In this document: one piece after another, positions 1 to 33,457 of the stretch
How the letters are laid out: each line of letters begins with the position of its first letter
How positions within the stretch are numbered: position 1 is the first letter of the stretch
Origin: Ignavibacteriales bacterium
GTDB taxonomy: Bacteria > Bacteroidota > Ignavibacteria > Ignavibacteriales > Ignavibacteriaceae
Direction of reading: 5' to 3'
Assembly: GCA_020061465.1 (NCBI GenBank)
Contig: JAGUYG010000018.1
Coordinates: forward strand, 1-33,457
DNA length: 33,457 nucleotides
Position numbers and translations under genes: made by a program
Notes under the pieces: generated by a model
What the model was told of the DNA's origin: nothing
The model's input: the letters and a program-made list of their open reading frames with translations, nothing else
Database searches by the model: none

Positions 1-6
1 ATTATC

Positions 7-24
7 CCAAAGGGATGCCTTTGG
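7..24. repeat. short inverted repeat CCAAAGG/CCTTTGG
   Basis: A perfect 7-bp inverted repeat (7-13 and 18-24) with a 4-base loop sits at the left edge. The same CCAAAGG core recurs in the non-coding stretches near 26695 and 30782, so it may be a fragment of a dispersed repeat family. The element continues off the window, so its full extent is unknown. Confidence 0.4.
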
Positions 25-133
25 CAGAGAGAGTTCAAAAGTACCGTATATAGAGCAACAAAAATGTTTGCTGAAAAAACAAACTTTTTTAACGTAGTAA
101 CACTGAGATTTTTGCATAACTTGAATTAATATG

Positions 134-195
134 AAATTTATGGATTTCCGATCCACAAATTTTCCAAAATTTATGGATTTTGATTCCACAAATTT
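134..195. repeat. two tandem palindromic repeats upstream of the AAA+ ATPase gene
   Basis: Two 29-base copies (134-162 and 167-195) occur with a 33-base period. Each has AAATTT at both ends and an internal dyad: TGGAT/ATCCA in copy 1, TGGA/TCCA in copy 2. They end about 28 bases before the ATPase start codon. Position and symmetry fit a pair of operator sites, but a mobile or structural repeat is equally possible. No flanking transposase is visible. Confidence 0.6.
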
Positions 196-223
196 ATAAG
201 TTTGGTAAAAATCCGGTGGTAAA

Positions 224-1351
224 ATGTTAAAAAGATTCTATTCTTTAGAAAATTACATCAAAGCAGGAAAAGTAACGATAATTTACGGAGCACGAAGAAC
301 TGGAAAAACAACCTTGCTCGAAAATTATCTGGTAAATCTAAAAGAAAAATATAAACTGGATTCGGGTGATAATATCAGAGTTCAGCAAATATTCAATTCT
401 CGAGACCCCGAGGTCATTCTTGGTTATGCAGAGGGTTATAAATTAATTGCAATAGATGAAGCTCAACAAATCAGCGATATCGGGATGGGATTGAAGATTT
501 TGATAGACCATCGACATGATTTAAAAGTAATTGCTACCGGCTCTTCATCTTTTGAATTATCGCAGCAAACCGGTGAACCTCTTACAGGAAGAAAAAGAAC
601 ATTAATTCTTTATCCGTTGGCTCAATTAGAATTATTAAACAAACAAAATGAATTTGAGTTAAGAGAAAGGTTAGAAGATTTTTTAATCTTTGGTTCTTAC
701 CCGGAAGTCTTAACCGCAGGTACAGAAAAAGAAAAAAAAGAAATTCTGAATGAATTAGTTGGTTCATATTTATTTAAGGACATTTTTTCATTAGAAAAAA
801 TAAAAGGGACTCACCAAATTTTTAATCTTACAAAACTTTTAGCTCATCAAATTGGGAAAGAAGTTTCACTCAATGAATTAGCAGCTCAGGTTAAATTAGA
901 TATAAAAACTGTCGATAAATATTTATGGCTGTTAGAGAAAGCTTTTATTCTTAAAAAAGTAACCGGATTTAGCCGCAACCTCAGGAAAGAGGTTGTCTCA
1001 AAAGCCAAATATTATTTTTGTGATACCGGAATTAGGAATGCGGTCATATCTCAATATAATAAACTGAATGATAGAAATGATGCAGGGGAATTGTTTGAAA
1101 ATTTTTTATTTATAGAAAGACTGAAGAGGAATGACTATTATGAAATTTACTGCAATTCATATTTTTGGAGAACCTACGATCAGAAAGAAATCGATTTAAT
1201 TGAAGAACGCGAAGGAAAACTATTTGCATTCGAGTTTAAATGGAAAGATAGAAAAATTAAAGTGCCAAAAGACTGGGCAGAGAATTACCCTAACTCTGAG
1301 TTTAACATCATAGATAAGCAAAATTATTTTCCTTTTATCACCAAACCTTGA
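224..1351 (+). CDS. AAA+ ATPase with C-terminal DUF4143 (AAA_14/DUF4143 family)
   Basis: This 375-residue protein belongs to a common but poorly understood family of AAA-type ATP-binding proteins. Walker A is GARRTGKTT at residues 22-30, Walker B is LIAIDEA at 74-80, and a sensor-like ATGSSSFEL follows at 104-112. A winged-helix-like middle (about 200-250) leads to a C-terminal domain with a PD-(D/E)XK-like signature: D324 in EID and E337-F-K339, so the nuclease-type residues look intact. The start is ATG with GGTGG a few bases upstream. It is the only plus-strand gene at this end, has no partner gene, and sits behind two palindromic repeats. In the family, roles in DNA or toxin-antitoxin-like functions have been suggested but are not settled, so I name only the domains. 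The downstream neighbour is convergent. Confidence 0.88.
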   Translation: MLKRFYSLENYIKAGKVTIIYGARRTGKTTLLENYLVNLKEKYKLDSGDNIRVQQIFNSRDPEVILGYAEGYKLIAIDEAQQISDIGMGLKILIDHRHDLKVIATGSSSFELSQQTGEPLTGRKRTLILYPLAQLELLNKQNEFELRERLEDFLIFGSYPEVLTAGTEKEKKEILNELVGSYLFKDIFSLEKIKGTHQIFNLTKLLAHQIGKEVSLNELAAQVKLDIKTVDKYLWLLEKAFILKKVTGFSRNLRKEVVSKAKYYFCDTGIRNAVISQYNKLNDRNDAGELFENFLFIERLKRNDYYEIYCNSYFWRTYDQKEIDLIEEREGKLFAFEFKWKDRKIKVPKDWAENYPNSEFNIIDKQNYFPFITKP

Positions 1352-1399
1352 GGATTACTTATCTTAATACTAAAGCAACCTTCGGGATTTTTAAATTGC

Positions 1400-1412
1400 A
1401 ACCCCGAGGGTT
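1400..1412. terminator. small GC hairpin between convergent genes, weak terminator candidate
   Basis: AACCC (1400-1404) pairs with GGGTT (1408-1412) around a 3-base loop, between the ATPase gene (plus) and the anti-sigma gene (minus). On the minus strand it is followed by a short A/T-rich run rather than a clean T tract. A second related stretch, AACCTTCGGG, lies just before it, so this may instead be a decayed dispersed repeat. Confidence 0.28.
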
Positions 1413-1429
1413 TGTCGGGATATCTTTAA

Positions 1430-2095
1430 CTACTTTTCCTCAATCTCCGATACCGAACGAAGCAGCTTTTCTCTCATTTTATTTAGTTCAGCTTTTTCTT
1501 TTTCATCCAATTGCACCCTTCTGAAATTCAAGCCGCTTTTGCTGATACTATAAGAAACAGGCGCGGCAGGAGAAGCGCCAACAATTGCTTCAGGCGAATA
1601 AAAGGTGTCCGTTCCGCTTCCAAGTATTAATTCAGAATCGGAATAATTTTGAAATGCCAAATTTTCAGAAGAGCGGCTTTCAACGGCAGGTTTATCTGCT
1701 TCAGATTTTTCAGTGGACTTTTGGGATAGAGGCATTTCATCTGCTTTCTTTTCAGCGGGCTTAAGATCTTCATCGGAATAATTTACAATCATATCCTCCC
1801 GTACTTTTGGCTCGACTGAGAAAGGATTCTCCTGTTCTTCGGAATTAACATTTATTACAAAAAGAATTATCACTGCAGCGGCTGCAAGCCCTGCCGATGA
1901 AGCCCAACGCAAAGGAATAAAGAATACTTTTCGGCTTTTCTCTTTTTCCGGTACATCGCCATAATTTATTTTTCTAAACAGCCCGGTTTCAAAATTTTCC
2001 GGCGCTTGAACTTTTCTTAGCTCTTTAAGAGTTTTTATTACCGGTTCGAATTTCTTCTCATCATCTTGTCCGAAGGATCGTTTCGATAACATCAT
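1430..2095 (-). CDS. putative membrane-bound anti-sigma factor
   Basis: This 221-residue protein has a short charged cytoplasmic N-terminus (1-60), one membrane segment at about 64-83 rich in Ala/Ile/Val, and a long acidic, Ser/Glu/Lys-rich segment expected to be periplasmic. A PENFETGLFRKI stretch at 32-43 resembles the linker seen before the membrane helix in many anti-sigma proteins. There is no HxxxCxxC zinc motif, so it is not a classical ZAS-type factor. It starts 9 bases after the stop of the ECF sigma gene, with AAGGTG overlapping that stop as the ribosome site. The tight coupling is the main reason for the call: the likely role is to hold the adjacent sigma factor at the membrane until an envelope signal releases it. 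Two adjacent ATGs are possible starts. Confidence 0.62.
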   Translation of the reverse strand: MMLSKRSFGQDDEKKFEPVIKTLKELRKVQAPENFETGLFRKINYGDVPEKEKSRKVFFIPLRWASSAGLAAAAVIILFVINVNSEEQENPFSVEPKVREDMIVNYSDEDLKPAEKKADEMPLSQKSTEKSEADKPAVESRSSENLAFQNYSDSELILGSGTDTFYSPEAIVGASPAAPVSYSISKSGLNFRRVQLDEKEKAELNKMREKLLRSVSEIEEK

Positions 2096-2104
2096 TTTTT
2101 CACC

Positions 2105-2692
2105 TTATTCTTTATATATATGCTTCAGCATTTTTTGAAGTTGTGCTCTTCCTCTGTTAATTCTCGATTTCACTGTTCCGACATTGACGCCTATTATTTC
2201 GGCAATTTCTTCGTAGGACAAATCCTGTACGTCTCTAAGTATCACTGCCTCTCTATAAGCGGCAGAAACTTTTTGAAGCGCTTTTTGAATTATCTCGTCC
2301 TTTATACCGCTGTCGGTTATAATGTCGGGTCGATACTGTTCATCCGGAATATCGTAGGTCTCATGTTCTTCGCCGTAAGAGCTAATCGAAAAAAAACGTC
2401 TTCTTTTTCTTCGTTGATATTCAGTCTTTGCTAAATTCCCCGCAATAGTATAAATCCATGTTGAGAATTTTGCAACAGAAGAATAATTATCCTTATATCT
2501 GAACACTTTAACCATTGTATCTTGAACTACATCGACACATGCTTCATAATCGCCAAGAAACCGGAACACAAAATTAATAAGAGGATTTTTATATCTCTGA
2601 ACTAATATCTCGAATGCTTTTTCCGTGTTATTTTTTTGAAATTCGAGTATTAATTCTTCGTCTGTTAATTCGTTCAGATTTTCCGATGTCAA
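2105..2692 (-). CDS. ECF RNA polymerase sigma factor (RpoE/SigE-like)
   Basis: The 195-residue protein has a sigma-70 region 2 at about 23-98 (including DVVQDTMVKVF, 54-64, the core-binding helix) and a region 4 at about 131-188 with a helix-turn-helix (LSYEEIAEIIGVNVGTVKSR, 158-177). Size and two-domain layout are those of extracytoplasmic-function sigma factors, which direct core polymerase to a small stress regulon. The start is a TTG at 2692: an in-frame stop lies three codons upstream and there is no early ATG. A candidate ECF promoter lies directly upstream and would make the transcript nearly leaderless. The next gene is its probable anti-sigma factor. Confidence 0.9.
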   Translation of the reverse strand: MTSENLNELTDEELILEFQKNNTEKAFEILVQRYKNPLINFVFRFLGDYEACVDVVQDTMVKVFRYKDNYSSVAKFSTWIYTIAGNLAKTEYQRRKRRRFFSISSYGEEHETYDIPDEQYRPDIITDSGIKDEIIQKALQKVSAAYREAVILRDVQDLSYEEIAEIIGVNVGTVKSRINRGRAQLQKMLKHIYKE

Positions 2693-2698
2693 CTTTGC

Positions 2699-2727
2699 TT
2701 ATACGTCTAGGGTTAAGAAATGTTTCC
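2699..2727 (-). promoter_or_regulatory. candidate autoregulated ECF-type promoter for the sigma gene
   Basis: Reading the minus strand, GGAAAC (2727-2722) is separated by 16 bases from CGTATAA (2705-2699). This resembles the GGAAC-N16-CGTC layout typical of ECF sigma promoters, which often control their own gene. The predicted start of transcription falls within a few bases of the TTG start codon. A perfect TATAAT (2736-2731) just upstream could be a separate housekeeping promoter but lacks a good -35. Confidence 0.45.
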
Positions 2728-2826
2728 TTTATTATACAATAAATTAGTTAAAAATATTTAAATACAGAAAGGAATGACTATTCCCTGCGGTTGTGTGTAA
2801 AATTTGTCTATTTTTTTAGGCGGTTC

Positions 2827-3840
2827 TTAATTCAGTATTTCGGTAATGAGAATAGTAAGAATTGTCTTGTGGTCGGCAGAGGTAGTTTTGACAGAAAAAT
2901 CTGCTTTGAGCAGCGCTTGTGCGGCACGATAAATTTTTTCATCGGAAAAAATTTTTCTTGCCTCTCGATATTGTCTATAATAATAAGGGTGTGTGCCGAC
3001 AAACTTTGCCGCGGCAGCATCGGGTAATTTCTTCTCGTTCATCTCGTTAACTCTTAGCAGTCCTGTAAAAAACCGTGTAAGCATGTGGACGATATAAGTC
3101 ATCTCAGAGCCGTTATCGAGAAGGTTAAATGCTATTTTAAGCGCCTCGGCTTTGTTTTGAACGGCAAGTGAATTTTGCAAATCAAAAATCGTATATTCTT
3201 TGAGGGCAGTTGACAATTCCTTAATAATATCGTAAGTAATTTCGTTTTTACTGCCGATAAAAGTAAAAATTTTTTCAAGCTGACTTTCAAGCATACTTCT
3301 ATTTTCACCCGATATTTCTGCCAATAGCTGAGCATTTTCTGCGGAGAGCAGCTTGTTATTTGATTCCGCATAATCTATAAGCCATTTTATTAAGCTTTCA
3401 CCTTTCAATTCCTTTGCTTCAAATATGAAATTATTTTTTTGGAGCAATGCGTATGGTTCTGCCGTTAAGTTAGAAATCTTTCCCTGGTGCAGCAGTGCAA
3501 CAACCGAAAATTCCGCAGGAGACTCTATGTAGGGAATTAAAGCTTGTTTGTCCTTTACCTTTTCAAATTCTTTACAAACAATCAGCTTTTTTTCCGAACC
3601 AAACGGAAAAGAAGATGCGAATTGAACTATCTGTGAAGCGCTTGTATCTTCACCGTAAAATGTTTCGTTGTCAAACTCGGATACTAAAAACGGCTTTACC
3701 GCATTTTGAAGCACAGTTAGAGCATGATTCATGCTGTAAGAATCTTCCCCGAAGAAATAATAGATTGGAAGCAGCTTTCCCTGCCGTATTTTTTTAATTG
3801 CTTCGGTAACGGATGAAATATGTGGTTTACTCTTCGCCAT
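2827..3840 (-). CDS. holA: DNA polymerase III subunit delta
   Basis: This 337-residue protein is the clamp-loader delta subunit, which opens the beta sliding clamp and works in the cytoplasm with gamma/tau and delta-prime. The N-terminal AAA-like domain begins with LPIYYFFGEDSY at about 24-35, the family's degenerate P-loop region without a full Walker A. The middle shows the helical lid with the conserved ENRSMLESQLEKI stretch, and the C-terminal collar domain (about 210-337) includes HPYYYRQYREA. Length matches the family. The ATG lies inside the last codons of the preceding 40-residue gene, a 14-base overlap, so translation is probably coupled to the transporter genes upstream. Confidence 0.93.
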   Translation of the reverse strand: MAKSKPHISSVTEAIKKIRQGKLLPIYYFFGEDSYSMNHALTVLQNAVKPFLVSEFDNETFYGEDTSASQIVQFASSFPFGSEKKLIVCKEFEKVKDKQALIPYIESPAEFSVVALLHQGKISNLTAEPYALLQKNNFIFEAKELKGESLIKWLIDYAESNNKLLSAENAQLLAEISGENRSMLESQLEKIFTFIGSKNEITYDIIKELSTALKEYTIFDLQNSLAVQNKAEALKIAFNLLDNGSEMTYIVHMLTRFFTGLLRVNEMNEKKLPDAAAAKFVGTHPYYYRQYREARKIFSDEKIYRAAQALLKADFSVKTTSADHKTILTILITEILN

Positions 3841-3949
3841 TCATCAACTTCTTTTTCTCATACTTAAGTGCTCTGATAAGAAAAAATACAAGCCCTCCCC
3901 AAACTAAACCGAGTACAAATGCGGCGGTTATTATTATTGTAATATTCAT
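3827..3949 (-). CDS. MetS-like small membrane subunit of the NSS transporter (40 aa)
   Basis: A 40-residue reading frame lies exactly between the NSS transporter and holA. It starts with ATG one base after the transporter's TGA and ends inside holA. It encodes one membrane helix (about 4-26) with the core LVWGGLVFFLIR, then a basic tail (KYEKKKLMNGEE). The known MetS small subunits encoded beside NSS transporters such as Corynebacterium MetP are similarly short single-span proteins with a W-G-G-L-V core near the membrane centre. That resemblance plus the gene order support a small accessory subunit of the transporter. There is little ribosome-site signal, so it is probably translated by coupling. 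The match was made by eye and not by a search. Confidence 0.72.
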   Translation of the reverse strand: MNITIIITAAFVLGLVWGGLVFFLIRALKYEKKKLMNGEE

Positions 3950-3950
3950 A

Positions 3951-5468
3951 TCAATTTCTTAGAGTATTATCCACAATTTTTTTATTTAACAAAATAAATA
4001 CGAAAATCGCTATTCCCCATTGCAACAGACATGTGCCCAAATTCTCAGCATGAAAAGGATTCCACCACTCAGGGTCCCATGATATCGAAGATATCAGCCA
4101 CCATGAAATTAAAAATACTGCTTGTATGGGCACCAACACTCCGATTACGTAATTATACCACTTCCCGATTTTCACATCGCTGCCATAGCCATTAATTATT
4201 TCAGTCCGGAATTTATTCACACCAAATTTGATGATGGAAAAGGAAATGAATGCACCGCTTAAAATTAGTCCAACCCCCCAAACCCAATCCTGGTTAGAGA
4301 AAAAGTTCATATTGAGTGCAGATGGAATTCCGAACACAAAGCCTGCAGCGGCTACAATAATAATAGCTTTTCTTCTTTTTAATCCAAAATCAATTAATGT
4401 TCTTGTAGATAATTCGACCATCGATAAAAGAGACGTAGTTGCGGCAAAGAAAAGAGCTAAAAAGAATATTGAAGCGAAGAAGCCGTTAACAAGGCTGCTC
4501 GTTGATAACTTTGCAAACAGCAGCGGCAGGTAGATGAAAGTCAACCCCGTATTTGCCGGACCCGACTGTGATATTTGCTGCATCGCATCGACAGAACTAA
4601 GTGCGAAGACGGTTGAGAAAATCGTTATCCCGGCAATAATTGAAACACTGTTATTACCAAATCCTATTAAAGCGGCATTCAAAGAAATATCTTCTTTTTG
4701 ACGCATGTAAGTAGCGTAAGTTAAAATTAAGCCCCAGCCTGCACCGGTATCCCAGGCGTTTTGAGTTAGTGCATTAAGCCATACTTTATAATCAAGAATT
4801 ATTTCAAGCTTGGGAGTAAAAAAATATTTTATTCCTTCTATTGCATCGGGCAGGGTAATAGCTCTTACAAACAATATCAATAAAATTATTAGAAGAGAAG
4901 GTACAAGTAACCGTGTTACCTTTTCTATTCCTTGTGTTACACCCCGATAGATTACTATCGATACAAGCGCTATCGAGATAAAATGAAAGAGCAAAGGAAG
5001 ATAGCCGGAAGAAAAACTCTGCCAGTACTCAAAATGCTGCTGTGTGTCGAACAAGCCTCCTGATACAGCGGAGAAAAAATAACGCAGGCACCAGCCTGTT
5101 ACCACCGAGTAATAGAACATAATTGCAGTAGATACCAGCACAACAAAAGCACCCATCCAGCCAAACTTATTTCCGGCTGTTTTAGAAATAGCTCCAACAG
5201 GTCCATACCGGGTTGACTTTCCGATAGCAAACTCGGCAATGATAAGCGGCACAGACCAGATGAGCAGAAAGATTACCCAAGGTATTAAAAAAGAACCGCC
5301 GCCGTTCTGAGCAACAACTCTTGAGAAGCGCCAAATATTTCCAGTGCCAACGGCAATACCTATTGTGGCAATAATCAAGGCCCATCTTGATGAGAAAAAT
5401 TCTTGTTTACCTTCAGGTTTACCTTCAGGCTGTTTCATTTTATTGATTTCATCGATACTGATTGACAC
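3951..5468 (-). CDS. Na+-dependent NSS (SLC6-like) transporter
   Basis: This 505-residue inner-membrane protein belongs to the neurotransmitter:sodium symporter family, which imports amino acids or related solutes using the sodium gradient. The signature is at the first helix: GNIWRF at 43-48 and NGGGSFLIPW at 55-64, which line the Na+ and substrate sites of LeuT-type proteins. Roughly 11-12 hydrophobic segments follow. The substrate cannot be read from the sequence; the adjacent MetS-like subunit hints at methionine/alanine-type importers. The GTG at 5468 has no clear ribosome site; an alternative ATG 10 codons in (5438) would still keep the first helix. Confidence 0.9.
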   Translation of the reverse strand: MSISIDEINKMKQPEGKPEGKQEFFSSRWALIIATIGIAVGTGNIWRFSRVVAQNGGGSFLIPWVIFLLIWSVPLIIAEFAIGKSTRYGPVGAISKTAGNKFGWMGAFVVLVSTAIMFYYSVVTGWCLRYFFSAVSGGLFDTQQHFEYWQSFSSGYLPLLFHFISIALVSIVIYRGVTQGIEKVTRLLVPSLLIILLILFVRAITLPDAIEGIKYFFTPKLEIILDYKVWLNALTQNAWDTGAGWGLILTYATYMRQKEDISLNAALIGFGNNSVSIIAGITIFSTVFALSSVDAMQQISQSGPANTGLTFIYLPLLFAKLSTSSLVNGFFASIFFLALFFAATTSLLSMVELSTRTLIDFGLKRRKAIIIVAAAGFVFGIPSALNMNFFSNQDWVWGVGLILSGAFISFSIIKFGVNKFRTEIINGYGSDVKIGKWYNYVIGVLVPIQAVFLISWWLISSISWDPEWWNPFHAENLGTCLLQWGIAIFVFILLNKKIVDNTLRN

Positions 5469-5579
5469 ATTGTTTGAACGACGGCATTAAAATTTTGTTT
5501 TGTTTAAGAAATATTTTTGTTTATAAATTTAATCCTGCTGAAATACTATCATAATTCTTTTTTAAGCAGATCGATAGAA

Positions 5580-6203
5580 TCATTTTACCCGTTTCTCAAT
5601 CAGCACTTCTTCCATCACTACATCGTTCACGGGTCTATCCATTTGGTTTCGTGGTACCTTACCGATAGCATAAACAACATCCATCCCGCTGATTACTTTT
5701 CCGAAGACAGTATGTTTGCCGTCAAGCCAGGGAGTAGCCGCATGAGTAATGAAGAACTGACTTCCGTTTGTATTAGGACCCGCATTAGCCATTGAAAGAA
5801 TTCCCGGGCTGTCATGTCTTAAAGCCGGAACTATTTCATCTTCAAATTTTCCTCCCCACAAACTTTCGCCTCCTCTGCCGGTGCCTGTCGGATCTCCGCC
5901 TTGAATCATAAATCCGTCAATCACTCTATGAAAAATAACTCCGTTGTAATAACCTTTTTTTGCCAAGCCGGCAAAGTTTTCAACAGTTTTAGGTGTTTGC
6001 TTTTCGAATAGCTCTAATTCAATTGTCCCCACATTAGTACGAATAATGGCAACTAAGATAGAATCGCTGCTTGTAGGTGAATCTGTCATTTCATTACTTT
6101 CTGTTTTTGTGATTGGTTGTTGACTGCTAATCTTTTGATCGCTTGACGAGTTGCAGCCTGCAGCAAGAAATAGAAACAAAAGTGATGCAAAGTATAACTT
6201 CAT
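5580..6203 (-). CDS. peptidyl-prolyl cis-trans isomerase, cyclophilin type, lipoprotein
   Basis: This 207-residue protein starts with a lipoprotein signal (lipobox LAAGC, Cys17), then a Ser/Thr-rich linker to about residue 48, then a complete cyclophilin domain. Catalytic-fold motifs are [15 protein letters not shown] (91-105), GSQFFIT (147-153) and [10 protein letters not shown] (159-168). It should catalyse proline isomerisation during folding of exported proteins, anchored to a membrane facing the periplasm. AGGAGG lies 7 bases before the ATG. It follows uppP by 10 bases and probably ends the envelope operon that begins with lolA. Confidence 0.93.
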
Positions 6204-6213
6204 ATTTTACCTC

Positions 6214-7062
6214 CTATGGATTTATTACGTTAAATGTTAAAAGAATAATAATTAAAATTCCGATTCCTATTCTATAATAAATAAAAAGAAAGGTTGAATT
6301 ATTGCGTAAGTACTTAAGCAAAAAGTCTATTGCTATGTATCCGCTTATTGCGGAAAATATTGTTGAGACGGTTAAAATTATAATCATTTCATTATTAATA
6401 TATTCCAATGCTTCGTATAATTGAAGCATACCGCTTGCAAATATAGCCGGGATGCTGAGCAAAAAAGAAAATCTTGCCGCTGCCTCTCTTTTCAATCCGC
6501 AAAATAAGCCTCCGGTAATTGTCGTTCCAGATCGAGATGAACCGGGGATAAGCGCAAATGCTTGTGCGATACCGATGATTAAAGCATCAACGGCAGAAAT
6601 GTTTTCGATATCTTTTTTGAATTTTGCAGTTTTCTCTGCAAATGCAAGAATGATTGCCAAAATAATTAAGCTGCCTGAAATTACATATAAATCTTTTGTA
6701 AGAGAACCTTCAATTATATCTTTAAACAGCAAACCAATTATAACCACCGGTACGGTACCAAGAATAATAAGCCATCCGGTTTTTGTGTGTTGACCGTGCG
6801 TAGAAATTTTAAAAGGCGCTTTAAGGTTGTCACGAATAAAATCAATCGAAATATGAAAAATATCTTTACGAAAATAAATTAGAATTGCAGCTAAGGTTCC
6901 AAGCTGTATAACCGCAATAAAAGATGTCCATCTCTCCGGCTTGGTATCCGAAATCAGATCCATTAATTTTCCCGCAACGGTTAAATGCCCTGTACTGCTG
7001 ATGGGCAAAAATTCAGTAAAGCCTTGAATGATACCGAGAATGACGGCTTCGAACAAACTCAA
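6214..7062 (-). CDS. uppP: undecaprenyl-diphosphatase
   Basis: This 282-residue polytopic membrane protein (BacA/UppP family) dephosphorylates undecaprenyl diphosphate to recycle the lipid carrier for peptidoglycan and surface-polymer synthesis; overproduction gives bacitracin resistance in other bacteria. Both family motifs are present: QGFTEFLPISSTGHL at 13-27 (with the catalytic Glu and Ser-Ser) and PGSSRSG at 173-179. Length is typical. The start is TTG at 7062, supported by a perfect AGGAGG five bases upstream that overlaps the end of the preceding gene. Confidence 0.96.
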   Translation of the reverse strand: MSLFEAVILGIIQGFTEFLPISSTGHLTVAGKLMDLISDTKPERWTSFIAVIQLGTLAAILIYFRKDIFHISIDFIRDNLKAPFKISTHGQHTKTGWLIILGTVPVVIIGLLFKDIIEGSLTKDLYVISGSLIILAIILAFAEKTAKFKKDIENISAVDALIIGIAQAFALIPGSSRSGTTITGGLFCGLKREAAARFSFLLSIPAIFASGMLQLYEALEYINNEMIIILTVSTIFSAISGYIAIDFLLKYLRNNSTFLFIYYRIGIGILIIILLTFNVINP

Positions 7063-7067
7063 AAGAA

Positions 7068-7073
7068 CCTCCT
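7068..7073 (-). promoter_or_regulatory. Shine-Dalgarno site fixing the TTG start of uppP
   Basis: AGGAGG (7073-7068 on the minus strand) lies five bases before TTG at 7062 and overlaps the stop codon of the barrel gene. This decides the non-ATG start and shows that this genome uses anti-Shine-Dalgarno pairing. Confidence 0.8.
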
Positions 7074-7719
7074 AAAAGAAATAAGTAACGCCAAGTCTGA
7101 TTCCGAAAGAAAGTGAATTAAAATTTACTGTTTCTCCTATAGCTTTATTATTAATCTTAATGCCGCCGGAATCGGGTTCGCCGTTAAAATCGTACCGAAT
7201 GTCAGCGCCGATGTTCGCATAAATATTCCCGCCTAATAAAGTATTGCCGTCACCTCTTAGTACAATACCGAAGCCGGTGGACTTATAGACAGCCGAACTC
7301 CTTAAAGGAGGAAGCGTTTCATCAACGGTTAAAAATCTCAACCCAAAACCTGTTCCGAATTTGAATTCAAATCCCGGTCCTGCTATAACATAATAACCAA
7401 CTATTGTCGGCATGATAATATTATAAATTAACTCGTATTGACCTATATCGTAGTTATAAGTAAAAGATGATAATTGATACGCAGTTTCGATTCCGATTTG
7501 ATATTTATGCGTTAACGAATAATCAACCTCACCGGAGAAAATAATTGCCGAATGAAAGCTTCCCAACTGATTTGAGAATGGAGCATAATTTTGATTGAGA
7601 TAATCTTTAAGCGAAGGCATAGTAGAAAAATTTATTCCCATTCCGGCTCTCGCCTGAAACTGCGGTAGAGCGGTATCGGCACACAAAAATAAGAGTACGG
7701 CACAAAGAATATTTTTCAT
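7072..7719 (-). CDS. outer-membrane beta-barrel protein, function unknown
   Basis: This 215-residue protein has a cleavable signal peptide (about 1-19) and then alternating hydrophobic/polar strands rich in Gly, Tyr and Asn, ending in a terminal aromatic segment (GIRLGVTYFF). The final Phe is the usual C-terminal signal for barrel insertion. This looks like a small 8-stranded OmpA/PorT-like barrel. No specific family could be recognised. It overlaps the stop of the flippase-like gene by 4 bases and runs straight into the uppP ribosome site, so it belongs to the same envelope operon. Confidence 0.7.
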   Translation of the reverse strand: MKNILCAVLLFLCADTALPQFQARAGMGINFSTMPSLKDYLNQNYAPFSNQLGSFHSAIIFSGEVDYSLTHKYQIGIETAYQLSSFTYNYDIGQYELIYNIIMPTIVGYYVIAGPGFEFKFGTGFGLRFLTVDETLPPLRSSAVYKSTGFGIVLRGDGNTLLGGNIYANIGADIRYDFNGEPDSGGIKINNKAIGETVNFNSLSFGIRLGVTYFF

Positions 7720-8771
7720 AATTCATCCACTTCTGTATCTAACACTTTTAATAAATTATCGTGCTGCTTATTCAATATAAAAAATGAAATTAGCGCTGTG
7801 ATTATAAAAAGAAAGTATGAAATGATATGAGTTAAAAAAGCATACGATAGACTAATCACCTCGTCGAACCCAAATAAAAGAACCAATGCCGACTTTGTAA
7901 GCGTATGATAAGATCCTGTTCCGCCCGGGGTTGGAATTACCACACCGATCGCACTTATACTCATCAGTATCCAGCCCATTTGAAATGTTACCGGTTTTAT
8001 GTTTTCCATTCCAACTGTGAAGAAGCCGACGTATGAAGTAAAAGCATAAATGAGCATAAGGAATATGCTTAACATAATTGTAATTGAATAATTACGGATA
8101 CCTTTGAGACTTGCGAATCCTTCAATCAGCATCTCGAAAATATGTGCGGTTTTATATGCTGCTTTTTCCGATATCTTCTTCACTAGATTTACAATTAGAC
8201 CATAAAACTTTTCTCTTAATCTGATAGTTAGAACTAAAAACAGAATGCTGCCGAATATTGCAGCAGCGACAAAGAAAAGTGTTGAGCGCAGCCAGGGTAG
8301 GCTGTCGTAAAGATTTCCGCTCCAAATCAAAACCGAAACAAAGATTGCTAACAATAGAAAGATTAAATCGATAACGCGTTCAACTATCACTGCGCCAAAC
8401 ATTGCCGATCTCGATAAACCTTCCCACTTGCCTATGAGCACAGCCCGGGAAATTTCACCGAATCGGGGTACAACACAATTCACACCGTATCCCACCATCA
8501 GAGCACCGAATAAATTTTTTAAAGATGCATCGGGTTTTACCGAATGTAATATGTACTTCCAGCGTATGGCACGAACGAGATGTGAGATGAGCAAAATAAT
8601 GATGAAGAAAATTATCCAATAAATTGAAGCCTCAGAAACTACCGACAGCACCTGTTTAAAATTAACGTCATAAAATGCTACGTATAAAAAAACTGCGCTC
8701 AGTAAAAATGGTAAAGAGTAATTCAATACTCTTTTTAAGATATGTTTTTTATGATTATTACCGGAGATCAA
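7716..8771 (-). CDS. flippase-like integral membrane protein (lysylphosphatidylglycerol synthase TM region/UPF0104)
   Basis: This 351-residue protein has about eight membrane helices and resembles the N-terminal flippase domain of MprF and the AglD/UPF0104 group. Recognisable marks are RAIRWKYIL near residues 62-70, GYGVNCVVPRFGEISRA at about 93-109 and the late PTPGGTGSYHTL segment (about 281-292), which recurs in this family. There is no synthase or glycosyltransferase domain, so it is a stand-alone transporter-type member. It overlaps lolA by 14 bases. Its place next to uppP suggests a lipid-linked substrate, but that is inference. Confidence 0.82.
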   Translation of the reverse strand: MISGNNHKKHILKRVLNYSLPFLLSAVFLYVAFYDVNFKQVLSVVSEASIYWIIFFIIILLISHLVRAIRWKYILHSVKPDASLKNLFGALMVGYGVNCVVPRFGEISRAVLIGKWEGLSRSAMFGAVIVERVIDLIFLLLAIFVSVLIWSGNLYDSLPWLRSTLFFVAAAIFGSILFLVLTIRLREKFYGLIVNLVKKISEKAAYKTAHIFEMLIEGFASLKGIRNYSITIMLSIFLMLIYAFTSYVGFFTVGMENIKPVTFQMGWILMSISAIGVVIPTPGGTGSYHTLTKSALVLLFGFDEVISLSYAFLTHIISYFLFIITALISFFILNKQHDNLLKVLDTEVDEL

Positions 8772-9366
8772 TAACAGTGCTTCCTTCCGGAGGAGTTATT
8801 CTGAATATTGACTCGGACAGCTTTTGATTTATCTTATAATTCGAAAATTCAACTTCGATTATACCGGTTCCGGGATCGTCCATTACAGCTTTCGAAACGA
8901 GATTATCAGAATTAATCCAGAGCTTTATGCTGTTGAAATTCAATCCTGATTTTTCTTTAGGCTTTAATAATAAAACCCTGGCGCCATTTTCAAATACCAT
9001 GTTTACCGAGCATTGAGAAGGGTAATCATAAACCAATCTCTTTAGCGATATTATGTTCGGATCGGATTCATTATAATCGCTTACGATTATTCTGTTCTGT
9101 GGTTTGTTATAATTCCACGAGGTTTCGCCGTCGGTTGCAATTATTATGTTCTTTAATTCGAGGCGAAGCAAATTTTCTTTTTTGAAAAAGAATTTTCCGG
9201 AAAGATTAGTCTTGCCCGAGGACGATTGTTTAAACTCTGCAGACAAATCCGTTATTGAATCGAATTTTTTTTGAAGGTTATTTAATAATTTTTCTGCTTC
9301 AAGGTCCTCGGCATGAATCAGAATTGAACAAAGATATAGAATAAAAATTACTGTGAATGATTTCAT
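8758..9366 (-). CDS. lolA: outer-membrane lipoprotein carrier protein LolA-like
   Basis: The protein is about 202 residues from the ATG at 9366; a TTG 15 bases upstream is possible but gives a less natural signal peptide. A signal sequence (about 1-19) precedes a LolA/LolB-type half-barrel. The conserved opening is LLNNLQKKFDSITDLSAEFKQ-like, followed by the G-K-F-F-F-K strand, a W-NY-P segment, and a closing ITPPEG. LolA ferries lipoproteins through the periplasm from LolCDE to the outer membrane. It is the first gene of a five-gene minus-strand envelope cluster that includes lipoprotein and barrel products. Confidence 0.85.
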   Translation of the reverse strand: MKSFTVIFILYLCSILIHAEDLEAEKLLNNLQKKFDSITDLSAEFKQSSSGKTNLSGKFFFKKENLLRLELKNIIIATDGETSWNYNKPQNRIIVSDYNESDPNIISLKRLVYDYPSQCSVNMVFENGARVLLLKPKEKSGLNFNSIKLWINSDNLVSKAVMDDPGTGIIEVEFSNYKINQKLSESIFRITPPEGSTVIDLR

Positions 9367-9521
9367 TTTAATCCGTTTCAAATTGTAGTCTAACGCCTGC
9401 TAAAATGGAACACTCTATGTAAGCAGCCATGTATTAAAGTTCCCGTTCAAATTTAATAATTATAGCAGTTATATAAAATTGAACAATAAATACCGGCTTA
9501 TTTACTTCGGGAGATATTTTA

Positions 9522-9592
9522 CCCCAAAAAAGAAGAGGAAGAGATGAAAATCTGAGCTGAGATTTTATTATCTTAACATAAAAGTTTTGGGG
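9522..9592 (+). promoter_or_regulatory. nested hairpin in the leader of the GAF-domain gene
   Basis: An outer 8-bp inverted repeat, CCCCAAAA (9522-9529) with TTTTGGGG (9585-9592), encloses an inner 7-bp one, AAAATCT (9547-9553) with AGATTTT (9560-9566). The right outer arm holds the GGGG that is the best ribosome-site candidate for the ATG at 9602, so folding would hide it. Between the arms, GAGG is followed by ATG AAA ATC TGA, a possible three-codon minigene. No known riboswitch is recognised. Confidence 0.42.
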
Positions 9593-9601
9593 TGCAAGGC
9601 A

Positions 9602-10141
9602 ATGAATAAGGGTCAATCGCTAACAACAAATCTTATTAGTACTATCGAGGAGTTAAACAGTTTCCGGGATTTGAAACAAGCTGTGAATTTTTTGATTAAA
9701 AATATTTGCTTGTTAACGTCTTGGACTTACGGCGAAGCCTGGATGCGAGACATAAAAATAAATCAAATGACATGGTTGACTTATTGGGGAACTTCGAAAG
9801 ATATTTACAAAAGATTCATCAAACTTAGTGCTTTATGTAAGTTCGGTAAGGGTGTTGGTCTAATCGGCAGGGTTTGGGAACAACAAAAACTTTTATGGAT
9901 AAACGATTTAAAATCCGATTATAACTTTCTTCGCACCGAGGCAGCCGAATTAATCGGTTTCAATTCGGCATTTGGAGTTCCAATTTTTTATAAAGACGAT
10001 GTAATTCTTGTGCTTACATTTTTTTTAAGCAATGTTAAGAATGAGGATGTGGAGATTTCAAACATCTTATTTAATCATTCCAAAAAGATAGGGGATAAGC
10101 TGAGTAAGTTGGGTGTTATACTGAAGGATGATGCAAAATAA
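9602..10141 (+). CDS. GAF-domain protein
   Basis: The protein is 179 residues from the ATG at 9602; the longer TTG form at 9587 adds five residues, consumes the only ribosome-site candidate, and is less likely. Almost the entire protein is one GAF domain (about 15-170): an N-terminal helix, W-YGEAWM, LCKFGKGVGLIGRVWEQQ, then LWINDL and AFGVPIFY, all typical of the GAF fold. GAF domains sense small ligands or act as signalling modules; there is no output domain (no kinase, GGDEF or HTH), so it may work with a partner. It is a lone plus-strand gene, divergent from lolA and ending 10 bases from the end of ftsK. Confidence 0.82.
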   Translation: MNKGQSLTTNLISTIEELNSFRDLKQAVNFLIKNICLLTSWTYGEAWMRDIKINQMTWLTYWGTSKDIYKRFIKLSALCKFGKGVGLIGRVWEQQKLLWINDLKSDYNFLRTEAAELIGFNSAFGVPIFYKDDVILVLTFFLSNVKNEDVEISNILFNHSKKIGDKLSKLGVILKDDAK

Positions 10142-10151
10142 CCATTCTTTC

Positions 10152-12608
10152 TCATAACGATCTTAAAATAGTTTCAAGCTGTTCTTCGTTTTCTACTAAT
10201 ACAGCTCTTGCCTTGCTGCCGTCATTTGGACCTACTATACCGGCTTCTTCAAGCTGATCGACAATTCTTGCGGCACGCGAATAACCAAGCTTAAGTCTTC
10301 GCTGCAATAAAGAAACCGACCCCTGCTGATGACGAACGATTACTCTTGCGGCATCTTCGAACATCGGATCTAAATCGGCAAGGAATCCCCCGGCAGCATC
10401 CCGCTTTTTTTCATATAAAGAAGGTAAGAAATACGGTTTCGAATAACCCGGCTGTGCATAGATGTAATTTGTAATTCTTTCCACTTCATCGGTTGATATA
10501 AATGCATTTTGGATACGAATAGGCTTCGGCGAACCGGTTGGAAGAAACAACATGTCGCCCTTCCCTAAAAGCTGTTCTGCGCCGTTCATGTCTAAAATCG
10601 TGCGAGAATCAATTTTAGTAGCTACTTGATATGCAATGCGAGCACTAAAGTTCGCTTTGATAACTCCCGTTATTACATTAACCGAGGGACGCTGAGTGGC
10701 TAATACAAGATGAATTCCGACGGCGCGGGCAAGCTGAGCTAAACGTGCAATCGGCTCTTCCACTTCTTTACCTGCGGTTATCATCAAATCTGCTAACTCA
10801 TCGATGATGACAATAAGATACGGGAGATGATGATGCTTTATCTCGTCTGTATCTTTCGGTCGCCTTGCCGGATCGGCAAGCTTAGCATTATAGTCAACAA
10901 TGCTTCTCACTCCTGCTTTTGCCAGCTTATCGTATCTCTTTTCCATTTCATATTCAACCGATTTAAGAAGAATGACAGCATTTTGAGGAGTGGTAATAAT
11001 TTCTTCTTCAAGATCGGGGGATACTGCAAGAAAATGCCGACGTAATTTTTTATAGAATGATAGCTCAATTTTCTTTGGATCGATCATTATCAGCTTAACA
11101 TCTAACGGATGCTTCGAATACAAAAGGCTGGAGATGATCATATTGATTCCGACACTTTTCCCTGAACCAGTGGAGCCGGCGATTAAGAGGTGAGGCATCT
11201 TTGCAAGGTCGGTAATGTAAACATCGCCATTGATTGTTTTTCCAAAAGCCATCGGCAGTTCAAACTTTGTTTCGCCTATATTGCCTAACACCGATCTTGC
11301 ATTAACCAATGATGCTTCTGCATTGGGTATTTCAACTCCTATTGCACTCTTGCCCGGTATAGGTGCTATTATTCTTATTCCTTTAGCTGCAAGTGCAAGT
11401 GCAATATCGTGCTCAAGCCCAACTATTCTGCTTATCTTTACACCCGGCGATGGAACTATTTCATATAGTGTTACAACCGGACCGGGTGTTACGGAGATAT
11501 CTTCTATTGCAATATCGAACAGCTTTAATTTTTCTTCCAATAACTCTGCGTTGCGTTTTAATTCTTCTTCGGCAACTTTAAAATCTTCTTCAGGCTCCGG
11601 CTCAAGAAGCTCCAATCGTGGCGGGACATATTTAATTGTTTCATTCCACTGATCGGGTAAAATAGTTTCTGTTTCCCTGTCAATCTTGCCGTGAGCAATT
11701 TCACCGGTTTTTTCGGGATCTACTTTTTTTCTCTCTTCTTTAACTACTACGTTTTCTTCTTGTTGGATTGGCGATGCACTTTTTCTAATGATTCTGATAT
11801 TTGTCTGCTCTTTTGCTTCTTCTTCCATCAGCTCTTCGGCTGTTTGTGTTTTTTGAATTTCAGTTTCTTTCTTCTTCTTTTCAGCGCGGAGCTTTTTTAT
11901 CTTCTCAATATTTTCATCAGTTTCTGATTTTGCTTTACTCTTCCGCCACTCATCTTTCACCGAATCGACAGAACCTGAAAAAGTGCGGCTCAATAATGCA
12001 AACAGACTTTCTATTCTAATATTGAAGGCAACAATCATCAACACAAGAAGCGAGCCCATTAAAAATATCAAGCTGCCTATGCCGCCAAAGAGACGGCTTA
12101 ATACTCCGCCAAGATAATCGCCTACCGAACCTGACATTTCGTATAACGGTGTAAATAAATCGTAATGAGTTCTTAATACTCCGAAGAATGAGGAAAAGAT
12201 CAATCCGATGATGATTAGAAAGTTAGAAGCATATATAAGTGTCCGGAAATTAATTTTTTGAATCAGAGACCATCCCCATATAATCAGCATCAGCGGAAAG
12301 ATGATAGAAAAAATTCCGAGAGTGGAATTAATAAAGAAATCGGAAATGTATGCGCCAAAAATGCCGAGCCAGTTATTAGCAGAATTTGCAGAGTTTGTAC
12401 CGGATATCTTAAAGATATCTGAAATATCATAGCGAAGTATTGCTTTATCAAATCTCGAATACGAAAGTATGCTTAAGATAACAAGAAGCGAAAAAATGAT
12501 TAGAATTATGCCTAAAATCTTTTTTTTCTTTTCGACCGGAACCGAAAAGTTATTACCCGATTTTTGCTGCAGTGTTGATTCTTTCTTTTTTCTTTTCCGT
12601 AGTGCCAT
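10152..12608 (-). CDS. ftsK: DNA translocase FtsK/SpoIIIE
   Basis: This 818-residue protein moves chromosome termini through the closing septum and helps resolve dimers. About four membrane helices occupy residues 31-200, and a charged, Lys/Glu-rich linker spans about 215-340. The motor follows, with Walker A GSTGSGKS at 478-485 and Walker B LIVIIDELADL at about 598-608. QRPSVNVITG and the later LGKGDMLF are typical of the family. The C-terminal gamma winged helix (about 750-818) has LQRRLKLGYSRAARIVDQLE, which recognises KOPS-like sites in other species. It follows comB by 13 bases and is probably co-transcribed with it. Confidence 0.97.
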   Translation of the reverse strand: MALRKRKKKESTLQQKSGNNFSVPVEKKKKILGIILIIFSLLVILSILSYSRFDKAILRYDISDIFKISGTNSANSANNWLGIFGAYISDFFINSTLGIFSIIFPLMLIIWGWSLIQKINFRTLIYASNFLIIIGLIFSSFFGVLRTHYDLFTPLYEMSGSVGDYLGGVLSRLFGGIGSLIFLMGSLLVLMIVAFNIRIESLFALLSRTFSGSVDSVKDEWRKSKAKSETDENIEKIKKLRAEKKKKETEIQKTQTAEELMEEEAKEQTNIRIIRKSASPIQQEENVVVKEERKKVDPEKTGEIAHGKIDRETETILPDQWNETIKYVPPRLELLEPEPEEDFKVAEEELKRNAELLEEKLKLFDIAIEDISVTPGPVVTLYEIVPSPGVKISRIVGLEHDIALALAAKGIRIIAPIPGKSAIGVEIPNAEASLVNARSVLGNIGETKFELPMAFGKTINGDVYITDLAKMPHLLIAGSTGSGKSVGINMIISSLLYSKHPLDVKLIMIDPKKIELSFYKKLRRHFLAVSPDLEEEIITTPQNAVILLKSVEYEMEKRYDKLAKAGVRSIVDYNAKLADPARRPKDTDEIKHHHLPYLIVIIDELADLMITAGKEVEEPIARLAQLARAVGIHLVLATQRPSVNVITGVIKANFSARIAYQVATKIDSRTILDMNGAEQLLGKGDMLFLPTGSPKPIRIQNAFISTDEVERITNYIYAQPGYSKPYFLPSLYEKKRDAAGGFLADLDPMFEDAARVIVRHQQGSVSLLQRRLKLGYSRAARIVDQLEEAGIVGPNDGSKARAVLVENEEQLETILRSL

Positions 12609-12621
12609 TTTTTATTTGAAC

Positions 12622-13380
12622 TCACAATTCGGGTTTATCTGAACTTTTTTCATCAGTTTCAGGCATTAATTTAAGAACATTTCCTTGATTAATCGGTACT
12701 GCCGAAGTAACGTCAATTTGGCTGCAATATTTTATGTCTTTCTCAAAACCATTTTCAACAAGAATTTTACCGTGCTCACTTTCTTTCATCATTTTATAAA
12801 TATTATTTCCGAGTTTTTCATTAAGTGCAATGCTTGCCAATGCCGAGTCCATTAGTTCAATATTTTTATTTTGTTTTGAAATTTCGCTAACTAATTTTCC
12901 GGAACAAATTACATCCTCAAGGGAAAAAACATTCGATCTTCCCGAACATAATATTTCAACGTCGTTGTTTAATTCAATCAACTTCTTAGCAACTGCCGAT
13001 ACATTCAGAAATGAACATATCAAAATTGTTTCGGAAAATTTTGCTTTTACAATAGCTTTAGTTCCGTTGGTTGTATAAAATATTATAGATTTTCCTGAAA
13101 CAATTTCACTTGTATATTCAAACGGAGAGTTACCCAAAGCAAAGCCTTCAATTTTTTTCGTATTTCGTTCGCCGCCTAAAAGAGTAAGCCCTCCGAACAT
13201 TCCACCCGAAACTTTTACTGCGAACTCTACTGTTGCTACTGGAATAATTTCCCTCGCACCGTTTTGAAGCGCCGTAATAATAGTTGAGGTAGCTCTTAAT
13301 ACATCTATAACTACAGTAGTTTTTCCGGCAAAATATAATTCATCGACGTTAGCAGGCGAAAAGAGTACATTTATTTTCAT
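12622..13380 (-). CDS. comB: 2-phosphosulfolactate phosphatase family protein
   Basis: This 252-residue ComB-family protein hydrolyses 2-phosphosulfolactate to sulfolactate in archaeal coenzyme M synthesis; in bacteria its role is usually unclear and it often lies next to cell-envelope or sporulation genes. Family motifs are VIDVLRATSTI at 24-34, LGGERN at 68-73 and LGNSP at 82-86, with a C-terminal portion rich in Lys/Glu/Asp. Length is normal. No other CoM or sulfolactate genes are visible, so I call the family and not a complete pathway. It is upstream of ftsK in a two-gene operon. Confidence 0.88.
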   Translation of the reverse strand: MKINVLFSPANVDELYFAGKTTVVIDVLRATSTIITALQNGAREIIPVATVEFAVKVSGGMFGGLTLLGGERNTKKIEGFALGNSPFEYTSEIVSGKSIIFYTTNGTKAIVKAKFSETILICSFLNVSAVAKKLIELNNDVEILCSGRSNVFSLEDVICSGKLVSEISKQNKNIELMDSALASIALNEKLGNNIYKMMKESEHGKILVENGFEKDIKYCSQIDVTSAVPINQGNVLKLMPETDEKSSDKPEL

Positions 13381-13552
13381 ACAAGATTTTTACTTCTTTT
13401 GATTGACAACTTATTTTAGTTACAAAATTCTAAATTTAACTAACCAAATTCCATCTAATAATAAAGCCTCATAACACAATACAGCTTCAATGATTAAATC
13501 GATTGCCGATCGAATTCGATTTAAAGGAGTTGGTTAAACACTCGAACAGATC

Positions 13553-14635
13553 TCATTTTTTAATAAAGGGAAGAGTAACAACTTCCGCGGGAAATTCTTT
13601 ACCCCTGATTGATATATCAACTTTATTTCCCGGAAATGCGTACTCTACTTCAAGATAGCCAAGTGCAATCGGTTTTTCCAATATCGGACTTACGGTTCCG
13701 CTTGTTATATAACCGATATTTTTTCCACTAAACATTAAGGCATAACCATGACGGGGGAAAATTTTTTCATTTGAGGTAAACCCAACTAATTTTCTTCTTA
13801 AACCCTCTTCTTTAACTTTTATTAATTCATCTTTCCCGATAAATGAATCTTTGTTCAATTTAGTAATCCATCCGAGACCTGCTTCAAGAGGATTAGTAGA
13901 TTTATCAATATCGTTTCCATAAAGGCAGTAACCCATCTCAAGCCGGAGCGAATCTCTTGCACCCAAACCGACAGGTTGAATGTTATAATCTTTCCCGGCA
14001 TTAAAAACAGCATCCCAAATTTTAGCTGCGGTTGATTCATCCCCCCGGAAATAAATTTCGTATCCCAGTTCACCAGTGTAACCTGTGCGTGAGATTAGCA
14101 CATCGGTATCAGCAATGCAATCGTATTTGAAATAATAGTATTCCATCTCAAGAGGGGATTGACAAACTTTTGTAAGCACCTCTTTTGAATTAGGACCCTG
14201 AACTGCAAGCAGAGAATAATCATCGCTGGCATTAATCAATTCAACGCCAAACAAATTATTCTCAACCATCCAGTTAAAATCTTTTTCCATGTTTGAAGCA
14301 TTGACTACTAACATGTATTCACCGTCTGATATTTTGTAGACAAGGAGATCATCCACAATTCCTCCATCCGGATAACACATGGCTGAATACTGCACTTTGC
14401 CCGGAAATAATTTTGAAGCATCATTTATGGTGATATTCTGAACAAACTTGAGAGCATTTTCACCTCTGATAAAAATTTCACCCATGTGCGATACATCGAA
14501 AACACCGACGGAATTACGTACTGCTTTATGTTCTGCAATTATGGAAGAGTATTGAACGGGCATTAAGTATCCGGCAAACTCAACAATTTTTGCGCCTATT
14601 TTTTGATGAATCGGATAGAAAGCAGTTTTTTTCAT
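13553..14635 (-). CDS. gcvT: glycine cleavage system aminomethyltransferase (T protein)
   Basis: This 360-residue tetrahydrofolate-dependent enzyme takes the aminomethyl group from the H protein, releasing ammonia and forming methylene-THF. Family motifs visible are FDVSHMGE at 46-53, GGIVDDL at 91-97 (the Asp pair used in catalysis), and RTGYTGELGYEIY in the middle. The C-terminal barrel ends with the normal PGNKVDISIRGKEF segment. No gcvH or gcvP neighbours are present, so the rest of the system must be elsewhere. There is no glycine riboswitch in the short upstream gap. Confidence 0.95.
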   Translation of the reverse strand: MKKTAFYPIHQKIGAKIVEFAGYLMPVQYSSIIAEHKAVRNSVGVFDVSHMGEIFIRGENALKFVQNITINDASKLFPGKVQYSAMCYPDGGIVDDLLVYKISDGEYMLVVNASNMEKDFNWMVENNLFGVELINASDDYSLLAVQGPNSKEVLTKVCQSPLEMEYYYFKYDCIADTDVLISRTGYTGELGYEIYFRGDESTAAKIWDAVFNAGKDYNIQPVGLGARDSLRLEMGYCLYGNDIDKSTNPLEAGLGWITKLNKDSFIGKDELIKVKEEGLRRKLVGFTSNEKIFPRHGYALMFSGKNIGYITSGTVSPILEKPIALGYLEVEYAFPGNKVDISIRGKEFPAEVVTLPFIKK

Positions 14636-14687
14636 AAGAGCAATTTTAGAAGATTAGCAACAATTATTTTTGTATAAACTTAATTAA

Positions 14688-15335
14688 CTATTTGCTTTGA
14701 AGCTTCTTCCAATCCTTTAGAAATTTATCTAATCCAATATCTGTTAATGGATGATTAAATAGTTTATTAATAACATCAAAAGGCATTGTTGCTACATCTG
14801 CACCCATAAGAGCGGCTTCAACTAAATGCAGCGGATGTCTGATGCTTGCCACTAAAACCTGTGTATTGAAGCCATAGTTTGCATAGATCTGAATTATCTG
14901 GCTAATTAATTCCATTCCCGATGTGCTTATATCATCCAACCTGCCAACGAAGGGACTAATGTATGTTGCACCTGCCTTAGCTGCTAACAAAGCCTGCGAA
15001 GGTGAAAAGCAAAGTGTAACATTAGTCTTTATATTTTCTCCGGATAATGTTTTAACTGCTTTTAAACCTTCTTTTATTAATGGAACTTTTACAACAATGT
15101 TATTATGTAATTCGGCAAGCTGACGGGCTTCATTCACAATACCGTCATAATCGGTTGATATTACTTCGGCGCTTACAGGTCCGTTTACAATTGATAAAAT
15201 TTCTTTCAATAATTCATTAAAATCTTTTCCTTCCTTCGAAACCAGCGAAGGATTTGTGGTAACTCCGTCTAATATGCCCAAAGAAGCGGCTTCTTTAATT
15301 TCATTTATGTTTGCGGTGTCTATGAAAAATTTCAA
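14688..15335 (-). CDS. transaldolase / fructose-6-phosphate aldolase family protein
   Basis: This 215-residue protein matches the short TalC/FSA family, not the long TalA/B transaldolases. The opening [13 protein letters not shown], then VTTNPSLV (25-32), the Schiff-base lysine K83 in VVKVP, and [15 protein letters not shown] are diagnostic. Members act either as transaldolases in the pentose phosphate pathway or as fructose-6-phosphate aldolases; sequence alone does not decide. The start is TTG at 15335 with a clear AGGAG eight bases upstream and no earlier ATG. It lies 31 bases from RNase G/E upstream and 52 bases from gcvT downstream. Confidence 0.92.
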
Positions 15336-15343
15336 TAGGTTTA

Positions 15344-15348
15344 CTCCT
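15344..15348 (-). promoter_or_regulatory. Shine-Dalgarno site for the TTG start of the transaldolase-family gene
   Basis: AGGAG (15348-15344 on the minus strand) lies eight bases before TTG at 15335. It supports the non-ATG start, because no ATG exists near the conserved N-terminus. Confidence 0.72.
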
Positions 15349-15366
15349 AAATTTTTAATTGAATGA

Positions 15367-16941
15367 TTAAAACATTTCTTCGGTTAATTCTTTGTTTGAC
15401 TTCTTAGAGAAAAACCTGAATTGACCGATTGGAACCGATTCATCCTCAATTAAAATGATACGGATAAAATATTTTAGCTGAAGCTTAGTGAGCGGTTTTA
15501 TTTTCCCTTCTTTAAGCTTAACAGCTACTGTTGGATGACATTTAACAATAAGCGATTTCTCACGGGAATAACGTTTAAATTTCTTAATCCAATCTTCGAG
15601 ATCATATACAAGATGCGACTGCTTTGTTAACAATCCGGTTCCCAGGCAGTAGGGACAAACTTCTTTTAATGCCTGCATTATATTTTGTCTGATTCTTTGT
15701 CTGGTAATTTGCACCAATCCAAAGTCCGACATCGGAAGCACCGAAACTTTCGCTCTATCTTTTCTGAATTCTTTTCTTAACTCGTCATAAATCTTTTTAC
15801 GGTTTTTTTCTTCTTCCAAATCGATAAAATCTACTACTATTATTCCGCCGATATCCCTTAGCCTTAGCTGTCTCGCAATTTCTCTGGCTGCTTCCAGATC
15901 AGTGCGGAGTGAGTTTAATTCCTGCTCTTTGCTTTTAGCATATCTTCCGCTGTTTACATCGATTACTACCATTGCTTCGGTGTGCTCGATTATAATATAA
16001 CCGCCGCTGGGAAGCGGAACTTTTCTACCCATAAGCGTTTTTATCTGCTCTTCAATTTTGAATGAATCGAAAATTGAATGATTCGATTTAAATAGCTCTA
16101 TCTTATCGGCAAGTGCAGGATGAACAACATTTACGTAATTTTTTATTTGCTTATACAGCTTCTTCGAATCGATAAAGACTTTAGACACATCCGAAGAAAA
16201 AAGATCTCTAATAACGCTTGAAGTGGTATTGAGATCTTGATAAATAAGCGCAGGAGGTTTTTCCGATTTTATCGTTTCCTCAATTTCTTCCCATGTTTTT
16301 ATAAGATTATTAAGGTCTTCCTGAAGAGCATCTTCGGTTTGATTTCGGGCAACAGTTCTAATAATTAATCCGTAATTTTTTGGGAGTATGCTTCTGGCGA
16401 TGTTCCTCAGCCTTCTTCGTTCTCTGAAATCGAATATCTTTTTTGAAACCCCAATTTTTCCGTCGAAAGGAAGCAAAACGCAAAAACGCCCGGGTAATGA
16501 AACCGAAGAAGAAACTCGAACTCCTTTATTATTGACGGGTTCTTTCGTAATCTGAACGATTATTTCCTGCCCCTTATGAAGTTTCGGAACAGCCGGTTTT
16601 TCTTTGTGTTCATTTGCGGGTTTTGTATCTCCGCTGCTGCCGTTTTCCTGTACCTCATCCTCCTCTTCAAGGTCGGCATCTTCTTCGCCAAGCATTTCCT
16701 GGAATTGTTTGGTGGTTTCCCCGATATCTGAAAAATGAAGGAAAGCATCGTGCTTCATGCCTATATCTATAAAGGCAGCTTTAATACCCGGAAGGACTCT
16801 TGCAACCCTGCCGAGATAAATGTCCCCCACCATTCTCCGGTTTTCAGGATAGTCGACAAAGAAGTCGACTAAATTTCCGTCTTCTGTAATTGCAACACGG
16901 GTTTGGTTGGTGGACGAATTGATAATAATTTCTTTTGTCAT
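15367..16941 (-). CDS. rng: ribonuclease G/E family endoribonuclease
   Basis: The protein is 524 residues from the ATG at 16941; a TTG three codons upstream is possible but sits too close to the GAGAG ribosome site. This Rne/Rng protein cleaves single-stranded RNA, including rRNA precursors and mRNA. An S1 domain (about 33-150) is interrupted by a Glu/Asp-rich low-complexity insert (about 82-117). The catalytic core has [10 protein letters not shown] and [12 protein letters not shown], which carry the Mg2+-binding aspartates, and the zinc-link CPYCLGTG. The short length and lack of a degradosome scaffold fit RNase G rather than full-length RNase E. Confidence 0.94.
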
Positions 16942-16959
16942 AAAGAACAAACTCTCTTG

Positions 16960-16978
16960 ATGAAATAAAATATTTCAT
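16960..16978 (-). other. A/T-rich hairpin in the rng leader, within the 300-base rng-pnp gap
   Basis: ATGAAAT (16960-16966) and ATTTCAT (16972-16978) form a perfect 7-bp inverted repeat with a 5-base loop, directly upstream of the GAGAG site for rng. RNase E in E. coli controls its own mRNA through leader hairpins, so a similar role is conceivable. The rest of 16942-17244 shows no convincing gene or T-tract terminator; an 85-codon frame across it overlaps rng and looks like a shadow. Confidence 0.35.
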
Positions 16979-17244
16979 ATAAAAAATGATAAATACCCAA
17001 AAGTGCGTTAATTCCGCGCGAGGTTGTTCTTCTATTTCGGCTTTATAGTACACCAATAAATAAAAGTAAAGAAAACGGATATTGAAAACTGCTTGTTTCA
17101 AACACGCACCTTTTTAATAATTAAAACGAAAATAGAACCTGTCTCGAGCACTGCAGTTCAACGCATCGATAAACTGGTTAAACAATAACTTCATAAGAAG
17201 GTATTCAGGCAGTCAAGACATTCTTGTTGATCTACTTAAAACTA

Positions 17245-19353
17245 TTACTCCTTTGTACCTTTAAAATCGCTGACTGATTCTTTTAATAATTCCTTCCGGC
17301 TTAAAGAAAACTTGCCGTTTTCAATTTTCAGTAATTTAACGGTAACCTTGTCTCCTTCTTTAAAATAATCGGATACTTTATTCACACGTTTATTGTCAAT
17401 TTGTGAAATGTGCAGTAATCCTTCTTTGCCGGGTAAGATTTCAACGAAGGCACCGAAATCCATAATCTTAGTAATCACACCGTCATATATTTCACCTACT
17501 TCGGGTGTGGCGGTTAATTTCTTTATATACTCTTTGCACTTTGCAGCATTCTCTTTGTTTGGAGATGCAATGTTTACAGTGCCGTCGTCTTCAATTACTA
17601 TATCAACGCCAAATAGTCTTTGCATACCTTGAATGGTTTTTCCTCCCGGTCCAATAACAAGCCCGATTTGGTCTGTTTCAATCTTCATAGTAATTAATCG
17701 CGGTGCCCATTGCGATAGATGTTCGCGAGGCATGTTTATAGATTGATCCATTATTTCAAGAATATGCATTCGTCCTTCTTTTGCCTGTTGAAGTGCAAGC
17801 TCCATAATTTCGAAAGAAATGCCTTTGATTTTAATATCCATTTGGAATGCGGTAATACCGTCACTAGTTCCGGCTACTTTAAAATCCATATCGCCTAAGT
17901 GATCTTCATTACCCAATATATCGGATAGTATGGCAAATTTATCGTCTTCTTTAACCAAGCCCATCGCAATACCGGCAACCGATTTATTTATAGGAACTCC
18001 GCCGTCCATCAGTGCCAACGAGCCTGCACAAACAGTTGCCATTGAGGAAGAACCGTTAGATTCAAGTATATCCGAAATTACACGCATGGTGTAAGGAAAT
18101 TTATCTTCTGCCGGAAGAACATTCTTCAATGCACGTTCGGCAAGGTTTCCATGTCCTATTTCTCTTCTGCCAACGCCGATCATTCTGCCTACTTCACCAA
18201 CACTGAACGGCGGGAAGTTATAATGAAGCATGAATTTTTTCGAATATTCTTCTGTTAAGCCATCGATAGACTGTTCGTCGTTTTTTGAGCCAAGCGTTAA
18301 AGTGGTTAAGCTTTGAGTTTCGCCCCGTGTGAAAAGAGAAGAACCATGCGTGCGCGGAAGTATCCCAAGTTCAATGCTTACCTGACGAATTTGTTTTGTA
18401 TTTCTCCCGTCTAACCTTATACCCTCTTCAAGAATTCTTTTACGCATCAGGTCTTTTTCCATATCGTGCAAAATCTCGGAGATTAAACTTTCCTGTTCGG
18501 GATATTTTTCTGCTAAGGATGAGATAACAAATTCCTTTAGCTCTTTGTTCTTCTCGCTTCTTTCCTCTTTAGTAAGAATTGAATGGACAATTTCCTTATA
18601 CTTTTCGTAGGCAATTTCATTAACTTCTTTTAAGAGGGTTTCATCTATTTCTTTTTGAGCAAATGACATCTTTGGTTTGCCTGCTGCTTCTCTCAGTTCA
18701 TTTTGAAGCTGAACCAGCTTTTTAATTTCATTGTGTGCGAACTTGAGGGTTTCGAGAAGTTCGGTTTCATTTACTTCTTTTGCTTCTCCTTCAACCATCA
18801 TGATTGAATCAGCCGTACCGCCTACGACAAGCTCAATATCGCTCATCTTCATTTGCTGATAAGTTGGATTGACAATTAATTGTCCCTCAACCCTGCCAAC
18901 CCTTACTTCCGCCAGAGGTCCCTCGAACGGTATATCGGAAATCATCAGGGCGGCAGAAGCACCCACTGCACCCAATACATCCGATTCGTTTTCACCGTCA
19001 TAAGAAACAACGAATGCGATTATTTGCGTTTCATTTTTAAATTCCTTCGGGAATAAGGGTCTGATTGGTCTATCAATAAGGCGGGCACTCAAGATTTCTT
19101 TTTCTGTCGGGCGTCCTTCTCTTTTTATATATCCGCCCGGAAATTTTCCGGCGGCGGAAGTTTTTTCACGATATTCAACCTGAAGGGGAAAGAAATCCTG
19201 GTCTTCTTTGGCTTCGGCAGCGGCAACGGCACTAACCAGCACCATTGTATCTCCGTACCTAACCATAACTGCTCCGCCGGCTTGTCTGGCGTATCTGCCT
19301 GTTTCAATCGAAAAAGTTTTTCCGCCTATTTCTACTTCTTTCTTTACTATCAT
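17245..19353 (-). CDS. pnp: polyribonucleotide nucleotidyltransferase
   Basis: This 702-residue PNPase degrades RNA from the 3' end using phosphate and can add tails in reverse. The protein has two RNase PH domains. The first opens at about 1-140 and includes REGRPTEKEILSARLIDRPIRPLF; the second carries GRREIGHGNLAERAL and the catalytic LGDMDFKVAGT stretch. An all-alpha linker lies between them. A KH domain with VIGPGGKTIQGM and an S1 domain with GEIYDGVITKIMDFGAFVE close the protein. It follows rpsO by 10 bases, the classic rpsO-pnp pairing. AGGAA lies five bases before the ATG. Confidence 0.97.
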   Translation of the reverse strand: MIVKKEVEIGGKTFSIETGRYARQAGGAVMVRYGDTMVLVSAVAAAEAKEDQDFFPLQVEYREKTSAAGKFPGGYIKREGRPTEKEILSARLIDRPIRPLFPKEFKNETQIIAFVVSYDGENESDVLGAVGASAALMISDIPFEGPLAEVRVGRVEGQLIVNPTYQQMKMSDIELVVGGTADSIMMVEGEAKEVNETELLETLKFAHNEIKKLVQLQNELREAAGKPKMSFAQKEIDETLLKEVNEIAYEKYKEIVHSILTKEERSEKNKELKEFVISSLAEKYPEQESLISEILHDMEKDLMRKRILEEGIRLDGRNTKQIRQVSIELGILPRTHGSSLFTRGETQSLTTLTLGSKNDEQSIDGLTEEYSKKFMLHYNFPPFSVGEVGRMIGVGRREIGHGNLAERALKNVLPAEDKFPYTMRVISDILESNGSSSMATVCAGSLALMDGGVPINKSVAGIAMGLVKEDDKFAILSDILGNEDHLGDMDFKVAGTSDGITAFQMDIKIKGISFEIMELALQQAKEGRMHILEIMDQSINMPREHLSQWAPRLITMKIETDQIGLVIGPGGKTIQGMQRLFGVDIVIEDDGTVNIASPNKENAAKCKEYIKKLTATPEVGEIYDGVITKIMDFGAFVEILPGKEGLLHISQIDNKRVNKVSDYFKEGDKVTVKLLKIENGKFSLSRKELLKESVSDFKGTKE

Positions 19354-19363
19354 ATCAATTCCT

Positions 19364-19627
19364 TTACTTTCTGATATTTAATGCCTTAATGATCACTCTA
19401 TATCTTTCTATATCCTTTTTCATTAAATAGGTAAGAAGTCTTCTTCTCTTGCCGACCATTGTCATCAAACCTCTTCTGGAGTGGTGATCTTTTTTATGAA
19501 CGTCAAAGTGGGAAGTAAGATCATTAATTCTTTTTGTTAATAATGCGATTTGAACTTCGGCTTTTCCGGAGTCCTTATCGTTGTTTCCGTAAGCTCTGAT
19601 TATTTCGAGCATTTCTTCTTTGGTCAT
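19364..19627 (-). CDS. rpsO: 30S ribosomal protein S15
   Basis: This 87-residue S15 binds the 16S rRNA central-domain three-way junction and helps early 30S assembly. Family residues are visible in order: [20 protein letters not shown], then [10 protein letters not shown], then [10 protein letters not shown]. It is two residues shorter than the common 89-residue form. AGGA sits about 9-10 bases upstream of the ATG. The 108-base gap from ribF holds a hairpin, which may be an S15 autoregulatory site. Confidence 0.98.
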
Positions 19628-19657
19628 TTTTTTTATTCCTGTTTTTGATTTACAATG

Positions 19658-19681
19658 TAATCCCAGAAAGTACCGGGATTA
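19658..19681 (-). promoter_or_regulatory. leader hairpin upstream of rpsO, candidate S15 autoregulatory site
   Basis: On the minus strand, TAATCCC pairs with GGGATTA over seven perfect base pairs (19681-19675 with 19664-19658), with a 10-base loop GGTACTTTCT. It lies between ribF and rpsO, about 30 bases before the S15 start. There is no T tract after it, so it is a poor intrinsic terminator. S15 represses its own mRNA through lineage-specific leader structures in several bacteria, so this could be one, or an RNase processing site. Confidence 0.42.
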
Positions 19682-19735
19682 ATTAATTATTTAATTCCTT
19701 GTTCTATGAAAATATTTTCGCTTCCGTATCATTTT

Positions 19736-20683
19736 TCAATCTGCAGAAGTATAAAGCCGGTTTAAAATTTCGAGTCCGGCTTCTTTATCCTTATTCATTT
19801 GTACTATTAGTTCTTCGGCAGAAGAATATTTTTCTTCGCCTCTGATTCTTTCGATGAGTGAAACCGTTATTTCCTCGCCGTAAATATCGTCATCAAAATC
19901 ATAAATATATACTTCCGGCACAACGCTACCGGACTGATAAAAAGTTGGTCGTTTTCCAACGCTGAGCAGCCCAAAAAATTTTGTATTTCGTACTTTAGCT
20001 TCAACTGCATAAATGCCTAAATTAGGCAGAAGCTTTTCGTGGTTATCGGGTCTTATATTTGCAGTCGGAAATCCTAATGCTCGTCCTCGTTTATCGCCTT
20101 CAACAACAACACCTTTGAATGAATACGGTCTTCCTAAATACACATTAGCTGTTTTCACGTTTCCACGCTGCAATGCATTTCTAATTTTTGTGCTGCTTAC
20201 AGCCTCACCGTTTATTTCAAAGGCTTCAACGGTAGTAACGTTAAAGGAGTAGTTTTTACTTAGTTCGAGCAATGTTCTTTCATTACCGGATCTATTTCTT
20301 CCAAAGTGATGGTCATGCCCTATCACTATTTCTTTCAAGCCAATTCGATCAACTATATATTGCTTAAAAAAATCTTCTGAAGAGAGCCTTGAGAATTCCT
20401 TTGAAAAATTGATTATCAAAACGTTTTCAACGTTTAACTGTTCAAATAATTGAAGTTTTTCATCTAATCCGGTTAAAATTTTGATATCATAATTGCTTGA
20501 TACGACAGTTTTGGGGTGGGGATTGAAAGTAATTATTAAACTTCTTCCACCGTGAAGCAAAGCCTTTTGCTTAACCGTTTCTAATATCTTCCTGTGACCT
20601 AAATGAACGCCGTCAAAAGTTCCGATTGTTAAGGTAGTTTTGTCGTTCTTTACTATTTTAGATAAATCATCAAATATTTCCAT
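19736..20683 (-). CDS. ribF: bifunctional riboflavin kinase / FAD synthetase
   Basis: The protein is 315 residues from the ATG at 20683; a TTG three codons earlier is possible. The N-terminal adenylyltransferase domain has TIGTFDGVHLGH (19-30) and the FNPHPK segment, and the C-terminal kinase domain has RALGFPTANI at about 202-211. Together they turn riboflavin into FMN and FAD. The gene sits in the usual truB-ribF-rpsO order of bacterial translation superoperons. No FMN riboswitch is seen in the 95-base gap after truB. Confidence 0.96.
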   Translation of the reverse strand: MEIFDDLSKIVKNDKTTLTIGTFDGVHLGHRKILETVKQKALLHGGRSLIITFNPHPKTVVSSNYDIKILTGLDEKLQLFEQLNVENVLIINFSKEFSRLSSEDFFKQYIVDRIGLKEIVIGHDHHFGRNRSGNERTLLELSKNYSFNVTTVEAFEINGEAVSSTKIRNALQRGNVKTANVYLGRPYSFKGVVVEGDKRGRALGFPTANIRPDNHEKLLPNLGIYAVEAKVRNTKFFGLLSVGKRPTFYQSGSVVPEVYIYDFDDDIYGEEITVSLIERIRGEEKYSSAEELIVQMNKDKEAGLEILNRLYTSAD

Positions 20684-20778
20684 GTATAACAATATTCAAA
20701 CAATAACGTTCAAATATAACCCATTTAAACTATAAATAAAATTTAGCATTTGTTGCACTTTAACAATCGCTAACCAAC

Positions 20779-21483
20779 TTAACTTGAACTAAATTTTAAC
20801 TTAAATTCATCAGGTGATAAGGCATTAGCAACGCTGTAACTGCCGATTTGCGTGCGTCTTAACGTACCCAATAAACCGCCGCAGCCAAGTTTTTTACCCA
20901 AATCGTGAGCAATTACTCGTATGTATGTTCCTTTAGAACACGTGATTACGAAATGAATTTCGGGTGGACTGATTTTATTTAACTTAAAATCAAATACCGT
21001 AACTTCTCTGGCTGCCCTTTCAATTATCCTTCCTTTTCTTGCAAATTTGTAAAGAGATTTGCCTCCTGCTTTTAGAGCCGAAAACATTGGCGGAACTTGC
21101 ATTATTTTTCCTTTGAAACTTTCTGCTGCCTGGATTATTTGTCCCGGAGCTATCATTTTCCATGAGTCGTTATAAATCGGTTCGGTTTCAAGGTCCATTG
21201 AAGGAGATTCTTTCCCGAGGATAATTATGCCTTCGTAAGTTTTGGGCATATCCTGAAACTGTGATATTTGCTTTGTCATCCTTCCTGTGCATACTATCAG
21301 CAAGCCGGAAGCAAGCGGATCGAGAGTACCGGCATGACCAACCTTCTTTACTTTAATTGCTTTTCGGATTTTATATACTACGTTGAATGAAGTTATCCCG
21401 CGCGGTTTATCTATCAGGATTGATGCACCGGACTCAAAATCTATTCCGGCTATATCAGCCGTTTCCTTTGTTATCATCCTCAT
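20779..21483 (-). CDS. truB: tRNA pseudouridine-55 synthase
   Basis: This 234-residue enzyme makes pseudouridine 55 in the T loop of tRNAs. The active-site motif GHAGTLDPLASG is at 49-60 with catalytic Asp55. Other marks are LIDKPRGITSF (23-33) and CSKGTYIRVIAHDLG. The protein is shorter than the roughly 300-residue enterobacterial form because it lacks most of the C-terminal PUA extension. It overlaps the end of rbfA by 29 bases, so translational coupling is likely. A second ATG two codons inside is a possible alternative start. Confidence 0.96.
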   Translation of the reverse strand: MRMITKETADIAGIDFESGASILIDKPRGITSFNVVYKIRKAIKVKKVGHAGTLDPLASGLLIVCTGRMTKQISQFQDMPKTYEGIIILGKESPSMDLETEPIYNDSWKMIAPGQIIQAAESFKGKIMQVPPMFSALKAGGKSLYKFARKGRIIERAAREVTVFDFKLNKISPPEIHFVITCSKGTYIRVIAHDLGKKLGCGGLLGTLRRTQIGSYSVANALSPDEFKLKFSSS

Positions 21484-21811
21484 GAATTTTCTTTATCAGG
21501 CTCTCTATCTTCTCAACGTAATCGAGAGTATCGTCCACAAAGAATTTAAGTTCGGGAACAAACCTGATTCTAATTCGATGGGCAAGTTCGGTTCTGATTG
21601 CTCCTTTTACCAATTCGATTTTGGCGCTTACGAAATCTCTTTTATCTTTTTCAAATACGGAGAAGTAGATTTTTGCTATTTTCAAATCGGGACTGATTTT
21701 TACATTGGTGATAGTGATTAGACCAAATGCTGGGTCCTTAAACTTATTTAAAAAAATCAAGCTGATTTCTTCTTTTATCAAATTTTCAATTCTATCGACT
21801 CTGTAAGACAT
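21455..21811 (-). CDS. rbfA: 30S ribosome-binding factor A
   Basis: This 118-residue KH-type protein helps mature the 16S 5' end and aids cold adaptation. Marks of the family are the N-terminal RVDRIENLIKEEIS, the ITITNVKISPDLKIAKIYFSVF strand-helix pair, and the RIRFVPELKFFVDDTLDY closing stretch. AGGAG lies about 9 bases before the ATG. It lies 123 bases after infB and overlaps truB. Confidence 0.95.
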   Translation of the reverse strand: MSYRVDRIENLIKEEISLIFLNKFKDPAFGLITITNVKISPDLKIAKIYFSVFEKDKRDFVSAKIELVKGAIRTELAHRIRIRFVPELKFFVDDTLDYVEKIESLIKKIHEDDNKGNG

Positions 21812-21934
21812 GATATTCCACTCCTTTCGTTATCAGAAGAATCAGGCTAATCCTTAGTTAGATTTATTCCCGGAGAGCTTAAAATTAAAATGATTCAAAT
21901 GAACTCTCACTGTATCCCGTGCATCTTTTTAAAT

Positions 21935-24562
21935 TTATGCTAATTTCTTTTTCGTCTCAACAATTTTATATGCTTCAATTATATCGCCTACTTTAATATC
22001 GTTAAAGTTAGCGATGTTTAAACCGCATTCGTAACCGTTGTCAACTTCTCGTACATCGTCTTTAAATCTTTTTAGTGAAGCTATTTCTCCTTCGTGGATT
22101 ACTATACCTTCCCTGATTAATCTAACCTTGCTATTGCGCATAATTTTTCCTTCTTGAACATAGCAGCCGGCAACCGTACCCACTTTAGGCACCTTGAATG
22201 TTTCCCTAATTTCAACCGTAGCCGTAACCTCCTCGGAAAGTACCGGTGAGAGCAGACCTTCTAAGGCTGCCTTTACTTCATTTATGGCGTTGTAAATTAC
22301 GCTGTATAAACGAATGTCAACCTTTTGAGTTTCGGCAAGCTTTCGTGCGTTCATATTTGGTCTTACATGAAAGCCGATAATAATGGCATTGGATGCTGCC
22401 GCTAACAGCACATCGCTTTCAGAAATACCGCCTACGCCCTTGTGAATAACCTTAACAATTACTTCTTCGTTTGAAAGCTTCATTAAAGAATCCGATAGGG
22501 CTTCCACCGATCCGTCAACATCGCCTTTAACTATAAGAGGAAGTTCTTTAACTCCGCCAATGCTTATCTGCTTCCCGATTTCTTCAAGGGTAAGATGATG
22601 AACCTGCTTTTGATCTTGTTCGCGTTTTAGCTGCTGCCTTTTTATTCCGATTTCTCTCGCCATTCTTTCAGATTCAACAACCACAAAAGTATCGCCGGCT
22701 TGTGGTGCACCTTCAAAGCCAAGCACTTGTACCGGAGTGGAAGGCGGGGCTTCGGCTACTTTATTTCCTCTTTCATCGAACATGGCTCTTACTTTTCCCT
22801 GATAAATACCGGCTACAAAGGGATCACCTATCTGCAGTGTTCCTTTTTGAACTAATATAGTTGCGGTTACACCTCTTCCTTTATCTAATTCCGATTCAAC
22901 TACAACACCGCGTGATTCGCGATTAGGATTTGCTTTCAAATCTAATAACTCGGCTTCGAGAAGAATTTTTTCGAGGAGTAAGTCAACATTCAATCCTGTT
23001 TTTGCAGATATTTCAACCGACTGAAATTTACCACCCCACTCCTCAACAAGGATGTTTCTATCGGCTAACTGCTGTTTAATCTTTTCAGAATTTGCCCCGG
23101 GTTTATCGATTTTGTTTACAGCAATAATTATAGGCACTGAAGCCGCCTGCGCATGGTTTATCGCTTCGACTGTTTGGGGCATTACGGCATCGTCGGCTGC
23201 TACGATAAGTACAACTATATCGGTAAGCTGTGCGCCGCGTGCTCTCATGGCAGTAAATGCTTCATGTCCCGGCGTATCTAAAAATGTAATGTATTTTCCA
23301 CTGCCAACATCTACTTTATATGCACCGATGTGTTGGGTTATACCTCCCGATTCGCCTGCAACAACATTTGTTCTGCGGATGTAATCTAACAAAGATGTTT
23401 TACCATGGTCAACGTGTCCCATAATTGTAACCACCGGCGAACGGAATTCAAGCGATTCGGTCGGGTCGGATTTATCTTCAAGCTTTTCGGACGTATATTC
23501 TTTTTGAAATTCAACCTCAAAACCAAATTCATCCGCCACAAATGTAATTGTTTCTACATCGAGCCGTTGATTTATTGAAACCATCAACCCTAATTCAATA
23601 CATTTGGAAATTACATCGCTTACTGGCACATTCATCAAGTTTGCCAATTCATTTACCGCAATGAATTCGGTAACTAAAATTTTATTTTGATCACGGAATT
23701 TCTCTTCCAAACGTTTCTCCGCTTCGGCTTCTCTTTCCTTTCTTTTCTTTTTTCTGACACTTGCTCTTCCTGCAATTACCGAATCCTCCATGCTGAGAAG
23801 AGTTTTTCGGATAGCCGCTTTAACTTCTTTTTGATCTATTTCAAAACGCTTTATTCTCTTTTTCTTTTTAACTAAAGGAATCTCATCTACGGGGGTTACG
23901 GCAGCCTTCTTCCGGGCTTTTGGTTTCTTTTTCTTTTTTACTACCTCAGCTTGTTCGGGCTGCGCCTCGGTAACCTTTTTAGCTTCTACCTTTTTTGCTT
24001 TTTCTTCTTTTTCTTCCTTCTTTTTCTCTTTCTTTTTCGTTTCCAGATCGATCTTTCCTACAACTTTAAGACCTATTTTCTTTCTGGCTTCAGCTTGTTT
24101 GGGTGAAATAAATTTTTCGGTTTTTTCTTCTGCTTGTTTGGAAGTTTCGACTATCTGGATTTCTTCCTCGGCAGTTACCGCCCCCGCCTTTACTTCTACT
24201 TCTCCGGCTGCTATTTCTTTCCCGGGTTCGTGTGTTTCGAAAACTTTTTCTATTATAATTTCCGGTTCTGGTTTTGCCGGTTCTTCAGGAATTTTTACGG
24301 CAACTTCACCTTTTTCCTTTTCTAATTTTTCTTCGCGCTTTTTTTGAAATTCGGCTATTTTTTTGTAATGCTTTTCAGCTTTTTCAATATCCTTCTTAAA
24401 ATGATTGGTTATATCGGTAATCATCTCATCGGTAAGCATAGTCATGTGTGACTTCACATCGTGTCCTTTTTTCTGTAAGAACTCAACGAGATAATCTGCA
24501 GCTAAATTGTATTCCGATGCAAGCTTATAGATTCGTATTTTCTTTGATTTAGTTTCAGCCAT
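21935..24562 (-). CDS. infB: translation initiation factor IF-2
   Basis: This 875-residue GTPase brings fMet-tRNA to the 30S subunit. The N-terminal IF2_N-like segment (1-55) is followed by a long Lys/Glu-rich, probably disordered region (about 60-290), which is variable in the family, and then a second IF2_N-like domain (about 295-350). The G domain has GHVDHGKT at 382-389, DTPGH at 429-433 and NKID at 483-486. Domains II, III and the fMet-tRNA-binding C2 domain follow. AGGAAA lies just before the ATG. It comes 23 bases after nusA. Confidence 0.98.
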   Translation of the reverse strand: MAETKSKKIRIYKLASEYNLAADYLVEFLQKKGHDVKSHMTMLTDEMITDITNHFKKDIEKAEKHYKKIAEFQKKREEKLEKEKGEVAVKIPEEPAKPEPEIIIEKVFETHEPGKEIAAGEVEVKAGAVTAEEEIQIVETSKQAEEKTEKFISPKQAEARKKIGLKVVGKIDLETKKKEKKKEEKEEKAKKVEAKKVTEAQPEQAEVVKKKKKPKARKKAAVTPVDEIPLVKKKKRIKRFEIDQKEVKAAIRKTLLSMEDSVIAGRASVRKKKRKEREAEAEKRLEEKFRDQNKILVTEFIAVNELANLMNVPVSDVISKCIELGLMVSINQRLDVETITFVADEFGFEVEFQKEYTSEKLEDKSDPTESLEFRSPVVTIMGHVDHGKTSLLDYIRRTNVVAGESGGITQHIGAYKVDVGSGKYITFLDTPGHEAFTAMRARGAQLTDIVVLIVAADDAVMPQTVEAINHAQAASVPIIIAVNKIDKPGANSEKIKQQLADRNILVEEWGGKFQSVEISAKTGLNVDLLLEKILLEAELLDLKANPNRESRGVVVESELDKGRGVTATILVQKGTLQIGDPFVAGIYQGKVRAMFDERGNKVAEAPPSTPVQVLGFEGAPQAGDTFVVVESERMAREIGIKRQQLKREQDQKQVHHLTLEEIGKQISIGGVKELPLIVKGDVDGSVEALSDSLMKLSNEEVIVKVIHKGVGGISESDVLLAAASNAIIIGFHVRPNMNARKLAETQKVDIRLYSVIYNAINEVKAALEGLLSPVLSEEVTATVEIRETFKVPKVGTVAGCYVQEGKIMRNSKVRLIREGIVIHEGEIASLKRFKDDVREVDNGYECGLNIANFNDIKVGDIIEAYKIVETKKKLA

Positions 24563-24585
24563 AATTTCCTTAATTTCTGTAGAAG

Positions 24586-25833
24586 CTATTCTTCCTCTTC
24601 AAATTGAGATTTAATGATTTCAAATATTTCTTCGACTTTTGCTTCATCAAGTCCCTCTATTTCTCTTAGCTTTTCGGGTCCGGCTTTCAGCACTTCAATT
24701 GCAGTATCGTACCGATGATTTATTAGCAGTTCATATATATCTGTACCCAATTCTTCTTTCAGATCAATCAATTCAATATCTTCTTCGTATTCTTCGAATG
24801 CCTTTTCTTCTCTTAAGATTTCTATATCGTAACCGGTCAGCTTCATTGCAAGGCGGATGTTTACACCGTTTCTGCCGACTATTAAAGAAACCTGATTGGT
24901 ATCGGCAGTAACGACGGCTTTTCTATCGGTCTCATCAAGTTCAATTTGTTTCAGCTTAGCCGGTGCAAGCGCCCGCTGTATAAATATAATCGGATCGTCG
25001 GAGTAATTTATTACATCGATATTTTCATTGTTAAGTTCTCTTACAATCGCATGGATACGAACACCTTTCATACCTACGCAGGCTCCTACTGCATCTATCC
25101 GTTTGTCCTGAGATTCAACGGCAATCTTAGCCCGCTCGCCGGGTTCACGTGCAATTGCTTTTATCTCGATTATGCCGTCATATATTTCGGGTATTTCAAT
25201 TTCAAAAAGTCTGCGTAAGAACATATTATCCGATCGGGAAATTAGAATTACAGGACCGCTGTTTCCTTTTTTAACTTCCTTTACGATAGCTCTTATAGTT
25301 TCTCCTTTTTTGTAGCGTTCATAAGGAATCTGTTCATGGCGCGGAAGAAGAAGTTCATTCTTATTATGGTTTACAAGTATGTCATTCTTCCTTATTTGAT
25401 AAATGTCCCCAACTACTATTTCGCCTAGCAGTTCTTTGTATTCGTTATAAATAATTTCTTTTTCTATTTCTCTTATTTTCTGATTAAGATTCTGTTTTGC
25501 AAGAGTAATAAGTCTTCTACCTAAAGAGGACATATCAACTTTTTCAACATAATCTTCACCTACTTCCAATTCATCTTCATTCCCTCGCTTATTTACTTCG
25601 TCAATGCTAATCTGTGTGTTGGGGTTTTCAACCACTTCAACTATTTCTCGTTCGAGAAAAATTTCTATATCTCCTCTATCCATATTAACCACAACATCAT
25701 ACTTTGCTTCCTCGCCGTATTTCTTTATTACCAGCAAACCGAAAATCTCTTCGAGGATATTTGCAAGCACATCTTTATCGATACCTTTATCTCTTACCAT
25801 TTGGGCAAAAGATTCAACAATGTCATAGTTCAT
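24586..25833 (-). CDS. nusA: transcription termination/antitermination factor NusA
   Basis: This 415-residue RNA-polymerase-binding factor affects pausing, termination and antitermination. An N-terminal polymerase-binding domain (about 1-125) is followed by an S1 domain (about 135-200), two KH domains (about 205-345, with KGVRIHAIVREL and VGRNGVNIRLAMKLTG), and a C-terminal acidic helix-hairpin-helix stretch (about 345-415). The acidic tail is shorter than in enterobacteria. GGAGG about 10 bases upstream supports the ATG. It follows rimP by 16 bases. NusA is known to control its own operon in E. coli, which is relevant to the hairpin before rimP. Confidence 0.97.
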   Translation of the reverse strand: MNYDIVESFAQMVRDKGIDKDVLANILEEIFGLLVIKKYGEEAKYDVVVNMDRGDIEIFLEREIVEVVENPNTQISIDEVNKRGNEDELEVGEDYVEKVDMSSLGRRLITLAKQNLNQKIREIEKEIIYNEYKELLGEIVVGDIYQIRKNDILVNHNKNELLLPRHEQIPYERYKKGETIRAIVKEVKKGNSGPVILISRSDNMFLRRLFEIEIPEIYDGIIEIKAIAREPGERAKIAVESQDKRIDAVGACVGMKGVRIHAIVRELNNENIDVINYSDDPIIFIQRALAPAKLKQIELDETDRKAVVTADTNQVSLIVGRNGVNIRLAMKLTGYDIEILREEKAFEEYEEDIELIDLKEELGTDIYELLINHRYDTAIEVLKAGPEKLREIEGLDEAKVEEIFEIIKSQFEEEE

Positions 25834-25849
25834 TTTATTTAGTCCTCCG

Positions 25850-26311
25850 TTAAGAAAAACTTACTAATACTTTAGCTGATTTAATTTTATTAAAGTTTAA
25901 TAATTGCTCGGTGCTATTATCCATTTTGAATAGGAGATCTTCTCCATTAATGTTTAACAGAACACCGTTAAATTTTTTTATGGTTTCGTCATCTTCCAGA
26001 TATAATATTTCGAATTTTCTGTTAAGATGTTTGGGAAACTGCTGTAAGAATTTCAGCGGTCTATAAACACCGGGGGTAGAGACATCCAATCTATAAGAAG
26101 AATCGATCAATGAATGTTCGTCAATTTTATTGCCTAATAATCTGCTGAGTGCAGCCAGGTCTTCGGCTGAAACATTTTTTTCGCCGTCGACAAAAATTTC
26201 GATAACCTTGTTTCTTTGGCTTCCTCTTATTACGAGATCGATAAGGAAGAAGCCCTGCTCTTCGATTATGCCACGAATAAATTCGTTGATTTTAGTATTT
26301 AAATATTGCAT
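25850..26311 (-). CDS. rimP: ribosome maturation factor RimP
   Basis: The protein is 153 residues from the ATG at 26311. The longer in-frame extension (to 26374) is rejected because it translates a terminator-like hairpin and adds a hydrophobic segment not found in RimP. RimP binds 30S precursors and assists late assembly. Family marks are EEQGFFLIDLVIRG, the EIFVDGEKNVSAEDLAALSRLL stretch, and YRLDVSTPGVYRPLKF. It is the first gene of the rimP-nusA-infB-rbfA-truB-ribF-rpsO-pnp run. There is no obvious Shine-Dalgarno site; the hairpin ends 11 bases before the start. Confidence 0.9.
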   Translation of the reverse strand: MQYLNTKINEFIRGIIEEQGFFLIDLVIRGSQRNKVIEIFVDGEKNVSAEDLAALSRLLGNKIDEHSLIDSSYRLDVSTPGVYRPLKFLQQFPKHLNRKFEILYLEDDETIKKFNGVLLNINGEDLLFKMDNSTEQLLNFNKIKSAKVLVSFS

Positions 26312-26322
26312 ACAAATAAAAA

Positions 26323-26340
26323 TCGCCCTAAAAAGGGCGA
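26323..26340 (-). terminator. intrinsic-terminator-like hairpin in the rimP leader, attenuator candidate
   Basis: On the minus strand a perfect 7-bp stem, TCGCCCT with AGGGCGA, closes a TTTT loop and is followed at once by TTTTTATTTG. It lies 11 bases before the rimP ATG. Read on its own it is a textbook intrinsic terminator. It could end the upstream sigma/DUF4252 operon, but any rimP promoter must then lie upstream of it, so read-through has to occur. That fits a regulated attenuator. Confidence 0.68.
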
Positions 26341-26363
26341 AAAAGACGACGAAACTTACTATT

Positions 26364-26392
26364 ATTTTACGCAATAAGCAAGGTTACTGCAA
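26364..26392 (-). promoter_or_regulatory. candidate promoter for the rimP-nusA-infB operon
   Basis: On the minus strand TTGCAG (26392-26387) and TAAAAT (26369-26364) are separated by 17 bases. The -10 is one base from TATAAT; the -35 is weak. Transcription would begin about 45 bases upstream of rimP and run through the terminator-like hairpin. This is a pattern match only; the 450-base gap has no better candidate by eye. Confidence 0.33.
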
Positions 26393-26514
26393 ATTCAAAA
26401 TTTCCCCGCATTGTGTGATTGAAGGTGAAAAGAGAATAGATGAAAATCCGCGTTTTTATTAACCGATGCATCGATATATTTTAATTACTATCTCATGTTA
26501 CACAGAAAGCCAAA

Positions 26515-26609
26515 CCTACGAGGTTTCAATGCATGGTTTTATGAAAATATTTGTAGCTATGAACTCAAAAATAAGTTTGAGAATATACTAAATGACTAAA
26601 CCTCGCAGG
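26515..26609. repeat. inverted repeat CCTACGAGGTTT/AAACCTCGCAGG
   Basis: A 12-bp inverted repeat with one mismatch (26515-26526 and 26598-26609) lies in the non-coding gap before rimP. The AAACCTCGCAGG sequence resembles a family of dispersed repeats common in Bacteroidota non-coding DNA. The intervening 71 bases hold no gene. It may be a degenerate repeat and not a control site. Confidence 0.45.
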
Positions 26610-26652
26610 ATTTATACTCGGTTGCAAAAAGTGAGTAATTAAAAAGGCGTAT

Positions 26653-26751
26653 CTAAAAAGGTCTTATTTGGAATTTTTGTATTTGAATATTCTTTCCAAA
26701 GGATCCTCCGGAAATAATCGAAATATTTCCTTGATGAAAATACCTTTTTAG
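26653..26751. repeat. nested inverted repeats downstream of the DUF4252 operon
   Basis: An outer 10-bp inverted repeat, CTAAAAAGGT (26653-26662) with ACCTTTTTAG (26742-26751), encloses GGAAATA (26710-26716) with TATTTCC (26724-26730). The inside also has a GAATATTCTTTCCAAAGG stretch resembling the repeat at 30771. It could be the 3' end structure of the DUF4252 operon, or another dispersed repeat; there is no T tract. Confidence 0.42.
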
Positions 26752-26761
26752 AGAAGACTCA

Positions 26762-27304
26762 TTAATTAAACACTACATCCAATTTGCGATTAGCCAAACT
26801 GTATTCAATTAACTTATCAATCTCACCTTCAAGCTTTACAAGCACAAGTTCATTTTTATCGAAATTAATTACAAACATTGCAGTAAGCGGATTAAAATTG
26901 TCGTCTTTGATATAAACGCCTGTTATTTCACCGCTGTCTATATTTTTAATAATGTTTTTCCATCCACTTTTTCGCAGCTTACCATCTAATTTTTTGAGAT
27001 AAGCGAATCCGCCTTTTGTTCTTTCTCTATTTTTGTTTTTATATATGCCTACTTGCACTCCCGAGATTGCACTTAACATTTCCGTAACTTCTTCGGTATC
27101 ATCGGCTAAAGAAACCATGCTGCCTGCTAAGGACAGTCCTACAGAGCCAATTGAGAATTCAAGATCGGTATAAAGCCGATTTGCAAATTGCGATAAAATG
27201 CTGTCCCTAACCAAACAGAACTCGCGGTCAACTCCGAAGCATCCTGTTAACAGAGCAGACGATAAAAAAAGTATAATTGGAATCATTATTAATTTAGCTT
27301 TCAT
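26762..27304 (-). CDS. DUF4252-domain lipoprotein
   Basis: This 180-residue protein has a lipoprotein signal (lipobox LLTGC, Cys22) followed by a DUF4252-type domain. The second half shows the family pattern GWKNIIKNIDSGEI then VYIKDD, and later LVLVKLEGEID. It is a diverged homologue of the next gene upstream, so the pair probably came from a duplication. DUF4252 proteins often travel with ECF sigma factors in Bacteroidota; their biochemical role is unknown. This is the last gene of the four-gene sigma operon, 11 bases after the first DUF4252 gene. It is probably anchored to the inner or outer membrane. Confidence 0.78.
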   Translation of the reverse strand: MKAKLIMIPIILFLSSALLTGCFGVDREFCLVRDSILSQFANRLYTDLEFSIGSVGLSLAGSMVSLADDTEEVTEMLSAISGVQVGIYKNKNRERTKGGFAYLKKLDGKLRKSGWKNIIKNIDSGEITGVYIKDDNFNPLTAMFVINFDKNELVLVKLEGEIDKLIEYSLANRKLDVVFN

Positions 27305-27315
27305 CGCAAAGCTCC

Positions 27316-27858
27316 TTACTTTTGATTTACTTTATCAAGCGAAGGAATGTTAAACTTTTCGGTAAGCTTGCCGATTTTATCCAAATCGATTCTGCCTACT
27401 ATATTTACAAATACTGCTTCACCTTTTGGATCGAATGTTGTAATTGTCAAGCCTTCAAAACCGGAAGCCGACGTTTTAACATAAATGTTCACCACTTCAT
27501 TTTTATCCCGCACCTTTACTATCCGTTCCCATTTTTTTGCAATTAATTCTTTATCGATTTTTTCTATTCTTGAACGGACATCCTTTCCGGCTCTGTTATC
27601 TGGTTTAAAGATGTTTACTTTAACCAGCTTAAGATCATTAAGCATGTTAGAAAGCTGGGGATCATCCGATTTTGAGAGATTTGCAACCATCTTTATCAAA
27701 CCTTCTTCAATAAATACTTCGGTTACATTATCGCCCTGTTCAAATTCGGTAAGGTCTCCGAAGTCGGCATAACCCGGATGCTTTGTTATATCGCTTTGTG
27801 CAAGCAATAAAGCCGGAAAGAAAAAAATTAAAAACAAGTAATTTTTTAATTGTAACAT
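27316..27858 (-). CDS. secreted DUF4252-domain protein
   Basis: This 180-residue protein has a cleavable signal peptide (about 1-20, ending near LLAQ) and no lipobox cysteine. The DUF4252 pattern includes WERIVKVRDKNEVVNIYVK and, near the end, GEAVFVNIVGRIDLDKI. The paralogue immediately downstream is a lipoprotein, so one member would be soluble and the other anchored. It starts 4 bases after the anti-sigma gene, which supports one operon with the ECF sigma factor. Function is unknown; an envelope-stress role is inferred only from context. Confidence 0.78.
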   Translation of the reverse strand: MLQLKNYLFLIFFFPALLLAQSDITKHPGYADFGDLTEFEQGDNVTEVFIEEGLIKMVANLSKSDDPQLSNMLNDLKLVKVNIFKPDNRAGKDVRSRIEKIDKELIAKKWERIVKVRDKNEVVNIYVKTSASGFEGLTITTFDPKGEAVFVNIVGRIDLDKIGKLTEKFNIPSLDKVNQK

Positions 27859-27862
27859 GTTG

Positions 27863-28456
27863 TTATCCTCCTAAGAGTAAGTCGTTAAGTTTATTAATGC
27901 TTTTTAATATCGGCTGCCCCACCTGTTTGGGCAGTACCTCTTCTTCTATCACACTCCTTGTTTTCTTAAACACCAATCCGATGCGTTCAAAAGAATATCT
28001 TAATTGTTTTTCGGCGGTTTCAATCTCCTGCTGCGAATAAGTTTGTTCGATAACCGGCGATCTAAAAATCAAAAATCCAATTATCCCGATTACTGCTGCC
28101 AGCGCTGCTAAAGAAGCGAATGCAGGTTTCCCGCTAAAGAGTCTTTCGGTAATGCTGTGTTTTGCGGTTATTGATTTAAGCTGTTCAATGCTCTTGTGAA
28201 CTTTCAAGATTACCTCATCCGGGCATTCCACTTTAGGAAGAGATTTTACTGCCGCTGCAGTTTCTTTATATTCTTTGTAAACTGCTCTTACTTCGGAATT
28301 AAAAAGAGAATCTATGCAAATCTTGATTTTGTCAAACAAGTCTGCACTGCCATAAGCCGCAGAAATTATTTTCTCCTCTCGATCAAAGTTTTCAGAAGAA
28401 AAGTGTTCGGGATCGTTCCGAAAATATTTTTCATTTATGTTAATATGCTTTTTCAT
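27863..28456 (-). CDS. putative membrane-bound anti-sigma factor
   Basis: This 197-residue protein has a cytoplasmic N-terminus of about 110 residues, a single membrane helix at about 111-131 (Ala/Ile/Leu/Gly-rich) and a periplasmic tail of about 65 residues with helical, charged character. There is no zinc HxxxCxxC motif. It overlaps the end of the ECF sigma gene by 17 bases, and this coupling plus topology supports an anti-sigma role. It shares little obvious sequence with the other anti-sigma candidate at 1430-2095, so the two systems look independent. Confidence 0.62.
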   Translation of the reverse strand: MKKHININEKYFRNDPEHFSSENFDREEKIISAAYGSADLFDKIKICIDSLFNSEVRAVYKEYKETAAAVKSLPKVECPDEVILKVHKSIEQLKSITAKHSITERLFSGKPAFASLAALAAVIGIIGFLIFRSPVIEQTYSQQEIETAEKQLRYSFERIGLVFKKTRSVIEEEVLPKQVGQPILKSINKLNDLLLGG

Positions 28457-28973
28457 ACACTAACTGTCTTAATTCGTCCTGTAATTTTTTTCTTGCCCTG
28501 AACAGATAAACTTTTACCGAATTTATCGGCAAAGAAAGTATCTCGCTAATATCTTTATAACGTAATCCATTTATTTCATATAGAACAAAAACGCTCTTTA
28601 ATGATTCGGGCAAATTGTTGATTGCTATATTTAATTTTTCTTTCAATAACTTTCTTTGCAACTCAATATCTGGGTATATACTCCCGTCCTCTGCCGGAAT
28701 TAGATCGGCAGTTTCTTCATCTAAATCAACACCGCGCTGTTGTGCTGTTTTTCTTCTTCTAAGATAATCCAAGCATAAGTTGTGAGTAGTTTTCATAACC
28801 CAAGCCCTCATAGCTGTTAAATTAAAATTACCCATGTTTTGCCACAAACGTATCAGAACTTCCTGCGTTACATCGTCCGCATCCATTTTATTGCCGAGCA
28901 TAAAAAAAGAATAGCTGTAAATTCTGTTCTTATGCTGTTTTACTGCCAGGCTGTATCCAATGTCTTTTAACAT
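28440..28973 (-). CDS. ECF RNA polymerase sigma factor
   Basis: This 177-residue protein has sigma region 2 at about 10-76 (DADDVTQEVLIRLW at 31-44, then the WVMKTTHNLCLDYLRRRK recognition part) and region 4 at about 108-165 with a helix-turn-helix (LRYKDISEILSLPINSVKV at 137-155). It is the first gene of an operon with an anti-sigma factor and two DUF4252 proteins. A strong ECF-like promoter lies 11 bases upstream of the ATG, suggesting positive self-regulation. Confidence 0.9.
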   Translation of the reverse strand: MLKDIGYSLAVKQHKNRIYSYSFFMLGNKMDADDVTQEVLIRLWQNMGNFNLTAMRAWVMKTTHNLCLDYLRRRKTAQQRGVDLDEETADLIPAEDGSIYPDIELQRKLLKEKLNIAINNLPESLKSVFVLYEINGLRYKDISEILSLPINSVKVYLFRARKKLQDELRQLVYEKAY

Positions 28974-28983
28974 ATACAGTATA

Positions 28984-29012
28984 GAGACGAATCGAATAAA
29001 TAAATTGTTACA
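28984..29012 (-). promoter_or_regulatory. candidate autoregulated ECF promoter for the sigma/DUF4252 operon
   Basis: On the minus strand TGTAAC (29012-29007) and CGTCTC (28989-28984) are separated by 17 bases. The -35 AAC core and -10 CGTC are the typical ECF signature. The expected start of transcription lies only about 5 bases before the ATG at 28973, so the mRNA would be almost leaderless. Confidence 0.55.
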
Positions 29013-29050
29013 AAAATTATATTAAAAATTTTTAAGAATATAATTTGGCA

Positions 29051-29099
29051 AGAGATAACATCTTTCGAAGCAAAAAAGCATCCAAAAGATGTCATCTCT
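29051..29099. repeat. 15-bp inverted repeat in the divergent sigma/beta-CASP spacer
   Basis: AGAGATAACATCTTT (29051-29065) and AAAGATGTCATCTCT (29085-29099) match as an inverted repeat with one mismatch and a 19-base loop. The rest of the 327-base spacer (28974-29300) has the ECF promoter on one side and the start region of the beta-CASP gene on the other, with no convincing small gene. It may be an operator or a dispersed REP-like element. Confidence 0.55.
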
Positions 29100-29300
29100 A
29101 AATTTGGTGTGGGATAAGTTAATCCTCTGTGATGATTGAAAATTTCGGGTTTATTCAATTATACCTGACATTCCTTTTGCGGCGACTTATCTTTTTTCTT
29201 TGATCACAACACCTGCAATCCGGTTGGATAAGAATCTAAAAGAAAATATATTGGCAAACGTTAATTAAACTCTACAAAATTTTATCATATATATTGCAGC

Positions 29301-30659
29301 ATGATAAAATTCTTGCCTTTGGGCGGTGCAGGAGAAATCGGGGCAAACTGCTTTTACATTAACCTGGAAGGATGCGGAATAATATTAGACTGCGGTATGC
29401 ATCCACAAAAAACCGGTGTAAATGCGCTGCCCGATTTCAATCTAATTGAAAATCTTCCGGTTGATTATGTGTTGATTTCTCATGCGCATCAAGACCATCT
29501 TAGTGCACTCCCTTTCTTAGTGCAAAAGTTTCCTTACATAAAAATTATTTCTACTCCCCAAACAAGAGCATTGGCTGAGTTAACGCTTCATAATTCTATA
29601 TCCATACTAAAAGAACAAGTAAATGAGAACGATGGTTTAAAAATTTATTCCCACGAAGAAATTGATTTATTAATTCAATCCATCGATTATCGTGCATACG
29701 AAGAAAAATTCTATTTACGCGGATATCACCACAGAGAAGAAGATGTTTCTGAAGTTACATTTCACGATGCCGGTCATATTATCGGTTCGGCATCAATTCT
29801 AATTAAAAAGAACGGAATAAAAATATTTTATACCGGAGATATAAACCTTCAAGACCAAATGATTCTTAAACGAGCTTTACTTCCTGCCGGCAAAGTTGAC
29901 GCTCTGATTTTAGAAACAACTTACGGAAGCACCGATTCAAACTTCATTCCCGGTTGGAAAGATGAGGCAATGAATTTCGCACAACATGCAAACAAAATTT
30001 TATCCGGAGGCGGTTCAATTTTAATTCCTGTTTTTTCATTAGGCAAAATGCAGGAAATTCTTGCAGCAATCTGGAAGTTGATGGAAACGGGTACTTTATC
30101 GAAGACCGATATTTATACAGGCGGCATTGCATCAAAAATAAGCCGCGTTTATGATTACAATCGTTATGTAATAAATCAGATTGATCCTGAAATCGAATTA
30201 AAATCAATCGTTCAAAAAGATTTATATGGAGTAGAAAATCCGGATGACTTTTTTAAGCATCCATGCATTGCGCTTGCACCAAGCGGAATGATGATAAAAA
30301 ACACCGCATCATATCTTTTGGCAAGAAGATGGATAAAGCAAAATAAGTCAGCAATCTTTACGGTTGGATTTATGGAAGAGAGCACTCCCGGTTATTTAAT
30401 AGCAAATTCCAAAAAGGGTGATAAAATTAATTTCGGCGGAGACGGGGAAGAAGTTAAATGCACTATTAAGCAATTCAGATTTCCGTCGCATTCAAAAAGA
30501 GAGGATTTATTGGAAATAGTAAAAAGGTTGAAGCCTGAAAAAGTAATCTTAGTTCACGGCGATGCGGATGCAATCGATTGGATAGGTGCTGAGATTCTGA
30601 AATTTTATCGGGGAATAAAACTTTACGCAGCAGAGAAAGGAAAGGAAATTCAATTGTGA
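29301..30659 (+). CDS. beta-CASP metallo-beta-lactamase hydrolase (probable RNA-processing nuclease)
   Basis: This 452-residue protein has the metallo-beta-lactamase fold with the metal site HAHQDH at 61-66, HDAGH at 155-159 and GD at 179-180. A beta-CASP insertion follows and the C-terminal VHGD is at 418-421. This is the architecture of bacterial RNase J/Ysh1-like and archaeal CPSF-type RNA nucleases; RNase J itself is longer and has an extra C-terminal domain, so this looks like the shorter group. The exact substrate is not shown by the sequence. No clear ribosome site lies before the ATG. It is transcribed away from the second sigma operon. Confidence 0.88.
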   Translation: MIKFLPLGGAGEIGANCFYINLEGCGIILDCGMHPQKTGVNALPDFNLIENLPVDYVLISHAHQDHLSALPFLVQKFPYIKIISTPQTRALAELTLHNSISILKEQVNENDGLKIYSHEEIDLLIQSIDYRAYEEKFYLRGYHHREEDVSEVTFHDAGHIIGSASILIKKNGIKIFYTGDINLQDQMILKRALLPAGKVDALILETTYGSTDSNFIPGWKDEAMNFAQHANKILSGGGSILIPVFSLGKMQEILAAIWKLMETGTLSKTDIYTGGIASKISRVYDYNRYVINQIDPEIELKSIVQKDLYGVENPDDFFKHPCIALAPSGMMIKNTASYLLARRWIKQNKSAIFTVGFMEESTPGYLIANSKKGDKINFGGDGEEVKCTIKQFRFPSHSKREDLLEIVKRLKPEKVILVHGDADAIDWIGAEILKFYRGIKLYAAEKGKEIQL

Positions 30660-30755
30660 AGGATGAAGCGGTAAATCCCAATTAAAATCTAACCAAAAAT
30701 ATTTGTCCTACCTAAAGCGTTCTCCGAATGATCGAAACTACGTAAAAAGTGCTTT

Positions 30756-30866
30756 TGTCATTTCGATCCCGAATACTTTTCCAAAGGAACCTACGGTCGG
30801 AGGAGAAATTTTTTTTTAACACCTATATAGTAAGATTTCTCGGTCGAAGACTCCCTCGAAATGACA
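30756..30866. repeat. dispersed inverted repeat with TGTCATTTCGA ends
   Basis: TGTCATTTCGA (30756-30766) and TCGAAATGACA (30856-30866) are perfect 11-bp inverted ends of a roughly 110-base element that has no reading frame. Inner parts also mirror each other imperfectly (CGGTCGGAGGAGAAAT with ATTTCTCGGTCG). It resembles the non-coding repeats scattered through Bacteroidota-type genomes. No transposase is nearby, so it may be a non-autonomous element. Confidence 0.65.
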
Positions 30867-30900
30867 TTTTTCCTAAGGATGCTATGGATTAGTTTTTACA

Positions 30901-30956
30901 CTGACCCGATCCTACGGATAGGGGCGAAATTTAATTTCGCCCTACATTTTGGTCAG
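30901..30956. terminator. nested hairpin between convergent genes, possible bidirectional terminator
   Basis: The inner hairpin is GGGCGAAAT (30922-30930) with ATTTCGCCC (30934-30942) and a 3-base loop, a strong 9-bp stem. Outer arms CTGACC (30901-30906) and GGTCAG (30951-30956) frame it. It lies between the ends of the beta-CASP gene and the porin gene. There is no long T tract, so it may be a dispersed repeat that also ends transcripts. The rest of 30660-31038 holds only this and the repeat to its left. Confidence 0.45.
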
Positions 30957-31038
30957 CTTCACGAGTGGTTGAATTCAAGTTTATTGCGTTAGCCATGTTA
31001 ATAACTTTTAAACATACGATGTGATCTCTTTTTAAACA

Positions 31039-32175
31039 TCAATAATAAATATGCGCATGAATTAAAAAAGAGTCATTTTTCACTTTAGGTTGTTCCATTT
31101 GAATTCTGTATTGGGGTCGAATTTCTAAGAAGCTGTACGGAAAAAATTCTAAACCAATTATTAGTCGTGACACATCATCCTTCTCAGCATCTTTATTCGG
31201 ATCGAATCTGTCATATCTTACAATTGCATCTAATCCTTTAACAATTCTGTATGATGCTTCAATCATAAGAGCATTTGCGGTAGAGTCTGTCTTTACTAAA
31301 TCTTTGGCAATATCGTATTGCGCCAAAAGAACAAAACGCCCAAAGCTTATGCCGGCATAACCTCCGTACATATTAATGTTTTGGAACAGTTGTGAAAAAG
31401 TAACCGGATGAAATCCCCGCGGGTCTTTGAAATTTGCAAAAGAGCCGCCTGCCATAAAATTAAAAACATCCGATATCGAATGAACAATTTGCAAGTTTGC
31501 TGTATAAGATGGGTCTGCGGCAAACAATCTTCTTCCGGGATTTCCAACGCTTGCTGTTAGAAAGGCGAAATCGGATAAATAAGCGCCTAACTCCACTCCC
31601 TGTTCAACATAAGTGGGAGAATAAATCAATCCCCTTCTACCGCCTGTTGAGAACAAAACTCCCATATCGCCGCCGCGCGTGTATGCAGTATGATCGTCAA
31701 TCCTTATACCGTAGTTCGGTGTGAAAGAACCTCCTTTTATGTAACTGTTATTCGGAAGAATATGAGCCGTAACGTATCCTTCCCAAATACTTTGCAGAAA
31801 ATCGTACCGTGCATAAACATTTATTTCTTCCGATAAATTTATTGATGAATAAAAGGCAGCAGACATTCTGTGGAAATCTGCCTTAGTAGTTGAATCGGTT
31901 GTTTGAACCAGTAGCTGCCCTCTAAAATCCAGACCAAGTCCTATATTCTCTGCAATTTTATTATTCATTTCAAATTCTTTTCTAGGTGAAACCAATGGCA
32001 GAACATTTTTACCGTAAGACCAGCCGCTGCTGTTTCGCATTCCTCCGCCTGTTGGGTTCACATGGCAGTCGATGCAAGTACCGCCGACGCCTAATGCAAA
32101 TCTCGGTAATGCAAATCCTTCCCCCGCTGTTAAAAAGAATAAAAGAATTATAAGGAAATTTGCTGCAGCTTTCAT
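31039..32175 (-). CDS. outer-membrane beta-barrel protein with N-terminal haem c motif
   Basis: This 378-residue protein has a signal peptide (about 1-22), then a short segment with one haem c motif, CIDCH at 34-38, followed by VNPTGGGMRNSSG. From about 70 it becomes a run of amphipathic strands rich in Gly, Tyr, Phe and Arg, ending with the aromatic HAHIYY, as in outer-membrane porins. The haem would lie on the periplasmic side, so the protein joins a mono-haem cytochrome to a barrel, unlike MtrAB/PCC systems where they are separate and multi-haem. No partner cytochrome is visible. It may be a cytochrome-porin for electron transfer or uptake of a small solute; function is not established. 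Confidence 0.7.
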   Translation of the reverse strand: MKAAANFLIILLFFLTAGEGFALPRFALGVGGTCIDCHVNPTGGGMRNSSGWSYGKNVLPLVSPRKEFEMNNKIAENIGLGLDFRGQLLVQTTDSTTKADFHRMSAAFYSSINLSEEINVYARYDFLQSIWEGYVTAHILPNNSYIKGGSFTPNYGIRIDDHTAYTRGGDMGVLFSTGGRRGLIYSPTYVEQGVELGAYLSDFAFLTASVGNPGRRLFAADPSYTANLQIVHSISDVFNFMAGGSFANFKDPRGFHPVTFSQLFQNINMYGGYAGISFGRFVLLAQYDIAKDLVKTDSTANALMIEASYRIVKGLDAIVRYDRFDPNKDAEKDDVSRLIIGLEFFPYSFLEIRPQYRIQMEQPKVKNDSFLIHAHIYY

Positions 32176-32319
32176 AAAAAAATCCTTTTTATTTTAAGTT
32201 GAAATGAATTTCGGACGTTTGAACTTATTAAAAGCAGCCGCTATTTACAAAATTTTTTGGGGGGCGTGAGGACTAAAGCACATTTGCAGTATATTCTTAT
32301 TGAATGAAAAAATGAAGGT

Positions 32320-32338
32320 AACCAGCCTTGCAAGGGTT
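32320..32338. repeat. palindrome CCTTGCAAGG in the spacer before the window-edge lipoprotein
   Basis: A perfect 10-bp palindrome (32326-32335) is framed by AACC and GGTT in a 240-base non-coding spacer (32176-32415). It resembles the dispersed repeats at 26515 and 30756 in style. Nothing else gene-like is clear in the spacer. Confidence 0.33.
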
Positions 32339-32415
32339 GTTCATATAGGGGATGGTGCTGAACCCACCAGCTCCTTATTATTTATTGAATTGTTTTTGGG
32401 TAGTTATTTCCCTCC

Positions 32416-33456
32416 TTATTTTAATATTCCATGATAAACTAGACTTAAGCCGGTTTGAGCCTCATAAACTAAAAAGAAAGCATCATTTTCGAAAAGTGCT
32501 GCACCATAGATTTGAGTTCGTGGTGTTATGTTAAAATAAAATAAATATTCAATGTCATTTCCATTATAATGAGCAAGACCATCTGTCATTAAAAGAAAAA
32601 TGTCTTTTGAATTTCTGCCCCAGATGCGCTTATAAAAATTAGGATTATTAACTTGTAAAAAGCTTTGAAATTGATTGTTTCTTCGCTTAGCTATTTCATT
32701 GCCTAATATGAAATATACTTCATTGCTAATTAGGCTTATATCTGATTGTAAGCCTTTAACCTCCAAACTGCTATAAATTCTTTTGTAGTTACCCTGAGTA
32801 TATTCATAAATAATTGTACTATCGATATGCACAATTCCACCTATTTTAGTAAGGCGAAAATAAATTTTATTATCCGGTTCGTTTTTATAGAGATGTACAA
32901 CATCACCTTTAAGTGAGTCTGTATTTAGAATAGTCCACATATTATTGGTATAATGTGCAATAATGCTTGAATTAAAATAACCATCATCATCAGGGCCACT
33001 TCCTACAGCATAAAAATCATCTGGCGATTTCCCCCAAATATTTTCAAATAGGAAATAATCTATTTCTTCCTTCCTTAGTTCTGCAAATAAGCCCCAATTG
33101 TTTCCAACGAACCTCCAGATTTTCCCATTTTCATCACCTAAAAAAATATTAGTGCTTGAAAAACCAAATATTGCATTAGGTTGAATAATTCCCGGAACAC
33201 CATAGGAAGTCCACCTGCTGCCATTAAAATGAGAAATTGATACATCCCAATTACTCGTAGTTGTAGTCCAAATATCTGTTGGAGAACTGCCCCACATTCT
33301 GAATCTAGGGCTGTTTAATCCATCTAGAGTATCCACAGTCCAAACATAATCTCTTCTTCCCGGCTGCAGTTCCGGCTCTGTTGGGCTGCTGCATGTTAGG
33401 GATATAAATAATAAACATATACTTACAACCGCTATTATTAATTTTATTCTTGTATT
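32416..33456 (-). CDS. lipoprotein with WG-x-S-x-x-D repeats, 5' end outside the window
   Basis: A reading frame of 346 codons remains open to the window edge. The first internal GTG (33336) is not the start, because the upstream frame encodes a hydrophobic signal (KLIIAVVSICLLFISLTC) with a lipoprotein Cys followed by SSPTEPE. The true ATG is probably a few bases beyond 33457. The mature part has repeated WGSSPTDIW, WGKSPDDFYAVG and WGRNSKDIF units, each ending a strand group, like blades of a beta-propeller. It probably sits on the outer membrane. Function is unknown. AAGGAGG immediately after the stop has no gene behind it. Confidence 0.72.
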   Translation of the reverse strand, partial: NTRIKLIIAVVSICLLFISLTCSSPTEPELQPGRRDYVWTVDTLDGLNSPRFRMWGSSPTDIWTTTTSNWDVSISHFNGSRWTSYGVPGIIQPNAIFGFSSTNIFLGDENGKIWRFVGNNWGLFAELRKEEIDYFLFENIWGKSPDDFYAVGSGPDDDGYFNSSIIAHYTNNMWTILNTDSLKGDVVHLYKNEPDNKIYFRLTKIGGIVHIDSTIIYEYTQGNYKRIYSSLEVKGLQSDISLISNEVYFILGNEIAKRRNNQFQSFLQVNNPNFYKRIWGRNSKDIFLLMTDGLAHYNGNDIEYLFYFNITPRTQIYGAALFENDAFFLVYEAQTGLSLVYHGILK

Positions 33457-33457
33457 C

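Follow-up and report, generated by a model that had tools for sequence, protein, structure and literature searches.

A probable MetS-like one-helix subunit gene interlocked with an NSS transporter gene and holA in the Ignavibacteria, and a second family of one-helix frames that accompanies LeuT-clade transporters

Structural and mechanistic work on the human transporters for dopamine, serotonin and amino acids takes LeuT as its model, and the cycle of LeuT has been measured on the purified single protein. MhsT, of the same transporter family, has 11 helices. In the methionine/alanine importer MetPS of Corynebacterium glutamicum, the transporter MetP reportedly needs a small subunit, MetS. The MetPS work (Trotschel et al. 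2008) is cited in the reference lists of PMC3219685 and PMC6123352. An earlier note, made from the DNA sequence alone, had proposed that a frame of 40 residues between an NSS transporter gene and holA encodes a small subunit resembling the MetS of actinobacterial MetP.

The DNA that we analysed, called here the window, is a stretch of 33,457 nucleotides from an Ignavibacteriales bacterium (contig JAGUYG010000018.1, assembly GCA_020061465.1). On its minus strand a frame begins with an ATG at 3949 and ends with a stop codon at 3829-3827 (3827..3949, stop codon counted), and its 40 aa product is MNITIIITAAFVLGLVWGGLVFFLIRALKYEKKKLMNGEE. The gene immediately upstream (3951..5468, minus strand) encodes an NSS/SLC6 transporter of the branch that we call clade A, with 12 predicted membrane helices (PF00209, E 3.3e-58); its stop codon lies at 3951-3953, leaving 1 nt before the small frame. 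At its 3' end the frame runs into the first codons of holA, the gene for the DNA polymerase III delta subunit (2827..3840, minus strand; TIGR01128, E 4.5e-64), and overlaps it by 14 nt. The small frame therefore interlocks with the genes on either side, and the note's exact fit between the two is not borne out. The remainder of that description was accurate. The product has one hydrophobic stretch, read from the sequence and by a hydropathy criterion as a single predicted membrane helix (residues ~3-25; 3875..3943, minus strand), with the WGGL core at residues 17-20 (3890..3901, minus strand) and a basic C-terminal side (tail at residues 26-36; 3842..3874, minus strand). Downstream on the same strand, at 1430-2692 of the window, two genes were noted by eye, one resembling a sigma-factor gene (2105-2692) and the other an anti-sigma gene with a membrane anchor (1430-2095).

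Scanning genome contigs with the window transporter gave 35 loci. By title most are of Ignavibacteria type or Bacteroidetes; one is from Calditrichota and another from KSB1. All 35 carry, after this type of NSS gene, a single-helix frame of 35-46 aa, with WGG in 34 of them and IGG in one (L025). Loss or shifting of the frame where the NSS-holA order is kept, which the earlier note had named as the observation that would count against a gene, was not found at any of the 35 loci. We aligned 39 sequences (alignment A1: the window, 34 of the 35 loci and 4 further genomes; L030, which contains unknown bases, was omitted). In this alignment G18 and G19 are invariant, and W17, A27, E31 and K34 are each conserved in at least 90% of the rows. 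Substitutions are of the coding type: the mean pN/pS is 0.37 over 231 pairs from 22 of the 39 sequences, a rough value since synonymous sites are near saturation. Pairwise dN/dS among the 25 less saturated pairs spans 0.12-0.74, a spread that counts somewhat against the reading. In the same 22 sequences the minor-base fractions at codon positions 1, 2 and 3 are 0.251, 0.131 and 0.456, the third position varying most, and the two other frames are interrupted by stops in 22/22 and 20/22 sequences.

We compared the small protein with the curated models. Against NF033493, the NCBIfam model of the MetS family NSS transporter small subunit, the window copy has E 5.5e-5, although its score of 22.8 bits is below the cut-off of 25; the model also matches 38 of the 39 A1 orthologues at E ≤ 10 (best 4.6e-10). 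Two further traits of this family, a position beside an NSS gene and a single helix with a basic C-terminal side, are present in the window gene. The Pfam model of this group, PF16951 (MaAIMP_sms), gives a weak match to the window copy, E 0.12 and 12.6 bits against a gathering score of 26.2, and matches 24 of the 39 orthologues at E ≤ 1 (best 1.2e-6). The equivalog model for the MetS of MetPS, NF033494, scores 13.3 bits where 70 are needed. Since the window copy falls under the NF033493 cut-off yet is orthologous to members of the family, we call it MetS-like, and in this sense the resemblance first noticed by eye holds.

Curated models recover only part of this branch. Among 198 genomes sampled from the phylum, NF033493 finds 8 at E ≤ 0.001 and 5 above the cut-off (G140, 38 bits; G152, 36; G031, 30.1; G070, 27.3; G004, 25.1), and the window's genome is not among them. 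The A1 profile gives 19 matches at E ≤ 0.01 in the same sample, 13 of which adjoin an NSS match and include all 8 NF033493 genomes. NF033493 therefore under-detects this branch. The expectation that the gene would be missed is right for the window copy and too strong for the family, which is missed in part. The other six A1-profile matches (E 8.4e-7 to 0.009) do not adjoin an NSS match; two of them, G018:C4:383679-383747 (E 8.4e-7) and G073:C1:358996-359055 (E 1.7e-5), lie away from the NSS matches of their own genomes. Among 14 control genomes, NF033493 matches C. glutamicum and exceeds its cut-off in two others, Methanocaldococcus jannaschii and Methanosarcina acetivorans. In a record of Peptoclostridium acidaminophilum (Clostridia), a gene lying 2 nt behind an NSS gene is annotated as "MetS family NSS transporter small subunit". 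The pairing of an NSS gene with a small subunit extends to the window's lineage, as the note had proposed, but its occurrence beyond actinobacteria is not new. By its sequence, the window gene adds a member to an already known kind of small subunit.

We then counted genes in 294 genomes of the window genome's class. Clade A comprises 55 NSS genes there at 267 bits or more, the next best score being 190, with the split gene of G244 counted once. For 53 of the 55, a same-strand match to the A1 profile lies no more than 900 nt downstream. Conversely, 53 of the 55 strong A1 matches (E < 1e-7) adjoin a clade-A NSS gene, and the remaining two stand at contig edges (base 36 of G258:C307, and L051 of G222). 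Counted by genome, 53 have both genes, 2 the NSS gene only, 1 the small gene only and 238 neither (phi 0.97), so that the MetS-like gene occurs in 1 of the 239 genomes without clade-A NSS. That single genome is G222, in which a terminal part of an NSS gene (33 residues matched) is present at the contig edge of L051. Cross-pairing controls with the other NSS clade gave phi 0.25 and 0.27. As the genomes are related, p-values are not independent probabilities, and these controls show the effect of lineage only. Ten class matches to the profile weaker than E 1e-7 (1.9e-5 to 0.009) were excluded from the counts, and none of the seven that we fetched (L052-L058) adjoins an NSS match.

The two transporters without a small gene are of different kinds. 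One (L049, G380) groups with frame-free Bacteroidia transporters in the tree (fork 100/99), and L050, from the 74% complete genome G272, shows no small frame within the 358 nt up to the contig end. Clade-A-like relatives of Bacteroidia type, L049 included as the one class genome, have a single-helix frame in 0 of 9 cases, and the sister NSS branches without the frame form separate branches in the tree. Because the frame is absent from these nine relatives and was not seen in L050, the transporter fold appears to have no universal need for the small protein.

The genome of the window has one other NSS gene (G000:C4:1211-2770), and it is a close relative of Aquifex LeuT (PDB 2a65; E 6.5e-157, 52% identity over 512 columns). 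Downstream of it we found a one-helix frame of 38 aa (C4:3468-3581, L040; MGLTTEGTIFLVLAWGG...), behind a spacer of ~700 nt (G000:C4:2774-3467) that holds no ORF of at least 90 aa on either strand. Many relatives have a one-helix frame directly 3' of their LeuT-clade gene, and these fall into two groups, B1 (alignment A2, 25 rows) and B2 (A4, 21 rows). The border between the B1 and B2 transporters was set by eye at a score gap, 507 to 580 bits. The two partner groups are related to each other by profile comparison (A2 against A4, 98%, E 1.6e-13), and the A2 profile finds a weak match near 8 of 26 B2 genes. Counting single-helix ORFs no more than 150 nt from the stop of the transporter gene, a criterion fixed once the families were already known, we found one at 22 of 42 B1 and 21 of 25 B2 transporters (L172, with too short a flank, was left out of the B2 count); at the short MhsT-like clade C, 0 of 13 loci have a partner ORF. 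Minor-base fractions over the three codon positions, 0.285/0.234/0.439 for B1 and 0.345/0.231/0.559 for B2, show a coding pattern. Shine-Dalgarno-like sites precede 15 of 17 B1 and 14 of 16 B2 sequences examined, and the C side of the helix is the more positive in 25/25 B1 and 21/21 B2 rows.

No curated model names these partners. In NCBIfam the best match of any A2 row to any family has E 0.0078, and NF033493 matches 1 of 25 rows, at 0.017; for A4 the best match is NF033493 at 5.1e-4, with 6 of 21 rows at E ≤ 10. In Pfam the best matches, 0.02 for A2 and 0.003 for A4, are to unrelated families. By sequence, then, the LeuT-clade partners appear to be a new variant without a naming model in Pfam or NCBIfam, and the suspicion that such subunits are commoner than annotated is borne out by them. 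Comparison with A1 by hhalign gave probabilities of 86.9% for A2, 78.5% for A4 and 93.3% for the merged alignment A5, values that single-helix proteins reach easily; they are suggestive, though not proof, of a common origin of the MetS-like and LeuT-clade partner families. In a wider set of loci, an adjacent partner is present at 10 of 10 LeuT-clade genes, among them one of Acetoanaerobium noterae (Bacillota), 40% identical to the copy in the window's genome and followed by a GGAGG site and a 35-aa one-helix frame. In the same set no adjacent partner was seen at any of the 5 genes closest to the MhsT-like query, the 5 from a further branch or the 4 clade-A-like genes of Bacteroidia. Gene order varies in single cases: the gap between transporter and partner is 284 nt in L078, and in L204 (G073) the partner gene stands just upstream of the transporter. 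In L191 and L066 we saw hydrophobic ORFs of 39 aa, 203 nt downstream and just below the hydropathy limit, and of 48 aa, 259 nt downstream, respectively, neither with a profile match.

The LeuT-clade partner is often encoded elsewhere in the genome. Within the class, for which the genome-level counts cover B1 with the A2 profile, the partner lies within 900 nt downstream of only 38 of the 64 B1 transporter genes, and most of the others have it at another place. Of the 294 genomes 59 have transporter and partner, 4 the transporter only, 2 the partner only and 229 neither (phi 0.94); put otherwise, the partner occurs in 59 of 63 genomes with a B1 transporter and in 2 of 231 without. The adjacent part of this association is partly circular, because the A2 rows were chosen largely by adjacency, but the distant part is not: after removal of the 38 genomes with adjacent pairs, the counts are 21, 4, 2 and 229 (phi 0.86). 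In the partner search, 26 of 94 rows weaker than 6.2e-6 were counted separately, and the B1 and B2 counts exclude the surplus parts of genes that are split (in G263, G268 and G240) as well as a fragment in G387. The transporters without a partner match are those of G347 (99% complete), G244, G230 and G272 (74% complete), and the partners without a B1 transporter are in G235 and G439. In a sample of 111 genomes of the phylum, transporter (E ≤ 1e-60) and partner (A5, 44 rows, E ≤ 1e-3) are found in the same 19 genomes, which would have a probability of 9e-22 were genomes independent. Of these 19, seven come from the class surveyed above and 14 had contributed rows to A5; G011, G030, G034, G076 and G109 had not.

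We looked at the surroundings of the distant partners. We viewed 13 of the 21 genomes, and in these no LeuT-clade ORF was seen beside the partner (L149-L154, L159-L164, L166, L168), and other distant cases, in fragmented assemblies, could include broken pairs. The genes adjoining L149-L164, judged by eye, are varied (RidA-like at L160-L163, anion-transporter-like at L157), and apart from L160-L163 no common neighbour is evident among them. Four one-helix frames that resemble B2 partners (L052, L053, L054 and L056, the last being MSTSAIIMMIATWTAILGMLIYLFTKMHRKEQKKKEI) are orphans, with no NSS match in the fetched flank. Genome G330 has a B2 transporter (L127) without a neighbouring partner, and L056 may be its distant partner.

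These families surround LeuT itself. In a tree of 46 transporters LeuT falls among the B1 rows (fork 97/88, unresolved inside), and the B2 rows together with A. noterae fall outside LeuT and B1 (99/95 and 100/99). The A. noterae sequence is on a long branch and its placement is unsure, but the B2 rows alone still bracket LeuT. LeuT is thus nested inside a partner-bearing clade, and by this bracketing Aquifex aeolicus would be expected either to have a partner of this kind or to have lost it. We lean towards the view that the LeuT clade, the A. aeolicus protein included, uses in the cell a dedicated one-helix partner of ~35-50 aa, N-out/C-in and with a basic tail, which would have been overlooked for want of a curated-family match and through its frequent location far from the transporter gene. 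Among the literature matches listed, none describes a partner of LeuT. According to PMC10945697, purified LeuT alone carries out alanine uptake in proteoliposomes, so that the partner is not obligatory for the transport cycle in this clade.

The AlphaFold2 model of the transporter (mean pLDDT 82.7) gives LeuT structures as the first fold matches, with a TM-score of ~0.84, and its helices 437-464 and 477-493 read as TM11 and TM12, the latter being the last long helix (3990..4040, minus strand). As the transporter has its own TM12, the small protein would be an additional helix. A split transporter, with the small protein as the missing twelfth helix, was rejected on this model; moreover, the short, MhsT-like clade C is precisely the one without partners. 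In all 39 A1 rows K and R are more frequent after the helix, on its C side, than on its N side, and an N-out/C-in orientation is expected from the positive-inside rule. The TM6 motif of clade A is AWDTGAGWG in 22 of 24 aligned sequences and AWSTGAGWG in 2, where LeuT- and MhsT-type clades have FF(T/S)(L/M)S. Its aspartate stands at the position that we take to correspond to T254 of LeuT, a sodium-1/substrate residue, and on this sequence difference the substrate or ion coupling of clade A may differ.

Taken together, the frame, its NF033493 match, its presence at 35/35 loci, alignment A1 and the codon pattern show that the frame at 3827-3949 is a real gene, and its product is very probably a MetS-like one-helix subunit of the NSS protein encoded immediately upstream. 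The spacing between the NSS stop and the small start is at most 10 nt in 29 of 36 cases, nine of them 4-nt overlaps, and a Shine-Dalgarno-like site is found in only 4 of the 18 MetS-like sequences examined, so translation by coupling is likely. In the window, with 1 nt between the genes and no clear Shine-Dalgarno sequence, ribosomes would reach the small frame from the NSS gene. The small protein would insert N-out/C-in and lie against the 12-helix transporter as a further helix, in contact by its W-G-G face, and, by analogy with MetS and MetP, it would be needed for the stability or activity of the transporter. LeuT-clade transporters would have the same arrangement, with other sequence families and a partner gene often elsewhere in the genome.

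The small protein could instead act on the NSS transporter only for a time, as a regulator or assembly helper that affects its insertion, stability or turnover, without being a permanent subunit. We regard this as unlikely, though it has points in its favour: in 21 class genomes with both LeuT-clade genes the partner is distant from the transporter, so that fixed co-synthesis is unnecessary, and the alanine uptake by purified LeuT indicates that the partner is dispensable for the cycle in that clade. The near one-to-one phyletic match of both families and the invariant GG of the MetS-like helix suit a tight helix-helix contact, but are still compatible with a helper.

A role as leader ORF, by which the frame would couple NSS translation to that of holA with the peptide itself irrelevant, is highly improbable. 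The 14-nt overlap with the holA start would fit such a role, as would locus L019, the 35th, in which the small frame is 486 nt from the transporter, beyond an inserted ORF (L019:4492-4905), and survives beside holA. This inserted ORF, which separates the transporter from the small gene, is presumably GxxExxY-like. However, the amino acids are conserved while third codon positions vary, and holA is a core gene, whereas the frame is missing from 238 of the 239 genomes without the NSS clade. The small frame and NSS also stay together at L090-L092, L094 and L107, which have no holA match in the flank (no tblastn match at E ≤ 1e-3 in the 1.2-2.2 kb fetched, which a very divergent holA could escape), and this argues against a role in holA expression. 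The small gene tracks the transporter rather than holA.

That the frame encodes an unrelated one-helix protein placed there by coincidence, for example a LapA-like one, is extremely improbable. LapA_dom (PF06305) is indeed the best Pfam match of the window copy (E 0.018), but with 15.4 bits against a threshold of 28, and it matches 3 of the 39 orthologues at E ≤ 1, against 24 for MaAIMP_sms at that level and 38 for NF033493 at E ≤ 10; we rejected this identity. Finally, a chance open frame, conceivable for an ORF below usual gene-calling lengths, deserves practically no weight in view of its recurrence at every locus, its coding pattern and the low background, 10 of 223 other mechanical ORFs of at least 250 aa in the fetched DNA being followed by a single-helix small ORF within 150 nt, against 34 of 35 clade-A transporters, by the criterion fixed once the families were known.

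What the data show directly is that the frame exists and is conserved as a coding sequence, that it pairs almost one to one with a single NSS clade, and that it is homologous to members of NF033493. MetS-like subunits are now documented in the class of the window genome and in one assembly each of Calditrichota and KSB1, as a branch closely paired with this NSS clade and partly under the curated cut-off. For both families of small proteins, existence, conservation and pairing come from the sequences themselves, and a complex with the transporter and a function in transport are inferred from them. The larger point is the second, LeuT-clade family without a curated model. If these readings are right, one-helix partners would be general to several 12-helix NSS branches and no actinobacterial oddity; if a partner helix is conserved among the relatives of LeuT, the present picture of how the whole branch is regulated or stabilised would lack a part, and the question of a LeuT partner would be testable with the existing LeuT assays. 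The distant copies indicate that co-occurrence profiling can link microproteins to transporters without gene proximity.

In comparison with known systems, the window gene is closest to the NF033493 MetS family, with which it shares one helix, the WGG core of this branch and a location directly after an NSS gene, and from which it differs in a score 2.2 bits below the cut-off and in a locus that includes holA with interlocked reading frames. From the MetS of C. glutamicum it differs in scoring far below the equivalog model. MhsT (PDB 4us3) belongs to the same transporter family, the clade-C representative of the class matching it with E 1.3e-122, and differs in that none of the 13 clade-C loci has a one-helix partner ORF. 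LeuT has, in the window's own genome, a paralogue 52% identical with a one-helix partner gene at C4:3468-3581, and it has generally been studied as a one-protein system, with which PMC10945697 agrees. B0AT1 with ACE2 or collectrin is likewise an SLC6 transporter with an ancillary membrane protein, by analogy only, since ACE2 and collectrin have large outer domains, unlike the one-helix partners. The surface expression of B0AT1 (SLC6A19) and of SIT1 depends on ACE2, as stated in PMC8310414.
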